The notes under the pieces: generated by a model
The model's input: the letters and a program-made list of their open reading frames with translations, nothing else
The model's database searches: none
Told to the model about the DNA's origin: nothing
Translations under genes and position numbers: made by a program
Shown: in pieces, positions 1 through 64,000 of the stretch
Numbering within the stretch: position 1 is the first letter of the stretch
How the letters are laid out: each line of letters starts with the position of its first letter
Assembly (NCBI RefSeq): GCF_900166655.1
Contig: NZ_FVZB01000006.1
Span: forward strand, 1,178,001 to 1,242,000
Reading direction: 5' to 3'
Origin: Halobacillus hunanensis
GTDB lineage: Bacteria > Bacillota > Bacilli > Bacillales > Halobacillaceae
Length of the DNA: 64,000 nucleotides

Positions 1-1
1 A

Positions 2-412
2 CTCATTATGACCTTTTTATTGCTTACAAGTAGTTTCACATGTGGTATAGCGATTCATGAAATGCGACGGGGTTCTAAGAAAGGACTCATAACGTGGATG
101 ATCATTACACTAGCTCTAGGCCTTGGGTTCATTGGGTTAGAAATTGAAGAGTTCATTCACTATGCGCACGAAGGCGCCACTTTACAATCCAGTGCGTATT
201 GGTCCGGCTTCTTTATATTAGCTGGTACCCATGGGCTGCACGTAACTGTGGGAATTGGCTGGGCAATTCTGTTATTGATCCAAATAGCAAAACGCGGCTT
301 AACACCTGTTACCAGCAGAAAATTCTTTATTATCAGCTTGTATTGGCACTTCCTTGATGTCGTTTGGATTTTCCTCTTTACAAGCATCTATTTGATCGGG
401 ATGGTGGTTTAA
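2..412 (+). CDS. qoxC: Quinol/cytochrome oxidase subunit III, 5'-truncated by window edge
   Basis: The reading frame is open to the left edge, so the true start lies outside the window. About 136 residues remain of a protein usually near 200. They carry the last membrane helices of a heme-copper oxidase subunit III: the [15 protein letters not shown] stretch, then [13 protein letters not shown] and [13 protein letters not shown], which are characteristic of QoxC/CyoC. Subunit III supports the catalytic subunit I of the proton-pumping terminal oxidase in the cytoplasmic membrane. It ends one base before the next gene, a subunit IV, which fits a qoxABCD order. Seen: motifs, open frame and neighbour. 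Inferred: menaquinol rather than cytochrome c as electron donor. Confidence 0.9.
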
Positions 413-413
413 C

Positions 414-782
414 ATGGCAGAACACAATAAACGTATTCCTGTTCAGCACATTGTTGGCTTCGTCTTGTCTTTAGTCTTAACATTACTGGCAGCCTGGGCT
501 GCTCTCAGATCAGATTTATCAACGTTTTGGATTATCACATCGATTATGATTTTAGCCGTCATACAGGCTGGTATCCAGTTATTTATGTTCATGCATATGA
601 CTGAATCCGAAAGCCATAATGGCCATGTACCATGGAATATGATGTTTCATGGTTTTGTCCTCGCAGCGATTGTTGTTGCCGGGTCACTATTTACTATGTC
701 ATTTGGCCATGATCATGACCCGCAGCATAACGGAGGACACGAACAGCACCAACAGCAGGAGGAACATTCTGGCGGCCATTAA
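414..782 (+). CDS. qoxD: Quinol oxidase subunit IV
   Basis: A 122-residue membrane protein with three hydrophobic segments (about residues 12-32, 40-61 and 75-95), the usual plan of the QoxD/CyoD (cytochrome oxidase subunit IV) family. The motif QAGIQLFMFMHM is typical of the family. The ATG follows the qoxC stop by one base, with a GGTGG-type site overlapping the qoxC end, so the two are translationally linked. The last about 25 residues are a hydrophilic His/Gln/Glu-rich tail (HDHDPQHNGGHEQ), longer than usual and a possible metal-binding or disordered end. The subunit helps assemble or stabilise the terminal oxidase. Confidence 0.9.
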   Translation: MAEHNKRIPVQHIVGFVLSLVLTLLAAWAALRSDLSTFWIITSIMILAVIQAGIQLFMFMHMTESESHNGHVPWNMMFHGFVLAAIVVAGSLFTMSFGHDHDPQHNGGHEQHQQQEEHSGGH

Positions 783-864
783 CTCAGTCTGGAATTAATC
801 GCTCCTGATTATAAAATTAAGCCTTACAGTATCGCAACATCAAAAGACCACGGTGGTGATTAGA

Positions 865-1086
865 TTGGAAAAAAACAAACAGCTCTACAATGAATATAGT
901 CAGAATTCAGGCAGTTTCCCTTGGAAGCATGTAGTAAGCTTTACCTTATGTATTATCCTAGCTGCCTTCACACTCTGGGGAACCCTGTATTCAGATTATA
1001 GTTTCAAACCATTATTAGCCATCATATCGGGCGTTGCTTTCTTACAGGCATTACTTCAACTGTTCTATGTGCAACCTCGACAATAG
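865..1086 (+). CDS. Small subunit IV-like membrane protein (qoxD paralogue?)
   Basis: A 73-residue protein starting at a TTG placed just after GGTGGTGAT, which matches the 16S anti-Shine-Dalgarno; the two GTG codons upstream lie inside that site and are poor starts. It has two hydrophobic segments (about residues 24-43 and 47-66). The order FPWKHVVSFTLCIILAAFTL then FLQALLQLF resembles the first and second helices of the preceding subunit IV (HIVGFVLSLVLTLLAAWAAL, IQAGIQLF). This suggests a shortened duplicate that lacks the third helix. It lies 80 bases after qoxD and before a strong terminator, so it is probably the last gene of the oxidase operon. Function beyond this resemblance is unknown. 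Confidence 0.6.
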   Translation: MEKNKQLYNEYSQNSGSFPWKHVVSFTLCIILAAFTLWGTLYSDYSFKPLLAIISGVAFLQALLQLFYVQPRQ

Positions 1087-1102
1087 CCTTAATATAGACT
1101 TT

Positions 1103-1140
1103 AAAAAAGCCCTCTTTTCTATTTGAAAAGAGGGCTTTTA
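1103..1140. terminator. Bidirectional intrinsic terminator
   Basis: A perfect 15-bp inverted repeat (AAAAGCCCTCTTTTC / GAAAAGAGGGCTTTT) with a five-base loop and T or A tracts on both sides. It separates the oxidase operon on the plus strand from the converging minus-strand gene. Confidence 0.9.
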
Positions 1141-1148
1141 GTATAATA

Positions 1149-1424
1149 TTAATATCTTACTGCTTCACGAGGTTTTTCGTGTGTATTGGCCACATGGATA
1201 ATAAACATAACCCAAGCTACTTCAGCAACAATCAGGCTCAAGTAAAACATTGACCAAGTAATCGAAAATGCTGAAGGAGCTGAAATGAACATCGTCTCAA
1301 AAAAGTAGACCCACATGCCCACGAGCAGAATGGTTTGAGTGATAGCTAACTTTGTCCTTTTCAAATGAATAAATACAAATGGGGCAACCGTTGCAATTAA
1401 CAAAAACATAAGCACAATACCCAT
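1149..1424 (-). CDS. Small membrane protein of unknown function
   Basis: A 91-residue protein with three predicted membrane segments (about residues 1-18, 26-48 and 55-80) and a short charged C-terminus (THEKPREAVRY). The ATG at 1424 is preferred over the one nine bases upstream because TAAGGAG sits nine bases before it but directly abuts the upper ATG. No family is recognised with confidence. It converges on the terminal oxidase operon and shares its terminator, which gives no functional clue. It could be a membrane accessory protein, but that would be a guess. Confidence 0.65.
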   Translation of the reverse strand: MGIVLMFLLIATVAPFVFIHLKRTKLAITQTILLVGMWVYFFETMFISAPSAFSITWSMFYLSLIVAEVAWVMFIIHVANTHEKPREAVRY

Positions 1425-1534
1425 TATATCCATCTCCTTAATTTAATGATCCCGTGTAATCGTATTCATATTCTAATTGTAACAAATCATTCTCAAAAAG
1501 GACACAAATTATTCACATTTAACTGTTGATTTTT

Positions 1535-1563
1535 TTGACTTTTTTTAATGGAGTACTTAATTT
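1535..1563 (+). promoter_or_regulatory. Candidate sigma-A promoter for the alpha/beta hydrolase
   Basis: TTGACT (1535-1540) and TAATTT (1558-1563) are separated by 17 bases, upstream of the hydrolase start at 1681. The -35 is good and the -10 is weak. The leader would be about 110 bases. Confidence 0.35.
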
Positions 1564-1680
1564 GGCTCTATAGAAGGTTTCCTGTAGAACAAATTGAAAT
1601 TGTTAGAGTGCCATTATTTCATCACTAGCCAGACATGTTTACCAATCATTGTTGATAAAATATACAAGGAGGCGATCGAA

Positions 1681-2493
1681 ATGCCAATTGTAAAATTAAA
1701 TGATGGAGCCGAGTTATATTATGAAGTATCTGGAGAAGGAAAACCTGTTTTATTTTTGCATGGAGTTTGGATGAGTAGCCGTTTTTTTCAAAAGCAAGTT
1801 CCCTATTTTCGTGAAGGATATCAAACGATCACATTGGATTTCAGAGGACACGGACAGTCTTCAGCAATAGATTCAGGTCACACAGTCGCCAACTATGCTC
1901 GTGATGTAAAACAATTTATCCAGCACCTAGGTCTTAAAGATGTGACCCTGTTAGGCTGGTCTATGGGAGCATTCGTAATTTGGGAATATATTAGCCAATT
2001 CGGCGAAGACAATATAAAGGCGACAGTAATTGTCGATGAACTAGCTTCTGATTACAAATGGGAAGATTTCGAGATTGGAGCGTTTGATCTTCCGACGTTA
2101 ACGAGTATGATGCGTGACCTCCAAACAGATCAAAAAAGCCTGCTAGCCGGATTCATTCCTTTGATGTTTAAAGAAGAAGTGTCGCCACACAATATGGAGT
2201 GGATGCTCGCAGAAACAACACGACTCCCGGCAACGACAGCCAGCGCCATTTTATTTGACCAGTCACTCATTGACTGCAGGCCTTATTTGTCATTAATAAC
2301 AGTTCCAACTTTACTTTGTTTCGGCAAGGAAGAGAAACTCATTCCAGTTGCCGCCGGAGAGCACTTAAACAGGGAAATCATCCATTCACGCTTAGAACTA
2401 TTTGAAAAAAGTTGTCATTGCCCATTTTTAGAAGAACCGGATCAATTTAATCATAAAGTTGATTCCTTTTTGAAATCATTGGATGGATCCTGA
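1681..2493 (+). CDS. Alpha/beta-fold hydrolase
   Basis: A 270-residue protein of the alpha/beta hydrolase superfamily. Near residues 27-32 is the oxyanion loop LFLHGVW; the nucleophile elbow GWSMGA (G-x-S-x-G) is near residue 95; a late SCHCPFLEEPDQF segment supplies the catalytic His in the position where related enzymes carry GHxPxxEEP. The frame is open for 29 codons upstream, but AAGGAGGCGATCGAA before the ATG at 1681 decides the start, and the protein begins at the usual MPIVKLNDGAELYYE. Substrate cannot be deduced; such proteins include esterases, haloperoxidase-like enzymes and lactonases. Single gene with its own terminator. Confidence 0.85.
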   Translation: MPIVKLNDGAELYYEVSGEGKPVLFLHGVWMSSRFFQKQVPYFREGYQTITLDFRGHGQSSAIDSGHTVANYARDVKQFIQHLGLKDVTLLGWSMGAFVIWEYISQFGEDNIKATVIVDELASDYKWEDFEIGAFDLPTLTSMMRDLQTDQKSLLAGFIPLMFKEEVSPHNMEWMLAETTRLPATTASAILFDQSLIDCRPYLSLITVPTLLCFGKEEKLIPVAAGEHLNREIIHSRLELFEKSCHCPFLEEPDQFNHKVDSFLKSLDGS

Positions 2494-2507
2494 TCCTCAT
2501 TAAGTAC

Positions 2508-2544
2508 AATAAAGCCGGGCCTACATAGGTCCCGGCTTTATTTT
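2508..2544. terminator. Bidirectional terminator between hydrolase and thiE
   Basis: AATAAAGCCGGG / CCCGGCTTTATT form a 12-bp stem with a further CCT/AGG inner pairing, flanked by T-rich DNA on the plus side and a purine-to-T run on the minus side. It serves the converging hydrolase and thiamine operon. Confidence 0.85.
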
Positions 2545-2547
2545 ATC

Positions 2548-2582
2548 GGCGCTAACCGCCGGGCAAGCCGGCGGTTAACGCC
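2548..2582. repeat. GC-rich hairpin directly after thiE
   Basis: GGCGCTAACCGCCGG and CCGGCGGTTAACGCC form a 15-bp stem with one mismatch around a five-base loop. It touches the thiE stop codon and has no T tract, so it is probably a 3' stabilising structure or part of a compound terminator with the neighbouring hairpin. Confidence 0.7.
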
Positions 2583-3199
2583 TAGAGTCTACTTACAACT
2601 TCACGAACATCTTCAGCATACGTAACAGCGGAAATCACGCATACACCATCAGCTCCTGCTTCAAGCACCGAACCGGAATTTTGAACGGTTATTCCCCCGA
2701 TCCCAACTAACGGAATATCAGGATACATCCACCGTACCCTTTCGATCCATTCAACTCCAACAGGTACTTTCGCATCCACTTTTGTTGACGTCCCAAACAC
2801 CGGGCCCGCCCCCAAGTAATCAACAACACCGACTGAGCTTCTCCTTAATTCATCTTCATTAGATACTGATAAACCGATAATTTTATTAGGAAAAGCCGAA
2901 CGCAGCTGCTCAACGCTCACATCGTCCTGCCCTACATGAATTCCGTCCGCTTCCAAAGGTTCCATCAAAACGCTGTCGTCATTTACTATAAACAACACAT
3001 CATGCTTCCGGCAAAGCTGGCGCAGTTTCAAGCCGAGAGCCAGCTTCTTCTCACCCTTTAGTGCTCCTGGCCCTTTTTCACGAAATTGGAAAGCTGTAAC
3101 CCCGCCTGCGATGGCCTCTTCTAATACCTTCACTGGGTCGCGCTGGCAATTCTGACTGCCCATAATAAGATATTTCCTTAATCTCTTCCGAAGGTTCAT
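2582..3199 (-). CDS. thiE: Thiamine-phosphate synthase
   Basis: A 205-residue TIM-barrel enzyme that joins hydroxymethylpyrimidine diphosphate and thiazole phosphate to make thiamine phosphate. Visible family motifs are the early FQFREKG, IVNDD, GIHVGQDD and the phosphate-binding GAGPVFGTSTK, followed by GIGGIT. The start codon overlaps the thiM stop in an ATGA junction, so translation is coupled. It is the last gene of the thiamine salvage operon and is followed by two hairpins. Length is normal for the family (about 210). Confidence 0.96.
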   Translation of the reverse strand: MNLRKRLRKYLIMGSQNCQRDPVKVLEEAIAGGVTAFQFREKGPGALKGEKKLALGLKLRQLCRKHDVLFIVNDDSVLMEPLEADGIHVGQDDVSVEQLRSAFPNKIIGLSVSNEDELRRSSVGVVDYLGAGPVFGTSTKVDAKVPVGVEWIERVRWMYPDIPLVGIGGITVQNSGSVLEAGADGVCVISAVTYAEDVREVVSRL

Positions 3200-3972
3200 G
3201 AAGAGATACCCTCAAGTTGTGATAACTCCAAAGCCAGTGCATCCAGAAAGTGGGCAGCAAAGGTCCCGGGACCTTCGATGTCTTGCTTGGAAGCAGCCCA
3301 TTCTGCAGCAAGCCCATAAAATTTAACGGCGGTATAAGCTTGTCGCAGGCGGGTACCATTAGTTGACAGACAAGCCGTTACAATCGATCCAAGCAAACAC
3401 CCAGCACCTGTTACTTTAGATAATAAAGCATGTCCTGTTTGATTGGATACGGTCTCTTTCCCATTTGAGATCACATCAACTTTTCCTGTAACAATAGCCA
3501 GTGTGTTAAATTCGTTGGCCACCTTTTCTGCAATCTCTTGTGGATTTCCTGAATCAACTGAATCTACCCCTTTTGTTTCTATAGAAATGCCAACGATATG
3601 GGCAAGTTCGCCTGCATTGCCTTTAATAGCAGCAGGTTCTACCTCTGCTATGATCCGATTAAAAGCTTGCGTACGAAAGGGGGTTGCCGCCACACCTACA
3701 GGATCAATGACTACTGGGACCCCCTTCTCATTTGCAGCTTTTCCAGCTAGTATCATGGCCTGGATTTGAGGCTCTGTCAACGTTCCCATATTGATTAACA
3801 CACCATCGGATAAGTTTGCCATATCTACTGCGTCTTCCTTAGCCATCGCCATAATAGGAGATCCGCCAAATGCTAGTAAACCATTGGCACTAAAGTTCAT
3901 GACCACCTGATTCGTTAAATTATGAATCAGCGGCTGCTTTTCCCGCACGTTTGAAATCACATTTACAACCAT
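3196..3972 (-). CDS. thiM: Hydroxyethylthiazole kinase
   Basis: A 258-residue kinase that phosphorylates the thiazole moiety (hydroxyethylthiazole) so that it can be reused by ThiE. Typical sequence: VVMNFSANGLLAFGGSPIM at the start and VTGAGCLLGSIV, the anion-hole and catalytic Cys region, near residue 190. It overlaps thiD by ten bases and thiE by four, with AGGAGG before its ATG. Its presence beside TenA and ThiD indicates recovery of both halves of thiamine from breakdown products rather than de novo synthesis. Confidence 0.96.
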   Translation of the reverse strand: MVVNVISNVREKQPLIHNLTNQVVMNFSANGLLAFGGSPIMAMAKEDAVDMANLSDGVLINMGTLTEPQIQAMILAGKAANEKGVPVVIDPVGVAATPFRTQAFNRIIAEVEPAAIKGNAGELAHIVGISIETKGVDSVDSGNPQEIAEKVANEFNTLAIVTGKVDVISNGKETVSNQTGHALLSKVTGAGCLLGSIVTACLSTNGTRLRQAYTAVKFYGLAAEWAASKQDIEGPGTFAAHFLDALALELSQLEGISS

Positions 3973-4775
3973 TTGTTAAAAACCTCCTCTCGTGTTGCAA
4001 AGTGGTTGGTTGGACCGCTCCCCTCCCCAAGTTCAAACGAATGACGGATCGCTTCTGTAACAAAATACTTGGCCTGCTCAACCGCTTCTACAAGAGGTGA
4101 GCCATGACTTAAATGAGCAGTGATGGCAGCAGAATACGTACATCCTGTTCCATGAGTATTTTTTGTATCAATTCGTTCACTTGTAAAAGTATGAATTTCC
4201 GAGCCGTCAAATAGAACATCTATGGCCTGACCTTTGATATGGCCGCCCTTTACCAAAGCTGCACCTGCTCCAAATTTAGTCACAATCTGTGCGGCTGCTT
4301 CTTTCATATCATCGATGTTCTCAATTGATCTCCCTGTAATATCCTCTGCTTCAGGTATATTCGGTGTAACGATCGATGTGTATGGCAGTAAATGATCACG
4401 AAGCCACAACCGCGATTCTTCTTTGATCAAAGGATCTCCGCTTTGTGCTACCATTACAGGATCCATAACGTATGGAGCTGGTATTTCTGGCAGCCATTCT
4501 GCGATGGTTTTCATCATGTCATGACTTGCGATCATCCCTGTTTTAAACGCATGAATGGGCATATCTGAAGAAACGGCTTCTAATTGTTTCCTCAGCATAT
4601 CAACAGGCAAATCGTGTATATCTTTGACCCCTGTTGTATTTTGAGCGACTACAGAAGTAATAGCGCTCATGCCATAACTCTTTAATTCTTGAAATGTTTT
4701 TAAATCAGCTTGAATGCCTGCTCCACCGCTCGGATCAGTTCCAGCAATCGTTAATGCGCAAGCTGCTTGTTTCAT
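3963..4775 (-). CDS. thiD: Hydroxymethylpyrimidine (phosphate) kinase
   Basis: A 270-residue ribokinase-fold enzyme that phosphorylates HMP and HMP phosphate. The N-terminal TIAGTDPSGGAGIQADLKTF and the C-terminal NTHGTGCTYSAAI (catalytic loop) are diagnostic. The start at 4775 is favoured over an upstream in-frame ATG because it makes an ATGA overlap with the tenA stop and lies ten bases after GGGGAGGCGG. It sits between tenA, which supplies HMP, and thiM. Related PdxK-type pyridoxal kinases share the fold, but the thiamine operon context favours ThiD. Confidence 0.95.
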   Translation of the reverse strand: MKQAACALTIAGTDPSGGAGIQADLKTFQELKSYGMSAITSVVAQNTTGVKDIHDLPVDMLRKQLEAVSSDMPIHAFKTGMIASHDMMKTIAEWLPEIPAPYVMDPVMVAQSGDPLIKEESRLWLRDHLLPYTSIVTPNIPEAEDITGRSIENIDDMKEAAAQIVTKFGAGAALVKGGHIKGQAIDVLFDGSEIHTFTSERIDTKNTHGTGCTYSAAITAHLSHGSPLVEAVEQAKYFVTEAIRHSFELGEGSGPTNHFATREEVFNKWL

Positions 4776-5461
4776 TTGGAAGTCACCGCCTCCCCAGTCG
4801 GCCACGTTTCACAAGTGAAAGCCATTTCCCAGAAGTTCAACTCCAACTGACAGCTCTTGCGAAAAGCGTCTTTCATCCGTTTCAGTTCACCTTCTGAAGC
4901 CTCTTCGGCCAGCTCATTGAGGCGTTCACGCATGGCCATGGATAGCGTATCAAATTCCTCATTTGCGTAGAAATCTATCCACGGGTAGAACGTATGATTT
5001 GGTGTTGGCTGATATTTTTTCATCAAATGGTTGCCGATTTCAAGATAAGTCCACGGACATGGAAGCAGGGCAGCGAGGATTTCTCCGAGTCCTCCCATTT
5101 GAGCGTGATACATCATGTGTTTGACATAATGATCGGCTGTTGGCGGTAGCGGGTAGCCTTGCAATTCGTCATAACCTGCACCGATGACATCACAGAAATT
5201 GTGATGAGGATGGGTTTCACTATTTAGAACAAATCCGACTTGTTCACTAAAATAGCCCATGTCACGTCGTTCTGGAGACTTTGATATGGCAACACCGTAA
5301 ACATGCATAAAGGCGTTCAAGTACTCATAATCAGCCTTAATGTAATGAGCTAATGCTTCGTGTGGCACTTCTCCTTTGCCAATTCCATCAACAAAAGGAT
5401 GGTTAAAAATTGCTTCAAACAGCTCGTTATTTTCTTTTCGTAAAGTTTCGGTAAATGTCAT
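4772..5461 (-). CDS. tenA: Aminopyrimidine aminohydrolase / thiaminase II
   Basis: A 229-residue all-helical TenA enzyme that hydrolyses aminomethyl-HMP, a thiamine breakdown product, to HMP. The catalytic Cys falls at residue 135 (ALLPCPWTY) and the substrate Asp at residue 44 (IKAD), the same numbers as in the Bacillus subtilis enzyme; the acid in the C-terminal FWEMAF is also present. The ATG at 5461 is chosen because CTAAGGAGGC lies just upstream; a longer frame would run into the riboswitch leader. The ribosome site can pair with an upstream GCTTCCT, so translation is probably riboswitch controlled. Confidence 0.95.
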   Translation of the reverse strand: MTFTETLRKENNELFEAIFNHPFVDGIGKGEVPHEALAHYIKADYEYLNAFMHVYGVAISKSPERRDMGYFSEQVGFVLNSETHPHHNFCDVIGAGYDELQGYPLPPTADHYVKHMMYHAQMGGLGEILAALLPCPWTYLEIGNHLMKKYQPTPNHTFYPWIDFYANEEFDTLSMAMRERLNELAEEASEGELKRMKDAFRKSCQLELNFWEMAFTCETWPTGEAVTSK

Positions 5462-5469
5462 AGAATGTT

Positions 5470-5491
5470 GCCTCCTTAGGTTATAGGAAGC
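5470..5491 (-). promoter_or_regulatory. Hairpin masking the tenA ribosome binding site
   Basis: Read on the minus strand, GCTTCCT and AGGAGGC can pair fully (one G-U) around an eight-base loop, enclosing the Shine-Dalgarno of tenA. The overlapping AAGCAC / GTG-CTT hairpin at 5489-5507 would compete for the same GCTT, giving a two-state switch below the TPP aptamer. This is inference from base pairing only. Confidence 0.5.
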
Positions 5492-5517
5492 CACTTAAAG
5501 GTGCTTTTGAGATGAGG

Positions 5518-5603
5518 CTACTTTCCTTACGCTGGTATTACCCAGATCAGGTTCTAAGGGATAAAGGAAAATCCTTATCTCAGCGTGTTCGCACCCCTAG
5601 TAG
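5518..5603 (-). ncRNA. TPP riboswitch aptamer (upstream of tenA)
   Basis: On the minus strand the sequence carries the THI-box order: P1 CTACT, then GGGGTGC, GCTGAGAT, an AAGGATTTTCCTT side hairpin, AACCTGATCTGGGTAATACCA, GCGTAAGGAA and the closing AGTAG. These are the conserved parts of the thiamine pyrophosphate aptamer. It lies between thiW and tenA, only ten bases after the thiW stop. No U-tract terminator follows, which together with the hairpin over the ribosome site suggests translational control. Confidence 0.95.
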
Positions 5604-5613
5604 TTTCCGAAGA

Positions 5614-6108
5614 TTATAGATTTGTCTGAGGTATTGCATGAGTTTGCCGTAATTTTGAAACAACAAACCAGCCAATCAATGCACCAGTTGTACTGCTGAT
5701 GAGAAAGGACGGCAAGAAAGCTAATGCTCCCGCTGAACTCCCCATTAAAATGTTGGCAAAAGGCACGGAGAGCATGGCACCGATTAACCCAGTCCCAATC
5801 ACTTCACCCGCTGCTGCAGTCCATGTTTTTCTGGACCATTTGTAAAAGTAACCCGCGAGTAAAGCCCCAATCATGCCTCCTGGAAACGCAAGCAATGTTC
5901 CGAGACCAAGCAAATTACGAAGCAGGCCGATCATAAAGGCAATCGCAACCGCCGGAATGGGTCCAAGCGTGACAGCGGCCATAACATTGACTGCGTGTTG
6001 TACAGGATAAGCCTTGGCTATTCCAGCAGGAAACCACAGCATTTGCGAACCAAGCGTTCCGATTGCTACAAATACAGCCATGGTCGTTAATAAGCGAGTT
6101 CGATTCAT
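5614..6108 (-). CDS. thiW: ThiW-type S component, thiamine precursor uptake
   Basis: A 164-residue membrane protein with about five hydrophobic segments, matching the ThiW family of substrate-binding (S) components of energy-coupling factor transporters, predicted to import the thiazole moiety. Recognisable stretches are GIAKAYPVQHAVNVMAAV, LLRNLLGLGTLLAFPGGMIGA and FLISSTTGALIGWF. It is flanked by two TPP riboswitches and precedes the salvage genes, including thiazole kinase ThiM, which fits the predicted substrate. The ATPase and T components would be shared and are not in this window. GAGAGGAGGGG precedes the ATG. Confidence 0.92.
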   Translation of the reverse strand: MNRTRLLTTMAVFVAIGTLGSQMLWFPAGIAKAYPVQHAVNVMAAVTLGPIPAVAIAFMIGLLRNLLGLGTLLAFPGGMIGALLAGYFYKWSRKTWTAAAGEVIGTGLIGAMLSVPFANILMGSSAGALAFLPSFLISSTTGALIGWFVVSKLRQTHAIPQTNL

Positions 6109-6143
6109 ATTTCCCCTCCTCTCTTAAAAGGGGAGTGAACATG

Positions 6144-6175
6144 AAAAAAGCCAGATCCTGTAGGAGGACCTGGCT
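6144..6175 (-). terminator. TPP riboswitch terminator before thiW
   Basis: On the minus strand AGCCAGGTCCT and AGGATCTGGCT form an 11-bp stem (one G-U) followed by six T. It lies between the upstream TPP aptamer and the thiW ribosome site, as expected for transcription attenuation. Confidence 0.9.
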
Positions 6176-6209
6176 TCGAATGGATAAAGTCATAAGACAT
6201 TTCTTCTGA

Positions 6210-6304
6210 CTACTTCCCTCCGCTGGTCTTAACCAGATCAGGTTCATAAGAGTCGAAAAGCTGTTTCGCTTTTCTCTCAGCCCGTATCAGGGCCCCCCTA
6301 GTAG
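6210..6304 (-). ncRNA. TPP riboswitch aptamer (upstream of thiW)
   Basis: The minus strand shows P1 CTACT...AGTAG enclosing AGGGGGGCC, GGCTGAGAG, a GAAAAGC/GCTTTTC side hairpin, GAACCTGATCTGGTTAAGACC and AGCGGAGGGAAG. This is the conserved TPP aptamer. The intrinsic terminator at 6144-6175 is its expression platform, so the whole operon should be shut off at the transcript level when thiamine pyrophosphate is plentiful. Confidence 0.95.
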
Positions 6305-6392
6305 TAATTGTGTAATACTATTCGCTTGGTTGTTTTCATCATAACAGAGAAGATTTGGATTGTCATCATGAATCAACTATAAAGCTGTCTGC

Positions 6393-8081
6393 TTATTCTT
6401 CTTCTACCTTCTTCAGCTTCCATAACCTTACACTAAGCTCCAGTAAAAACATATCGTCAGCATTTAACAGCGACAAGCCTGTTAAATGTTCAATATTGCG
6501 CAATCTATGGAGTAATGATTGACGATGCAACATCAGCGCTCTCGCAGTTTGACTGACATTACTATTGTATTTATTGTAAACAATAAACGTATGAATAAGA
6601 TCAGCCTGACGTTTCTGATCGTAGATAATCAGCGGTTCCAATGTATCCTTTACAATATTTTCAATTTCTTTTTCGTGGGATAAGGCCATGAGCAATCTAT
6701 TCATACGGGTATCACTAAAAAAAGTTCGATTTCCATCCTCATGCTGCTGCTTGCCAATATTTAAAGCGGTCACGGCTTGATCATAACCTTGATGAAATAC
6801 AAAAACCCCATCCTTAGGAAAAGATATTCCCCAGGAAATATTAATGCCAGCAAGCAATTCATTTAATCTGCGTTCGATAAGGTCGAGAAATTGATTGCTT
6901 GTTTCCATATAAGGATGATCATCTGCCTCTAAGTATACAATGACTTCTCCATCCTCAAACGTCGTCATGGTTCGGCGATTTAAAACATCACCAGCATGAG
7001 TGATCTCTTTCTGAATATAGTAATTTCGACTGTTCATCGATGAAGAAAGAACCGACTGCTCCCCGGCCCGCTCGACGTGATTATTTTTTTTCTTAAAGCG
7101 GATTGATCCTACAAGGCAAATATAGGGTAACGTTAATTCGTAGCCGAGCAGTTGAGCCTTTGACTGCATCTGTTTATCTACTTCGACTTCACTTTTTGCT
7201 AAATCTAGTAAAAAGTGATCTCTAAGCCGAATTTCTGTCATTTCAATCGCATTTTCCTTAACAAAATAAAGAGCGCAAGCCGTAAGGGCATGTTCTAATA
7301 TATTTAAGACCGGCCATGTTAGCTCTTCGTTATCTTTTGGCTGAAACAGAAGATAGCCTTGCTTTTTATAATTGGATAGAATGGTAAGCTGATAACAGTA
7401 CTGTTCTCCAATTTTATATTCTTCAATGTAATGGTAAAGGGGGTGATCGCGAAACGGAGTCTCCTTAGTCGGAATAAGTTCATAGTCTCCTTCCTCTACC
7501 CCGTTCAGCACGTCAATCATCCGTTGATCAAATTCGTAATTTGCCCTCACGATTTTATTATGATCACTAATGGCCACAGGAATTTGAGAATGCTGAAAGA
7601 GGATGGTCATGATCTCTTGCAGACCTTTGCCATTTAGTACACAGTTAATGAGCTCCTGCCGAACGCCCTCCGCCTGTTTCTGCTCCAATTCCTTTTCCTT
7701 ACTTATTTCAGCTAAAACGTCTTGCAAAATATCACCGAATCGAACATTCCACGGGATTTCAATAATGATAAAATTCTGCTCAAGAGCGAGCTGTTGGATG
7801 CGGTCAGGAATTTTAAAAATATACCGTCCAGTAGCAATGGCCAGTGCCGAAGCTCCTGAATGAATAACATCCTTCACATAAACTTCTAAACAGTCAGGGT
7901 CATCGCCACATCCGACACCGGTACTGAGCACAAATTCATTTTTACGCACAAAGTTTTCGACAGGTGTTTCTATAACTGAAATCCATTCCACCTCACTGGT
8001 CTCAATACGCTCATTCCCGACATGGACTTTTGCCGGTTTCATGACGGATAACTGTAAGACATCCTTAACGGTTATACCCAT
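6393..8081 (-). CDS. PucR family transcriptional regulator
   Basis: A 562-residue regulator. The first about 125 residues are the PucR N-terminal domain (MGITVKDVLQLSVMKPAKVHVG, then VEWISVIETP and NEFVLSTGVG); the last about 60 residues hold a helix-turn-helix of the PucR type (LIHTFIVYNKYNSNVSQTAR, LMLHRQSLLHRLRNIEHLTG). The middle is a GGDEF-like central domain seen in this family. PucR-type proteins control purine, amino acid or osmolyte catabolism. It follows the threonine-dehydratase-like gene by 18 bases on the same strand, so it may be its regulator. The ligand is unknown. Confidence 0.88.
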   Translation of the reverse strand: MGITVKDVLQLSVMKPAKVHVGNERIETSEVEWISVIETPVENFVRKNEFVLSTGVGCGDDPDCLEVYVKDVIHSGASALAIATGRYIFKIPDRIQQLALEQNFIIIEIPWNVRFGDILQDVLAEISKEKELEQKQAEGVRQELINCVLNGKGLQEIMTILFQHSQIPVAISDHNKIVRANYEFDQRMIDVLNGVEEGDYELIPTKETPFRDHPLYHYIEEYKIGEQYCYQLTILSNYKKQGYLLFQPKDNEELTWPVLNILEHALTACALYFVKENAIEMTEIRLRDHFLLDLAKSEVEVDKQMQSKAQLLGYELTLPYICLVGSIRFKKKNNHVERAGEQSVLSSSMNSRNYYIQKEITHAGDVLNRRTMTTFEDGEVIVYLEADDHPYMETSNQFLDLIERRLNELLAGINISWGISFPKDGVFVFHQGYDQAVTALNIGKQQHEDGNRTFFSDTRMNRLLMALSHEKEIENIVKDTLEPLIIYDQKRQADLIHTFIVYNKYNSNVSQTARALMLHRQSLLHRLRNIEHLTGLSLLNADDMFLLELSVRLWKLKKVEEE

Positions 8082-8099
8082 TTACCACACCCCGCAAGC

Positions 8100-9068
8100 T
8101 TATCTAGTTTTAAGCAACTCACTAACTGTTTCATGATCAATATTATTACCGCTGACAATTGCTACTACTACACGGCCGTCACCTTGCTTCTCTGACAGTA
8201 ACTTCCCAATTGCTGCCCCAGCCGCTCCTTCTACTGCCATTTTATGATGCTCAAGCAGAAACAATACTCCTTCTGCAATCGCCTTCTCAGAAATAAGCAC
8301 GCTTTTATCCATATACTGCTTAGTCAATTGAAAAGTGTACTGATTATCCGGTCCGATCCCGCCTAACAAACTGTCTGCCAGCGTTGGCGATTCAGCAATT
8401 TTGATGGGGCGGCCTTGTTTTAAGCTTTCATGCATGACTGCTGAGTTCTCCATCGATACACCCGTTACCTGAATGGATGGATCATTTGACTTCAAGGTAT
8501 AGCCAATTCCAGAAAGCAAGCCTCCCCCTGAGAGGGGAATTAATATTTCATCTATGTCAGGGCACTGATCCAACACTTCTAATCCTATCGTGCCCTGCCC
8601 GGCAATGACATCAAGGTCATCGAATGGTTTGATAACAGAGACACCTTGTTCTTGTTCTAATCGATAGCAGTAATCTTCCGCATCATCCTGGTTTTCACCT
8701 ACGACCACAACTTCAGCGCCAAGCTCCTTCAGCCGATTTACTTTCCCTTTTGGTACCCGTGAAGAAATGCATACAACAGAATGAATCCCAAGCTGCTTGG
8801 CGACATAGGCGACAGCAATACCGTGGTTTCCTGTTGAAAATGTCGCCACACCTCTTTTTTGACCCTCGTTGGAGAGGGAAAGGATCTTGTTAGCAGCTCC
8901 TCTTAATTTAAAAGCTCCTGTAGGCTGGTGGTTTTCAAGTTTTAAATACACTTGATTTCCTGTGTAATTAGATAAAGTGTTCGAATAGATAAGGGGCGTT
9001 TGGATAGCCAGCCCTGTAATCCTCTGCCTCGCCTTCCAAATCTCCCTTAAAGATATGAATTCGCTCAC
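8100..9068 (-). CDS. Threonine/serine dehydratase-like PLP enzyme
   Basis: A 322-residue fold-type II pyridoxal phosphate enzyme. PTGAFKLRGA carries the PLP-binding Lys54; STGNHGIAVAY and PLSGGGLLSG are the substrate and phosphate loops. There is no C-terminal ACT-like regulatory domain, so it is the short, catabolic type that deaminates threonine or serine to a 2-oxo acid. The EutB enzymes of hydroxyectoine breakdown and threo-hydroxyaspartate dehydratases share this size and sequence pattern, and a PucR neighbour would fit such a catabolic role, but no other ectoine gene is present. GTG start after GAGGAGAATAATC. Confidence 0.85.
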   Translation of the reverse strand: MSEFISLREIWKARQRITGLAIQTPLIYSNTLSNYTGNQVYLKLENHQPTGAFKLRGAANKILSLSNEGQKRGVATFSTGNHGIAVAYVAKQLGIHSVVCISSRVPKGKVNRLKELGAEVVVVGENQDDAEDYCYRLEQEQGVSVIKPFDDLDVIAGQGTIGLEVLDQCPDIDEILIPLSGGGLLSGIGYTLKSNDPSIQVTGVSMENSAVMHESLKQGRPIKIAESPTLADSLLGGIGPDNQYTFQLTKQYMDKSVLISEKAIAEGVLFLLEHHKMAVEGAAGAAIGKLLSEKQGDGRVVVAIVSGNNIDHETVSELLKTR

Positions 9069-9129
9069 GATTATTCTCCTCTCTTAATACATATGCCAGG
9101 GTAGTTCAGATTTTTCAGATATTATTGAA

Positions 9130-9169
9130 CAAAAAAAGAGAGCATACTATGTAACGTTGTATGAACTCT
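9130..9169 (-). terminator. Intrinsic terminator/attenuator upstream of the dehydratase gene
   Basis: On the minus strand AGAGTTCATAC and GTATGCTCT form a stem (two-base bulge) followed by seven T. It lies about 60 bases upstream of the dehydratase start, downstream of a candidate -10 box and a short broken frame. It could end ku transcription, end a small RNA, or act as an attenuator. Confidence 0.75.
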
Positions 9170-9172
9170 TTA

Positions 9173-9330
9173 TTATTTCATTAAGGATTGTTGAATCACA
9201 TCTGTTAAACATTTCTTAACTAAGCTTTCCTGCGACTGACTTAAGCAAAGTCCTTCAATGACTACGGAAGCTTCGCAGATTTCATCATATCTTCTGCTAT
9301 TTCACGGGATCGAACACCTGTTTCATACAC
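9173..9330 (-). pseudogene. Possible frameshifted small gene or leader peptide region
   Basis: After CGGAGG on the minus strand, a GTG at 9330 opens 22 codons (YETGVRSREIAEDMMKSAKLP), and a second frame then reads VVIEGLCLSQSQESLVKKCL to two TAA stops at 9170-9175. Joined by a frameshift near 9270, the two would give one small protein of about 50 residues. Alternatively the region is a non-coding leader with the following terminator. A TATAAT-like box sits at 9357-9362. No family is recognised. Confidence 0.3.
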
Positions 9331-9356
9331 CCTCCGATTATGTGTTTATATTCTCA

Positions 9357-9362
9357 ATTATA
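9357..9362 (-). promoter_or_regulatory. Candidate -10 box for the dehydratase leader
   Basis: TATAAT on the minus strand with only a weak upstream TGTATT 17 bases away. It would start a leader covering the broken frame and the terminator at 9130-9169. Confidence 0.3.
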
Positions 9363-9420
9363 CAACATTTCGATGCTAAAATACAGATAATCGTTCGACA
9401 AAATCCTGTTATTAAAGGGG

Positions 9421-10275
9421 TTATGACGACTTTTTCTTTGTTGATGATTTCTTGGATGCTTTCTTTTTAGGAGCTGCCTTTTTAGGAGCAACTTTCTTTT
9501 TATTTTTCGACTCGTCCAGTGACTTCTCTAAGGCTTCCATAAGGTCTGTCACATTGTCAGGACGTTTTTTCTCTTTAGCTGTTGTCACTTCTTCATTATT
9601 TCGTTTGGCTTCAATAAGTTCCAGAAGAGCTGTTCGATATTCATCCGTGTACTTCTCTGGTTCAAACTCGGCTGTGAGTTCATCAATCAACGCAACAGCA
9701 GTCTTCATTTCCTTTTTACTTAAATCAGTTTGCTCAGGAACGTTTGGTACCTCGCCAACATCTCGCACCTCATCCGGATAATGGATGGTTTCCATAAGCA
9801 ATGTATTTTTATACACTCGCAAAATAGCCAATTGTTCTTTTGAACGAATAATAATCTTGGCAATGCCGATTTTCCCCGTGTCTTCAAGGGCTTCCCTTAA
9901 TAAACCGTATGCTTTATTTCCACCGCTGTTTGGTGAAATAAAATAGCTGCGCTCAAAATAAATAGGGTCAATTTCTTCAAGTTTGACAAAATCAAGTATT
10001 TCCACAGCTTTGTCTTCTTGTTCTTTCTTTAAGTTCTTTAAATCCTCTTCATCAAGCACTACAAATTTATTTTTAGCATACTCGTAAGCTTTGACGATCT
10101 CTTCATTTTTCACTTCTTCCTCGCAAACTGGGCATCTTTTCTTATACTCGATCGGAGAATTACATTTTCCATGTAATTGACGCAATTTAATATCTTTGTT
10201 CTCAGTAGCAGCATGAAGCTTGATCGGTATGTTAACAAGACCAAAACTAATCGATCCCTTCCACATTGTGTGCAT
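9421..10275 (-). CDS. ku: Ku protein for non-homologous end joining
   Basis: A 284-residue bacterial Ku. The start MHTMWKGSISFGLVNIPIKL and the CPVCEEEV segment are typical. The core Ku beta-barrel covers about residues 1-200; the C-terminus is a lysine/alanine-rich tail (KKKVAPKKAAPKKKASKK) of the kind known to bind DNA and LigD. Ku homodimers thread onto broken DNA ends and recruit LigD. The gene is divergent from ligD with about 100 bases between. In Bacillus subtilis the pair protects spores; here the sporulation link is inferred, as no clear sigma-G promoter could be read. Confidence 0.96.
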   Translation of the reverse strand: MHTMWKGSISFGLVNIPIKLHAATENKDIKLRQLHGKCNSPIEYKKRCPVCEEEVKNEEIVKAYEYAKNKFVVLDEEDLKNLKKEQEDKAVEILDFVKLEEIDPIYFERSYFISPNSGGNKAYGLLREALEDTGKIGIAKIIIRSKEQLAILRVYKNTLLMETIHYPDEVRDVGEVPNVPEQTDLSKKEMKTAVALIDELTAEFEPEKYTDEYRTALLELIEAKRNNEEVTTAKEKKRPDNVTDLMEALEKSLDESKNKKKVAPKKAAPKKKASKKSSTKKKSS

Positions 10276-10378
10276 GAACTATTTCACTCCTTTTTGATTA
10301 GCTTTTACCCTCTAAGAAAAAATATGACTAAAAGCTATATACTCGATCAAAATAAAGATAGAAAAGAAGGTGAGTGAG

Positions 10379-12154
10379 TTGGTTAAACCTATGCTTCCGA
10401 CATTGTCTGAAGAAATACCGACGGGAAATGAATGGGTATATGAAGTGAAATATGACGGATTTCGGGCGTTTCTTAAGTGGACAGAAAACGGGGTTTCGCT
10501 CATGAGTAGAAACGGTCAGGATTTGTCAGACCGCTTTCCTGAAATCATTGATGCTGCAAAAAAAGGGGATCCTCCTGATCAACTGCCTGTTTTACTCGAC
10601 GGCGAGATCGTGATTCTCAACACCCCTTATCAGGCCAATTTCCCCATTCTCCAAAAACGTGGACGGATGAGGAATAAAGCTTCTATTAAAAGGATAGCTG
10701 GAGAGCGGCCCGCTACATTTATGGCATTTGATATTCTTGAATCTGGAAAAAATTTAACCTCATTTGTTTTTATAGAAAGAAAAGAACGACTTCGTAAAAT
10801 GATTAACCATATCGACTTTCCATCTATTCAAATGGTCGAAGTTTTTGAACATAAAGCCGACATCCACAGTCTTCTCCTCCTTCATTTAGGCGAAGGTATC
10901 GTAGCAAAGCGCAAACAGAGCATTTACCAAAAAGGGGTTCGGACGAGGCAATGGCTCAAAGTGAAACAATGGCGTTCAGTTTCTGGCTTTCTAACCTCAT
11001 TCGATCCAGGGAATGATTATTATAAAATGGAGATTTGGCACGGGAATAAACGTGTACCGTTAGGCAGTTTTAAGCATGGATTAACCTCAGAGCAGGCGCA
11101 TACACTTGCAACTTTTTTTAAAGAGAAGGGAACTAATTGGAGACTAAATCCAAGTGTTTGCGCCGCTATCAACTGCTTAATGGCAGAAGGCGGAGAAATG
11201 CGCGAGCCTGTCTTCCATCAGTTTAGATTTGATTTGGAGCACGATGATTGTACCGTGTCTAAACGAGACTGGGACCTGCTTTTGTTTCCTGAGGATGTAG
11301 AGATCACTCATCCTGAAAAAATACTGTGGCCAGAAAGGAAATGGAGTAAGCAGGATTACCTGATGTACATTAGAGCGATCGCTCCTTACATGATTCCTTT
11401 TATAAAAGATAAAAAGTTGACGTTAATTCGATATCCTCATGGTGTGGGTGACGAATCCTTCTTTCAAAAGCATCGGGCTGAACACTCTCCTGATTATGTA
11501 GAGGCATGGAAGGAGAATGGTGAGACCTTCATCGTTAGCAACGAGCTGTCAAGTTTAGTTTGGCTAAGCAATCAAGGAGCACTAGAGTTTCATATTCCGT
11601 TTCAAAAAGCAGCAGCCAATGACCCGGATGAGATTGTGTTTGACCTTGATCCACCTGATCGCAGCGCATTTCATTTATCGATCATAGCTGCAAAACTATT
11701 GAAACATTTGCTTGACCAACTCAACGTACATGGTTTTATAAAAACATCCGGAAATAAAGGAATGCAGCTCCATATTCCTATTACAGAGGGGAGCATGAGT
11801 TATGAAGAAACAAGGAAATTTACAAAGAGTTTAGTCGATCTTCTTGTAAAAGAAAGTCCAGATTTATTTACAATTGAGCGATTAAAGAAAAATCGCGGAC
11901 AAAGACTTTACCTGGACTATGTCCAGCATGCAGAAGGAAAAACCATTATATCCCCCTATTCAGCCAGAGCCACTTCAGAAGGAACTGTAGCCACACCGCT
12001 TTTTTGGCATGAAATCACAGAAGATCTAAATCCAGAAGACTTTACCATTAAGAATGTTATGCAGCGAGTCCAGGAATTTGGCTGTCCTTTTCAAGATTAT
12101 CATAAAGTGCGAGAGTCCCAGCCCATTGATGTCATGAAACAACTAGGAGGATAA
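10379..12154 (+). CDS. ligD: ATP-dependent DNA ligase LigD (ligase + polymerase domains)
   Basis: A 591-residue two-domain enzyme with the same order as Bacillus LigD. The N-terminal ATP-dependent ligase carries the adenylation motif EVKYDGFR (Lys24) and GEGIVAKRK, about residues 1-290. The C-terminal archaeo-eukaryotic primase-like polymerase domain carries LIRYPHG, SFFQKH, VFDLDPP (metal-binding acids) and SGNKGMQLHIP, about residues 300-590. No nuclease domain is present, as usual in Bacillus. The TTG at 10379 lies eight bases after AGAAGG; a GTG nine bases earlier overlaps that site. It seals and fills breaks held by Ku. Confidence 0.95.
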   Translation: MVKPMLPTLSEEIPTGNEWVYEVKYDGFRAFLKWTENGVSLMSRNGQDLSDRFPEIIDAAKKGDPPDQLPVLLDGEIVILNTPYQANFPILQKRGRMRNKASIKRIAGERPATFMAFDILESGKNLTSFVFIERKERLRKMINHIDFPSIQMVEVFEHKADIHSLLLLHLGEGIVAKRKQSIYQKGVRTRQWLKVKQWRSVSGFLTSFDPGNDYYKMEIWHGNKRVPLGSFKHGLTSEQAHTLATFFKEKGTNWRLNPSVCAAINCLMAEGGEMREPVFHQFRFDLEHDDCTVSKRDWDLLLFPEDVEITHPEKILWPERKWSKQDYLMYIRAIAPYMIPFIKDKKLTLIRYPHGVGDESFFQKHRAEHSPDYVEAWKENGETFIVSNELSSLVWLSNQGALEFHIPFQKAAANDPDEIVFDLDPPDRSAFHLSIIAAKLLKHLLDQLNVHGFIKTSGNKGMQLHIPITEGSMSYEETRKFTKSLVDLLVKESPDLFTIERLKKNRGQRLYLDYVQHAEGKTIISPYSARATSEGTVATPLFWHEITEDLNPEDFTIKNVMQRVQEFGCPFQDYHKVRESQPIDVMKQLGG

Positions 12155-12168
12155 AGTACTGAACAAAT

Positions 12169-12197
12169 AGAGCCTCGACATGATGGGTCGAGGCTCA
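12169..12197. terminator. Hairpin between ligD and the fatty-acid operon
   Basis: GAGCCTCGAC / GTCGAGGCTC is a perfect 10-bp stem with a seven-base loop, placed between two converging genes. T tracts are weak on both sides (TATTTGTT on the minus side). Confidence 0.65.
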
Positions 12198-12203
12198 TCC
12201 AAT

Positions 12204-13763
12204 CTATTCTGTTACCTGTTTTGTCTGCTCTCGGAGTTTAAATTTCTGCAGCTTTCCACTGGCATTTCGGGGAAGTTCAGACACAAACTCATAACGACGC
12301 GGTCGCTTGTAGCGGGCAAGCCTGTTACCTGATATGCAAAATTCATCAAGTTCGTCAGGTTCTACATCGCCTTTTTTCACTATATAAGCAACAACTTTTT
12401 CGCCCCACAATTCATCGGGTTCCCCTACTACTGCAGCATCCACAACAGCCGGGTGGTCAAACAGGGCATCCTCCACTTCGCGGGAATAAATATTCTCACC
12501 GCCTGAAACAATCATGTCTTTCACCCTGTCACTAACCCATAGATAGCCATCTTCATCGAAATAACCAATATCTCCAGAATGATACCACCCTTTATATAAA
12601 GCTTCTGACGTCTCTTTAGAACGATTGTAATATTCAGGCATCATACTTGGCCCGCGCACAATAATTTCTCCTAACTCGCCTGGGCTGCAGATGTCAGCGG
12701 GATCTGCAGGTCCTTCCTCCCGTGTACGTACGACGAGTACTTCATGGTTTACTAGTGCCCGTCCTGCAGACCCTGCTTTAGACAACTGTTCGTCTTCGAG
12801 AAGAACGGTAATAGCCGGTCCCATTTCAGTCATTCCGTATGCTTGGATCAATTGGACTCCTAAAGCTTGATGAAGCCGCTTCGTTAGGGCTGGAGCCATA
12901 GGTGCCCCACCATAAAGCCCTGTCCTCAATGAATTGAAGTCCTTCTTACTGAATTTCTCTTGTATGATCATATTCCACATCGTTGGAGCTGCAAACAATG
13001 TAGAGATTTCTTCTTCACGCGTTATTTGAATCATTTCCTGAGCATCGAAGTGATGGAGAATTACCGTTGTTGCCCCAACCATCACCCTTGGAAAAAATGA
13101 ACAATGGAGTTCAGCACAATGGAACATCGGAGCTGCCGTTAGACCGCGGTCGTGGTGGGTGAGATGTAAAGTATGGGCTAGTATGAGTGCTTGGTCAATC
13201 ATATCCCGGTGAGTATGCAGGACCCCTTTAGGTAATCCCGTCGTACCTGAAGTGTACATGATTGCGTAGTAATCGTCTTCGTCGATTTCGCAGAACGGCG
13301 GTGTACGATCCGCTCCTTCCAGCACATCATAATAATGGCGAGATAATACAACCTCCTGCTGTTCATCTATGGACCAGAAATGGATATGGGTTCTTTCATT
13401 CGCAATTTCTTTAAGCTGCGGTGCTGTTGCCCGTTCGAATAATACTACTTTAGGTTTAGCATCCTTAATAATAAAGCTGATTTCCTGCGAAGTTAGCCTG
13501 AAATTTATGGGATTAAAAATAGCACCGATTTTCATACAAGCAAATAATGTAACTGCAAATTCAGCCGTGTTATAAAGTACTGTAGAAACCTTTTCCCCTT
13601 TTGTAACCCCTGCACCAGACAAAGCATTAGCCAAGTGATTTGCTTCTTCATCCCATTGTCGATAAGTCCACCTTTTTCCTAACCTTACATCTACTAACGC
13701 TTCTTTATTCGGAAACTTCACCGCCGTTTGCTCAAACATACTTTTAAGTGTTGGACCCATCAT
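12204..13763 (-). CDS. Acyl-CoA synthetase (AMP-forming)
   Basis: A 519-residue member of the ANL adenylating family. MYTSGTTGLPKGV is the phosphate-binding loop; YGMTEMGPAIT, YHSGDIGYFDEDGYLWVSDR and the C-terminal NASGKLQKFKLRE (catalytic Lys) follow in normal order. It activates a carboxylic acid, most likely a medium or long chain fatty acid, to its CoA ester. The ATG at 13763 follows AAAGGAGTGGATA; the longer frame overlaps the thiolase gene and is rejected. It is the last gene of an operon with a thiolase and an acyl-CoA dehydrogenase, which supports a role in beta-oxidation. Confidence 0.92.
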   Translation of the reverse strand: MMGPTLKSMFEQTAVKFPNKEALVDVRLGKRWTYRQWDEEANHLANALSGAGVTKGEKVSTVLYNTAEFAVTLFACMKIGAIFNPINFRLTSQEISFIIKDAKPKVVLFERATAPQLKEIANERTHIHFWSIDEQQEVVLSRHYYDVLEGADRTPPFCEIDEDDYYAIMYTSGTTGLPKGVLHTHRDMIDQALILAHTLHLTHHDRGLTAAPMFHCAELHCSFFPRVMVGATTVILHHFDAQEMIQITREEEISTLFAAPTMWNMIIQEKFSKKDFNSLRTGLYGGAPMAPALTKRLHQALGVQLIQAYGMTEMGPAITVLLEDEQLSKAGSAGRALVNHEVLVVRTREEGPADPADICSPGELGEIIVRGPSMMPEYYNRSKETSEALYKGWYHSGDIGYFDEDGYLWVSDRVKDMIVSGGENIYSREVEDALFDHPAVVDAAVVGEPDELWGEKVVAYIVKKGDVEPDELDEFCISGNRLARYKRPRRYEFVSELPRNASGKLQKFKLREQTKQVTE

Positions 13764-13803
13764 TATCCACTCCTTTAAACTTGTTTGAAAACTAGTAGCT
13801 ACA

Positions 13804-14958
13804 TTAGTCTGACAAACGCTCAATAATCGTTGCGTTAGCCATACCCAATCCTTCACAAACGGCCTGAAGACCATATCGTCCTTCCGACCTTTCCAGTTCA
13901 TGCATAAGAGTTGTCATCAGCTTAGTGCCTGTAGCTCCAAGTGGGTGCCCAAGCGCTATCGCACCGCCATTGACGTTCAATTTCTCAATAGCGGCCCCTG
14001 TTTCCTTCAGCCAAAACAAAGGGACTGAAGCAAAAGCTTCGTTAACTTCAAATAGATCAATGTCTTTAAGACTAAGTCCAGCCTGTTGTAAAACTTTCTG
14101 AGTAGCTGGAACAGGCCCGGTAAGCATAAAAGTTGGGTCAGACCCAACAACGGAACGAGCTACAATGCGAAAGCGCGGTCTTAGCTCAAGAGACTCAGCT
14201 TTCTGACGTGACATAAGCAAAATAGCCGAAGCACCATCGCTAATTTGACTGGCATTACCTGCTGTAATCACCCCACCTTCTTTAAATGCCGGATTTAGAG
14301 GCTCCAAGCTGCTCATAGTTGTTCCAGGACGCGGTCCTTCATCATCCTTCATTGTAATCGGCAGCCCCTTACGATCCTTTGCTTCAACAGGCATAATTTC
14401 CCTTTCATATCGCCCTTCCTCGATTGCAGATAATGCCTTTTCATGACTTCTTACCGCAAATCTATTTAAATCTTCCTTACTCAACCCCCAGTGTTCGGCA
14501 ATTTGTTCCGCCGATAAACCTTGATTAATCATTCTATATTGACTTGTAAGCTTTTCGCTATACTCTGTTCCCTGCCTATTTGAAAACATTGGCACACGAG
14601 ACATTGATTCTACTCCGCCGGCAATCACTACATCCATATCTCCACTTGCAATCGCTTGTGAAGCAAAATGAACAGCTTGCTGACTTGACCCACATTGCCG
14701 GTCAATTGTGACACCAGGTACCTCTTTGGGGAAACCAGCCATAAGAGCAGCGATTCTGGCTACGTCACCAGACTGCTCCCCAACTTGCGAAACACAGCCC
14801 GCAATGACATCATTTACCTCAGCTGGGTCTAGGTCAACTCTGCAAGTCAATTCTTTTAGGACTTTCGCCAGTAATTCGTCTGGCCTGATATCTTTCAGCA
14901 AACCATTTTTTCTACCAACCGGAGTTCGTACAGCTTCGACAATAACAACTTCATTCAT
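13804..14958 (-). CDS. Acetyl-CoA acyltransferase (thiolase)
   Basis: A 384-residue thiolase. The acyl-accepting Cys89 lies in DRQCGSSQQAVHFA; NVNGGAIALGHPLGATG carries the conserved His. The C-terminal motif reads AVCEGLGMANA where most thiolases have CxGGGxGxA, so the second catalytic Cys is kept but two glycines differ. It cleaves 3-oxoacyl-CoA to acetyl-CoA in the last step of beta-oxidation. It lies 23 bases after the dehydrogenase gene and 40 bases before the synthetase gene, all on the minus strand. Start chosen at the ATG after GGGGGATGCAGG. Confidence 0.92.
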   Translation of the reverse strand: MNEVVIVEAVRTPVGRKNGLLKDIRPDELLAKVLKELTCRVDLDPAEVNDVIAGCVSQVGEQSGDVARIAALMAGFPKEVPGVTIDRQCGSSQQAVHFASQAIASGDMDVVIAGGVESMSRVPMFSNRQGTEYSEKLTSQYRMINQGLSAEQIAEHWGLSKEDLNRFAVRSHEKALSAIEEGRYEREIMPVEAKDRKGLPITMKDDEGPRPGTTMSSLEPLNPAFKEGGVITAGNASQISDGASAILLMSRQKAESLELRPRFRIVARSVVGSDPTFMLTGPVPATQKVLQQAGLSLKDIDLFEVNEAFASVPLFWLKETGAAIEKLNVNGGAIALGHPLGATGTKLMTTLMHELERSEGRYGLQAVCEGLGMANATIIERLSD

Positions 14959-14981
14959 CCTGCATCCCCCATTTATCCTGG

Positions 14982-16130
14982 CTAGTTGAGCCCCATTTTT
15001 TTGGCAATGATAGATTTCATAATTTCATTCGACCCTGCATAAATTGCTGCTACCGGGGCATCTCTGAATCGCCTTGCAATCTCGTACTCCTCCATGTAGC
15101 CATAACCTCCATGAAATTGCATACACGTTGAAGCTGTCTTTTTAACTAAATCCGTAATCCACCACTTTGCCATCGATACTTCTTTAACCACCTCATCTCC
15201 ATTCATGTGTGCTTCTATAGTTCGGTCCAGAAAAGCCCTGCCTATTTCCACCTCTGTCTGTAATTCAGCTAAGCTAAACTGTATATGTTGAAAGGAAGCG
15301 ATCGACTTGCCAAATGCCTGCCGCTGCTTCACGTAATCAAGTGTTAGTTCCAGCATCCGTTCACTTGAGGTAATCCCCCCGATAGCAACAACAAGTCTTT
15401 CCTGCTGTAGTTTATCCATCAGATAATAAAATCCTTTTCCTTCCTCACCAAGGAGATTTCCTTTAGGCACTTTAGCATCTTCAAAAATTAGTTCAGCTGT
15501 ATCCTGACTGTGCAGTCCTACTTTATGTAATTGTTTCCCCCGAGAAAAACCATCAGTGCCACGTTCAACAACGATTAAACTAATCCCCTTATGAGGTGGT
15601 TTCGTCTGTGTATCCGTCTTGCAAACTATGAGAATAAGATCTGCCTGAATGCCATTTGTGATAAACGTTTTTTCCCCGTTTATTACATAATGGTCATCTT
15701 GTAATACTGCAGATGTACGTATATGGGCTAAATCTGAACCTGCTCCTGGCTCTGTCATAGCAATGGCAGTTATAATTTCTCCTGTTGCACATTTAGGAAG
15801 CCACTTTTTCTTCTGTTCAACCGTTCCATATTCAGCAAGATAAGGAACGACAATATCGTTGTGAAGTCCAATTCCGATTAAGCCTGTCCCGACCTTTTCC
15901 AGCTCCTCATTAATCAAAACTGAATAAGCGAAGTCTGCCCCTGCCCCACCAAATTCTTCATTAAGCCAAGGGCAAAGGTATCCTTGCTCTCCAAGCTTTT
16001 TCCAGAATGACCTCGGAATGTACCCCTGACTCTCCCATTGATCAAAGTATGGAAAAGCTTCTTTTGCAAGAAACTTCCTCAATGATTCCCTTACTATTCT
16101 GTGTTCATCTTTTATATAGCCAGCTTCCAT
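14982..16130 (-). CDS. Acyl-CoA dehydrogenase
   Basis: A 382-residue flavoenzyme that oxidises acyl-CoA to 2-enoyl-CoA. MTEPGAGSDL and the WITDLVKKTASTCMQFHGGYGYMEEY segment bind FAD. In MCAD-type enzymes the catalytic Glu sits in YEG; here that site is YAG, while LQQERLVVAIGG supplies Glu244 at the position used by isovaleryl- and long-chain acyl-CoA dehydrogenases, so the enzyme probably belongs to that class. First gene of the fatty acid operon; no enoyl-CoA hydratase or hydroxyacyl dehydrogenase is nearby, so these must be encoded elsewhere. Confidence 0.92.
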   Translation of the reverse strand: MEAGYIKDEHRIVRESLRKFLAKEAFPYFDQWESQGYIPRSFWKKLGEQGYLCPWLNEEFGGAGADFAYSVLINEELEKVGTGLIGIGLHNDIVVPYLAEYGTVEQKKKWLPKCATGEIITAIAMTEPGAGSDLAHIRTSAVLQDDHYVINGEKTFITNGIQADLILIVCKTDTQTKPPHKGISLIVVERGTDGFSRGKQLHKVGLHSQDTAELIFEDAKVPKGNLLGEEGKGFYYLMDKLQQERLVVAIGGITSSERMLELTLDYVKQRQAFGKSIASFQHIQFSLAELQTEVEIGRAFLDRTIEAHMNGDEVVKEVSMAKWWITDLVKKTASTCMQFHGGYGYMEEYEIARRFRDAPVAAIYAGSNEIMKSIIAKKMGLN

Positions 16131-16478
16131 AGGGCCCTCCTGATAGTTCGGAATATTCGGTCATATTATTTTAAAAAACTTGTCCTATATTATATTCTGG
16201 CTTGCCTGCTCATTTTCCTGCTTTATATAAAATGCTCATATATATAAGGATTCATTGAAGGTTACAATAGTGAAAAGTTAGAAATAAAAAAATAGGCACC
16301 GCTAGTCTCAGTGAATAACGATGCTTTATCCTATACCTATACCATAGACATACGTTGTTCTTTCTCTACTCGGCCTCTTACATTCGTCTACGCACTTCTT
16401 TAACAGGGAGGAGACTTTGGGATAGGGTTACTATTATTTTATGATCGGATTACTTAAATATGTCTTGAATTGACTACG
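16131..16478. other. Intergenic region upstream of the fatty-acid operon
   Basis: About 350 bases without a convincing gene. A TATAAT on the minus strand near 16190 could be the -10 of the fatty acid operon. Just inside, at 16147-16164, TTCGGAATATTCGG repeats the half-site ATTCGG and could bind a TetR-type (FadR-like) regulator, but it is not the known Bacillus FadR box. The remaining sequence (16290-16470) has only short frames. Confidence 0.35.
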
Positions 16479-17237
16479 TCACAAAATCCTTTCAATTGCG
16501 TGGGCTACTCCATCATTTTCGTTTGTCTTCGTTACCCAGTCTGCCTCTTCCTTAACGATTTCCTGTGCATTACCCATGGCTACGCCAAAGCCGGCTTCAC
16601 GAATCATAGCCAAGTCATTCATACTATCTCCAACCGACATCACCTGGCTCATTTTCAAATCTAACTTTTCACAAACCTTTAACAATGCAGCCGCTTTATT
16701 TACTCCAGCTGGATTGACCTCTATGTTCGTCGGACTTGAATTTGTAATTTCGAATGCTCCATTATTACGCAGCTCATCTAAAATAACTTGACGTACCTCA
16801 TCATCTTCTACATCAAAGCCAAATTTAAGCCAGTCATAATCAACGATTTCCTTTTCAAACGGCTGCTGACTGCTAAACTGCCCTTGAACCGTTGAGGTCC
16901 AAAAATGGATTCCGTGTCCATTTCTTAGTTCCCATAACCTCTCGACATGTTTAGGTTCGAGGAGGTTTTGCTCTACAAGGTTAAAATTTTCATCATAAAT
17001 CTCCCCGCCATTGATCGTCACCATGTATGATGATCGCCCAAGAGACTCTGCGATACCTTGACAAGTTGCTAGAGACCTGCCTGTGCTGAGTACAACATGG
17101 ATTCCTTGACTTTTGGCTTTTTGAATAGCTTCATGGTTTCTTTTGGATACTTGTAAATCCTCGTTTAGCAGTGTTCCGTCCATATCTAGTGCAATTAGTT
17201 TGATATCCTTTTCCATCGTTTGCTCACGTCCTCTCAT
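16479..17237 (-). CDS. HAD superfamily Cof-type phosphatase
   Basis: A 252-residue haloacid dehalogenase-fold hydrolase. The nucleophile motif is IALDMDGTLL, motif II is VLSTGRS, and the C-terminal SVGDSMNDLAMIREAGFGVAMGNA carries motifs III and IV. The Cof/class IIB cap lies between about residues 85 and 185. Such enzymes dephosphorylate sugar phosphates, flavin or other metabolites; the substrate cannot be told. The first ATG, after AAGAGGAGCAA, is kept; the ATG seven codons later is the usual family start and could also be used. Confidence 0.85.
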   Translation of the reverse strand: MRGREQTMEKDIKLIALDMDGTLLNEDLQVSKRNHEAIQKAKSQGIHVVLSTGRSLATCQGIAESLGRSSYMVTINGGEIYDENFNLVEQNLLEPKHVERLWELRNGHGIHFWTSTVQGQFSSQQPFEKEIVDYDWLKFGFDVEDDEVRQVILDELRNNGAFEITNSSPTNIEVNPAGVNKAAALLKVCEKLDLKMSQVMSVGDSMNDLAMIREAGFGVAMGNAQEIVKEEADWVTKTNENDGVAHAIERIL

Positions 17238-17307
17238 TTGCTCCTCTTATTTTAGTACACTTTTGAGGTTTGATACAGTAGAGTGATTATTACTCATATC
17301 GTTGAGC

Positions 17308-17336
17308 AAAAAAACCCCCACCGTGAATGGTGAGGG
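17308..17336 (-). terminator. Terminator of the LtaS-like gene
   Basis: On the minus strand CCCTCACC and GGTGGGGG form an 8-bp stem followed by seven T, eight bases beyond the stop codon. Confidence 0.88.
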
Positions 17337-17343
17337 CTTCTGA

Positions 17344-19257
17344 TTATTCTTTTGGTTTCTGCTTCTGTTGTTCATCGATGGGTTCGACTACTTTTGTTTC
17401 ATCTAGATACCTTAGAAGGTCTCCATAGATAACTGAATCTGACATGTTCAGCTCTTCTTTGGCTTGCTTAAAGAAGGGCTCACATTTTTCTGATTTGATT
17501 TTTTCACCAGTTTGCCTGTCATAGCAGGCACCTTGAATGCCTACATATTTTTCACTGGCAAAATCTCCATCACGTGTAATCATTAGCTGACGGCGCTCTT
17601 CACTTAATAAATCATGTCCAAATTGGATAGGGTTATTACCTTCAATCCCTAGCATGTTCATTAAGGTAGGACGTAAGTCAACTTGACCTCCTACTGTATG
17701 GTTCTCTTGCGGCTCAAGACCTTTTCCATAAAACAGTAGTGGTACTTGCTGAAGCTGGAACTGTTCAAATTCATTGATATCCTTACCTAGATACTCACCC
17801 ATAGCTTTCTGGTGGTTTTCTGAGATACCAAAGTGATCCCCATAGATCATTAGAATCGTATTATCATAGAGTTCTGATTGCTTAAATGCTTCTACAAATT
17901 GTTTTAATGCCTGGTCTTGATAACGGATCGTTTGGAAATAGCGGTTTAATGTTGCACTGGACGTATTTCCTTCTTCAATGAGCTTCTTATCTTCTGGTAA
18001 GGTAAATGGATAATGGTTTGTCAGTGTGATCATTCTAGTATAAAAAGGTTCCTCCAAATTCTTCATCTTTTCCAATGATTGAGCGAAGAAATTTTCGTCT
18101 AACAATCCCCATCCATAAGAATTCTCTTCTGTTACTTTGTAGTCCTGTTTCGAGAAATACTTATTGATACCTAAAGAATCATACATGACGTTCCTGTTCC
18201 AGAACGTTTTGTCATTAGCATGCATAACACTCGTAGAATATCCGTTTTTACTCAGAACTTCCGGCATAGCCTCATACTCATTGCTAGAATGAGTAAAAAA
18301 TACAGCTCCACGATTTAACGGATACATAGAATTCGCTAAAAGAAACTCAGAGTCTGACGTACGACCTTGTTTCACTTGATGGTAGAAGTTATCAAAATAA
18401 ATCCCCTCTTCCTTCAAGTCGTTAAAGTACGGCGTAAGTTCCTGGCCATGAAGCTCTTTACCCACAACAAATTCTTGTGTACTTTCTAAGGAAATGGCAA
18501 TCACATTTTTCCCTTCAATAATACCTTCGTATTTATCACTCGAAGGTGTACTTGTTTCATTTAAATAATTTATGACAGGAACGAGCTCGTTACTATCCGC
18601 CAGCGTTCTCTTCATTTCCGTCTTCCCTTGAAGAACGGCGTCATAGACATGATAGTTTATAAGACCAATAAATTTAACTAGCTTATTACGGTCAAATGTC
18701 CGCTCGAGAAGATCAGTCCGCTCAGTTTCTGCCCATGTAAGGTTAACTAGAAAAAGAGGAATAGCTACAATAGCTAAAATTAAACCCTCTTTGCGCTTTG
18801 GTAAAAACAATTGCAAACGTTCTGGCTTTAAATAGAATAGTAGAAAAGCAGCGATGACAACGTCAATAAATAACAAAGCATCAGTCGGAGCCATGATGTT
18901 TGTAATACTGCTCCCCATTCCAGCCAAGTTGGCAACTTGCTCTAGCATCGGAATCGTAATAAAGTCACTGTATTCCCTATAGAACAGGACGTTTGCATAA
19001 ATAAGCAAAGAGCCAAGAATATAGGAAACCAGCATCCCTTTCCGGCCAGCTAATAAAATGCCGATTCCAAAGATAAGAAGAATACTGCTTAACGGGTTAA
19101 AAGCCATAATAAAAGCTTGATTTGTATTTTCTACACCCAAATCAAAAATGCTACTCTGGACGTAATACATCTTGATCCAGAACATTCCGATCACAATTGC
19201 GTAGGCGATTAATTTCATTTTTGTATTTTTATTAAAATAATTTTTTCCTTTAAACAT
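17344..19257 (-). CDS. LtaS-family lipoteichoic acid synthase / glycerol phosphotransferase
   Basis: A 637-residue membrane enzyme with five N-terminal hydrophobic segments (about residues 13-180) followed by an extracellular sulfatase-fold domain (about 245-600). GRTSDSEF places the catalytic Thr at residue 300, the same position as in Staphylococcus aureus LtaS; ISLESTQEF gives the metal-binding Glu and IYGDHFG the late metal ligands. It polymerises glycerol phosphate from phosphatidylglycerol into lipoteichoic acid. Bacillus has several paralogues (LtaS, YfnI, YqgS, YvgJ) and this one cannot be assigned among them. GGAGGTTTTACAAA precedes the ATG. Confidence 0.93.
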   Translation of the reverse strand: MFKGKNYFNKNTKMKLIAYAIVIGMFWIKMYYVQSSIFDLGVENTNQAFIMAFNPLSSILLIFGIGILLAGRKGMLVSYILGSLLIYANVLFYREYSDFITIPMLEQVANLAGMGSSITNIMAPTDALLFIDVVIAAFLLFYLKPERLQLFLPKRKEGLILAIVAIPLFLVNLTWAETERTDLLERTFDRNKLVKFIGLINYHVYDAVLQGKTEMKRTLADSNELVPVINYLNETSTPSSDKYEGIIEGKNVIAISLESTQEFVVGKELHGQELTPYFNDLKEEGIYFDNFYHQVKQGRTSDSEFLLANSMYPLNRGAVFFTHSSNEYEAMPEVLSKNGYSTSVMHANDKTFWNRNVMYDSLGINKYFSKQDYKVTEENSYGWGLLDENFFAQSLEKMKNLEEPFYTRMITLTNHYPFTLPEDKKLIEEGNTSSATLNRYFQTIRYQDQALKQFVEAFKQSELYDNTILMIYGDHFGISENHQKAMGEYLGKDINEFEQFQLQQVPLLFYGKGLEPQENHTVGGQVDLRPTLMNMLGIEGNNPIQFGHDLLSEERRQLMITRDGDFASEKYVGIQGACYDRQTGEKIKSEKCEPFFKQAKEELNMSDSVIYGDLLRYLDETKVVEPIDEQQKQKPKE

Positions 19258-19508
19258 TTTGTAAAACCTCCGTTAAATTACACTTACTCATTTTACATTA
19301 ATTTTACTCTCTTTTGAACCTTTAACCACCTTCTTTTAACTAAATGCAATAAATGTAACACTATATACAACACATCGTTACGAAAAAATAGTCATAAAAT
19401 ACCACTTAATTCTTGTCCATAACATTTAGACGTTTTTAATTGACTATTGGTTACAAGAAATATAACTTTTATTATGAAGAGTAAGTATATTATAGGAGGG
19501 GCAGTATT

Positions 19509-19964
19509 ATGAGTAAAAGCGCACAATTAATTGATTATCTGATGTCACATCGAGAAGTAACGAATGAATTAGCAGCGAAGATCGAACCTAAAGATTATTC
19601 GTTCAAGCCTACCCCTACATCAATGGAAGCTCAAAAACTCGTACATCACATTCTTGAATCTACTTATACTTTTGCCAGGTTGGCTAATAAACAGGAATCT
19701 GAGAAACTTTTTGAAGAAAATGACCCAGCAGACTTATCTGAACGTGCGCATGCTTATACAGAGTCAACTGTGAAATTGCTTAGCAAGTTATCAGATGAGG
19801 ATTTTGAACAGACAATAGATGTCAGCCATATCTTCGGAAGAGAGATGACTGCCGGTCAGCTGTTGAATATGGCTATCGATCATGAGATTAACCATAAAGG
19901 AAATTTATTTGTTTACGTCAGGGAGATGGGACATACAGATCTCCCAATGTATGTGAAAGCATAA
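19509..19964 (+). CDS. DinB-family protein
   Basis: A 151-residue four-helix protein of the DinB/YfiT-like family. The metal-binding histidines are visible in LVHHILEST and in MAIDHEINHKGNLFVYVREMG. Members are thiol-dependent metalloenzymes or damage-inducible proteins of mostly unknown substrate. TAGGAGGGGCAGTATT precedes the ATG, and TTGACT-17-TAACTT (from about 19440) may be its promoter. Single gene followed by a strong terminator. Confidence 0.85.
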   Translation: MSKSAQLIDYLMSHREVTNELAAKIEPKDYSFKPTPTSMEAQKLVHHILESTYTFARLANKQESEKLFEENDPADLSERAHAYTESTVKLLSKLSDEDFEQTIDVSHIFGREMTAGQLLNMAIDHEINHKGNLFVYVREMGHTDLPMYVKA

Positions 19965-20028
19965 AAAGGCTGCAAAAGGCGCAATACCAAAATATTACGG
20001 TTAGGCCGCTATATAAATATATTGACTT

Positions 20029-20065
20029 AAGGAGCGGACTGCAGAGGGTGCAGCCGCTCCTTTTT
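20029..20065 (+). terminator. Terminator after the DinB-family gene
   Basis: AAGGAGCGG / CCGCTCCTT with an inner CTGCA/TGCAG stem, followed by a T run. Confidence 0.88.
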
Positions 20066-20075
20066 AAAACCACTT

Positions 20076-20222
20076 TTATGAAATGGAAATGAAAGGATGA
20101 CCTGAGGTGGCCTCTGCATGATTGTAATCTACGATACTTGCACCTAATTTCATTTGTTGACGATACACCCGCATATTATGATTAGTGGCTATACAGAACA
20201 GAACTAATACGAGCACATGCAC
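20076..20222 (-). CDS. Putative 48-residue single-span membrane protein
   Basis: GTG start eight bases after AGGAG on the minus strand, reading VHVLVLVLFCIATNH, then MRVYRQQMKLGASIVDYNH and ending ATSGHPFISIS. The first about 13 residues are hydrophobic and could span or anchor in the membrane; the rest is mixed. No homologue is recognised. Support is limited to the ribosome site and a plausible protein-like composition. Its 3' part contains one arm of a palindromic repeat found at 33.2 and 49.5 kb, which may argue against coding or point to insertion of the repeat into the gene end. Confidence 0.4.
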   Translation of the reverse strand: MHVLVLVLFCIATNHNMRVYRQQMKLGASIVDYNHAEATSGHPFISIS

Positions 20223-20245
20223 ACTTTTCGCTCCTACAAAGTTAT

Positions 20246-20291
20246 CTTCACTTATGTTAACCTATATTAAAATAGGTTAACATAAGTGAAG
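20246..20291 (+). promoter_or_regulatory. BirA operator upstream of bioY
   Basis: A perfect inverted repeat with 19-bp arms (CTTCACTTATGTTAACCTA and its complement) around an eight-base spacer. The core GTTAACC-N-GGTTAAC matches the Bacillus BirA box. Biotinylated BirA bound here would repress bioY when biotin is available. The right arm ends just before the GAGGAGTGAT ribosome site. Confidence 0.9.
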
Positions 20292-20305
20292 AGGAGTGAT
20301 TAATC

Positions 20306-20875
20306 GTGAATGAACAAAGCAAAAAACTAAGAGCCCTTCTTAATTGTTCTATCTTTGCAGCAATCACCGCTATTTTGGCACAATTCGAAATTCCCCTCCC
20401 TCTTGTCCCTATAAGTGGACAAACTTTGGCCGTAGGTATTACAGCTACAATTCTTGGCAGTCGGCAAGGGACAGCAGCGATGGTATGTTATGCAGCGATT
20501 GGAGCGATTGGTATTCCGGTTTTCTCTGGATTTAGCGGAGGTATTCAAGTTCTGGCTGGCCCTACCGGGGGTTACATTTTTGGGTTTATTGCAGCTGCTT
20601 ACATAACTGGTTTTATTCTAGAGAAAACAAGCTTCACCGTTCCTCTGGCTATAGCTGCTAATACTCTCGGAATGATTGTCATCTTGATTTTTGGAGCAGT
20701 ACAATTGAAATTTGTAGCAGGATTAGGGTGGGGAGGAGCTCTCAATGCGGGTGTTTTTCCCTTCATTGCTGTAGGTTTGATCAAAGCCTCCTTAGCCTCA
20801 TGGATAGGCATAACCATTAGAAATCGACTGCTTCAGGCTAGTCTCATTCCCATGCCAGATAAAAAGCCAGCATAG
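20306..20875 (+). CDS. bioY: BioY biotin transporter
   Basis: A 189-residue, six-helix membrane protein of the BioY family, the biotin-binding S component of energy-coupling factor transporters. Diagnostic stretches are IPLPLVPISGQTLAVGI, VLAGPTGGYIFGFIAAAYITG and the GTG start after GAGGAGTGATTAATC. The BirA box immediately upstream independently supports biotin as the substrate. No biotin synthesis gene is next to it, so the organism may depend on uptake or encode synthesis elsewhere. Confidence 0.95.
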   Translation: MNEQSKKLRALLNCSIFAAITAILAQFEIPLPLVPISGQTLAVGITATILGSRQGTAAMVCYAAIGAIGIPVFSGFSGGIQVLAGPTGGYIFGFIAAAYITGFILEKTSFTVPLAIAANTLGMIVILIFGAVQLKFVAGLGWGGALNAGVFPFIAVGLIKASLASWIGITIRNRLLQASLIPMPDKKPA

Positions 20876-20883
20876 CAATGCAT

Positions 20884-20913
20884 AACCTGACCATCTGAGG
20901 TCAGGTTTTTTTT
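20884..20913 (+). terminator. Terminator of bioY
   Basis: AACCTGACC / GGTCAGGTT, a perfect 9-bp stem with a six-base loop, followed by eight T. Confidence 0.92.
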
Positions 20914-20988
20914 GTTATAATGGATGACAAAGTTCGCGTTGATTCGATTTATACGCTTACTACATAATAAAAAGGATTGTGATCATCT

Positions 20989-22119
20989 ATGCGGTTATAT
21001 CCGATATTCTTTCTTCTTATCGCTTTTTTATTAAGCGCTTGTGAGGAGAATACTCCTCCACAAGAATCCCAGCCTGCACCATCTTCACATATTTCTCTTA
21101 AGCAAAAATCAGCTCCCGAGCGGCCTTCCTCTATAAGTATTTCAGCGGTTGGCGATGTGCTCATTCACGATCGGGTTTACAATGATGCTAAGGTGAAGAA
21201 TGGCTATAACTTTATGCCCATGCTTAAACAAGTAAAGCCATACTTAGAAGATACCACGATCACAATAGCTAATCAGGAAACAATGATTGGTGGAAAGGAG
21301 CTAGGCTTATCCGGTTATCCAACGTTTAACAGCCCTAAAGAAATTGGAAACACTTTGAAAGAATTAGGGGTAGATGTTGTTACCCTGGCAAACAACCACA
21401 GCTTGGATCAAGGAGAAAGCGGCATTCGCAATGCCATCCGCCATTGGAATAGTCTAGGTATGATGTATACAGGTGTTTATAAAAGTAAAAAAGATCAAGA
21501 ACGTATCCGCGTTTATGAAACAGAAGAAAAGATAAACGTATCCTTTCTGAGCTACACTTACGGAACGAACGGAATTCCCGTTCCAGAAAACAAGCCTTAC
21601 CTCGTAAACTTAATTAACAAGGGAAAAATGAAACAGGATATCAGTAAGGCAAAGAAGGTGAGTGATGCAGTCATTCTGAGCCTTCACTTTGGAAAACAAT
21701 ACGAACCCTTTCCTTCACAACGCCAAAAAAACCTTGTTCAATTCGCTGCAGATCAAGGGGTTCAGGCTGTAATCGGCCACCATCCTCATGTGCTTCAGCC
21801 AATAGAATGGGTGGAGGGACAGCAAGGGAACAAAATGCTCGCCGTTTATTCCCTGGGAAATTTCTTTTCAGGGCAGGACGCTTTTCAGAAACGAGTCGGG
21901 GGTATTATAAAATTCAATTTGGTGAAGGACCATGGAAAAGTTGAGGTAAAAAAACCACGATTTGTTTTGACGTACGTTACTTCCTCTGGACCACACAATT
22001 ACGAAGTGATCCCTATGCATAAATTAACTTCTAACGAGTTATCAAACTATAAGCAAGTCATAAAAGAAAAGAAACAACACCTTTCGCAATGGATGCCTGG
22101 CCTTTCCTTTATTGAATAA
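20989..22119 (+). CDS. CapA-family lipoprotein (poly-gamma-glutamate synthesis-like)
   Basis: A 376-residue protein with a lipoprotein signal (MRLYPIFFLLIAFLLSAC, lipobox Cys18) and a proline/serine-rich linker before a CapA/metallophosphatase-like domain (about 45-330). Motifs are SAVGDVLIHD, ANQETMIGG, LANNHSLDQGESGI, IGHHPHVLQPIEW and YSLGNFF. CapA is needed for poly-gamma-glutamate capsule export or anchoring, but many solitary homologues of unknown role exist and no capB or capC is nearby. It is expected outside the membrane, lipid-anchored. Confidence 0.87.
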   Translation: MRLYPIFFLLIAFLLSACEENTPPQESQPAPSSHISLKQKSAPERPSSISISAVGDVLIHDRVYNDAKVKNGYNFMPMLKQVKPYLEDTTITIANQETMIGGKELGLSGYPTFNSPKEIGNTLKELGVDVVTLANNHSLDQGESGIRNAIRHWNSLGMMYTGVYKSKKDQERIRVYETEEKINVSFLSYTYGTNGIPVPENKPYLVNLINKGKMKQDISKAKKVSDAVILSLHFGKQYEPFPSQRQKNLVQFAADQGVQAVIGHHPHVLQPIEWVEGQQGNKMLAVYSLGNFFSGQDAFQKRVGGIIKFNLVKDHGKVEVKKPRFVLTYVTSSGPHNYEVIPMHKLTSNELSNYKQVIKEKKQHLSQWMPGLSFIE

Positions 22120-22165
22120 TGGAAAATAAGTTATAGTTATTACTATTAGTAAGTTCGTTAACTAA

Positions 22166-22186
22166 AGTTAGTTATTTTAACTAACT
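22166..22186. promoter_or_regulatory. Inverted repeat upstream of the HxlR gene
   Basis: AGTTAGTTA and TAACTAACT, perfect 9-bp arms with a three-base spacer, inside a stretch of further GTTAACTAA-like copies. It lies about 40 bases upstream of a TATAAT at 22222 and is a likely operator for the regulator itself. Confidence 0.55.
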
Positions 22187-22247
22187 AAATAAATATGATT
22201 TAATAACCTTATTTTCCGTGGTATAATGAGTAAAGGAGTGATGAGAC

Positions 22248-22580
22248 ATGAATAAATCAATATGTCCTCGTTTTGAAAAAGCAATCGGCCTCCTTAGCCA
22301 ACGCTGGACAGGTTTAATAATTTATCAGCTGTTAGAAGGAAAACAACGTTTTTGTACCATAGAATCTTCGATTGGTATAAGCGGAAAAGTTCTGTCTGAC
22401 CGATTGAAAGATATGGAAAAAAACGGATTAGTTAAACGAGACGTGTTCCCTGAAACGCCAGTTCGTATTGAATATTCTTTAACCGATAAAGGTTTATCTT
22501 TACAACCAATAATGGATGATATAGAGAAATGGGCTCATGATTGGATTGAGCTCGGAGAGGAAGAACCATTGACTAAATAA
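22248..22580 (+). CDS. HxlR-family winged-helix regulator
   Basis: A 110-residue MarR-like DNA-binding protein. CPRFEKAIGLLSQRWTGLIIYQLLEGKQRF is the signature HxlR start, followed by ISGKVLSDRLKDMEKNGLVKRDVF and the wing VRIEYSLTDKG. The Cys near residue 6 is common in members that sense aldehydes or oxidants. AAAGGAGTGATGAGAC precedes the ATG. No target gene is adjacent on the same strand, so autoregulation via the upstream repeats or a distant target is possible. Confidence 0.9.
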   Translation: MNKSICPRFEKAIGLLSQRWTGLIIYQLLEGKQRFCTIESSIGISGKVLSDRLKDMEKNGLVKRDVFPETPVRIEYSLTDKGLSLQPIMDDIEKWAHDWIELGEEEPLTK

Positions 22581-22591
22581 TCATAGGATAA

Positions 22592-22618
22592 GGCTCTGTT
22601 GTGGCAGGGCCGTTTTTT
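22592..22618 (+). terminator. Terminator of the HxlR gene
   Basis: GGCTCTG / CAGGGCC (one G-U) followed by GTTTTTT. Confidence 0.85.
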
Positions 22619-22619
22619 A

Positions 22620-22850
22620 TGTAGATCTTTTAAAATACAACTGAATTCTTAGACGGATAAACATATAGTGCTATTAATTGGAAAAAGATAAATTTTTGCT
22701 TTTTTTGCCTCACAACACTTACTACTTGCTTTAACGATACAGACTTTATTTAGATGCCTGTAAAGCAGAGGATGAAACAAACATTCTTCAATGATTGAAT
22801 TTATAGGTACAAAAGGGGCTTTTAATAATGTTAAATAGCAGCTATATCGC
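22620..22850. other. Intergenic stretch before an orphan terminator
   Basis: No gene of useful size. A 15-codon frame MIEFIGTKGAFNNVK (from 22790, plus strand) lacks a clear ribosome site. The stretch ends in a plus-strand terminator with no other gene upstream, so a small RNA or a gene remnant is possible. Confidence 0.3.
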
Positions 22851-22875
22851 CAGCCGATACAGGCTGTCTTTTTTT
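22851..22875 (+). terminator. Orphan plus-strand terminator
   Basis: CAGCC / GGCTG with a six-base loop followed by TCTTTTTTT. It lies opposite the end of the TauE/SafE gene and has no evident plus-strand gene of its own. Confidence 0.65.
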
Positions 22876-22878
22876 ATT

Positions 22879-23598
22879 TTAAAAAGTGCTTTCTACCAGT
22901 AAGTAACATCCAGTAAACAGTAGAATAATGTACGTGATAACTTTAAATTTAGCTGGACTCACCCATTTAAAAAGTTTCTGTCCCAAAAATAACCCTATGA
23001 TTACTAAGGGCAGTGCGATTCCGCTCGATATCCAAACCGTTCGGTCCGTACCTGCAACGATCATCTGCATGACTAGACTTGCTGAGTAAATAAACAAGTA
23101 AAAAGCCAGAGTAGTTGCTCGAATTTTTTCCTTTTCTGTTTCTGTTCCCGCGAAGTAAAGCAATAAAGGCGGGCCAGGCATCCCAATACTCGTTGTTAAA
23201 GCTCCAGATATACCACCAGTAAAAACGTCTCTTCTCCTCGTCTGTTTCATACGGAAAGATAGCATTAAGAGAAAGGTAAGCAACAAGATTACTATGCTTA
23301 CCGCTAACTTCAACTGAACCGTATTAACCTTTAGGAAGATCCCGATTCCTACCACTAGCCCAAACGCACTCCCCTTGATTAACCTTTTCAATATAAGCAC
23401 ATCAATATCACGACGAATCTTTCTGATTAAGGCCAAAGAAATGATCAAGGATAATACTAAGTTAATTTGAATTGCCTCTCTTGGTTCAAACAGCAATAAC
23501 AAAAAAGGTGTTGCCATAATGGAAAAACCAAACCCTGTACTTGTCTGTAAAATAGAAGCAGCTACAATAATTCCCATGAACAAAATTACGACATCCAT
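22879..23598 (-). CDS. TauE/SafE-family anion exporter
   Basis: A 239-residue membrane protein with about seven or eight hydrophobic segments and the family signatures LQTSTGFGFSIMATPFLLLLF and GGISGALTTSIGMPGPPLLLYF. This family exports sulfite, sulfoacetate and related organic or sulfur anions. The real substrate is not evident and no sulfur gene is adjacent. Start at the ATG after AAAGGTAGATG. Confidence 0.88.
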   Translation of the reverse strand: MDVVILFMGIIVAASILQTSTGFGFSIMATPFLLLLFEPREAIQINLVLSLIISLALIRKIRRDIDVLILKRLIKGSAFGLVVGIGIFLKVNTVQLKLAVSIVILLLTFLLMLSFRMKQTRRRDVFTGGISGALTTSIGMPGPPLLLYFAGTETEKEKIRATTLAFYLFIYSASLVMQMIVAGTDRTVWISSGIALPLVIIGLFLGQKLFKWVSPAKFKVITYIILLFTGCYLLVESTF

Positions 23599-23715
23599 CT
23601 CAACATCTACCTTTCATACCTGAAAAACACCCTACTTATTGCCAAACTGCTTTTTCAATAAAGTAAATCGTTTACTTTTATGTATTGTTCTCATACTTTG
23701 TATAAATTCGTCGAT

Positions 23716-23729
23716 ATTTCCCGGGAAAT
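23716..23729. promoter_or_regulatory. Perfect 14-bp palindrome ATTTCCCGGGAAAT
   Basis: Lies between the divergent TauE/SafE gene and the 81-residue Cys-rich protein gene. It could bind a dimeric regulator. No known box is recognised. Confidence 0.35.
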
Positions 23730-23823
23730 GTCCGCCAAAAATTTTCACCTTTCTGAGTTTATCTGCTATTTTTTGTATAATCAGACAATAGTTGTACAAA
23801 ATATAATCCTGGAGGTGATCTAT

Positions 23824-24069
23824 ATGAATCCTTATCTATGTCCAAACTGCAAGACAAATCGCTCGAGGTTTAATAAAATCAAACAACTTTCTACTGCTGT
23901 TCAACTTGATCCAAGAACTGGGGAAGTATTAACGGAATGTGGCAGCGGGCAATTAGCTTCCTTCCATATGGATTATAGAGGTCCAGAGTATAAAGTGCAA
24001 TGTGGGGTATGTGGGTTGATTGAAGATGAAAGAACTTTTCTTGCTTTCGCAGAACATAATCCATTATAG
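23824..24069 (+). CDS. 81-residue protein with two CxxC pairs
   Basis: Begins MNPYLCPNCKTNRSRFN and contains a second pair CGVCG near residue 60, plus one lone Cys (TECGSG). Two CxxC pairs suggest a zinc ribbon. The start is set by GGAGGTGATCTAT before the ATG at 23824; the frame continues upstream for 48 codons without a better site. The family is not recognised. The gene ends in a perfect hairpin and stands alone between a transporter and the ParM cassette, so context gives no function. Confidence 0.75.
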   Translation: MNPYLCPNCKTNRSRFNKIKQLSTAVQLDPRTGEVLTECGSGQLASFHMDYRGPEYKVQCGVCGLIEDERTFLAFAEHNPL

Positions 24070-24098
24070 AGAACTGTAATTATAAAGCAGTTCTCTAT
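24066..24098 (+). terminator. Hairpin at the end of the 81-residue gene
   Basis: ATAGAGAACTG / CAGTTCTCTAT, perfect 11-bp stem that begins at the stop codon. There is no T tract, so termination is probable rather than certain. Confidence 0.55.
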
Positions 24099-24140
24099 GG
24101 ACTCAGTCCATCATTCTGAATAGATTAGTCCGCGAATTTG

Positions 24141-24170
24141 AAAAACCAAAAGCTGCGATAGCTTTTGGTT
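24141..24170. terminator. Terminator of the parM-parR operon
   Basis: AACCAAAAGCT / AGCTTTTGGTT, perfect 11-bp stem; on the minus strand it is followed by TTTTT, six bases after the ParR-like stop. Confidence 0.88.
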
Positions 24171-24175
24171 GATTT

Positions 24176-24772
24176 TCATCTATTCATACTCGAAAGAAAG
24201 TCATCCAGCATGCCTTCTTCTTCCTCTTCTTCATTTTCTTCCGACTTTTCTTGATGTAATTCATCCTGGAGACTGTCTAAGTTTAAATCACTTATGTCGT
24301 TGTCATCATACTCCACAACTTCTTCTTCCTCTTCTTTACGCTCTTCTTGAAATTCTGCTTCTTTCGCACTTTCATCTGACGTAGTCGCAGCCGTTTCCTC
24401 TTGAAGAAATAAAGCTTCATTGATGTCTACAGCATTGCTGTTTAAGGAAGCCAGCAGACTCATGGCCCTTGTTGGATCTATCATAAGCTGATAAATAATG
24501 CTTCCCATAAGCGCTTCTGAGTGTTCATGTTTGATCCAGTTTCGTTGTTCTTTTGTAAGTTTTCGAGGCAAAGGGATTGTGACGGTTTCCTTATCCTTTG
24601 AGATCGTTGAGCTGACTCCGTCCATAACATATTGGGCAATCTTACTGGAAAAATTCCTCCGCTCTTTTTCTTTTAGATCAGAAAGACTTTTCAATATATG
24701 ATCGGGCGTGTCAGAAGGGACACGGAATGTAATGGATTGTCCCCTCTCCACGCTTTTTTTGGCATTACTCAT
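24176..24772 (-). CDS. ParR-like ribbon-helix-helix adaptor of the ParM cassette
   Basis: A 198-residue protein directly downstream of the ParM gene (gap of nine bases, AAGGTGATTGA before the ATG). The N-terminal QSITFRVPSDTPDHILKSL, then EKERRNFSSKIAQYVMDGV, has the beta-strand/two-helix pattern of ribbon-helix-helix ParR/StbB proteins that bind the centromere. The second half is very acidic and low in complexity (runs of Glu, EEEEEVVEYDDND) and ends LDDFLSSMNR; in ParR the C-terminus is the part that contacts ParM filaments. Overall sequence is divergent, so the ParR assignment rests on position and the N-terminal pattern. Confidence 0.6.
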   Translation of the reverse strand: MSNAKKSVERGQSITFRVPSDTPDHILKSLSDLKEKERRNFSSKIAQYVMDGVSSTISKDKETVTIPLPRKLTKEQRNWIKHEHSEALMGSIIYQLMIDPTRAMSLLASLNSNAVDINEALFLQEETAATTSDESAKEAEFQEERKEEEEEVVEYDDNDISDLNLDSLQDELHQEKSEENEEEEEEGMLDDFLSSMNR

Positions 24773-24781
24773 TCAATCACC

Positions 24782-25954
24782 TTACTTTGATGATGAGGCA
24801 GTTTCGGTTTTCTTATCGACTTTCTCAGATTTACGCACAAAGTCAGAAATGAGTTTGTAATACGCATTGGCCATCATCCAAATGCTTTCATCTTCATCTT
24901 CAAAAAAGTCAATGTTGAAGCCATCCAGCTTGTTGTTGAGGGTCTTGATGTAGTCTTTAAGTACTGCAGAACCTCCGCCGACAAAATAGCAAATCTCGGA
25001 CTGAGAATTCTTCTGCCAAACGTTTCTTAAAAAGCGGTACTGTTTCTTAGCGAGTTCGAGCAGAATACGGTCTGTAATATCATGAACACTTGTACGACTA
25101 CCTTTAACCATAATGTGATGACGATCATTTTTTCGGGTAATAATATCTACCACATCACGACGACTATCCAACTCTACTCCATGTTTTGTTAGAATTTCAT
25201 CCCTTATCTGTTCCAGTGATTCAGATACTCCCAAGTTATAGCCTTGAGCCTTATCATCATCAACATTTCTATTTCTGATGACCGCAATATCTGTTGATAG
25301 ACCACCAATGTCTTGTATGAGAATTTGTTTATCAATAAGCTCCTTATTGGTAATCTTCAAGTCATTATCCATAACAAGATTAACAAACGCAGCAAATCCT
25401 TCTGGATAAACCTTGACTTCATCAAATTTAATATTTACTTTCATCCCCTGATATTGGGGTGTTACTAGAAATTCTACTTGGTGAACGGAACCGAGCAGCT
25501 GGGAACGATAACCTACGTCCTTTCCTTCTTTCACTTCTCGTAATGGTAACCCTGTACCCAATGTATAGTTTGCATCTACTACGTTATTCTTGGAGGATTT
25601 AGCATCCTTATTTGATACAGCGTCTAACGCTAGAGAAGCAAACAGCATAACCAATGTCTGATCTTCTTCCGATTTACTGCTACCTGGATCTAGTTCGGTA
25701 GAATTATCACTTTTAGCAGCCAGATTTCCCACACGATAAATAGCGTTATTTTCATCTAAAGCAGGTGAGTGCACTCTAATATGTATATTATCAAGCGGGT
25801 CTTTATCGTCTAATTCTTCAATCCCAATAACAGGACGGTCTTCCAAGTCTCTAGCCATAACGTTAGGGATGTATAACTCAGATTCCAGTTTCCCGAAGTT
25901 TGCTTTTACTGCATCATTGCCTACATCAACAGCAGCAATTCTTGATTTTGTCAT
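24782..25954 (-). CDS. ParM/StbA-family actin-like ATPase
   Basis: A 390-residue actin-fold protein. Seen are phosphate 1 IAAVDVGNDAVKANFG, phosphate 2 IQDIGGLSTDIAVI and the adenosine motif CYFVGGGSAVLKDYI, in order and at normal spacing for ParM/StbA (plasmid ParM is about 320; the extra length is mainly an early loop near residues 60-110 and the C-terminal tail). Such proteins form dynamic filaments that push DNA copies apart through ParR bound to parC. AAAGGAGAGATTTAA precedes the ATG. The gene lies among housekeeping genes, so the cassette is chromosomal or on an integrated element. Confidence 0.88.
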   Translation of the reverse strand: MTKSRIAAVDVGNDAVKANFGKLESELYIPNVMARDLEDRPVIGIEELDDKDPLDNIHIRVHSPALDENNAIYRVGNLAAKSDNSTELDPGSSKSEEDQTLVMLFASLALDAVSNKDAKSSKNNVVDANYTLGTGLPLREVKEGKDVGYRSQLLGSVHQVEFLVTPQYQGMKVNIKFDEVKVYPEGFAAFVNLVMDNDLKITNKELIDKQILIQDIGGLSTDIAVIRNRNVDDDKAQGYNLGVSESLEQIRDEILTKHGVELDSRRDVVDIITRKNDRHHIMVKGSRTSVHDITDRILLELAKKQYRFLRNVWQKNSQSEICYFVGGGSAVLKDYIKTLNNKLDGFNIDFFEDEDESIWMMANAYYKLISDFVRKSEKVDKKTETASSSK

Positions 25955-26013
25955 TTAAATCTCTCCTTTTATTCAAATGGCAGGTTACTAGAAATAACCT
26001 AACTCTACTATCA

Positions 26014-26042
26014 AACATATTAAAGTTCTTCTTAATAGTCAA
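26014..26042 (-). promoter_or_regulatory. Promoter of the parM-parR operon
   Basis: On the minus strand TTGACT (26042-26037) and TATGTT (26019-26014) are separated by exactly 17 bases, about 60 bases upstream of the ParM ATG. A small AGGTTA/TAACCT hairpin lies in the leader. The repeat field starts immediately upstream of the -35, so a bound ParR could repress it. Confidence 0.7.
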
Positions 26043-26052
26043 TGCGCCATTT

Positions 26053-26213
26053 TATGCATTCTTTTACGTACACTTGCGTGCAAAATTGTTTTCTTGCAAT
26101 CTATTTTGCAAGCAAGTTGTTAAACCAGTTTGTATTCAATTTTGCATACTTGCAAACATTTTTGAGTACTCGTTGCATTCATAATGTTTTCTTGTGTGCT
26201 TTTTTGTGTGCTT
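26053..26213. repeat. parC-like repeat field upstream of parM
   Basis: An AT-rich stretch with repeated motifs. ACTTGCGTGCAAAAT (26072-26086) is an inverted repeat of ATTTTGCAAGCAAGT (26103-26117) with one mismatch in 15; ATTTTGCA recurs at 26139 next to ACTTGCAA; TGCATTC occurs at 26055 and 26174; TTGTGTGCTT is repeated 12 bases apart at 26192 and 26204. The field is bounded by the methyltransferase terminator and the parM promoter. Its position and repeat content match a ParMRC centromere (parC), where ParR binds an array of short repeats. Confidence 0.55.
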
Positions 26214-26226
26214 ATTATATTGACAC

Positions 26227-26267
26227 ATAAAAAATCCGAACTGATTTCAAAAGATATTGTCCGGATT
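26227..26267 (-). terminator. Terminator of the rRNA methyltransferase gene
   Basis: On the minus strand AATCCGGAC and GTTCGGATT form a 9-bp stem (one G-U) followed by TTTTTT. Confidence 0.8.
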
Positions 26268-26356
26268 AGTAGATGCTTAATTCAGTTTTGTTCTAACCTG
26301 AGTCCAAAAAATGATGGTGAGGAAAAAATAATTTAAAGGGAGGCTATAAAGGATTC

Positions 26357-27559
26357 TTATTTACCGCCCTGCTTCTGAATAAAGAGAACTTTAAGGTAAT
26401 TACCCTCTTTAAATTGGGATATAGTTTTATAATCCTCTGGAAGGGAGTATTCTTCAATTAATTTATAGTTTATATCAGATTCCTTAAAGGCTTGGTCAAC
26501 AAAGGACTTGAATTTTTTCATATTAAATTTACTGCAATTCGTAGAAGCAACAATTATGCCTCTGTCCTCAGTTATTGAGATTGTTTCCTTTAGAAGACTG
26601 GTATAGTCTTTCTCTGCCCGAAAAGTAAATTTTTTGGAGCGTGCAAAGCTAGGCGGGTCAAGGATAACTAAATCGAATGATTTATTCTTTCTATTCGCAT
26701 ATTTAAAATACTTGAACACGTCATCTACAATAATATCGTGTGCTTCATAATCAATACCATTTAAACTAAAATTCTCAATCGTTTTCGCATAGCTTCGATT
26801 AGCTAAATCGACACTAGTTGTTTGGGAAGCACCGCCTAATGCAGCAAATACTGAAAACGCACCGGTATAGGAAAAAGTGTTAAGGACATTTTTCCCGTAA
26901 GCATATTGATCCCTTATGATGCGTCTAACCTCACGTTGGTCAAGAAATATCCCCACCATTGCTCCTTCATTTAAATAGACCGCGAAGTTCACGCCGTTTT
27001 CCTTCACTATGATAGGGAAGTCACCGCGCTCCCCTTTTACAAATTCATCTTCCTTTATATACTGACCTTGCTTGCCAAAGCGTTTCTTTTGATAGATAGC
27101 TTTAAAATCGACATTGTTCTCTAAAGAACTAATCACATAGTCGCTAAATGAAAATATCCCTTCACTATACCAGTTAATTAAATAATATCCGTCAAAATAA
27201 TCAATGGTAAATCCGCCAATGCCATCGCCTTCCCCGTTAAAGACTCGGAATGCAGTTGTTTCGTCATCCTGGTATAGTTTACTGCGATTTTTTACTGCCT
27301 TTTTCAATTTTCTATCAAAAAAGCTGGCATCAATGGTGTCTGATTCGTTGTGGCTGATTACCCAGCCATAGCCTTTGTTTTGTTTGCCATAATAAGCTTT
27401 CCCAATAAATTTCCCTTTCTCATCAATAAGCCTCATTAAAGTGCCTTCTACTAACAATGTTTTCGGAAGCACCACTGCTTCCTTGAGAATCAGTGGATAG
27501 CCTTTTCTATATTTATTTGCATATTTATTGCGAACCGTTATGTTTATTTCGTTAGACAT
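26357..27559 (-). CDS. 23S rRNA cytosine-C5 methyltransferase, RlmI-like
   Basis: A 400-residue SAM-dependent methyltransferase. The first about 80 residues form a PUA-like RNA-binding domain; the catalytic domain shows the SAM motif NTFSYTGAFSVFAALGG, the DPPSFAR motif and a late STNCSKFN whose Cys fits the catalytic residue of the RlmI/YwbD group, which methylates 23S rRNA. The last about 60 residues complete the fold. It is transcribed alone with its own terminator. The exact rRNA position is inferred from the family. Confidence 0.87.
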   Translation of the reverse strand: MSNEINITVRNKYANKYRKGYPLILKEAVVLPKTLLVEGTLMRLIDEKGKFIGKAYYGKQNKGYGWVISHNESDTIDASFFDRKLKKAVKNRSKLYQDDETTAFRVFNGEGDGIGGFTIDYFDGYYLINWYSEGIFSFSDYVISSLENNVDFKAIYQKKRFGKQGQYIKEDEFVKGERGDFPIIVKENGVNFAVYLNEGAMVGIFLDQREVRRIIRDQYAYGKNVLNTFSYTGAFSVFAALGGASQTTSVDLANRSYAKTIENFSLNGIDYEAHDIIVDDVFKYFKYANRKNKSFDLVILDPPSFARSKKFTFRAEKDYTSLLKETISITEDRGIIVASTNCSKFNMKKFKSFVDQAFKESDINYKLIEEYSLPEDYKTISQFKEGNYLKVLFIQKQGGK

Positions 27560-27666
27560 TCCATTTTCCTGCCCTTTCGTGTGGAATTATACCATCTAAC
27601 ATATCACAAAATCGTATGACCACCTAATAGATGGAGAAACAATCCCTTATCTCTGATCCAAAATTC

Positions 27667-27695
27667 TTTACAAAGCCATCAATTTCTTATACGAT
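27667..27695 (+). promoter_or_regulatory. Promoter of the marR-MFS operon
   Basis: TTTACA and TACGAT separated by 17 bases, about 50 bases upstream of the MarR start. Confidence 0.55.
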
Positions 27696-27713
27696 AGCCA
27701 TTATGCACATTAC

Positions 27714-27725
27714 TTACCTAGGTAA
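27714..27725. promoter_or_regulatory. MarR operator palindrome
   Basis: TTACCTAGGTAA is a perfect 12-bp palindrome between the promoter and the MarR start, where bound repressor would block the transcription start. MarR-type dimers usually bind such short palindromes. Confidence 0.65.
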
Positions 27726-27743
27726 ATAAATGGAGTGAAACAT

Positions 27744-28160
27744 ATGAAGTCTTCTAATCATAATCTGGTACACCTTTTAAACCAGCAAGTTCGATTATTA
27801 AATAAACAGATTAATGAAAAGTTAAATGAATTTGGTTTATACACATCACAGTGGTCTATTCTCTATTGTTTATACAAAAATGGCCCAATGACCCAAACAG
27901 CCATCTGCCAATATTTAAACGTTGAAGCCCCTACTGTTACTCGTACTCTAACCCGTTTGGAGGAAAAAGACTGGATTACTCGAAAACCCGGCTTGGATAA
28001 GCGAGCTCGTATCATCCAGATCAAGGAGTCTACCTTCGATCAAGTAGCAGAATTGGCCAATATCATCAGAACATATGAAGATGAAGAACTTCTTGGGTTA
28101 ACGAAAGAGGAAGAACACCAATTAAGAACGCTTTTAAACAAACTTGGAACCAAGGAGTGA
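27744..28160 (+). CDS. MarR-family regulator
   Basis: A 138-residue winged-helix regulator with the MarR order: LLNQQVRLLNKQINEKLNEFGL, QWSILYCLYKNGPMTQTAICQYL, EAPTVTRTLTRLEEKDWITR and the wing KPGLDKRARIIQI. The ATG at 27744, eight bases after GGAG, is preferred to a GTG three codons upstream. It lies ten bases before a major facilitator exporter, so it most likely represses that pump until a toxic compound is bound. Confidence 0.92.
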   Translation: MKSSNHNLVHLLNQQVRLLNKQINEKLNEFGLYTSQWSILYCLYKNGPMTQTAICQYLNVEAPTVTRTLTRLEEKDWITRKPGLDKRARIIQIKESTFDQVAELANIIRTYEDEELLGLTKEEEHQLRTLLNKLGTKE

Positions 28161-28170
28161 ATAAACAGCT

Positions 28171-29376
28171 ATGACAAACAAAAAAAATCCGATTTGGACT
28201 AAAAGTTTTGTAAGTATTTCTTTAACCCAGTTCGTGGTATTTATCACATTTTATACATTACTTACCACATTACCTATTTACGTTATAAATAACATGGGGG
28301 GAAATGAAGCACAGGGCGGGTTACTGGCAACAATCATGCTTGTTGCCGCGATTCTTGTCCGTCCATTTTCCGGAAAAATCCTTGAAAGGACCGGTAAAAA
28401 GAACGCCCTTTTGATGTCAGTCCTCCTATTTGCTGTCACCACCTTTTTATATATGTGGATTAATGAGTATGAGGCATTGCTTGCTTTAAGATTTTTCCAT
28501 GGACTATCCTTTGGGGTGCTAACTACGGCTACGGGAGCTATTGCAGCAGATGTCATTCCTCCTGAACGTCGTGGTGAAGGACTTGGATATTTTGCTATGG
28601 CTATGAATATCGCAGTTGTTGTAGGGCCATTTATTGGTTTGTCCCTGTTACAATTTGCGACATTCCAAACTGTTTTTCTTACCTTAAGCTTATCTATGGT
28701 ACTTGGCGTGATCTGTTCTTGGCTTGTATATGTTCCACAGCAAGCAGAAGAATTCCCTGCTCCTGTTAGAAAAAAGTTATCGTTTCACGATCTATTTGAA
28801 GTTAAAGCACTGCCCATTGCGGCCATAAGTGGTTTAACTGGTTTTGCCTACTCAGGCATCCTGTCATTTATCTCTTTATACGCTAATTCCTTAGGCTTAG
28901 CGTCTATTTCCAGTTACTTCTTTGTCGTATTTGCCTTATTAATGATTTTATCCCGACCTTATCTTGGGCGTGCTTTTGACGTAAAGGGGCCAAGCTTTGT
29001 CATTCTGCCCTGTTTAATGATTTTTGCCATTGGACTCGTAAGCTTGAGTTTCACACAATCTGCGTGGGGCTTATTGATTTCAGCTGGATTAATCGGCCTT
29101 GGCTATGGCTCCTTATTGCCAAGCTTTCAAACGATGGCCATCCAATCGGCATCAAACCACCGAAGCGGACATGCTACGGCCACATTTTTCACACTATATG
29201 ACTCAGGGATAGCTCTCGGATCTTATGTGTTAGGTCTGCTTATCACCTTTACTAGTTTCTCAGCTCTTTATGTCATGAGTGCTGTTATTGTATTACTGAC
29301 TGCCGGGTTATTCCATCTCTATCAATCTAGGCGTCGACAGCATTCTCAAGAGGCACACACTACCCTGAATGGATAG
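28171..29376 (+). CDS. MFS efflux transporter
   Basis: A 401-residue major facilitator with about 12 membrane segments. RPFSGKILERTGKKNALL is the loop 2-3 signature and ERRGEGLGYFAMAMNIAVVVGPFIG the antiporter motif of drug exporters in helix 5. It resembles the YwoG/YfhI group of Bacillus. Its ribosome site AAGGAG is inside the end of the marR gene, so both are on one transcript. The substrate is unknown, but the MarR partner suggests export of a small toxic or antibiotic-like molecule. Confidence 0.88.
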   Translation: MTNKKNPIWTKSFVSISLTQFVVFITFYTLLTTLPIYVINNMGGNEAQGGLLATIMLVAAILVRPFSGKILERTGKKNALLMSVLLFAVTTFLYMWINEYEALLALRFFHGLSFGVLTTATGAIAADVIPPERRGEGLGYFAMAMNIAVVVGPFIGLSLLQFATFQTVFLTLSLSMVLGVICSWLVYVPQQAEEFPAPVRKKLSFHDLFEVKALPIAAISGLTGFAYSGILSFISLYANSLGLASISSYFFVVFALLMILSRPYLGRAFDVKGPSFVILPCLMIFAIGLVSLSFTQSAWGLLISAGLIGLGYGSLLPSFQTMAIQSASNHRSGHATATFFTLYDSGIALGSYVLGLLITFTSFSALYVMSAVIVLLTAGLFHLYQSRRRQHSQEAHTTLNG

Positions 29377-29492
29377 CTGGATTTGGCTTGGTCGGCTAAT
29401 TTTCCATTAAGAGTTTAAAAGGTTTTTTTTACATTGAAAAAAGGGTATAACCTTACTAATGGAATATTATTATAGTAGAGAAGGTGATTCGG

Positions 29493-29849
29493 ATGTCAAT
29501 TGTACTGCAACGAATTTATGATGAAGAAAAGCGTACAGGAGGTCATCGAATTCTAATCGATCGCGTGTGGCCGAGAGGAATATCTAAAGAGGATGCTGAT
29601 CTTGATCAATGGATGAAGGAAATCGCGCCAAGCTCTTCTTTAAGAAAATGGTTTGCTCATGACCCTGATAAATTTGACGAGTTTAAGCAATCCTATCAAC
29701 AAGAGATTGAGCAAAGTTCTGAGAGGCAGGATAAGCTGGCCGAGCTAAAGGAGATGGCAGCGAATGAACGGCTTGTTCTCCTGTTCGCTGCCAAGGAAAC
29801 GAAATATAATCATGCTGTTGTTCTTAAAGAATTGATTGAGAATCAATAA
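29493..29849 (+). CDS. DUF488 family protein
   Basis: A 118-residue protein of the DUF488/YeaO family, with the characteristic RIYDEEKRTGGHRILIDRVWPRGI and the late FAAKETKYNHAVVLKELI. No biochemical role is established for the family. The ATG at 29493 follows GAAGGTGATTCGG; an upstream GTG is inside that site. A 44-residue Cys-rich protein gene follows after 17 bases and is probably co-transcribed. Confidence 0.88.
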   Translation: MSIVLQRIYDEEKRTGGHRILIDRVWPRGISKEDADLDQWMKEIAPSSSLRKWFAHDPDKFDEFKQSYQQEIEQSSERQDKLAELKEMAANERLVLLFAAKETKYNHAVVLKELIENQ

Positions 29850-29866
29850 TAGAGGATGGTGTGATC

Positions 29867-30001
29867 ATGAAAGAACATGTAGGCGAATGCTCCCTATGCG
29901 AGAAGGAAATCTATTGCTTAGATGGGTTTCTGGATGGTGAAGTATCAGAAGATAAGACCCTGTATTGTTTTGAATGCGCAGCCAAACAAGAAGAATCGTA
30001 A
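29867..30001 (+). CDS. 44-residue zinc-ribbon-like protein
   Basis: ATG AAA GAA CAT... encodes a small protein with two CxxC pairs: CSLC (Cys8, Cys11) and CFEC (Cys34, Cys37), plus Cys17. The spacing of 22 residues between pairs suits a small zinc ribbon. It sits after the DUF488 gene and before a strong terminator, with AGAGGATGGTG upstream of the ATG. The family is not recognised. Composition, spacing and operon position support it as a real gene although it is short. Confidence 0.7.
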   Translation: MKEHVGECSLCEKEIYCLDGFLDGEVSEDKTLYCFECAAKQEES

Positions 30002-30003
30002 TG

Positions 30004-30046
30004 TAATGAGGCAGCCTCTCGTAAAAAGAGTGGCTGCCTCATTTTT
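30004..30046. terminator. Bidirectional terminator
   Basis: TGAGGCAGCC / GGCTGCCTCA, perfect 10-bp stem, with T tract on the plus side and the converging peptidase gene on the minus side. Confidence 0.88.
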
Positions 30047-30048
30047 CG

Positions 30049-31398
30049 TTAAAGCGAATTTAAGTACTCACAAACGGTTTCGATCCCTTTTGTAAAATTA
30101 TCAATGTGAAAATGTTCGTTTGGAGCATGGAGGTTTTCCGACGGCAGTCCAAATCCCATTAGCACAACAGGAGTGTCGAGAACTCTTGCAAACACTTCAA
30201 CGATTGGGATCGATCCCCCTTCTTTCGGGAACAGCGGGCGAACACCATATACCTTTTCATAGGCATCAGCTGCCTTTTGAAGCATAGCTTCTTGAGAATT
30301 CAGAGAAACAGGCTTGGCCTGTATCAGCGATTTCGTTATAACCTGGCTTCCCTCTTGCTTATGTTTTTCTAAATGCCGTTTAATCAGCTTATAGATCGTC
30401 TGAGGGTCCTGCGCTCCTACCAGTCGGCAGCTTATCTTTGCGCTAGCCTCACAAGGCACGATCGTTTTAACCCCCTCCCCTTGAAATCCTCCTGTAATTC
30501 CATTGATTTCAAGCGTTGGACGGATCCCGGTTCGTTCTTGAAAAGTAAACCCTTCTTCTCCGTATAAACTGTCTAACCCTAATTCGGCTTTTGTTCTTTC
30601 ATCATTAAAAGGAATGGCTGCTACTTCTTCTCTAAGTTGATCCGTTACGGCAGGAACCCCCTCGTAAAAATTCTCTACGGCGACACTTCCGCTTTCGTCG
30701 TGAAGGGAATCAAGGATACTTACGAGAGAATGAATCGCATTAGGTACACCGCCGCCGTAGGAACCAGAATGCAAATCAGTATTCGCTGTCTTAACGTTAA
30801 CGTTCACAGCAAGAGCTCCTCTAAGTGAAGTGCAAATGGCTGGCTGACCTTTTTCAATAAAGGAAGTATCAGATATAAGTACGGCATCCGCAGAGAGCAT
30901 CTCCTTATTTTCATGTATAAATGACGGCAGATTCGGACTTGCTATTTCCTCTTCTCCTTCAATACAAAACTTCACGTTAACAGGAAGTGATCCATGCTCC
31001 GCCATTAGGAGTTCTAACGCTTTTATATGAATAAACAATTGTCCTTTATCATCGGTAGCCCCTCGAGCATAGATTTTATGATCCCTAATAGCTGGCTTAA
31101 AGGGCTCTGAATCCCAAAGTTCAAGAGGATCAGCAGGCTGGACATCATAATGGCCATAGACAAGGACAGTTGGTTTATCATTGGCATGCAGCCAGTCTCC
31201 ATAAACTATCGGATGACCCTTAGTTTCTATAACCTCGACATTTTCCATTCCTATTTCATTAAGAGCAGCAGCTACCCAATTTGCCCCTTTATGTACATCT
31301 TGTTCATGATCTGATAAGGAAGAAATACTCGGAATCCTCAAGAAATCTTTTAATTCTTCTAAAAACCTATCTTCATGCAGATGAATATTTTCTCTCAT
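30049..31398 (-). CDS. M20-family dipeptidase
   Basis: A 449-residue zinc peptidase of the M20 (ArgE/DapE/CNDP) group. Metal and catalytic motifs are VYGHYDVQPADP, GATDDKGQ (bridging Asp), EGEEEI (catalytic Glu and ligand) and SENLHAPNEHF (late His). A dimerisation domain lies at about residues 190-330. The start at 31398 follows GGAGGTTTTAAT; the longer frame is rejected. It probably cleaves dipeptides or N-acyl amino acids in the cytoplasm. Confidence 0.9.
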   Translation of the reverse strand: MRENIHLHEDRFLEELKDFLRIPSISSLSDHEQDVHKGANWVAAALNEIGMENVEVIETKGHPIVYGDWLHANDKPTVLVYGHYDVQPADPLELWDSEPFKPAIRDHKIYARGATDDKGQLFIHIKALELLMAEHGSLPVNVKFCIEGEEEIASPNLPSFIHENKEMLSADAVLISDTSFIEKGQPAICTSLRGALAVNVNVKTANTDLHSGSYGGGVPNAIHSLVSILDSLHDESGSVAVENFYEGVPAVTDQLREEVAAIPFNDERTKAELGLDSLYGEEGFTFQERTGIRPTLEINGITGGFQGEGVKTIVPCEASAKISCRLVGAQDPQTIYKLIKRHLEKHKQEGSQVITKSLIQAKPVSLNSQEAMLQKAADAYEKVYGVRPLFPKEGGSIPIVEVFARVLDTPVVLMGFGLPSENLHAPNEHFHIDNFTKGIETVCEYLNSL

Positions 31399-31543
31399 AT
31401 TAAAACCTCCGAAAAGTTTAGTTATCTGTATTATAATGGAGTTTAACATCGATTTACAAAATTTCACTAGTGTAAATGACTTGAAATTCAGTCAATTTCG
31501 TAATAGTTTTAAAGTTCAAATATTTATAAAGGAGGAATAACCT

Positions 31544-33196
31544 ATGAAATATGCAATTTCTCACTGGTGGAATGATATGTGGAAACTTCACCAGCAAGCG
31601 AAAGATTTATTAAGTTTTTTTGCAAGCGGAAACACAAAAGCTACCGAAGCTTCTGGGAATAACGAAAAGTCTCAAGATAGTAATAATGGTGATGGCAGTG
31701 AGCCGCCTGTAAACTACAAATCCAGTCAAAAAGTTGGTCTATTGCTTGGCCCGCTATTATTTGTTCTTACACTAATCTTCTTCAATCCTGAATCTTTATC
31801 AAGTGAAGGACAGGCCATCTTGGCGTCGACTATATGGATTGCAACCTGGTGGATTAGCGAGGCTATTCCTATTCCAGTTACTTCACTGTTGCCTATTGTC
31901 CTATTCCCAGTTACTGGCGGTTTAGACCTTGATACTACAACATCATCCTATGGCTCTGATACTATATTTTTATTTATGGGTGGATTTATTATTGCATTGG
32001 CAATGGAACGTTGGAACCTGCATAAGAGAATCGCACTCGGTATTATCGCTGCGATTGGGACGAATACAGAGCGTATCATCCTCGGCTTTATGGTTGCCAC
32101 TGGTTTTCTGTCCATGTGGATCTCAAATACAGCTACGGCCATGATGATGGTCCCAATTGGTCTCGCTATTATTTATCAAGTGGCTGACTCGTTAAAAGAC
32201 GACCCAATAGACACCTCTAAGGAAAACTTTAATTTTGGTAAGGCCCTTATGCTCGGAATTGCCTACTCTGCATCCATTGGCGGGCTCGGTACTTTGATTG
32301 GTACTCCCCCGAACACCATTTTCGCAGGTATTATTGATGAACTATACGGGATAGATATTTCCTTTGCGCGCTGGATGTTATTTGGTGTACCAATTGCTAT
32401 CGTGTTATTGGCCATAACCTGGGTGTACCTTGTTAAGGTTGCTTATCCAATGAAGTTGAAAGAGATTCCCGGAGGCCGCAAAGTCATTTCACAAGAACGA
32501 AAAGCATTAGGAAAAATGAGTTACGAAGAGAAGGCTGTTATGACCGTATTCGTTATTACAGCACTAGCCTGGATTCTACGCTCGTTTGTTCTCTCTTCTC
32601 TTATACCTGGTATTGACGATGCAATCATTGCTATTGCTGCATCAATTGTCTTATTTATCATTCCGGCTCGAAATAAGAAAGCAAAAGCTTTAATGAACTG
32701 GGATACTGCCAAGGAACTGCCATGGGGGATTCTCTTACTGTTCGGTGGTGGATTGGCTATTGCAGCGGGTTTTAGAGACTCGGGACTGGCCCAATGGATT
32801 GGAGAGCAGCTCACCATATTAGAAGGGATATCTTTCTTTATCATCCTGCTTGCAGTGATTACTTTAGTTATTTTCTTAACAGAAATTACATCGAATACAG
32901 CAACAGCAACCATGATGTTCCCTATTATGGCATCGCTAGCTGCTGCGATTAATGTACACCCATACAGTCTAATGATTGCAGCCGGCGTAGCCGCATCATG
33001 TGCGTTTATGCTGCCAGTGGCTACACCTCCCAATGCGGTGGTATTCGGCTCAGGTTATCTCAGAATCCCTGATATGGCGAAGGCAGGATTCTGGCTAAAC
33101 ATTATCTCCATCTTCATATTAGCTATAGCCGTATATTTCTTAATACCACTAGTGTGGGGAATTACCTTAACCGAATTCCCTAGTAATATGCGCTAA
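31544..33196 (+). CDS. DASS-family sodium/dicarboxylate symporter
   Basis: A 550-residue transporter of the SLC13/DASS family (SdcS, CitT-like). After a 65-residue hydrophilic N-terminus rich in Asn, Ser and Glu come about 11 membrane segments. The two repeated SNT motifs that bind sodium and carboxylate are seen as SMWISNTATAMMMVP and TEITSNTATATMMFP; GGLGTLIGTPPN and MLPVATPPNAVVF complete the two halves. It likely imports succinate, malate or fumarate with sodium, in keeping with a salty habitat. AAAGGAGGAATAACCT precedes the ATG. Confidence 0.92.
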   Translation: MKYAISHWWNDMWKLHQQAKDLLSFFASGNTKATEASGNNEKSQDSNNGDGSEPPVNYKSSQKVGLLLGPLLFVLTLIFFNPESLSSEGQAILASTIWIATWWISEAIPIPVTSLLPIVLFPVTGGLDLDTTTSSYGSDTIFLFMGGFIIALAMERWNLHKRIALGIIAAIGTNTERIILGFMVATGFLSMWISNTATAMMMVPIGLAIIYQVADSLKDDPIDTSKENFNFGKALMLGIAYSASIGGLGTLIGTPPNTIFAGIIDELYGIDISFARWMLFGVPIAIVLLAITWVYLVKVAYPMKLKEIPGGRKVISQERKALGKMSYEEKAVMTVFVITALAWILRSFVLSSLIPGIDDAIIAIAASIVLFIIPARNKKAKALMNWDTAKELPWGILLLFGGGLAIAAGFRDSGLAQWIGEQLTILEGISFFIILLAVITLVIFLTEITSNTATATMMFPIMASLAAAINVHPYSLMIAAGVAASCAFMLPVATPPNAVVFGSGYLRIPDMAKAGFWLNIISIFILAIAVYFLIPLVWGITLTEFPSNMR

Positions 33197-33238
33197 CGCA
33201 AAAACCTTGGGAATAAATTGGTTTTATAACAATATAAA

Positions 33239-33277
33239 CCACCTCAGGTCATCCAGAATATGGATGACCTGAGGTGG
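33239..33277. repeat. Palindromic repeat, copy A
   Basis: CCACCTCAGGTCATCCA and its complement form 17-bp arms around a five-base loop. The same core appears at 49536-49594 (copy B) and one arm at 20095-20110 (copy C). It lies after the DASS gene and may double as a terminator. Confidence 0.85.
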
Positions 33278-33292
33278 GAATAATTTGAATAT

Positions 33293-33317
33293 AAAACCCC
33301 ACCTTTACTAGGCGGGG
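33293..33317 (-). terminator. Terminator of the 22-residue peptide gene
   Basis: On the minus strand CCCCGCC and GGTGGGG form a 7-bp stem (one G-U) followed by TTTT. Confidence 0.65.
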
Positions 33318-33325
33318 CAGACGTA

Positions 33326-33394
33326 TTAAAACAGTGAAATTATGAAGCCTATAACTACGATTAACCCGATTATCATTAGAATAGTTCGTATCAA
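33326..33394 (-). CDS. Putative 22-residue membrane peptide
   Basis: TTG start about six bases after AGAGGGTG on the minus strand, encoding a basic start (IRT) and then an almost fully hydrophobic helix with the core MIIGLIVVIGFIISLF to the stop. A terminator follows ten bases downstream. The combination of ribosome site, membrane helix and terminator suggests a genuine small membrane protein, but there is no recognised family and chance is possible at this length. Confidence 0.4.
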   Translation of the reverse strand: MIRTILMIIGLIVVIGFIISLF

Positions 33395-33527
33395 AAGAAC
33401 ACCCTCTTTTTGTAGTAATCTTAGTTTCCCTATTCCTTATTATGCCCATTATGAAACAATTACGCCGAAAATTCGTACCTTCTTCCTGTTTTACATTGTT
33501 TTTCCCTACTGAAAATCACCCCTTTTT

Positions 33528-34382
33528 CTATAATCGTTTTAATGCCATAGCCTTACGCATATTCTGCAAAGCTTGATTCCCACTCTGTTCCCTGGCCATC
33601 ATCACATTCGTGTACAAGGCATCGATAATACTTAATTGTGCAATTCGCGAGGAAAAAGCTTCTGAACGAAAATCAGTCTCCTCAGCTACCGTATATAAGG
33701 GGATATCAGAAGCTTTTGTCAGTGGTGATTTCGCAAAGTTTGTAATACTAATCGTTTTCACTTGATTATCTTTCAACACTTGCAGTACGTCCAAAGTGTC
33801 TTTCGTTGTGCCAGAATGCGAAATCACGACAGCCACATCATCTTTCGTCAACTGTGAAGCAGCCATCAGCTGCATATGCGACTCTAGTTGGGCATTCACT
33901 ACAAGCCCGCTGCGAATAAATTTATGATAAGCATCCAATGCTACAACAGCAGACCCGCCGCATCCAAAGAAGTCAATTTTGCGTGCTTTTAAGATAACAT
34001 TTACTGCTTCTGTGATCGTTGTGCCATCAACAATTTGCATCGTACTTTCCAAAGTTTTTATGTTTGACCTGAATACCTTTTCCGAAACGGTTGAAAAGCT
34101 ATCTCCATCATCAATCTTGTCGTGAATGTCTTTCATAGGGGTAACAATTTCCGCAGCAAGCGCTATCTTTAATGCTTGATAACCCTTAAACCCAATTCGT
34201 TTACAAAAACGAAATACTGTTGATTCTGCTACGCCTAGCTCGTCCGAAACTTGGTTAATAGTATGGTGAATGATTGTTTCAGGGCTGTTCAGAATGTAAT
34301 CGGCTATTTTCTTTTCTTTATCACTGAATTTTCCATAGCTGCTTCGTATTCTTGCTAATCCATGCTGTGTTTCATTCTCCAT
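33528..34382 (-). CDS. RpiR-family regulator with SIS domain
   Basis: A 284-residue regulator. The N-terminal HTH_6 domain (KFSDKEKKIADYILNSPETII, ELGVAESTVFRFCKRIGFKGYQALK) is followed by a phosphosugar-binding SIS domain (about 125-250; FFGCGGSAVVALDAYHKF, VVISHSGTTKDTLDVLQ). The ATG at 34382 follows GAGGAGATCGAGCA. It is divergent from a 6-phosphogluconate dehydrogenase and gluconokinase pair, so it probably senses a phosphorylated intermediate of gluconate use and controls that operon through the repeats between them. Confidence 0.92.
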   Translation of the reverse strand: MENETQHGLARIRSSYGKFSDKEKKIADYILNSPETIIHHTINQVSDELGVAESTVFRFCKRIGFKGYQALKIALAAEIVTPMKDIHDKIDDGDSFSTVSEKVFRSNIKTLESTMQIVDGTTITEAVNVILKARKIDFFGCGGSAVVALDAYHKFIRSGLVVNAQLESHMQLMAASQLTKDDVAVVISHSGTTKDTLDVLQVLKDNQVKTISITNFAKSPLTKASDIPLYTVAEETDFRSEAFSSRIAQLSIIDALYTNVMMAREQSGNQALQNMRKAMALKRL

Positions 34383-34446
34383 TGCTCGATCTCCTCGCTT
34401 CATGATACTGGTTTTATTATATAAGAAAAGAACTAACATTAATATA

Positions 34447-34502
34447 TTGAATACGGAAAAATTTTTGATATAATTACAAACATACGGAAAATATTTTTTC
34501 CA
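34447..34502 (+). promoter_or_regulatory. Promoter and RpiR operator before the gluconate genes
   Basis: TTGAAT (34447) and TATAAT (34469) with a 16-base spacer. The repeated box TACGGAAAA-ATTTTT lies once inside the spacer (34453-34466) and once just after the -10 (34484-34501, GGAAAATATTTTTTCC is a near palindrome). This layout suits repression by the divergent RpiR regulator. Confidence 0.65.
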
Positions 34503-34518
34503 CCAAGGAGGAACATAT

Positions 34519-35415
34519 ATGAAAATCGGCATGGTAGGTCTAGGTAAAATGGGCCTGAACTTAACATTAAATTTACTGGATCATGAACATGAAGTAGTGG
34601 GATACGATACAGATTTAACTGTTCAAGACAGTGTTTCACACGAAAAGTTCTCTTACCAGGACTCGCTAGCGAAACTTGTCCATGAACTTCCTACTCCCCG
34701 CGTCATCTGGATGATGGTTCCTGCAGGGAAGATCACTGGTTCCGTTATTGACGAGCTGTCAAATCATTTAGATGCTGGGGATATGTTAATTGATGGCGGA
34801 AACTCCAATTACAAAGAAACCTTAGAACACGCAGAAACTCTCGAAGAAAAAGGGATCTACTTATTTGATTGTGGCACAAGCGGCGGTACGGATGGAGCTA
34901 GAAATGGTGCATGCACGATGGTAGGCGGACATCCTGATAAATTTAAACATATTGAACCTCTTTTCGAAGCCGTTTCCATCGAGAATGGCTATCTATATAC
35001 AGGGAAAGCGGGCAGCGGCCACTTTTTAAAAATGATTCACAACGGGATCGAATACGGAATGATGCAGTCCATTGCTGAAGGCTTTGATATTCTTAACAAA
35101 AGTGAGTTTGATTATGATTACGAGAAAGTTGCTAAAGTATGGAACCACGGTTCCGTTATTCGCTCATGGTTAATGGAGCTGACAGAGCAGGCCTTTTCTA
35201 AAGATGCAAACTTGGATGAAATCAAAGGGGTCATGAATTCCTCAGGTGAAGGAAAATGGACGGTAGAAACAGCACTGGATCATCAAGTTGCCGCACCTGT
35301 TATAGCTCTATCCTTAATGATGCGTTATCGCTCATTGGAAGATGATACGTTTACAGGTAAGGTTGTTGCCGCTCTTCGTAATGAATTTGGCGGTCATGCT
35401 GTTGTTAAGAAATAA
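34519..35415 (+). CDS. gnd: 6-Phosphogluconate dehydrogenase, decarboxylating (short type)
   Basis: A 298-residue dehydrogenase. KIGMVGLGKMGLNL is the dinucleotide-binding loop, IDGGNSNYKET the substrate motif and GSGHFLKMIHNGIEYGMMQ the catalytic Lys and Asn helix. The length (about 300 rather than 470) matches the GndA/YqeC type that often uses NAD. It converts 6-phosphogluconate to ribulose 5-phosphate and pairs with the downstream gluconokinase, which makes its substrate. Confidence 0.92.
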   Translation: MKIGMVGLGKMGLNLTLNLLDHEHEVVGYDTDLTVQDSVSHEKFSYQDSLAKLVHELPTPRVIWMMVPAGKITGSVIDELSNHLDAGDMLIDGGNSNYKETLEHAETLEEKGIYLFDCGTSGGTDGARNGACTMVGGHPDKFKHIEPLFEAVSIENGYLYTGKAGSGHFLKMIHNGIEYGMMQSIAEGFDILNKSEFDYDYEKVAKVWNHGSVIRSWLMELTEQAFSKDANLDEIKGVMNSSGEGKWTVETALDHQVAAPVIALSLMMRYRSLEDDTFTGKVVAALRNEFGGHAVVKK

Positions 35416-35483
35416 GATAGTATTCGGGCAGATGCGACTGCCCTTTTTCTTTTTCCAGGAATGATATGACGAGGAGGTCCACC

Positions 35484-37025
35484 ATGAACGAACAGTATTA
35501 TTTAGGCGTCGATATCGGCACTACAAGTACAAAGGCGGTTCTTTTTAATAAAAAGGGAGACATCAAAACGCAACATACGGTCAATTACCCTCTTCACACC
35601 CCGAACCCGCTAGTAGCCGAACAAGACCCTGCGGAAATCTTTGAAGCGGTACTCGACACCATTCGCGAAGCCATGAACAAAGGTGAAATTTCACGAAATC
35701 AGCTTCAATTTATTTCATTCAGTTCAGCTATGCACAGTTTAATTGCAGTGGATAAGGATGGGGCGTTATTAACGAACAGTATCACATGGGCAGATACGAG
35801 AAGTGCAGCACACGCAAGGGACATTAAAGAAAATCGTAATGGCCACGAGATTTACATGCGGACAGGCACCCCTATTCACGCCATGTCTCCTTTATCAAAA
35901 TTAGTATGGCTAAAATCTGAGAAGCCAGATGTATTTGCTAAAGCAGCTAAATTTATTTCGATTAAGGAGTATGTTTTTTATCAGCTATTTGATCAATATG
36001 TAATTGACCATTCGATCGCTTCAGCCACAGGCTTGTTTAACTTAAAAGAACTGGATTGGGATCAGGAGGCTTTAGCATTAGCGGAGATCAATCCTGATCA
36101 TCTCTCTTCTCTTGTACCGACTACCCACTCATTAACAGGTTTAAAGGAAGAATATCAGCAAATTCTCGGGCTTTCCGAACAAACTCCATTTATCATTGGC
36201 GCTAGTGACGGAGTACTTTCGAATCTTGGTGTAAATGCGGTTGACCCTGGGGTAATTGCAATTACGATTGGAACAAGCGGTGCGATTCGTACAGTATCTA
36301 ACGAGCCCCGAACGGATCCAAAAGGGCGAATCTTCTGTTATGCGCTAACCGAGGAGCACTGGATCATCGGCGGCCCTGTCAATAACGGTGGAATGGTACT
36401 GAGGTGGCTTCGCGATGAGTTTGCTGCAGCCGAAGTAGAAACCGCTGAACGCCTAGGTATCGACCCTTACGATGTATTAACCCGAATCGCGTCTACGATT
36501 AAACCCGGTTCGGATGGACTGCTTTTTCATCCATTCCTTACAGGTGAGCGAGCTCCACTATGGAACTCGAGTGCACGAGGATCCTTTTTCGGCTTAAGTA
36601 TTCACCATAAGAAACAGCATATGGTAAGAGCAGTGTTAGAAGGGATCATTTATAACTTATACACGGTTCTGCTAGCCCTTGAAGAATTAACTGGGGAACC
36701 TAAGCGTATCCAAGCTACCGGCGGGTTTGCCAGGTCTGAGATGTGGAGACAGTTGATGACAGATATTTTCGATAAACCTGTTGTCGTACCTGAAAGTTAT
36801 GAAAGCTCCTGTCTGGGGGCTGTAGTTCTTGGAATGTATGCTACTGGGGAAATTGAAGACTTTAGTGTGGTATCGAATATGATCGGCCAGACGCATACCC
36901 ATCAGCCAGAAAAGGAAACCACAGAGGTTTATCGGGAACTTCTCCCTATATATATCCGGCTTTCCCGTTTACTGGAAGAGGAATATAATTCGATTTCTGA
37001 CTTCCAGCGCAAACATATAAATTGA
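35484..37025 (+). CDS. gntK: Gluconokinase (FGGY family)
   Basis: A 513-residue sugar kinase of the FGGY family. YYLGVDIGTTSTKAVLF is the phosphate 1 loop, IGASDGVLSNLG carries the catalytic Asp, and TGERAPLWNSSARGSFFGL and ATGGFARSEMWRQL are later family motifs. The ATG at 35484 follows GAGGAGGTCCACC. It phosphorylates gluconate to 6-phosphogluconate, the substrate of the dehydrogenase encoded 68 bases upstream. No gluconate permease is adjacent, so uptake must be elsewhere. Related FGGY kinases act on other sugars, but this partner favours gluconate. Confidence 0.92.
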   Translation: MNEQYYLGVDIGTTSTKAVLFNKKGDIKTQHTVNYPLHTPNPLVAEQDPAEIFEAVLDTIREAMNKGEISRNQLQFISFSSAMHSLIAVDKDGALLTNSITWADTRSAAHARDIKENRNGHEIYMRTGTPIHAMSPLSKLVWLKSEKPDVFAKAAKFISIKEYVFYQLFDQYVIDHSIASATGLFNLKELDWDQEALALAEINPDHLSSLVPTTHSLTGLKEEYQQILGLSEQTPFIIGASDGVLSNLGVNAVDPGVIAITIGTSGAIRTVSNEPRTDPKGRIFCYALTEEHWIIGGPVNNGGMVLRWLRDEFAAAEVETAERLGIDPYDVLTRIASTIKPGSDGLLFHPFLTGERAPLWNSSARGSFFGLSIHHKKQHMVRAVLEGIIYNLYTVLLALEELTGEPKRIQATGGFARSEMWRQLMTDIFDKPVVVPESYESSCLGAVVLGMYATGEIEDFSVVSNMIGQTHTHQPEKETTEVYRELLPIYIRLSRLLEEEYNSISDFQRKHIN

Positions 37026-37029
37026 TTGC

Positions 37030-37077
37030 AAAAAAAGCAGCCTGATCTACTTTCTGAAGTAGATCAGGCTGACTTTC
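37030..37077. terminator. Bidirectional terminator between gntK and katE
   Basis: AGCCTGATCTACTT / AAGTAGATCAGGCT, perfect 14-bp stem with a four-base loop, with A/T tracts on both flanks. Confidence 0.85.
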
Positions 37078-37086
37078 ACATTAACC

Positions 37087-39135
37087 TTATACTAATTGAC
37101 GATCCCAATAACGGTGTGACGCAATCGCTTCGCTAAACTCTTTAGCAAACCCACTTGGATCATCTCCAAGTACAACCCCTTTGCTAGTTGCGAGATCCGC
37201 TTTTTTTAACCATTTTTTCCCGTCATGAGTAGCTCCAATTGGTTTAAAGTGTTTGAAAGCTTCATCAATAAAGTACATAGCATCTTGATGGAACTTTTCG
37301 CTAATCTTGCTTCCACCGACAGCATAGACAGCATCAAACAACACTGAATCGACGGTTAAAAAGGTGTGATCCACTTCGAACTCTGCATGGTTTGATCCTT
37401 TCACGGTACCCAGCCTTTCGCTGATAATTTCAGGAATCACTCCTTCAACTTTTAAGGCAGCTAATACGGAAGAAACTTCTGCCCCATCAAAACCTTCAGC
37501 AACAAGCACAGCCACTTTTCTCGTTGATGGCTTTTTCTTCGTATTTTCCTGGCTCAAGGCAGGTGATGATTTTGTAATATCAGAACCTCCGCTTTGAGGA
37601 CGATCTACCCCGATGTTATCGGCAATTGCTTTCGCAAGATCCAGACTGACATTCGCAAACATATCCACATTTTGCTGCTGGACAGATTTGTTCTCTACCT
37701 TGCCAAGTTCAAAACTAAATGCAGAAATAATATGTTCTTTTTCAGGTTCACTCATACTGTTCCAAAATAGTGTGGCCTGGGAGAAATGGTCCTTAAAGCT
37801 TTCACTGCGCTTTCTAACCTTGCGTCCTTCTACTTTCTCCTGATAATGTACATAGCCGCCCTCCTCCTCACTAGAAGTGGCAGGCGTATTGTCAGCAAGT
37901 GAATTATTGTGGTAGCTCACAGGACCTTGATTAATCGTCATGCGGCCATAGCCGTCACGCTGATTATTGTGATAAGGGCAAACCGGTCTGTTGATCGGCA
38001 ACTCATGGAAGTTCGGACCGCCTAGGCGGATTAACTGTGTATCTGTATAGGAAAACAAACGGCCTTGCAGAAGCGGGTCATTAGAGAAATCGATTCCCGG
38101 TACAACATTTCCGGGGTGAAAGGCAACTTGTTCTGTTTCTGCAAAGACATTATCAACATTCCGATTCAACGTCATTTTTCCAATGATTTGAACCGGTACA
38201 TCTTCCTCTGGCCATAGTTTCGTCGCATCCAGTATATCGAAATCAAAGTCGAATTCATCTTCCTCTTTGATGATTTGAACCCCAAGCTCATATTCAGGAA
38301 AATCTCCATCCTCAATAGACTGATATAGGTCACCACGATGGAAGTCAGGGTTCTTCCCGCTTATCTTTTGAGCCTCATCCCACACGAGTGAATGGGTTCC
38401 TAATACAGGTTTCCAATGAAATTTAACAAAGTGCGCTTCTCCTTGGTCGTTTACCAGGCGGAATGTATGGACTCCAAACCCTTCCATCATACGGAAGCTT
38501 CTAGGAATTGCTCTGTCTGACATCGTCCACATCACCATGTGAGCCGCTTCCTGGTTGTTAGCAACAAAGTCCCAGAACGTATCATGGGCGGTAGCAGCCT
38601 GTGGCATCTCATTATGAGGTTCAGGTTTGAACGAATGGACTAAATCAGGAAATTTAATCGCATCTTGTATAAAGAAAACGGGGATATTGTTCCCCACCAA
38701 ATCGTAGTTCCCTTCTTCTGTGTAAAATTTGGTAGCAAATCCTCTGGCATCACGAACTGTTTCAGCGGATCCTTTAGAGCCGGCTACCGTTGAAAATCTC
38801 ACAAAAACTGGAGTTTTTACGGATGGATCCTGTAGAAAACCAGCCTTCGTATACTCTTTCATAGATTCATAGACTTGGAATTCCCCATGTGCAGCAAAAC
38901 CACGAGCATGGACAGCTCTTTCGGGAATGCGTTCATGGTCAAAGTGTGTCATCTTTTCACGGAAATGGAAATCCTCCATCAGTGTAGGTCCACGCTCTCC
39001 CGCTTTTAAAGAAAATTCATCTTCTGAGACTTTAACTCCCTGGTCTGTGGTCATTTTCTTCCCAGTGTCATCAGATCTAAATTGCTCTAATTGCTCATTT
39101 TTTTTATTCTTTTTTCTATTATACCCGTCACTCAT
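37087..39135 (-). CDS. katE: Large-subunit catalase with C-terminal GAT-like domain
   Basis: A 682-residue clade 2 (HPII-type) catalase. PERAVHARGFAAHG carries the catalytic His76, LVGNNIPVFFIQDA the catalytic Asn and RLFSYTDTQLIRLGG the heme-ligand Tyr. From about residue 530 a flavodoxin/DJ-1-like domain (KVAVLVAEGFDGAEVSSVLAAL) follows, as in other large catalases. It breaks down hydrogen peroxide in the cytoplasm. AAGGAGGATTACAG precedes the ATG, and a sigma-B-type promoter lies upstream, as for Bacillus subtilis katE. Confidence 0.95.
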   Translation of the reverse strand: MSDGYNRKKNKKNEQLEQFRSDDTGKKMTTDQGVKVSEDEFSLKAGERGPTLMEDFHFREKMTHFDHERIPERAVHARGFAAHGEFQVYESMKEYTKAGFLQDPSVKTPVFVRFSTVAGSKGSAETVRDARGFATKFYTEEGNYDLVGNNIPVFFIQDAIKFPDLVHSFKPEPHNEMPQAATAHDTFWDFVANNQEAAHMVMWTMSDRAIPRSFRMMEGFGVHTFRLVNDQGEAHFVKFHWKPVLGTHSLVWDEAQKISGKNPDFHRGDLYQSIEDGDFPEYELGVQIIKEEDEFDFDFDILDATKLWPEEDVPVQIIGKMTLNRNVDNVFAETEQVAFHPGNVVPGIDFSNDPLLQGRLFSYTDTQLIRLGGPNFHELPINRPVCPYHNNQRDGYGRMTINQGPVSYHNNSLADNTPATSSEEEGGYVHYQEKVEGRKVRKRSESFKDHFSQATLFWNSMSEPEKEHIISAFSFELGKVENKSVQQQNVDMFANVSLDLAKAIADNIGVDRPQSGGSDITKSSPALSQENTKKKPSTRKVAVLVAEGFDGAEVSSVLAALKVEGVIPEIISERLGTVKGSNHAEFEVDHTFLTVDSVLFDAVYAVGGSKISEKFHQDAMYFIDEAFKHFKPIGATHDGKKWLKKADLATSKGVVLGDDPSGFAKEFSEAIASHRYWDRQLV

Positions 39136-39185
39136 CTGTAATCCTCCTTATGGATGAAGATGGAATGAACCTTTACTCTGATATC

Positions 39186-39210
39186 GTACCCGTTCACGAG
39201 TCATTTAAAC
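39186..39210 (-). promoter_or_regulatory. Sigma-B (general stress) promoter of katE
   Basis: On the minus strand GTTTAA (39210-39205) and GGGTAC (39191-39186) are 13 bases apart, matching the sigma-B consensus GTTTAA-N13/14-GGGTAT with one mismatch, about 50 bases before the katE start. Confidence 0.75.
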
Positions 39211-39237
39211 TCATTTCAATCTATCTATAAGAGATAG

Positions 39238-39266
39238 AAAAACACCTGCTCCCTCGAGCAGGTGTT
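39238..39266 (-). terminator. Terminator of the gltB-gltD operon
   Basis: AACACCTGCTC / GAGCAGGTGTT, perfect 11-bp stem, followed on the minus strand by TTTC. Confidence 0.85.
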
Positions 39267-39285
39267 AGCATGATACCTATAGAAT

Positions 39286-40773
39286 TTATGGCAAAACCGT
39301 TTCGCCTATTAAATAACGATCACATTCACGGGCGGCTTCTCTTCCCTCATTAATTGCCCAAACGATCAAGCTTTGTCCGCGGCGCATATCACCAGCTGAG
39401 AAAATCCCTTCCTCATTAGTCGAGTAATCTCCGTACTCCGCCTTCACATTCGAGCGATTATCTGTTTCAATTTCAAGCTTTTCAATAAGATCTTGTTCAG
39501 GGCCGCTGAAGCCTATTGCTAACAGTACCAGGTCAGCCTTCCATACTTTTTCCGTACCTGGAATCTCCCTGCGTTGACGGTTGCCGTCTTCATCAAAGAC
39601 TAATTCCACATTAATTGTGTGGACTTCTTTAACGTAACCATCCTCATCCCCGACAAACTTCTTAGTCATGACGGAATAGGCCCTCGGGTCACGACCAAAT
39701 ACAGCTCCTGCTTCTTTCTGGCCATACTCGACGCGATGGACGATTGGATATTGAGGCCATGGGTTCGTCAAGTCATCACGGGATTCCACTTTCTTATCGT
39801 AAATATCGAATTGAGTCAGACTCTTACAGTTATGACGGACAGAGGTTGAGATACAGTCAGTCCCGGTGTCTCCTCCTCCGATCACAATAACGTCTTTCCC
39901 TTCAGCTGAAATATAATTTTCATCCTCGTGGTTTGAATCTAGTAAGCTCTTTGTGTTGGCGTGAAGGAAATCCATTGCATAATGGATACCCTTCAATCCT
40001 CTTCCTTCAGCTTCAATATTACGCGGGATGGTTGCCCCGCCACATAGAATAATAGAGTCAAACTCTTCACGCAGGCGTGAGACTGGATAATTTCGCCCCA
40101 CCTCTGTATTTGTGACAAACTTAATTCCTTCCTGTTCTAACAAGGAAACTCGGCGTTCAACTACAGAATATGGGAGCTTCATTTCCGGAATCCCGTAGGT
40201 CAGCAGTCCCCCAACACGGTCATTACGTTCAAAAACAGTCACCGTATGCCCCGCTTTATTCAACTGGGCGGCTGCTGCAAGCCCTGCTGGTCCTGATCCC
40301 ACTACAGCCACTTTTTTACCGGTGCGGCTTTCCGGGGGCTCTGGTACTACCCAGCCCTCGTCAAATCCTTTCTCTATAATGGAGCGTTCCACTGTCCGAA
40401 TAGCTACCGGTGGTTCATTAATCCCCAGTACACAAGCTCCTTCACATGGAGCCGGACAAGCGAATCCAGTAAATTCAGGGAAGTTATTCATTTCGTGTTC
40501 TTTTTCCAGGGCTTCCTTCCATTGACCCCTATAAACAAGGTCATTCCATTCCGGAATTAAATGATAGACGGGACATCCTGTCGTTGACCCATTGATCTCC
40601 ATTCCTGTATGACACGTTGGGACACCGCAATCCATGCAGCGTGCTCCCTGTCTCTGAACCTCTTCATCTGACATTGGTATCGTATAGTCCTGCCAATCTT
40701 TCGTACGCGTTACCGGGTCTCGCTCGTCTTGAGTCTGACGTTGATATTCCATAAATCCAGTCGGCTTTCCCAT
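39286..40773 (-). CDS. gltD: Glutamate synthase small subunit
   Basis: A 495-residue iron-sulfur flavoprotein. [12 protein letters not shown] with the later Cys in [14 protein letters not shown] and [12 protein letters not shown] ligate the [4Fe-4S] clusters; [22 protein letters not shown] is the FAD site and [20 protein letters not shown] the NADPH site. It takes electrons from NADPH and passes them to the large subunit for reduction of 2-oxoglutarate plus glutamine to two glutamates. It follows gltB by 24 bases, with AAGGAGGGG before the ATG. Confidence 0.96.
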
Positions 40774-40797
40774 CGTATCCCCTCCTTATCGATCTGA

Positions 40798-43700
40798 TTA
40801 AGCTTCTACAGGTTTTTTCTCTTGTTTACTTTCTTCAAATGCCTGCATTTCTGCATCAAAATTAGTTAACCCCTGGTCTTTCAATGTTCTGATTCTATTT
40901 TGCACTTCAAGGTATGCTTTCGGGATAACACGTTTAAACCTTGACACCATTTCCTCCCAATCTTCAAGGATTCGCTGGCCTTTAGGACTGTGAGTGTAAT
41001 TCACATGTTTTCGCACTAGTTCTTGCAATTCATCGATTTCCTGTTGATCAGTAAGCTGGTGTACATGTACGAGTTCCTGGTTACATTTATTCTCAAATGC
41101 CGCCTCTGAATCATCCAGTACATAAGCGACCCCACCAGACATACCAGCTGCAAAGTTACGGCCTGTTCCGCCGAGTACAACTACTTTACCGCCCGTCATA
41201 TACTCACATCCATGGTCTCCCACGCCTTCTACAACAACCTCAGCCCCGCTGTTTCTGACACAGAATCGCTCTCCAGCCAATCCGTTAATGTACGCTTCAC
41301 CAGCTGACGCCCCATAAAGCGAAACATTACCGATAATTGTATTTTCTTCCGGGATAAAGGTTGATTTTCTTGATGGGTTGACGATAATTTTCCCGCCGGA
41401 TAAGCCTTTTCCAACGTAATCATTGGCATCTCCGACAAGTCTAAGGGTCATTCCTCGAGGAATAAATGCACCAAAGCTCTGCCCAGCAGATCCTTTAAAA
41501 GTCAGTTGGATCGTATCCTCTGCTAAACCAGCTGCACCATAACGCCGAGTAATTTCACTGCCCAGCGTAGTTCCTGTTACACGGTGGATGTTCCTAATCG
41601 AACCTGTACCGCGAACCGGCTCCTGATGATCAATTGCATTTTTACATAGTGGAATGAGTTCTTCATGGTCCAGTGTTTTATCTAAACCATGATCCTGTTT
41701 ATTCATGGCATAATGCCCTACGCTTGGATCTACCTCCGGCTGATAAAGCAAGGCCGATAAATCTACACCTTTGGCTTTCCAATGGTCAATTGCCTCATTA
41801 GTGCGAAGAACGTCCGTTCGTCCGATCATTTCATTAATTGTTCTAAAACCAAGTTCAGCCATTAATTCTCTGGCTTCCTGAGCAATAAACCGCATAAAGT
41901 TGGCCACATGTTCAGGGTCACCACCGAATTTCTTTCTTAGCTCAGGGTTTTGCGTAGCCACACCTACAGGACATGTGTCAAGGTGACATACGCGCATCAT
42001 CACACACCCTAAAACGACTAGTGGTGCTGTAGAAAATCCATACTCCTCCGCTCCGAGTAATGTGGCAACAATAATATCTCTGCCTGTCATCATTTTTCCA
42101 TCTGTTTCAACAACGATCCGATCACGCAAACGGTTGAGCATCAACGTTTGATGGGTCTCAGCTAAGCCGATTTCCCACGGCAGTCCTGTATGCTTGATAC
42201 TTGTTCTCGGTGCAGCACCAGTTCCGCCATCATAACCACTGATTAAGACAAGATCTGCGCGTCCTTTAGCGACACCAGCGGCGATGGTCCCCACACCAAC
42301 AGCGGAAACAAGCTTCACACTGATACGTGCCCTCGGGTTCGCGTTTTTTAAGTTGTGAATCAGCTCAGCTAAATCCTCAATTGAATAAATATCGTGATGA
42401 GGCGGCGGTGAAATCAGTTCAACCCCGGGAGTTGATCCACGTACTTCTGCAATCCACGGGTAAACCTTTTTGCCAGGAAGGTGTCCACCCTCGCCAGGCT
42501 TCGCCCCTTGAGCAATCTTAATTTGAATTTCGTCAGCATTTACAAGGTAATCGCTCGTCACCCCGAAGCGCCCTGAAGCGACCTGTTTAATAGAGCTGCG
42601 GCGTGAATCACCATTTTCATCCGGGGTAAAGCGATCAGGATCCTCTCCGCCTTCACCAGTATTACTGCGACCTCCTACACGGTTCATCGCAATGGCCAGT
42701 GCTTCATGGGCTTCCTGACTAATCGATCCGTAAGACATAGCCCCCGTTTTAAACCTTCTCGTAATATCCTCGACAGATTCTACCTCTTCAATCGGGATAG
42801 AGCCACGCTGCTTAAAAGAGATCAACCCTCTCAGCGATTGTAGATTGTTCGTTTCATCTGTTAGAAGCTTCGAGTACTTTTTGAAAAGCTGGTAGTCATT
42901 CGTACGGCATGCATGCTGCAGGGTGTGAATGGTTTTTGGATTATATTGATGATCTTCACCATTTCCCCGATACTGGAACTCATCACCTGCATCAAGTTTC
43001 CGCCCGCTCGTTCTATGATCGTCGAAGCTGCGGTCGTGCCGCATACGCACCTCTTTTTCAATAATATCCAGGCCGATTCCGCCTAAACGTGAAGCTGTTC
43101 GCGTGAAGTACTTGTCGATCACATCTGGGTGCACCCCTATAGCTTCGAAAATTTGTGCTCCACGGTAACTTTGGATTGTTGATATCCCCATTTTAGAAAG
43201 AACTTTGATAACCCCGTCTGTGACGGAATGAATGTAACGGTCAACAGCTTCCTCCAGAGAAGGGACATTTATATCTCCCTTGTCAATGAGAGCACCAAGT
43301 GATTCATAGGCTAAATACGGATTAATTCCTTCTGCACCATAACCAAGGAGTGTTGCGAAGTGATGAACTTCGCGAGGCTCGCCAGATTCAACCAGCAAGC
43401 TAACCTTTGTTCTAGTGCCTTGGCGAATTAAGTGATGATGCAGTCCTGAAACAGCTAGTAATGCAGGAATCGCCGCATGGTTTTCATCAATGCCACGGTC
43501 TGACAATATCAATAGTCTCTTGCCATTCCCTATAGCTTGATCAGCCTGCGTAAATAGAGACTCAAGCGTCTGTTCCATTTGATCAGATTCACCTGTTGTA
43601 TCAAATAAAATCGAAAGGGTTTCGGCTTCAAAGCCTTCAATCTTCTGCTGACGAAGCTTTTCCAATTCCATATTTGTTAATATAGGTGTTTGCAGCCTGA

Positions 43701-45390
43701 TTTTTCGACAACTGTCGGGCTGTGGGTCTGCGAGATTCCCTTCCGCTCCAATTGTCGTTTCAACCATTGTGATAATTTTTTCACGGATGGCATCGATCGG
43801 TGGATTCGTTACCTGAGCAAAAAGCTGTTTAAAGTAGCTATATAAAAGTTGAGGTTTTTTCGATAGCACGGCGAGCGGAGAATCGTAGCCCATTGAACCA
43901 ACTGGGTCTTTCCCATCTGAAACGAGTGGAATCAATATTTTATTTAATTCCTCAGTTGTATATCCAAAAGCCAATTGATGATCAATCAAATTCTCAACCT
44001 GTGAAGTCGGCTGATGTGAAGGTTCTGGTAAATCCGCCAAATCCCATTTATACTCATCCAGCCATTCTCGATATGGTTGTTCACCAGCAATTTGCATTTT
44101 AATGTCTTCATCCGGAATAATTTTGCCTTTTTCTAAATCAACCAGCAGCATTTTTCCTGGATGTAATCGATCTTTATATTCAATATCATCAGCAAAAATG
44201 TCTAAGGCTCCTACTTCAGAACCAAGTACAATCATGCCGTCTTTTGTAACGTAGTAACGTGCTGGTCTCAATCCATTTCGGTCTAAACAAGCACCGATTT
44301 GTTTTCCATCTGTATAAGCCAGTGCTGCCGGCCCATCCCACGGTTCCATGAGACAGCTATGGTACTCATAGAAATCTTTTTTCTGCTCATTGATGGACTC
44401 ATCGTTTGACCACGGTTCTGGTACCATCATCATAGCTGTATGAGCTAGGGATCGTCCTGACAAATAAAGAAATTCAAATGCATTGTCAAACATCGAGGAA
44501 TCACTGCCATCATCATCAATAATCGGCAGCAGTTTATCAAGATCCTCTTTACTGAAATGTTCCGACTCACAAAGTTGCTGGCGAGCCCTCATCCAGTTCA
44601 CATTCCCTCTAAGAGTATTAAACTCACCGTTATGAATGGTGTAACGGTTAGGGTGGGAACGTTTCCAGCTCGGGAACGTATTTGTACTAAAGCGTGAATG
44701 CACTAAAGCAAGAGCAGTCTTAAAATCAGGATGATTTAAATCAATATAAAATGAATCCATTTGTTCGGGTACGAGCATCCCTTTATAGACAATGGTGCTT
44801 GTTGATAGGCTCGACAAATAAAAGTCATCGTAACCATCCATCTTGGCAATAGTCGTTTCAGCACGTTTACGAATAATATATAACCTGCGTTCGAAGTCCA
44901 TTCGATTTTTTACACTTTTATTAGGAGCAACGAAGGCTTGACGAATAAATGGTTTAGTCTTTTTAGCATCTTTGCCGACAAAGGAATCGTTAACCGGTAC
45001 TGTGCGCCAGCCAAGGAAGGTCTGCCCCTCATCCTCGACAATCTGCTCAAACATTTCCTTACACTTCATACGTTTATCATGATTATAAGGAAGGAATAAC
45101 ATCCCTACACCGTATTCGCCTTCAGCCGGAAGTTCAATGTCTTCTTTTTCACACTGTTTCTCGAAAAAATAATGAGGGATTTGCGTTAATATTCCCGCTC
45201 CATCCCCTGTACTTATGTCGGCAGCCTGGCCGCCACGGTGTTCCAAGTTACAAAGAATCGTTACGGCATTTTCAACAATGCTATGTGATTTTGTCCCATC
45301 TATATTTGCGATCATACCTATACCGCAGGCCTCATGTTCAAAGTCTGGGTGATATAATCCTTGTGCTATAGGATAGCCATTCTTCTGCAT
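40798..45390 (-). CDS. gltB: Glutamate synthase large subunit
   Basis: A 1530-residue enzyme of normal length. A 21-residue propeptide ([21 protein letters not shown] without its last residue) precedes Cys22, the class II glutaminase nucleophile ([12 protein letters not shown]). The glutaminase domain covers about residues 22-420; a central domain follows; the FMN-binding synthase barrel with [20 protein letters not shown] and the [3Fe-4S] cysteines [19 protein letters not shown] covers about 790-1200; the C-terminal GXGXG beta-helix shows repeats such as GLSGGKIIV and [18 protein letters not shown]. Central enzyme of ammonium assimilation. Called gltA in Bacillus subtilis. Confidence 0.97.
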
Positions 45391-45740
45391 TCCAGGTCCC
45401 CCTCATCTACGTTTTCATTGTAGTGTTAAAATTCTGTCTTTTGAAGTTTTTTACTAGTATAGCATGAAAATAATCCTTCTTCACGCGTCAAAGACGGATT
45501 TCCCTGAGTCTTAACCGTTATTTTCAGAAAATATAAACTATTTTAAATCCCATTAAACTACTGAATTAACTGACTTCAAATAAATTGCTCAGAAAATGTA
45601 AGCGTATCCATTCTTGTTCAAAAAAAATTTAAATTTTTCTTTAACTATTAGGAATTTACCGTGAATTTAATTTTAAAAAAGGACTATTGGTAAAGAAGTT
45701 GAATGAGTTTAAATAGGAAGTTGAAAGAGAGGGATTTGAA
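45391..45740. other. Divergent gltB / DmpA intergenic region
   Basis: About 350 AT-rich bases between two divergent genes. A TATACT on the minus strand at 45461-45456 may be the gltB -10, without a clear -35. A symmetrical AAAAATTTAAATTTTT block near 45625 may be curved DNA or a regulator site. No gltC-type regulator gene is present here. Confidence 0.4.
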
Positions 45741-46802
45741 ATGCATGGTCAAAAAAGAATTCGGGATTATGGTGTTACGGTCGGAAAATTACCTACAGGA
45801 TACTATAATTCAATTACTGATGTGGACGGAGTCACAGTTGGACACGTCACTTTAAGTCAGGGAGAAATGCAAACCGGCGTTACTGCTATCCTTCCCCACC
45901 AAGGAAACTTATTTAAAGAAAAGCTGATTGCCTCATGTCATATTTTGAATGGGTTTGGAAAAACAATGGGAACAATTCAAATGAAGGAACTAGGAACTCT
46001 TGAAACACCAATCTTATTAACCAATACGTTAAATATCGGTACAGCAGTCTTAGCCCTGACAAAATATATGATGGCGGACAACCCTGAAATTGGACGAACA
46101 ACAGGCACACTTAACCCGGTGGTAGGGGAATGTAATGATATGTATCTCAATGATATCCGCGCCCAGTTTGTAGAAGAACACCATGTTTTCTCAGCGTTGA
46201 CTCATACCTCTGCTGAATTTCATGAAGGGGCTGTCGGTGCTGGAACAGGGATGGTCAGTTACTCGTTAAAAGGTGGAGTTGGAACAGCTTCCAGGGAAAT
46301 GGAACTGGAACATGGAAGCTATACACTCGGGGTATTAGTGCTCGCAAATTTTGGAATGCTGAGCGATTTAAAAATTGACGGAAGAGCAGTTGGAGAGGAG
46401 TTAAAAAAGGCAATTATCCACCCTTCTGAGGAGGAGGATAAAGGGTCAATTATGGTAATCATCGCTACAGATCTACCTGTATCCGAAAGGCAGTTAAATC
46501 GAATTATCAAACGATCTGTAACAGGTTTATCCCGAACTGGATCAACCATTTCGAATGGAAGCGGCGATATCATTATCGGGTTTTCTACCGCTGCAAGAAT
46601 CCCCCATGAAAAGCCGGCCCAATGCCTCACTTTGCCAATGATTCATGAACAAGACATCGACTCAGCGTTCAGGGCTGCGGGAGAAGCAACGGAAGAAGCT
46701 ATACTGAATGCTTTGGTTACAGCCACCCATAAAACTGGACGAGATGGGAACGAAAGACCAATTTTATCAGACTTACTTACAAAATATAATATTACGTTCT
46801 AA
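45741..46802 (+). CDS. P1-family (DmpA-like) aminopeptidase
   Basis: A 353-residue self-cleaving aminopeptidase of the DmpA/BapA family. SITDVDGVTVGHVTL at the start and GAVGAGTGMVSYSLKGGVGTASR in the middle are diagnostic. DKGSIMVIIATDLP places the autocleavage site between Gly235 and Ser236, with Ser236 as the new N-terminal nucleophile of the beta chain. Members release N-terminal D- or beta-amino acids from peptides; the natural substrate is usually unknown. GAGAGGGATTTGAA precedes the ATG. Single gene. Confidence 0.9.
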   Translation: MHGQKRIRDYGVTVGKLPTGYYNSITDVDGVTVGHVTLSQGEMQTGVTAILPHQGNLFKEKLIASCHILNGFGKTMGTIQMKELGTLETPILLTNTLNIGTAVLALTKYMMADNPEIGRTTGTLNPVVGECNDMYLNDIRAQFVEEHHVFSALTHTSAEFHEGAVGAGTGMVSYSLKGGVGTASREMELEHGSYTLGVLVLANFGMLSDLKIDGRAVGEELKKAIIHPSEEEDKGSIMVIIATDLPVSERQLNRIIKRSVTGLSRTGSTISNGSGDIIIGFSTAARIPHEKPAQCLTLPMIHEQDIDSAFRAAGEATEEAILNALVTATHKTGRDGNERPILSDLLTKYNITF

Positions 46803-46811
46803 TCAGAAAGG

Positions 46812-46955
46812 GGCTGGGACAATAGTACTTTTACCAAATGAAAATCCGAACTAAGTAGAAATTATGATTGTTGTATAATCCGCTGCGTTAATATACTTCG
46901 CTAACAAAGCATATCGTTCGTCTTTTCACTTGAAAAGTTTAGTTATGTCCCAGCC
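46812..46955. repeat. Intergenic element bounded by GGCTGGGACA inverted repeats
   Basis: GGCTGGGACA at 46812 and TGTCCCAGCC ending at 46955 are perfect inverted repeats enclosing about 120 AT-rich bases, between two converging genes. Similar 'gggctgggaca' elements are recalled from intergenic regions of many Bacillales. It may act as a long-loop terminator or be a small mobile repeat. Confidence 0.55.
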
Positions 46956-46967
46956 ACCTCATAATTT

Positions 46968-47867
46968 TCACAGCACAATTGTCTTGTTTTCGTAAACGAT
47001 GAGACGATCTTCCAACGCCCATTTCACCCCTCGAGCTAACACACTGCGCTCAACGGATCGTCCTTTCTTTTTCAGATCCTCTACGTTATCTCGATGATTA
47101 ACACGGATAATATCCTGTTCAATAATCGGGCCTTCGTCCAAATCATTCGTCACGTAGTGGGCTGTAGCTCCAATCAGTTTCACACCTCGTTCAAAAGCGC
47201 GTTTATGAGGGTTAGCTCCAATAAAGGCCGGCAAGAAGGAATGGTGTATATTAATGATTTGCGCCTTATGTGCCGCTACAAACTCTGGTGTTAGAATTTG
47301 CATATAACGGGCAAGCACAATCAATTCAACTTCATAGTCCTTCAATAATTGAAGCTGTTTTTCCTCGACTTCTTTGCGAATATCCTTGTTGGCAGGAATA
47401 TAATAGAAGGGAATATTGAAGGATTCTACAATCTCACGGCATTCCTCGTGATTACTAATCACAACGACAATATCCGTCATCAGATCCCCGCTTTGCCATT
47501 CCAGCAAAAGTTCACGTAAGCAATGAAGTTCTTTGGATACAAAAATAGCGGTTTTTTTGACATCATGGAGAAAATGAATTTCCCAATCCATTGAAAATTT
47601 GTCAGCAATATCCTTGAATTGTTCTTTTAGTACTTGTCCTTTTTCTTGCAAATCTGGACATTCGAATTCCATCCGAATGAAAAATGTTCCACCTTCATGG
47701 TCCGTTGTAAATTGATTAGATTCGATGATGTTAGCACCATTTTGCTTTAAAAATAGTGACATGGCCGATACAATCCCGGGTTGGTCAGGACATTTAATGA
47801 GCAGTCTACCCTTATTTTGGTTTTTTTCTAGAAAATTATCAATGTGCTCTTGAATATATGATTTCAT
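46968..47867 (-). CDS. purU: Formyltetrahydrofolate deformylase
   Basis: A 299-residue enzyme with an N-terminal ACT domain (GRLLIKCPDQPGIVSAMSLFL, about 20-95) and a C-terminal formyltransferase-fold domain (about 105-299; VVVISNHEECREIVESFNIP, LARYMQILTPEFV, NIHHSFLPAF with catalytic Asn and His). It releases formate from 10-formyltetrahydrofolate and balances the one-carbon pool. The ATG at 47867 lies five bases after GGTGATTGTAAT; a longer upstream frame is rejected. Possibly downstream of the sigma-54 regulator gene on the same strand, but separated by 135 bases. Confidence 0.93.
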   Translation of the reverse strand: MKSYIQEHIDNFLEKNQNKGRLLIKCPDQPGIVSAMSLFLKQNGANIIESNQFTTDHEGGTFFIRMEFECPDLQEKGQVLKEQFKDIADKFSMDWEIHFLHDVKKTAIFVSKELHCLRELLLEWQSGDLMTDIVVVISNHEECREIVESFNIPFYYIPANKDIRKEVEEKQLQLLKDYEVELIVLARYMQILTPEFVAAHKAQIINIHHSFLPAFIGANPHKRAFERGVKLIGATAHYVTNDLDEGPIIEQDIIRVNHRDNVEDLKKKGRSVERSVLARGVKWALEDRLIVYENKTIVL

Positions 47868-48002
47868 ATTACAATCACCCCTCTTATATTTACTGTACTT
47901 AGTATAATCGTTTAACGGCAACATGGCATCACCTAATATTGGTAATCTCTGTGGCAGAAGCTTTATAAACAGAGTGTGAGGGCTGTTCAAATGGGTCGAT
48001 AT

Positions 48003-49367
48003 TTAGATTTGAAATTTTTTTAGTTTCTCATAAAAGCTCGATTTACCTAAACCTAATCGACGAGCAGCTTCCAGCTTATTCCCGCTGGTTTGCTCCAACG
48101 TATTTTCAATTGCCTTTCGTTCCGTATTTTCTAATATTTCCTTCAACGTTACACCTCCGATTGCAGAGAGAGGAGGAGATTGCAGATATCCTGGTAAGTC
48201 ATTCATCGTAATAGTAGAGGAATGACACAAATGTACAGCAGCCTCTACTACATTCTCAAGTTCCCGTACATTTCCCTGCCATTTGTACTGCTGAAATCGC
48301 TCCAGAACTTCTGAGGTGAATGCCATCACCCTTTTTCCAGTCCGATTCGTAACTTTTCGGAGAAAGAAATCGGCCAGCATCAAGATATCCTCAGTTCTTT
48401 CTCTTAAAGGAGGGATATCGATTTGAATCACATTAATCCGATAAAATAAATCCTCTCGGAACCGCTTTTCCTGCACTAGTTTCTCAAGAGATTTATTAGT
48501 AGCCGCTACAATTCTTATATCTATTTTTTGAGGATGAACTGCACCCACTGCTTCGACCTCTTTCTCCTGCAAAACTCTCAACAGCTTCACTTGGACATTA
48601 AGAGGCATATCTCCTATTTCATCGAGAAATAGTGTCCCTCCATCTGCAAGCTGAAACTTCCCTAACTTCCCACCTTTTTTCGCTCCAGTAAAAGCTCCCT
48701 CTTTGTACCCGAATAATTCTGACTCTATTAAATTCTCCGGAATTGCAGCACAATTCACCTTAACAAATGGTTTCGTGTGGCGTTCGCTCAGCAGATGAAT
48801 GCTATGAGCGAACAATTCTTTTCCAGTACCACTTTCCCCATTTAATAGTACGGACACATCACCAGGCGCAATTTGTTTAATCGTTTCCTTGAGCTGTATC
48901 ATTTTAGGTGAATTAGCTTCAATGTCATGAAGCGAGTACACTACACCATGATGGCCCCTCATTTGTTCACGATAGAACTCCAGCTCTAACAATAAATCTT
49001 TGATGTGACTATTTAACATCATCCACTCTTTTGTATCCCGGAACAATACAGTTCCTACTGCCCCAACTACTTTCTCCCCTGACATCACAGGAATCCGGTT
49101 GGCAATCATATGATTACCGCGAATGAACTGGAGGTCTGCAATTTCTTCCTTTCCAGTACTTGCGACAATGTGCATGCGGGTGTTTTCGATTACATCTGTT
49201 ACGTGTCTGCCAATCACTTCAGATTCACTGGCCTCCAGAAATCTGCAGTACGTTTTGTTCATATACGTCACGACACCCTTGCGATCCACTACTACAAAAC
49301 AATGATAGGCATTCTCCAGAATCGTTTCAAAAAGCTCGTCTTTATATTCACCTTTTACACTTAACAC
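48003..49367 (-). CDS. Sigma-54-dependent enhancer-binding protein with PAS domain
   Basis: A 454-residue activator. An N-terminal PAS domain (about residues 10-115; [20 protein letters not shown]) is followed by a AAA+ domain with Walker [16 protein letters not shown], the sigma-54 contact loop [10 protein letters not shown], Walker [13 protein letters not shown] and an arginine-rich sensor region, then a Fis-type HTH ([18 protein letters not shown]). The start is placed at a GTG nine bases after GGAGG; that site lies inside a longer frame. It drives a sigma-54 promoter in response to a small molecule sensed by PAS. No target with a -24/-12 promoter was found nearby. Confidence 0.9.
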
Positions 49368-49535
49368 ACCTGGCACCCTCCACATATTTAAATTGTCAAC
49401 TTCCTGTGTTTGCTAATAATGGTAAGCGCTCTCAATAATGGGGAATAAAGAACTTCAACTCCTTAACTTTCTCTATTTATAATATTGTCTGACTTTTCCC
49501 CCTTTTTCAAGTAAAGAAAGCAAGATCATTATTTC

Positions 49536-49594
49536 CCACAAAAACCCACCTCAGGTCATCCAGAATCTGGATGACCTGAGGTGGGTTTTTGTGG
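49536..49594. repeat. Palindromic repeat, copy B (59-bp palindrome)
   Basis: Two perfect 29-base arms around a single central A: CCACAAAAACCCACCTCAGG... and its exact complement. The inner part CCACCTCAGGTCATCC is shared with copies at 33239-33277 and 20095-20110. The outer AAAAA/TTTTT arms make it look like a bidirectional terminator, although the flanking genes are both on the minus strand. Confidence 0.9.
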
Positions 49595-49629
49595 TATTAT
49601 TTGAATATTATGTATCCTATAGAATGCAG

Positions 49630-49668
49630 GCCTCTCCTCTTCAATAAACATTGTTATTTTGGAGAGGC
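49630..49668. terminator. Hairpin downstream of the GbsR-like gene
   Basis: GCCTCTCC / GGAGAGGC with a 23-base loop. T-rich DNA follows only on the plus side, so its role for the minus-strand gene is uncertain. Confidence 0.45.
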
Positions 49669-49677
49669 GTTATTCTT

Positions 49678-50235
49678 TTATTCGTCGTCTTTATCGATGG
49701 GAATCATTTCGAACAATTCCCCGCTCTCAATAGAATCAACCAGCTTTTGCAGCCAATGATAGTAAGGCTTGGAATCTTCCAGCTTCATATAGGTTTGTTC
49801 TGCTTCCTGCCTTAAGCCTTCGTCCAAATCTTTATCCTCGAGAAGATGGCCGAGTTTTTGTTGTGCTTGCTTAATAGCATCCAAATTAACTTTAGCTTCT
49901 CTCAACAACTTATTCGTAAAAAAGTTCGAGAAGAATTGAAAGAAATCCTTTTCTGCCACAAAAGTCTGCCTGCGTGTTCCTTTACGAAATGTTTGTTTGA
50001 CAATGTTGTACTCCTGCAGCTTTTTCACGCCTGTACTCATGCTGGGTTTACTCATGCCAAGTTTCTCACGCATCTCATCTAATGTCATATCCTCTTCAAA
50101 ATACATCGTTCCGTATAAATTACCGGCACTTCGTGTCACACCATATAAATCCATGGTTTCCGCAAGTGAATCGATCACATAAGCCTTCGCCTCCTCAATA
50201 GAAGTACGAGCTTGCTCATTATTTACGTTCGACAT
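49678..50235 (-). CDS. GbsR/MarR-type regulator (osmoprotectant control)
   Basis: A 185-residue regulator of the GbsR family. The winged helix (MTLDEMREKLGMSKPSMSTGVKKL, then FRKGTRRQTFVAE wing) lies at about residues 50-95; the C-terminal half is helical and binds ligand in relatives. GbsR of Bacillus subtilis senses choline and represses glycine betaine synthesis, and OpcR/OpuAR control betaine uptake. No osmoprotectant gene is adjacent, so the target is not shown by context. GAGGAGGTTGTAA precedes the ATG. Confidence 0.85.
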   Translation of the reverse strand: MSNVNNEQARTSIEEAKAYVIDSLAETMDLYGVTRSAGNLYGTMYFEEDMTLDEMREKLGMSKPSMSTGVKKLQEYNIVKQTFRKGTRRQTFVAEKDFFQFFSNFFTNKLLREAKVNLDAIKQAQQKLGHLLEDKDLDEGLRQEAEQTYMKLEDSKPYYHWLQKLVDSIESGELFEMIPIDKDDE

Positions 50236-50426
50236 TTACAACCTCCTCAAACGACAATAATTAACTATGTTAAATTTTTTCTTTACAAACTTATCTTAAC
50301 GAATAATCTCAGGTTGTCAAATCGTAGAAGGCTATGAATGGTTTTATAACCGCTTTTTTAACGAAGTATAAGCAATGTTTGATCCTGAACCTTAATAGAG
50401 GTTAGGGCAGCAAAACCTCTCCATAC

Positions 50427-50456
50427 AAAAAAGACCTCCGTGAAAGAGGTCTTTTG
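50427..50456 (-). terminator. Terminator of the intracellular protease gene
   Basis: AAGACCTC / GAGGTCTT, 8-bp perfect stem, followed on the minus strand by TTTTT. Confidence 0.88.
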
Positions 50457-50465
50457 TGCATTAAG

Positions 50466-51467
50466 TTATTTAGTAGAATAGGATGGAGCTGATCTTGCAG
50501 GTTTCCTATTATGAGTACTAAATAAACTATCTAATTTATCTTGCAGTGCTAATGATAACAAGCCATTTCCCTCTGCTACCTTGGAATGACCTAGAGACAC
50601 TGTTCTTTTTACTAATTGTGAAAAGATCTCAGCTTCTGTCATACGACGCTGAAATTGTTCTTCCGCTAAACTAATAATTAAGGCCAAAGCACCAGATACA
50701 TGAGGGGTTGCCATGGAGGTTCCTGATAACTTGGCATATTTTCCTTCGAGATAAGTTGATAGAATTTCTACACCAGGCGCTACGAGGTCAATTTCATTAT
50801 TTGTATTGGTAAACTCCGCCAGGTTGCGCTCAAAGTCAACAGCGCCCACTTGAATCACTTCATTATAAGCCCCAGGATAACCATACTCCGGTGTATCTCC
50901 GCGGCCATCACCTGAATTACCAGCAGCGCAAACAACAGAAATGTCATGTTTCAGCACAGCATCCTTAATGACTGTATGAAGTTCAGGAATATCCTTAGGA
51001 CCACCCAGGGACATCGACATCACTCTTACTTTCTCACCATTTGGCCCAGTCCAGTTTGCTGCATACTCAATGGCATCAATAATCCACTGCATCTTACCGC
51101 TGCCCTCACCAGTCAGTACCTTTAAAATAAGAAGATTTGCCTGAGGAGCTGCACCGACTACTCCACTTCCATTTTCAATAGCAGCCACAGTTCCTGATAC
51201 ATGAGTTCCATGCCCATTGTTATCGCTGAAATTCGTTTCGTCCCCATCATAATCCGTGGTGAAGTTTTTTCCACCGATGATACGACCTTTAAGGTCAGGG
51301 TGATCTGTCTGGCAGCCTGTATCAATAACGGCAATGACATTCCCTTTGCCTTGTTCGGTACGCTCCCAAAGTGCAGGAGCTTCAATCATCTCAATTCCCT
51401 TCGGTACTTCTGAGGTCGTTTCCAGCACTTCTTCCGTACGGTACGGAATCAAACTCACTTCACTCAT
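50466..51467 (-). CDS. isp: Intracellular subtilisin-like serine protease
   Basis: A 333-residue protease without signal peptide. The short N-terminal extension carries the LIPYR motif that blocks the active site in Bacillus intracellular proteases until removed. The catalytic triad is Asp49 (IAVIDTG), His86 (GHGTHVSG) and Ser251 ([11 protein letters not shown]), almost identical in number to Bacillus subtilis IspA, with oxyanion Asn in AAGNSG. It degrades cytoplasmic protein in stationary phase or sporulation. TAGGAGGGAAAATC precedes the ATG and a terminator follows the stop. Confidence 0.94.
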
Positions 51468-51766
51468 GATTTTCCCTCCTAGAATTGGATTGTAAAACTT
51501 TCAAGTTGTGCGCACTTGCTAGATTACCAAGGTATATATTGGAAATCTTATACACTATTATATCATTCGATTAAAGTCAGAATAATATGTCAATGTACTC
51601 AAAATATTCTATTCCTCTGGTACTAGAATCGTAAGTGCGTTTGCTCAGGGAGCTATCACCTATTTTGCTGTTTTCTAAAGGGCTGTTATTTTTACACAAG
51701 ATCTACTATTGTTAGGGACAAAAGTTTAGATCAACAAACTATTGCTGAAGATTTCTTGTAATGATC
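51468..51766. other. Intergenic region after the corrinoid operon
   Basis: About 300 AT-rich bases between the end of the corrinoid operon and the start of the protease gene, both minus strand. It should contain the protease promoter. No convincing terminator for the corrinoid operon and no small gene could be read. Confidence 0.4.
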
Positions 51767-52474
51767 TCATACTATGAAGCTCGTGTATTTACCAGCTAAA
51801 TGAACTACTTCATTCTTATATTGTTTATCAAAGGTAATCATAAAACTAGTCGATGGTCCGCCAGAAGCTTTTTCATCAAAAGGAATGTCTAAGTCCCTAT
51901 TTTTCCAGCCATTTCTTTGTTTCAACTCCTGGATACTTTGTTGAATACCCTTAGAACCAACAGGTAAAATCTCATATACCCATTTTTGCTTACTCACTTC
52001 TACAAACAATTCAAGCGGAGCAATTTTCTCAGGATAGGCTAGAACCTCCTCCCCAACAAGCGGTTCCCCAATGAGCGCCACACCGCTCATTTCCGGGGAA
52101 ATACTAATTCTTTTTTCACTAGTATCAACCCACCCCAATATAGATAAGCTGATCGCCGACTGACTCATTGCCATATTCGATTCAGTACTTCCGGTAATAT
52201 CCAGATTGTAACCAAGTGAATGACCAAGGTTTCTAACGGTTTGTTCAAGCTCATCCCATACTTCGTCGCCAACAAAATTACTGATAGTTACAGCAAACGG
52301 AGTCGCCCCTACTGCTAAACAATCCATGAATGACACTCTAAACAAAGACTCTGCCACGGTTTTATAGGGAACATCAACAATATCATTGTTTTTTGAACCG
52401 ATTCCTCCTGCGTTATCAGTGGCGATGACTAGCTCACGTTCCTTATCTACAGGAATAAACAAAGGCTGTCCCAT
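51767..52474 (-). CDS. PurM/AIR-synthase-like kinase, candidate alpha-ribazole kinase
   Basis: A 235-residue protein resembling the ATP-binding half of the PurM/ThiL/SelD superfamily. VIATDNAGGIGSKNND provides the Asp-rich N-terminal loop; SLFRVSFMDCLAVGATPFAVTISNF is the typical helix; late FDEKASGGPSTSFMI lies near the end. As the last gene of the corrinoid operon it is a candidate CblS, which phosphorylates salvaged alpha-ribazole in Listeria and Geobacillus. ATG at 52474, five bases after the pduO stop, is chosen; a GTG 15 bases upstream is possible. The activity is inferred from fold and location. Confidence 0.55.
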   Translation of the reverse strand: MGQPLFIPVDKERELVIATDNAGGIGSKNNDIVDVPYKTVAESLFRVSFMDCLAVGATPFAVTISNFVGDEVWDELEQTVRNLGHSLGYNLDITGSTESNMAMSQSAISLSILGWVDTSEKRISISPEMSGVALIGEPLVGEEVLAYPEKIAPLELFVEVSKQKWVYEILPVGSKGIQQSIQELKQRNGWKNRDLDIPFDEKASGGPSTSFMITFDKQYKNEVVHLAGKYTSFIV

Positions 52475-52478
52475 CGGG

Positions 52479-53066
52479 TTACTCTTCACCTTCCGATTTT
52501 TTCTTCACAGACCGAAACACTTTTGCACTGCGAATGTACTCCACATCCTTCGTTTCAAGGATCATATTCACATAACGTGCTAATGCGAAGAAGTAATCAG
52601 AAAGCCGATTTAAATAAGTTAAGCAGACCGGATGAATGGTTTCAATTTTTTGCAGAGAAACGACAAGGCGTTCGGCGCGACGGGTAATCGTGCGGGCAAT
52701 ATGTAATGTCGATGCTGCAGGCGATCCCCCTGGCAAAATAAATCGTTCCAATTCAGGAGCCTGTTTAATGTAATCATCCATGCGCTGCTCGAGCCACTCA
52801 ACACTTTCCTCCTGAAGCTTGAAAGGACTGTTTGATTTTTTATTAGCCAGATCACTGCCACAGTCAAATAGTTCATGCTGGATTTTCTCAAGTTCTTCTT
52901 GAACATCCATGAATCGGGGATCCATTAATTCTGAACGAGCTTTCCCGACAAAACTATTCGCCTCATCTACTGTTCCATAAGCTTCTACACGTATATCGTC
53001 CTTGTCTACTCGTCCGCCAATCACACTCGTCTGTCCTTTGTCACCAGTTTTTGTATATAATCTCAT
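52479..53066 (-). CDS. pduO: PduO-type cob(I)alamin adenosyltransferase
   Basis: A 195-residue adenosyltransferase (YvqK type in Bacillus). The N-terminal MRLYTKTGDKGQTSVIGGRV binds ATP, VEAYGTVDEANSFVG follows, and FILPGGSPAASTLHIARTITRRAER carries the conserved Arg residues. It transfers the adenosyl group from ATP to cob(I)alamin, making the coenzyme form that the B12 riboswitch senses. AGGAGGAAACCCAT precedes the ATG. Confidence 0.94.
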   Translation of the reverse strand: MRLYTKTGDKGQTSVIGGRVDKDDIRVEAYGTVDEANSFVGKARSELMDPRFMDVQEELEKIQHELFDCGSDLANKKSNSPFKLQEESVEWLEQRMDDYIKQAPELERFILPGGSPAASTLHIARTITRRAERLVVSLQKIETIHPVCLTYLNRLSDYFFALARYVNMILETKDVEYIRSAKVFRSVKKKSEGEE

Positions 53067-53078
53067 ATGGGTTTCCTC

Positions 53079-53486
53079 CTATTTTAATTGTTCAGAAATG
53101 CCAAACCACAACCGAAAGATCCGCTGGGCATCATTTGTGATTTGCTGATAAATAAATCCTGTTCTATCTCTCCATAAACGGTCACGCTGCTGCACAGGAA
53201 CAATCCCTCCTGTGATATCTGTTCCAATCATCACAAGCTGGCGAGCAGGATCAGCTCGTTCCCATCCCATCAATGAATGATAAAACTCCTCCCAGCGTTG
53301 ATCTGCTACTTTTTCCGGCTTCATGCAATCCTTATAAAACATCACCTCGAGATTATTGACAATCAGCAAGTGAGTTCCCACTGTCCCAAGTATCTGTCCC
53401 TCTTTTAAAATTGTGTAATCGCTGTCATAGTTCTCTATGGCCCAATCTAGCTTGCCGTTATACGCTCCACCTGTGACAAAATCCAT
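53079..53486 (-). CDS. Degenerate CobU/CobP-like protein
   Basis: A 135-residue protein with partial similarity to CobU. MDFVTGGAYNGKLDWA stands where CobU has FICGGVRSGKTSYAE, so the P-loop is altered; the middle is shortened and the guanylyl-accepting His segment is missing. The end, IGTDITGGIVPVQQRDRLWRDRTGFIYQQI, resembles the C-terminal part of CobU (DVGxGIVP...RxFRDxxGxxNQ). A full CobU is encoded upstream in the same operon. It may be a kinase-only form, a regulator or a paralogue in decay. Starts after AAGGAGGGAGATCA and overlaps cobC by 40 bases. Confidence 0.7.
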   Translation of the reverse strand: MDFVTGGAYNGKLDWAIENYDSDYTILKEGQILGTVGTHLLIVNNLEVMFYKDCMKPEKVADQRWEEFYHSLMGWERADPARQLVMIGTDITGGIVPVQQRDRLWRDRTGFIYQQITNDAQRIFRLWFGISEQLK

Positions 53487-54052
53487 TGATCTCCCTCCTT
53501 CTCCAGCAGCACTTTATACGCTTCCCCAGGTGCTATCAGCCAGTCCCACATCGACTCTGAATGCTTCGACCAGTGGTGAAGCATTGTTCGAATCACTCCT
53601 CCATGAGTCACAACCGCAATAGGCTCGTCAGTATGGCTATGATCATTCAGTATTTCAGAAAAAAAGTACATGATGCGACCTTTAAACTGAGGAAGACTTT
53701 CTCCTCCTGGAGGGGTGACCTTTTCCATATTATTGAGCCATTGCTGATAGCCGGTTTGGGTCTTCAATTCTTCGTATGTACGCCCATCAAAATCACCAAA
53801 ATGGTATTCTCTCAACTTCTTAGTTGTTCGAGTTGTTCCAGTTGATCCAGAAAGGATGGCTGCTGTTTCTACACATCGGCCAAGATCACTTGCGTACACT
53901 TTTTTAAATAGAGGAAGACGTGACTTGATCCTGTTCACTTGGCTGAGTCCTCGCTGTGACATGTGCTCATTTCGCCAGCCTATATAGCGTCCCTGTCCAT
54001 TTGATGGCGTCTCTCCGTGACGAATCAAATACATAACAACACGATAAACCAT
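53447..54052 (-). CDS. cobC: Alpha-ribazole-phosphatase-like histidine phosphatase
   Basis: A 201-residue phosphoglycerate-mutase-fold phosphatase. YLIRHGETPSNGQGRYIG carries the phosphorylated His; YASDLGRCVETAAIL and THGGVIRTMLHHW complete the active site. In this operon it most likely removes the phosphate from alpha-ribazole phosphate or adenosylcobalamin phosphate. The start at 54052 lies eight bases after GGAG; it overlaps cobS by 28 bases and the next gene by 40. Confidence 0.87.
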   Translation of the reverse strand: MVYRVVMYLIRHGETPSNGQGRYIGWRNEHMSQRGLSQVNRIKSRLPLFKKVYASDLGRCVETAAILSGSTGTTRTTKKLREYHFGDFDGRTYEELKTQTGYQQWLNNMEKVTPPGGESLPQFKGRIMYFFSEILNDHSHTDEPIAVVTHGGVIRTMLHHWSKHSESMWDWLIAPGEAYKVLLEKEGDQWILSQVERITAS

Positions 54053-54801
54053 AAATATGTCTCCATTCCTTCTAGAGTAGCACCGCAAACATCTCCGGTT
54101 ATTCCGCCAAATGATCGTATAGCCCAAACTCTGATTCCCCATACAGCAACTAACGATGCCAGCAGAATAACTAAGCTAATAGCAAAGTAACTGGTTGAAA
54201 GAAGAGACACAGCAGCACAGGTCATGAACGTTAGCCCAATGACCGCAATTGTTACCTTGAGGGTATAGTGGCTGTTAAAAAAGTGACTTAACCCGCTGTT
54301 TCTAGCTGATAGTGTGTGTCCTAACAGCAGGATCATCACACCTCTTGAGAAAAATGGAATAATGATCATAAACCCGATCACTGAAAAATCGGTAAGAAAC
54401 GCTTCATATATAAATACAAAACGTAAAATGATCACTGCCAACAAGACGAATACCCCAAACGCTCCTGTACGTGGGTCCTGCATCACCTCTAAACGTCTGG
54501 GCTTGTCCCGATAAGAAAAGAAAGCATCGCCTGAATCCATTAATCCATCAAGATGAAGACCGCCGCTGCAAATGGCAGGAACCATGATCGTGAAAACAAC
54601 TAAACTCAATAGACTCCATGTAGTAAAGGATTCTAATCCGTAGAAAACAAGTGCATTTAATGCTCCTATCATGAAGCCTAGAACTGGCAGCCATATTAGA
54701 CACGAACGTACGACAGACGGGGTTGGTTCAATATTTCTCCTTACTGGGAAGACAGAAAAAAACTGCAGGGCAAGCAACCCTCCTTGGCTTACGTTTTTCA
54801 T
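54025..54801 (-). CDS. cobS: Adenosylcobinamide-GDP ribazoletransferase (cobalamin synthase)
   Basis: A 258-residue membrane protein with about six hydrophobic segments. The active-site motif GGLHLDGLMDSGDAFFS and RRLEVMQDPRTGAFG are diagnostic of CobS. It joins adenosylcobinamide-GDP with alpha-ribazole (phosphate) to make the lower ligand. Its ATG overlaps the cobQ stop as ATGA. Confidence 0.95.
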   Translation of the reverse strand: MKNVSQGGLLALQFFSVFPVRRNIEPTPSVVRSCLIWLPVLGFMIGALNALVFYGLESFTTWSLLSLVVFTIMVPAICSGGLHLDGLMDSGDAFFSYRDKPRRLEVMQDPRTGAFGVFVLLAVIILRFVFIYEAFLTDFSVIGFMIIIPFFSRGVMILLLGHTLSARNSGLSHFFNSHYTLKVTIAVIGLTFMTCAAVSLLSTSYFAISLVILLASLVAVWGIRVWAIRSFGGITGDVCGATLEGMETYLWFIVLLCI

Positions 54802-56270
54802 GGGCTTTTCCCCTCTATCATTTCAAGGACTTTATCCATGTTAAGGTACGTTTCCAAATAATCAGCCAAGTCGTTGTAACGATCCTTTCGATTCTTAGAA
54901 CGGACAATTGGCTGTTGGGGCAGGTTGGCACGGAGTCGCAGCCGGTTTAACCATTCTGTCCGCCATTTGTCATTGTAAAAGCAGTCATGCAGATAAGTAC
55001 CTACTAAACGTCCTTGATCAAGGCTGATGCCTTCAGGGCCATCATTTAATTGAAGAAACGGATGTGTGTTTGACCCAGCCGTTCGACCAAGGTGGATCTC
55101 ATAACCGGACATAGGACCTGGAGAATAGCCGCTCATCTCATGAATGTGTCCGTTCACTCGAATGGTCTGTTTGTTTTTCACAAAAGTTGTAGAGAGAGGA
55201 AATACCCCCATCCCTTTCACACCCTGTGTATCTCCCTCATCACGGTACATGACATCAGATAAGATCTGATAACCGCCGCAAATTCCAACAATCACTCCTC
55301 CTCGCTCAGCATAAGCCTTGATCGCTTCTGTCACTCCGTTTTCCTGACAAGCAAAATAGTCTTCTATCGTGCTACGCGTTCCTGGTAAAATAAGCGCATC
55401 TGGTTTACCTAGCTGATAGCCGGATCGTACATAACGGATCGACACATCCTCCTCTTGAGTGAGTGGAGTTATATCCGTTTCATTCGATAGATACGGCCAG
55501 TGAATCACAGCGATATCTAAGAACGATTCTCTTTTGGCCGAAGTAGATTGAACCGTCAATGAATCTTCCCCCTCAATTCCATGATCTTCTAAATAAGGCA
55601 GCACACCCAACACAGGAATGCCTGTATAGTTTTCAAGCCATTCTACTCCACTTTCAAACAAAGAGCGTTCCCCTCGAAACTTGTTAACGATTAATCCCTT
55701 TACACGCTGCCGGTGCTGCTCAGACAATAACGCCAGTGTCCCGGCAATGCTGGCAAACACACCGCCCCGGTCAATATCCGCAACTAAAATAACGGGTACA
55801 TCAATCTGATCTGCGACCGACATATTCACCAACTCACGGTCATTCAGATTGATTTCAACGGGGCTTCCGGCTCCTTCAATCACTAAAACATCATAGTGAT
55901 CTTCCAAATGTTGAACAGACTGCTGAATAGCCAGCTTGCCTTTATCATACCAGTGGCTTCGGTAGTCTGACCCCGACCAGGAAGCTTGACTGACTCCATG
56001 AATTATTACTTCAGCACACTGATCATTTGTAGGTTTAAGTAAAATGGGATTCATATCAACGGTTGCTTCAACCCGGGCCGCTTCAGCCTGAACACCTTGC
56101 GCGCGTCCAATTTCTTGGCTATTTACAGTGACAAAAGAGTTGTTAGACATATTCTGTGATTTGAATGGAGCAACCCGTATGCCCCGATTTACAAGTGATC
56201 GGCATAACCCTGTGGCAATCCAACTTTTCCCTACATTAGAAGCCGTCCCTTGAATCATTACACCCTTCAT
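54798..56270 (-). CDS. cobQ: Adenosylcobyric acid synthase (glutamine-hydrolysing)
   Basis: A 490-residue enzyme with an N-terminal P-loop-like dethiobiotin synthetase fold (MIQGTASNVGKSWIATGL) and a C-terminal class I glutaminase-like domain with GVIVGICGGYQIL carrying the catalytic Cys. It amidates four side chains of the corrin ring. Its presence shows the cell can complete corrinoids at the cobyrinic diamide level, though no ring-forming genes are in the window. ATGA overlaps at both ends link it to cobU and cobS. Confidence 0.95.
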   Translation of the reverse strand: MKGVMIQGTASNVGKSWIATGLCRSLVNRGIRVAPFKSQNMSNNSFVTVNSQEIGRAQGVQAEAARVEATVDMNPILLKPTNDQCAEVIIHGVSQASWSGSDYRSHWYDKGKLAIQQSVQHLEDHYDVLVIEGAGSPVEINLNDRELVNMSVADQIDVPVILVADIDRGGVFASIAGTLALLSEQHRQRVKGLIVNKFRGERSLFESGVEWLENYTGIPVLGVLPYLEDHGIEGEDSLTVQSTSAKRESFLDIAVIHWPYLSNETDITPLTQEEDVSIRYVRSGYQLGKPDALILPGTRSTIEDYFACQENGVTEAIKAYAERGGVIVGICGGYQILSDVMYRDEGDTQGVKGMGVFPLSTTFVKNKQTIRVNGHIHEMSGYSPGPMSGYEIHLGRTAGSNTHPFLQLNDGPEGISLDQGRLVGTYLHDCFYNDKWRTEWLNRLRLRANLPQQPIVRSKNRKDRYNDLADYLETYLNMDKVLEMIEGKSP

Positions 56271-56800
56271 GCCTCTCCCCCCTTGTGGTAAACAGGCCGG
56301 CCAAATACCATCTCGATAGCTTGATCGGACTGCTTAACAACATATTTATGTATTGAACCAAGAATGTAAAGGTAGTCGCGTACCATTTCGTTGTCAGAAA
56401 GAACGTCACGGCTAAGATCGTTTGAAATCATATAAACTTCTCCAGCATCCGCAATGAGCCGATCAAGCTGTTCAATTAAAGAACCTATCCTATCATCTGG
56501 TTCCATGTCCTCCTGCTCCAGCATTTCATTCATGACCCATGTAGTAAGGCAGTCAATCAATATCGCGTCATCTCCCGTAAACGAAAGCTTGCCGATAGCC
56601 GTCGGTTGTTCCCATGTCTTCCACGACCGAAGACTTTGACGACGGTCTTTTTGATGGCGGGTTACCCGCTCATGCATCTCAGAATCTGTTACTACTCCCG
56701 TAGCCACGTAATGGAGATAGGGCAGCTTTGACTCCAGTGTACGCTTCTCGGCGTAACTTGTTTTTCCACTCCTTACACCTCCACAGATAAAGGTCATCAT
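56267..56800 (-). CDS. cobU: Adenosylcobinamide kinase / guanylyltransferase
   Basis: A 177-residue bifunctional enzyme. FICGGVRSGKTSYAE is the P-loop, YVATGVVTDSEMHERVTRHQKDR contains the guanylylated His, and MISNDLSRDVLSDNEMVRDYLYILG the C-terminal metal/GTP motif. It phosphorylates adenosylcobinamide and activates it with GMP. The ATG at 56800 follows AAAGGTGGGTCCGAAC and overlaps the cobD stop as ATGA; the upstream GTG lies in the ribosome site. Confidence 0.9.
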   Translation of the reverse strand: MMTFICGGVRSGKTSYAEKRTLESKLPYLHYVATGVVTDSEMHERVTRHQKDRRQSLRSWKTWEQPTAIGKLSFTGDDAILIDCLTTWVMNEMLEQEDMEPDDRIGSLIEQLDRLIADAGEVYMISNDLSRDVLSDNEMVRDYLYILGSIHKYVVKQSDQAIEMVFGRPVYHKGGEA

Positions 56801-57864
56801 GTTCGGACCCACCTTTCAAGAAGATCCAGCAAGTAGTCATTCTCCTGTTGCGTGCGGACCGCTATTCGCACGTAATCCCCATCTAAGCTGGGGAAATTAT
56901 GTGTGTGCCGGGCCGCCACTCGGTTTTTCAATAAAAAAGGGAGCAACGTGTCACTCAAGGACGGAACTCCTCCTAATAAATAGTAGTTCACCTCAGTATT
57001 TGACACAGTAAAAGCCAGGTTCTGAAGCCGAGGGAAAATCCGTTCTTTCTCGCTATGTATGAGCTCTCTCGTCTCCTGCCGGTAAGTATAATCGTTGAGA
57101 CATAGCATAGCCACCTGCTGGGCCAGGGCGTTAACGCTCCACGTCGGTTGGTGGGCCGCGAACCTTTCAACCATCTTCTCAGACCCAGCAAGGTAGCCAA
57201 TCCTTAGCCCCGGGATGGAGTACATCTTTGTCAGTGAACGTAAAATAATGAGGTGAGAGAATCTGTTTACATACTGAATGAGCGATGGTTCGTTTTGAAC
57301 AAAATCGTAGAATGCTTCATCGATTAACAATGAAATCTCTCTCTTTTTCAGCTCATTCAGCAGTTCAACCAGCTCACTTTGTTTATAAGCGATGCCCGTA
57401 GGATTATTGGGGTTGCAAATCACCACGAGATCTACACCATGAAGCTTCGCTTTGATTCGTTCTACAGGCAAATCCCACCCTTCTGATTCTGTTAGAAAAA
57501 CAGAGTCGATAATACATTGATTTGCCTCTGCAATCGTTCGGTATTCTGAAAAAGTCGGTTCAACAATCAACAGCCTTTTGCCAGCAAACACTCGTCCAAC
57601 TAAGCTAAGCAATTCAGATGCACCATTCCCAACAAGGACTTGCTTCGCCGAAACCTTCTCCTTCAGTGCAATGGTCTGACGTAGGTCCTCGTTATGAGGA
57701 TCTGGATAATTAGTTATGAGTTCGAAAAAATCACCCCATTTTTCCTGCAGCCATGGGGGAGGCCCAAGTGGATTCACATTCACGCTAAAATCATGGGTAA
57801 CTTTTGGGAGCTGTAATGGATCTGTTAAATAGTGCGGGTTAGCTCCATGTGACGGCCAGTTCAA
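56797..57864 (-). CDS. cobD: Threonine-phosphate decarboxylase-like PLP enzyme
   Basis: A 355-residue aminotransferase-fold enzyme. HDFSVNVNPLGPP at the start and CNPNNPTG are conserved; the PLP Lys is in RSLTKMYSIPGLRIGYL. In CobD enzymes it makes aminopropanol phosphate for the nucleotide loop; in this operon that role is the natural choice over histidinol phosphate aminotransferase. The TTG at 57864, eight bases after AGGAGG, is preferred to the GTG overlapping the site. It overlaps cbiB by 26 bases. Confidence 0.9.
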   Translation of the reverse strand: MNWPSHGANPHYLTDPLQLPKVTHDFSVNVNPLGPPPWLQEKWGDFFELITNYPDPHNEDLRQTIALKEKVSAKQVLVGNGASELLSLVGRVFAGKRLLIVEPTFSEYRTIAEANQCIIDSVFLTESEGWDLPVERIKAKLHGVDLVVICNPNNPTGIAYKQSELVELLNELKKREISLLIDEAFYDFVQNEPSLIQYVNRFSHLIILRSLTKMYSIPGLRIGYLAGSEKMVERFAAHQPTWSVNALAQQVAMLCLNDYTYRQETRELIHSEKERIFPRLQNLAFTVSNTEVNYYLLGGVPSLSDTLLPFLLKNRVAARHTHNFPSLDGDYVRIAVRTQQENDYLLDLLERWVRT

Positions 57865-58801
57865 TGGCGGCACCTCCTATCCATAGTAATGTCAAAACAT
57901 AAAGAGCAGCTCGCACCATATAGTTTTGAGCGATTTTAATATGTTCAGCCCCCATATTCTTATAGGGGATGCCAATTGTAGGTCGAAACGATACTTCACC
58001 AAAATAACGATTTTCCCCACCGAGCTGAATTCCTAATAAAATAGCAAATACCGCTTCGCCCCAGCCGCTATTCGGACTAGGATGACGCTTGGAATGAAGG
58101 AACAATAACGCCATAGCCTCTCTCTTCGTTTGAAAATGAGTTTTCTCTACTAATAAAAGTAACACCGAGGTCAGCCGAGCTGGAATCAAATTCAACACAT
58201 CGTCCAATCGAGCTGAAGCCCAGCCAAAAAGGTAAAATCGATCGTGCCGGTACCCAACCATTGAGTCACAAGTATTTACGGCACGATACAGCATAGCTAA
58301 CGGAGCGCCGCCGAGAAAAGCAAAAATAAGTGGTGCTGTTATACCGTCACTTGTATTTTCAGCCACTGTCTCAACTGTCCCTCTCGCTATTTCGGATTCA
58401 TCTAAATGTTCGGTATCTCTGCCAACAATCATCGATAACTGATGGCGCGCACGGGTAAAGTCTGACCCCATTAGCGGAGCATACACTTCCTGCGATGCTT
58501 CTTTCAGGCCTCTTATTGCGATCGTTGTCCAAATCAATAGAGACTCTACGGCTGCACCGAGCACGGCATGAACATGATAGCTGAGTGTCATAACAAGCCA
58601 TGTCATGACGTAGACTGCACCACAAACGATTAGAACCATAACCATCCCTTTTAAGCGGCGAAACTTTCCTTTATTCCATCGATTTTCAAAGAATTTGATT
58701 AGACTTCCTATCGCCCGGACAGGATGTGGCAGCCACCGCGGGTCACCTAGCCAAATATCCAGTAAAAAGGCGCAACTTAAAGCTATAAGATGTGTGATCA
58801 T
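57839..58801 (-). CDS. cbiB: Adenosylcobinamide-phosphate synthase (cobinamide synthase)
   Basis: A 320-residue membrane protein with about five hydrophobic segments. FLLDIWLGDPRWLPHPVRAIG at the start and ARGTVETVAENTSDGITAPLIFA are signatures of CbiB/CobD. It attaches aminopropanol (phosphate) to adenosylcobyric acid. With CbiZ upstream it rebuilds the side chain that CbiZ removes. ATGA overlap with the btuD-cbiZ stop. Confidence 0.94.
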   Translation of the reverse strand: MITHLIALSCAFLLDIWLGDPRWLPHPVRAIGSLIKFFENRWNKGKFRRLKGMVMVLIVCGAVYVMTWLVMTLSYHVHAVLGAAVESLLIWTTIAIRGLKEASQEVYAPLMGSDFTRARHQLSMIVGRDTEHLDESEIARGTVETVAENTSDGITAPLIFAFLGGAPLAMLYRAVNTCDSMVGYRHDRFYLFGWASARLDDVLNLIPARLTSVLLLLVEKTHFQTKREAMALLFLHSKRHPSPNSGWGEAVFAILLGIQLGGENRYFGEVSFRPTIGIPYKNMGAEHIKIAQNYMVRAALYVLTLLWIGGAAIELAVTWS

Positions 58802-60267
58802 GAAAGTCTCATTCTTTCCAAATAACGTTCAATGGCTTCTTTTGTTGCTTCATAAGTCATCCGCCCAATTTTGCTTCCTAATAAAGTTATCGGTCCGGCA
58901 TATTCCAGACTCTTTCCAGTTTGAGTACTTGCGATCATCATGCTGTCGGTGGAAGTTCCTGTAGCTCCTGTATTAGTCAGTGGACCTTTAATTCCACAAG
59001 ATGAAATAGCTTTTGTCTTCGCTTCCGCCGCTGTTACGATACCCTGAATAAATGCCTGTTCAGATAGACTGCCCTCAACGAAAATCCATGTGTTTATAGT
59101 CCCCGGATTGGTCGACTCCACGTGCTTATCCCCATAAACAACATCTACTGCATTACCCAGTCCAGCTGTAACTACAATTAAGATGGAAACATCGTCTCCC
59201 CTGAAAAACCGCTCTGCATAATCAGGCAGGTGGGCTGCTGTCATCATCGCTAAAGTATCTTGTTCAGCCAGACCCCATTGTTGACACTTTCCCTTTATGA
59301 ATTGGTCAGGAGCATCACAAGCGAAACTTTTATCTACATGACCGTTTACGAAATTACGATACCAGCCAAATCCTCCACCAATGAGAGCAGAGGAAAAGGT
59401 TTTAAGTGGCTTGCGTGTACTTACAGTAACTTTTTCCTCCGTGACCTTCACAAGTTCAGGTGTTACGGTAGTTCGTGTTTCATTTGAAGTATAACTTGGA
59501 AGCAAGTTCATTTGTGGACTTGATATTGTCGGATTTGCGTGAACGGCAATGGAAGAATGATAGACTTGCTCAAGTAAAGACTTTTGAATAACATCCTCTG
59601 GTTTACCTATACGAATCACTTTTCCATGATCCATCAATAACATTCGATCACAATAAAGACCTGCAGTATTTAAATCGTGGAAAATAGATACAACCGTCAA
59701 CTGATCCGATAAAGACAGCTGTTTCATTTCATCCAGCAGTTGCTTTTGATAACTAAAATCAAGGTGGTTCGTTGGTTCATCTAACAGCAGAATATCCGGT
59801 TCCTGAGCCAGGGCTTGAGCCAAATAAGCACGCTGTTTTTCGCCTCCACTTAAATGATTAAGAGGGAGTGAGCTCATCTCCGTCAGTCCTGTTTGATCGA
59901 GTACATTCCGGACGACTTCCTTATCCCGCTCCGCAGGCTGTTTTAAGAAACCAGACTGATAAGCATATCGCCCCATCATCACGGTTTCAAAGACATTATA
60001 GGAAAAGAAGCTCTGTTGAATCTGAGGCAGAGTTGCAATTTTCCTGGCCAGCTGTTTACGACCATAGTGTTCAAGTGGCTTCTGATCAATCATCACTTCC
60101 CCTCTCCACAAAGGAAGAATTCCACTCATCAATTTAAATAAGGTTGTTTTTCCACTTCCGTTAGGCCCAACCACACCAAAAAACTCACCACGATTGACTT
60201 GAAAGTCGACGTCATTAACGATCGGCCGCGCGTCATATCCCCCTGTCATGTTCGTTACCTGAATCAT
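58798..60267 (-). CDS. btuD: Corrinoid ABC ATPase fused to CbiZ amidohydrolase
   Basis: A 489-residue two-domain protein. Residues about 1-260 are a vitamin B12/iron-type ABC ATPase with Walker A GPNGSGKTTLF, signature LSGGEKQRAYLAQAL and Walker B DILLLDEPTNHLD. Residues about 280-489 match CbiZ, adenosylcobinamide amidohydrolase (SSALIGGGFGWYRNFVN, VVTAGLGNAVDVV, GTINTWIFVEGSLSEQAF). The fusion puts uptake and side-chain removal in one protein; YvrA of Bacillus subtilis has the same plan. CbiZ converts cobinamides, including wrong ones, to cobyric acid. ATGA overlaps on both sides. Confidence 0.93.
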   Translation of the reverse strand: MIQVTNMTGGYDARPIVNDVDFQVNRGEFFGVVGPNGSGKTTLFKLMSGILPLWRGEVMIDQKPLEHYGRKQLARKIATLPQIQQSFFSYNVFETVMMGRYAYQSGFLKQPAERDKEVVRNVLDQTGLTEMSSLPLNHLSGGEKQRAYLAQALAQEPDILLLDEPTNHLDFSYQKQLLDEMKQLSLSDQLTVVSIFHDLNTAGLYCDRMLLMDHGKVIRIGKPEDVIQKSLLEQVYHSSIAVHANPTISSPQMNLLPSYTSNETRTTVTPELVKVTEEKVTVSTRKPLKTFSSALIGGGFGWYRNFVNGHVDKSFACDAPDQFIKGKCQQWGLAEQDTLAMMTAAHLPDYAERFFRGDDVSILIVVTAGLGNAVDVVYGDKHVESTNPGTINTWIFVEGSLSEQAFIQGIVTAAEAKTKAISSCGIKGPLTNTGATGTSTDSMMIASTQTGKSLEYAGPITLLGSKIGRMTYEATKEAIERYLERMRLS

Positions 60268-61289
60268 ACACTCGCCCCCTTTTTCCTCTGTTGGTAAAGA
60301 ATGAAACCAAAAATTGGCGCTCCTATAAGTGATGTAATCACCCCGATCGGCAGCTCAGCAGGGGCAATTATTGTTCGGGATATGAGATCTGCCAATATTA
60401 AGAAGGTCGCTCCATTAATCAAGGACAATGGAATAAGATGTCGATGGTCTGTACCGAAAAGACGCCGGCAAATATGAGGAACGACTAGACCGGCAAAACC
60501 GATGGTCCCAGATACCGCAACCGCTGCTCCGGTGAGGATCGAAGCAGCTAATAATATTATTGTTTTTCTCTTTTCCGTAGGAACACCAAGCTGTCTGGCC
60601 CGTTCTTCCCCTAAGGACATAGCATTTAACTCCTGACCCTGAGTCAATAGCAGCAGCACCCCTGTTACAAAAAAGGGGAACAGTAACCCTACGTGATTCC
60701 ATCCCCGCATCGCAACACTTCCGAGAAGCCAGCCAACAATTTGCCGAAGTTCTTCACCAGTCAAGGCAATCATGAGTGAAATAACCGAGCCTAGGAAAGA
60801 TCCCATGACAATCCCTGTCAGTATTAACGTCTCAATAGAAAGCGTGCGATCAAGCATGCGTGCAAAAGCGATAACAAAAAGAAGGGTAAGGATTGCCGTA
60901 CTGATACTGACAATAGGAAGCGTAAAAGCTGAGAACACCGGAAAAGAAAAGCCTACAAATAACACCAACACTGCCCCAACTGAGGCACCTGAAGATACAC
61001 CTAGTGTATAAGGGTCCGCTAACGGATTTTGCAGCAGTCCCTGAAAGGATGCTCCTGCTATAGCTAGGGATGCACCTACTAATCCAGCTAACACGACACG
61101 CGGAAGGCGAACATCTACAATAATACTGATGTTTATAGGGTCAATGGTTGATTGATAAGGACTAACTGCTTCTGCTATAGCCCCGATAATGACAGGGAGC
61201 GGAATAGGTACACTGCCAACAGCAACGCCGGACAGCCATGCACCTATTAAGATCATAAAACTCCCTATATAGGCTAATGGTTTATTCAT
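60264..61289 (-). CDS. btuC: Corrinoid ABC transporter permease
   Basis: A 341-residue permease of the FecCD/BtuC family with about nine or ten hydrophobic segments. RLPRVVLAGLVGASLAIAGASFQGLLQNPLADPYTLGVSSGA is the characteristic early stretch and GFAGLVVPHICRRLFGTDHR the loop that contacts the ATPase. ATG at 61289 is chosen (a GTG one codon upstream is possible). It overlaps btuF and btuD by a few bases, giving a tightly coupled importer. Confidence 0.92.
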   Translation of the reverse strand: MNKPLAYIGSFMILIGAWLSGVAVGSVPIPLPVIIGAIAEAVSPYQSTIDPINISIIVDVRLPRVVLAGLVGASLAIAGASFQGLLQNPLADPYTLGVSSGASVGAVLVLFVGFSFPVFSAFTLPIVSISTAILTLLFVIAFARMLDRTLSIETLILTGIVMGSFLGSVISLMIALTGEELRQIVGWLLGSVAMRGWNHVGLLFPFFVTGVLLLLTQGQELNAMSLGEERARQLGVPTEKRKTIILLAASILTGAAVAVSGTIGFAGLVVPHICRRLFGTDHRHLIPLSLINGATFLILADLISRTIIAPAELPIGVITSLIGAPIFGFILYQQRKKGASV

Positions 61290-62268
61290 CACCGAACGTT
61301 TCCGGATAAACAGCTTCGGCCAGCCGCTTTACACCCTCTATTAAACGTGGGCCGGCACGTGTAACAATGTCAGAGTGAACATCAAACACTTGTTCATTTT
61401 TAATAGCCGGCACTTGTTCCCATCCTTCCCGGCTGAGAACTTTTTCGATGGGTTTCTCTGTATAATAGCCATAGGTGGTAATGATGACGTCAGGCTGTAG
61501 ACTAATAATGGCCTCTTCATTCATTTTCACCCATCCTTCTTGGCTGGCAGCAGCATTCTTCGCATTAATCGCTAGGATCATTTGGTTCATGAATGTGCCC
61601 GTTCCAGTCGTATAAATTTCCGGTGCCGGGGATACTTCAACAAAGACACTTTTAGGGTCTTCAATCGTAGATGCTTTTTCCTTAATTTTCTTTAGCTTAT
61701 TCTTCATTCCAGCAACAATTCTATCCGCTTCCTTCTGCTCATTTACTAATTTACCAATTGACTGAATCGTTTCGTATACGCCTTTAAAATCAGTGGCGTT
61801 CTTAACTACATAGACCGGAATCCCTGCATTGCTGATCTGCTTAATGGCTGCTTGTGAATTATGAGCATTGGACCCATGTGCAAGCACGAGATCAGGCTTT
61901 AATGACAAAACTTTCTCCGTGTTAATTTGCATGCCGCCAACCTTGTCAATTTCATTAACCTGCTTGGGATAGTTGTCATGCTTTGACACTCCGACAACCT
62001 GTTCACCTGCACCAACAGCAAATGTGATTTCTGTGTTACTGGGAATTAACGAAACTATTCGTTCAGGATCTTCCTCCAGGACAACTTCATTACCAGCAGA
62101 ATCTTTTACTGTAAGAGGGTAAGCTGTTGCACCTTGGGATTCTTCCGTATTTACAGCATCTTCTTTCTTGTTTTCCTCTGATTGGCCAGAGTTCTCATTG
62201 CTTGCACAGCCTGCCAGCAAACTGATCGTCATTAGAAGCATGAATATGTAATTCAATAAACGTTTCAA
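61282..62268 (-). CDS. btuF: Corrinoid-binding lipoprotein
   Basis: A 328-residue substrate-binding protein. The signal peptide ends in the lipobox LLAGC (Cys21), followed by a Ser/Asn/Glu-rich linker and a TroA-like fold (SLIPSNTEITFAVGAGEQVVGVS, PDLVLAHGSNAH, QPDVIITTYGYY). The B12 riboswitch directly upstream identifies corrinoid as the ligand rather than iron-siderophore. The start is a TTG eight bases after GGGGAG. First gene of the 12-gene operon. Confidence 0.93.
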   Translation of the reverse strand: MKRLLNYIFMLLMTISLLAGCASNENSGQSEENKKEDAVNTEESQGATAYPLTVKDSAGNEVVLEEDPERIVSLIPSNTEITFAVGAGEQVVGVSKHDNYPKQVNEIDKVGGMQINTEKVLSLKPDLVLAHGSNAHNSQAAIKQISNAGIPVYVVKNATDFKGVYETIQSIGKLVNEQKEADRIVAGMKNKLKKIKEKASTIEDPKSVFVEVSPAPEIYTTGTGTFMNQMILAINAKNAAASQEGWVKMNEEAIISLQPDVIITTYGYYTEKPIEKVLSREGWEQVPAIKNEQVFDVHSDIVTRAGPRLIEGVKRLAEAVYPETFGDE

Positions 62269-62306
62269 ATTAATCTCTCCCCTGTAATGAATCTATTTTT
62301 GAGCAT

Positions 62307-62336
62307 AAAAAAACACATCTCGCAATGAAGATGTGT
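62307..62336 (-). terminator. Terminator of the B12 riboswitch
   Basis: On the minus strand ACACATCT and AGATGTGT form an 8-bp stem followed by seven T, between the aptamer and the btuF start: the likely expression platform for transcriptional shut-off. Confidence 0.88.
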
Positions 62337-62429
62337 ACATTCAAGGATTTGCAATTCCACTGAATGGACATATAAGCAGAACTCCTTTTTTACTAAACAC
62401 CTCCTATCCGCGTAGGTTATTGGTGAGAA

Positions 62430-62587
62430 AAACAGGTAGGTCTCCTGGCTTATGGTCATGGCTTCCTGCTCCTTCCCATGTTTAACACACAGTGGATCTG
62501 CAGGCTGCTCGCAATTACAGTGGCGGGACCGCGTTGGATTTTGAACCAACTTCCCTTTTAAGTGATGAGTAACATCACGCCTGTTTT
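62430..62587 (-). ncRNA. Cobalamin (B12) riboswitch
   Basis: On the minus strand AAAACAGG opens P1; the conserved GGTCCCGCCACTGT core and the B12 box AGCCAGGAGACCTACCTG follow in order, closed by CCTGTTTT. These are diagnostic of the adenosylcobalamin aptamer. It lies about 160 bases upstream of btuF and governs the whole corrinoid operon. A downstream terminator completes the switch. Confidence 0.96.
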
Positions 62588-62780
62588 CTTCGCCTATTCA
62601 ATTAACTACTATTCTACTAAAGATTATGAAAAAATGCTTGTATTTTAGAGTTTTTTGTCAAAGATTCTCCTGGTGGCGTGTTGCTGAATATATCATTTAA
62701 AACTTGTCCAAGATTAATAGTATGATCCACTACCTTTCATAGAAAAAAACTGCATTATTAATAGTCGGGAGGAGTTATGT

Positions 62781-63686
62781 ATGAATTTGAAAACACGTTC
62801 CATCATGGTCATTCTATTGTTTGTGCTGACAGTTACATTTGCGCTGGCGATCACCCCGCCAGTAAAAGCAGCACAAACGGGCGAAGTTGATACCCAATTG
62901 TCATTAAATGTTCGGGAAGCGCCTAGTTTGAATGCTACGGTGATCGGAAGTCTTTTACCAGGGCAACAAGTTGAGTATATTGATCTTGAGAATGGCTGGG
63001 GGCAAATCACTTATCAAGGACAGTTAGGATTTGTAAGCACCGCCTTTCTATCAGAAGGCGCTTGGGAGCGAGTTGAGGAAGAAAAACACGTTGAAGAGAA
63101 GCACGCGAGAAAACCAGACGAGTCCAGGGAGGAAAATCCTGATCAATCTGAGAGACAGGAGATCGAACGCATTATTCTCGACCCTGGTCATGGGGGTAAA
63201 GACCCTGGAGCCATCGGAAATTCTCTCCAGGAAAAAGACGTGATTCTAGAAATCGCTAAGCTCGTTGAATTTAAACTGCGTGCAAAAGGTTATGATGTTT
63301 TAATGACGCGAACAGATGATACCTTTGTTACCCTTGAAGATCGTGTAAAGCTGGCCAATACCTGGGGAGTCGATCTCTTTGTCAGTATTCATGCCAACGG
63401 ATACTATGACTCTAGCGCTAAAGGTATTGAAACCTTTTATAATGCAGGGAGTTGGGAGGCAAAAGATATTGCGGATTTAGTCCAAGAAAATGTTATCTCT
63501 GAAACTAGTAACCTGAGTCGCGGGGTGTTTAAAGCGGATTATTATGTTTTGCGTCATACTGATATGCCAGCAATTCTTGTAGAAACCGGGTTTGTCTCGA
63601 ATAAAAAAGATGCGAAGTTATTAAAAAGCAAAGATTACCGCGAGCAAGTGGCAAAAGGCATTGTCAAAGGCATAGAGAAGTATTAG
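62781..63686 (+). CDS. N-acetylmuramoyl-L-alanine amidase with SH3 domain
   Basis: A 301-residue secreted enzyme. A signal peptide (about residues 1-31, ending VKAA) is followed by a bacterial SH3 domain (about 36-93, LSLNVREAPSLNATVIGSLLPGQ), a charged linker of Glu/Lys/His and an Amidase_3 domain (about 127-301). Zinc and catalytic residues lie in LDPGHGGKDPGA, SIHANGYY and ILVETGFVSN. It cuts the bond between muramic acid and the stem peptide, in wall turnover or spore/mother-cell lysis. GGGAGGAGTTATGT precedes the ATG. Confidence 0.93.
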   Translation: MNLKTRSIMVILLFVLTVTFALAITPPVKAAQTGEVDTQLSLNVREAPSLNATVIGSLLPGQQVEYIDLENGWGQITYQGQLGFVSTAFLSEGAWERVEEEKHVEEKHARKPDESREENPDQSERQEIERIILDPGHGGKDPGAIGNSLQEKDVILEIAKLVEFKLRAKGYDVLMTRTDDTFVTLEDRVKLANTWGVDLFVSIHANGYYDSSAKGIETFYNAGSWEAKDIADLVQENVISETSNLSRGVFKADYYVLRHTDMPAILVETGFVSNKKDAKLLKSKDYREQVAKGIVKGIEKY

Positions 63687-63724
63687 TTAACTTGAAAACG
63701 CAGATCATTAACGTAGTCAAAATG

Positions 63725-63890
63725 ATAAGCCTCCTGCGAAAACAGCACGAGCTAAGATTCCACAGGAAAGCGACATTTGCTTTCCTAGGAAGTTCGACTA
63801 AGATCGGCACGTCCCCTGCCAACACCGAACGACCCCACGTCCTGTGGGGCCGCGGAAAGCGAAGTATTCTTACGAATCGATGGTAGTAAT
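63725..63890. repeat. Structured GC-rich intergenic element
   Basis: After the amidase gene comes a stretch richer in GC than its surroundings, with hairpins AGGAAAGC/GCTTTCCT (63764-63786) and CCCCAC/GTGGGG (63833-63849), and a repeated GGAAAGCGA word at 63765 and 63854. It resembles high-copy intergenic repeats of halophilic Bacillaceae. No protein gene was accepted here. Confidence 0.45.
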
Positions 63891-64000
63891 CTTTCCAGGT
63901 GTACAGCCCGAACTGATATTAATAGAATGATATAACTTTTATGTTATGTCTAAGCCTTGCTTATAACGTGAGTGTTCTGCTTCTGTCTATTACGGAAGAG

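Follow-up and report, generated by a model that had tools for sequence, protein, structure and literature searches.

ParABS (Soj/Spo0J-parS) and RacA are DNA-binding adaptors tied to the origin region. For type II (ParMRC) partition, the accessible part of a review describes ParR as a DNA-binding head plus a tail that holds ParM, and as forming a superhelix with one parC iteron bound per dimer, the repeats being 10 bp (PMC5016525). Chromosomal ParM/ParR pairs have already been published (Dh-cParM1, Cb-cParM, and Bt-cParM; J Biol Chem 2025; PMC12270681). Insofar as the available portion of that article covers them, cParM is strongly conserved within Desulfitobacterium and several Bacillus, a small cparC serves as the binding site of Cb-cParR, no conserved cparC was found among Clostridium strains, and the cParMR genomes, or related ones, also carry ParA/ParB genes; the cellular function is unknown. 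Under the words searched, its main text makes no mention of the replication origin, bar one reference title. In filamentous cyanobacteria, FcmB/FcmC come from a plasmid partition system, are chromosomal, and set cell shape; according to the sections of that report open to us, nucleoid distribution in the mutants shows no obvious change (PMC12645912).

We analyzed a 64,000-nucleotide stretch of the Halobacillus hunanensis genome (the window) in which a similar gene pair lies among ordinary genes. On the minus strand, nine bases separate a parM-like actin ATPase gene (24782 to 25954; 390 amino acids [aa]) from the parR-like adaptor gene (24176 to 24772; 198 aa) that comes after it, an order and orientation that we re-derived from the sequence as claimed in an initial annotation. 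Upstream of parM, on the same strand, are a σA-type promoter (TTGACT-17-TATGTT; 26014 to 26042) and, beyond it, a parC-like array (26055 to 26211) of 12 sites of the form GNNN(A/G)CA, with steps mostly of 12 and 8 bp. The terminators annotated at both ends correspond to two terminator-like hairpins of the minus strand, each with a T run after it: one 3′ of parR (24144 to 24170; folded stretch 24130 to 24180, z −4.4), the other separating the array from the methyltransferase gene upstream (26233 to 26267; z −2.4). When 13 window proteins were scanned against Pfam, the 11 other than the cassette pair proved to be housekeeping, regulatory, transport, or unclear, in keeping with the housekeeping surroundings first described, and none was a mobility gene. 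Between a TauE-type transporter gene and parR, the plus strand has a small gene (23680 to 24069) whose short product contains two CxxC pairs and gave only weak rubredoxin or zinc-ribbon matches in Pfam. We think it somewhat better than an even bet that the cassette is a chromosome-held type II (ParMRC) system, passed on by vertical descent, which serves as an origin-proximal positioning device with a centromere-like site. The initial annotation had offered three options for what is positioned; we favor the chromosome, consider an integrated element unlikely, and regard something other than DNA as possible.

The identification of the first gene as an actin-like ParM ATPase held up. Its product matches Pfam Alp7A_like_C (121 bits), with MreB-like_C and ALP_N also above the cutoff, as well as PHROG 691 “partition protein” (E 8.5e-41), and it contains DVGND, DIGGLSTD, and GGGSAVLK, which we take to be nucleotide-site motifs. 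The sequence alone gave no useful match in the PDB; a profile built with its plasmid relatives matched the solved pCBH ParM (E 1.3e-12) and, by this route only, Dh-cParM1 (E 5e-6). An AlphaFold model was unusable (pLDDT 47.6), probably because the 40 alignment rows are 82 to 92% identical to the first. Among the named loci in our tree, Halobacillus andaensis has the closest ParM (92%). None of the relatives from 76 plasmid records reaches 60% identity, and the best near-full-length row stands at 43.8%. A second, distant actin-like gene occurs elsewhere in many relatives (31 rows, including G020:C1:3671380-3672333; 21 to 30% identity), and no match to it was found in the window's own genome.

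FcmB and FcmC, being plasmid-derived, chromosomal, and shape-setting, set a precedent that counts against our explanation, in that by analogy a chromosomal ParM/ParR pair may serve cell shape and a non-DNA role stays open (PMC12645912, as far as accessible). ParM and ParR could thus act on shape, envelope, or other cargo, with the array a mere autoregulatory operator. The window ParM does match the FcmB family (NCBIfam NF052678), weakly and far under that family's cutoff (28.2 against 300 bits). We hold this repurposing to be doubtful but live; the number of sites and the place of the cassette, described below, also speak against it.

The parR-like product had no Pfam family above the cutoff, no NCBIfam match, no meaningful PDB match, and no match to the RHH family. 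The ribbon of a ribbon-helix-helix fold requires a dimer; our monomer model, a weak one (pLDDT 63.4), has an extended stretch followed by helices at residues 24 to 36 and 41 to 59, with no strand assigned. The first ∼100 residues match the product of the gene 3′ of parM on all seven plasmids fetched (E 9e-29 to 7e-14; best identity, 42%). An alignment of 40 members (the window plus 39 of 80 named loci) shows conservation at both ends of the protein, in the N-terminal part and in the final ∼12 residues, where the motif is L-x-(D/G)-F-x-x-x-M-N, and variation in the acidic stretch between them. Judged from sequence conservation, this pattern is the plan described for ParR, a putative head plus a putative ParM-holding tail. 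In one genome without this ParM, a very weak ParR-like stretch with an internal stop (G021:C15:22216-22575; E 9.8e-4) is possibly a relic or a chance match.

The repeat field annotated upstream of parM was recovered in relatives as well as in the window, where the 12 sites compare with 2.7 expected. Across 81 upstream regions of 270 nt each, the expectation is 163 sites per strand; we counted 809 on the parM strand and 673 on its complement. Distances between sites peak at 8, 12, 20, and 42 bp, the first three being dominant. The N positions are not fully free. Since the pattern was picked after a short-word count in the same regions, these counts are partly after the fact, and the spacing and the whole-genome search described below are stronger tests of the array. 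The initial annotation would have been refuted by relatives that keep the two genes without the repeats. In 80 of 81 loci, the 330 nt next to parM contain the array, and as many upstream regions exceeded twice the expectation with z >2; in the exception (L053), the array is displaced ∼200 bp further upstream. That locus, from Oceanobacillus jordanicus, has ∼200 bp of extra sequence between the array and parM (L053:5558-5970). The 450 nt before parM were the richest site stretch of the locus in 71 of the 77 loci long enough to test; in three of the remaining six, they tied with a stretch upstream. Together, the gene pair and the conserved array support the parC-parM-parR reading, and an array period of ∼20 bp with two sites fits, by analogy, a ParR superhelix. 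Counted over the same 330 nt, sites number 3 to 5 in seven plasmids, and their median across the 81 chromosomal loci is 10. An operator alone should not require about 10 to 12 sites, as it would if the pair had been repurposed as a cytoskeleton.

Support for the annotated σA-type promoter is mixed. The motif is present, and 43 of 81 loci have TTGAC 50 to 170 nt ahead of parM, compared with 8.7 expected from letter shuffling, but the promoter scan by itself was not above chance (9 found, 11.0 expected).

A loose pattern modeled on the window matched twice in the window's own genome, both times in this array; because a reversed control also matched twice, that search by itself proves little. A strict three-site pattern with at most one mismatch matched 25 times in 58 whole genomes, and all 25 matches sit 102 to 279 bp upstream of parM, in 15 of 38 ParM-positive genomes. 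There were none in 20 ParM-negative genomes and none for the reversed control. The strict pattern also failed to match in the other 23 ParM-positive genomes, so a degenerate second array is not excluded there; at the patterns used, no second array was found.

The position of the cassette relative to dnaA bears on both its chromosomal status and its cargo. We searched for dnaA in 40 genomes and computed a distance for 37, in every one of which parM lies on the same contig as dnaA, on its left side, and on the opposite strand, at 37 to 325 kb (median, 127 kb); the chromosomal status inferred in the initial annotation is thereby upheld. A few of these distances depend on contigs that are incomplete or on a length that was rounded. 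Three genomes (G205, G210, and G374) were excluded because the dnaA match was incomplete at a contig start; each has parM at a high minus-strand coordinate, which fits the side seen elsewhere, although the distance is unmeasured. In another genome, dnaA is in two overlapping pieces (G006:C1:2713193-2714514), which suggests a frameshift or an assembly error. As for the comparison across relatives that had been proposed as a check, the cassette's side of dnaA is constant even though its neighbors vary, no family beyond parM/parR being common to more than 28 of 81 loci within 6 kb (some loci are incomplete), and no mobility gene appeared among the few neighbors scanned. Given this nearness to the origin while neighbors change, and the lack of a detected second array, we regard the origin region as the likely cargo. 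A repurposed cytoskeleton would not lead one to expect an origin-proximal place in 37 of 37 genomes. Against the linkage argument, gene order is partly conserved anyway: a control gene near the cassette, an M20 dipeptidase, stays in this zone in 11 of 11 family genomes. Outside the family it is there in 1 of 13, which favors the linkage. This control is small, a single gene matched in 24 of 36 genomes, and its distant matches (51 to 72%) are perhaps not all orthologues.

A recently integrated plasmid or mobile-element remnant would account for the family resemblance to plasmid loci and for the absence of the cassette from 196 of the 397 sampled genomes of the order. It is at odds with the constant side of dnaA and with the vertical pattern described next; moreover, cassette GC content (0.39) is close to that of the window (0.42), there was no match to phage records, and the neighbors scanned included no mobility gene. 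We therefore set this origin aside as highly improbable.

In the order, 201 of 397 sampled genomes, from 55 of 135 genera, match ParM at an E value of 1e-50 or better. Because the listed E values of all 201 are 1e-190 or better, we take these to be the chromosomal kind; identities among the matches listed are 77 to 97%. Of 101 genomes, 62, including the window's own, have both parM and parR with identities of the chromosomal type. A contig search confirmed 441 relatives, of which the best 80 were studied with the window; both genes are present in 81 of 81 loci. One of them, from a record titled Chryseobacterium sp. ISL-80 (L079), has a Bacillaceae cassette at 83% identity, and that genome is probably mislabeled or contaminated. 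In a class-wide draw, 43 of 398 genomes matched ParM at an E value of 1e-40: 24 at ≥76% identity, 8 of them outside the order in two further families, and 19 at 29 to 44%. All 23 loci fetched from the former set carry ParR and 7 to 14 sites; six fetched from the latter have 0 to 4 sites and none of the 8-, 12-, or 20-bp spacings.

ParM is nearly as conserved as DnaA, and its divergence matches that of DnaA. Among 27 genomes, mean pairwise identity was 0.827 for ParM and 0.844 for DnaA, with ParM exceeding DnaA in 103 of 351 pairs; the two identity matrices agree (r = 0.864; 0 of 5,000 permutations). In the ParM tree, a branch with 100/100 support sets the 36 chromosomal rows apart, and the branches among them are short; the midpoint root divides the stem between them and the plasmid rows into lengths of 3.12 and 0.91 changes per column. 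That root is for drawing only, since the tree is unrooted, and the plasmid rows carry a long-branch warning. The cassette probably reached the chromosome by one transfer from a plasmid lineage, the direction being an inference. Chromosomal ParR and array might instead act on plasmids, by titrating their related partition systems or by helping them in trans, an idea to which the ParR N-terminal domain and the site type shared with plasmid relatives lend something. The long branches between chromosomal and plasmid rows speak against such exclusion or help, which would also leave the origin linkage unexplained, and we find it very unlikely.

No more than 20 kb from dnaA, the window genome has genes of the ParB, ParA, and Noc types, the first two of which we call Spo0J and Soj from their family and position. 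Three sites resembling parS, each with one mismatch or none, are also near dnaA; the window itself contains no parS consensus even when two mismatches are allowed. In this genome the cassette therefore exists alongside ParABS and is not the only segregation system. This coexistence, and the 196 of 397 genomes that do without the cassette, weigh against our explanation.

All 201 ParM-positive genomes carry SpoIIE (201 of 381 SpoIIE-positive genomes), compared with none of 16 SpoIIE-negative ones (Fisher P = 9e-6). The 16 represent only seven genera, for which the genus-level chance is roughly (80/135)^7, or about 0.03, and we treat the restriction as suggestive only. It raises a special case of the positioning device that we favor, not exclusive of it, in which the origin would be captured or tethered in the forespore beside RacA and ParABS. 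RacA is equally absent from the SpoIIE-negative genomes (0 of 16), which is consistent with this role; on the other hand, non-spore formers may just have lost more genes, the promoter resembles the σA type, and ParM shows no link to the presence of RacA (P = 0.75). We judge a dedicated sporulation role unlikely on present evidence. The same lack of association among the 381 SpoIIE-positive genomes led us to reject replacement of RacA, that is, mutual exclusion with ParM: RacA is present in 131 and absent from 70 ParM-positive genomes, and present in 114 and absent from 66 ParM-negative ones. These counts rest on one of several RacA models at an E value of 1e-6, so they include weak hits, some of which may be other MerR-type proteins. 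Only 10 of 397 genomes were above the cutoff of this B. subtilis-type model; all 10 lack ParM and are presumably B. subtilis relatives, by inference.

Should the cassette position the origin, as we favor, ParR dimers would bind the 8/12-bp array beside the promoter and from there repress the parMR operon. The bound dimers would present their C-terminal tails, these would hold the end of a ParM filament, and ATP-driven growth or shrinkage of the filament would move or anchor the origin region; whether sister origins are pushed, or the origin is tethered at the poles or midcell, cannot be distinguished from these data. DNA binding, autoregulation, polymerization, and force on the chromosome are all inferred without experiment. 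We rate as about evenly balanced the broader proposition that a second, actin-driven system for segregating the chromosome or positioning its origin, whose centromere-like array lies on the origin-proximal left arm, is a stable chromosomal feature of about half of the sampled Bacillales (201 of 397 genomes) and was overlooked because B. subtilis relatives lack it. In many Bacillus-like bacteria, then, a plasmid-type actin DNA mover on the chromosome may help to move or anchor the chromosome itself. The clade is a good test case, with slowly changing ParM and ParR, a conserved array, and a near-origin place in every genome measured; because there are genera with and without the cassette, Halobacillus being among the carriers, the question of whether a ParM-type actin moves a bacterial chromosome becomes directly testable.

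We did not find a widespread, vertically inherited, origin-linked, array-bearing clade of this kind, spanning many Bacillales families, described in the open-licence literature searched; Bt-cParM of B. tropicus remains uncompared. With the published cParMR pairs, the cassette shares a chromosome-borne ParM with an adjacent ParR and the additional presence of ParA/ParB genes (PMC12270681, in the part available), but the window ParM is related to Dh-cParM1 only at the profile level (E 5e-6). Like FcmB/FcmC, the cassette is probably a plasmid partition pair of adjacent genes taken over by a chromosome; those proteins, however, act on cell shape, and the window ParM misses their family cutoff (28.2 of 300 bits). 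ParABS and RacA resemble the cassette in combining a DNA-binding adaptor, putative in the cassette, with a link to the origin region, whereas the cassette uses other ATPase and DNA-binding families, is accompanied by ParABS, and occurs independently of RacA. Plasmid ParMRC systems of Bacillaceae and Paenibacillus, such as that of pBM69, have the same parM-parR order, ParM family, ParR N-terminal domain, and type of upstream site. They differ in a ParM at most about 44% identical to the chromosomal one, a shorter ParR with another C terminus, 3 to 5 sites instead of a median of 10, and the long branches that set their rows apart; and, unlike usual type II partition systems, the cassette is not plasmid-borne but chromosomal, on the dnaA contig in 37 of 37 genomes.
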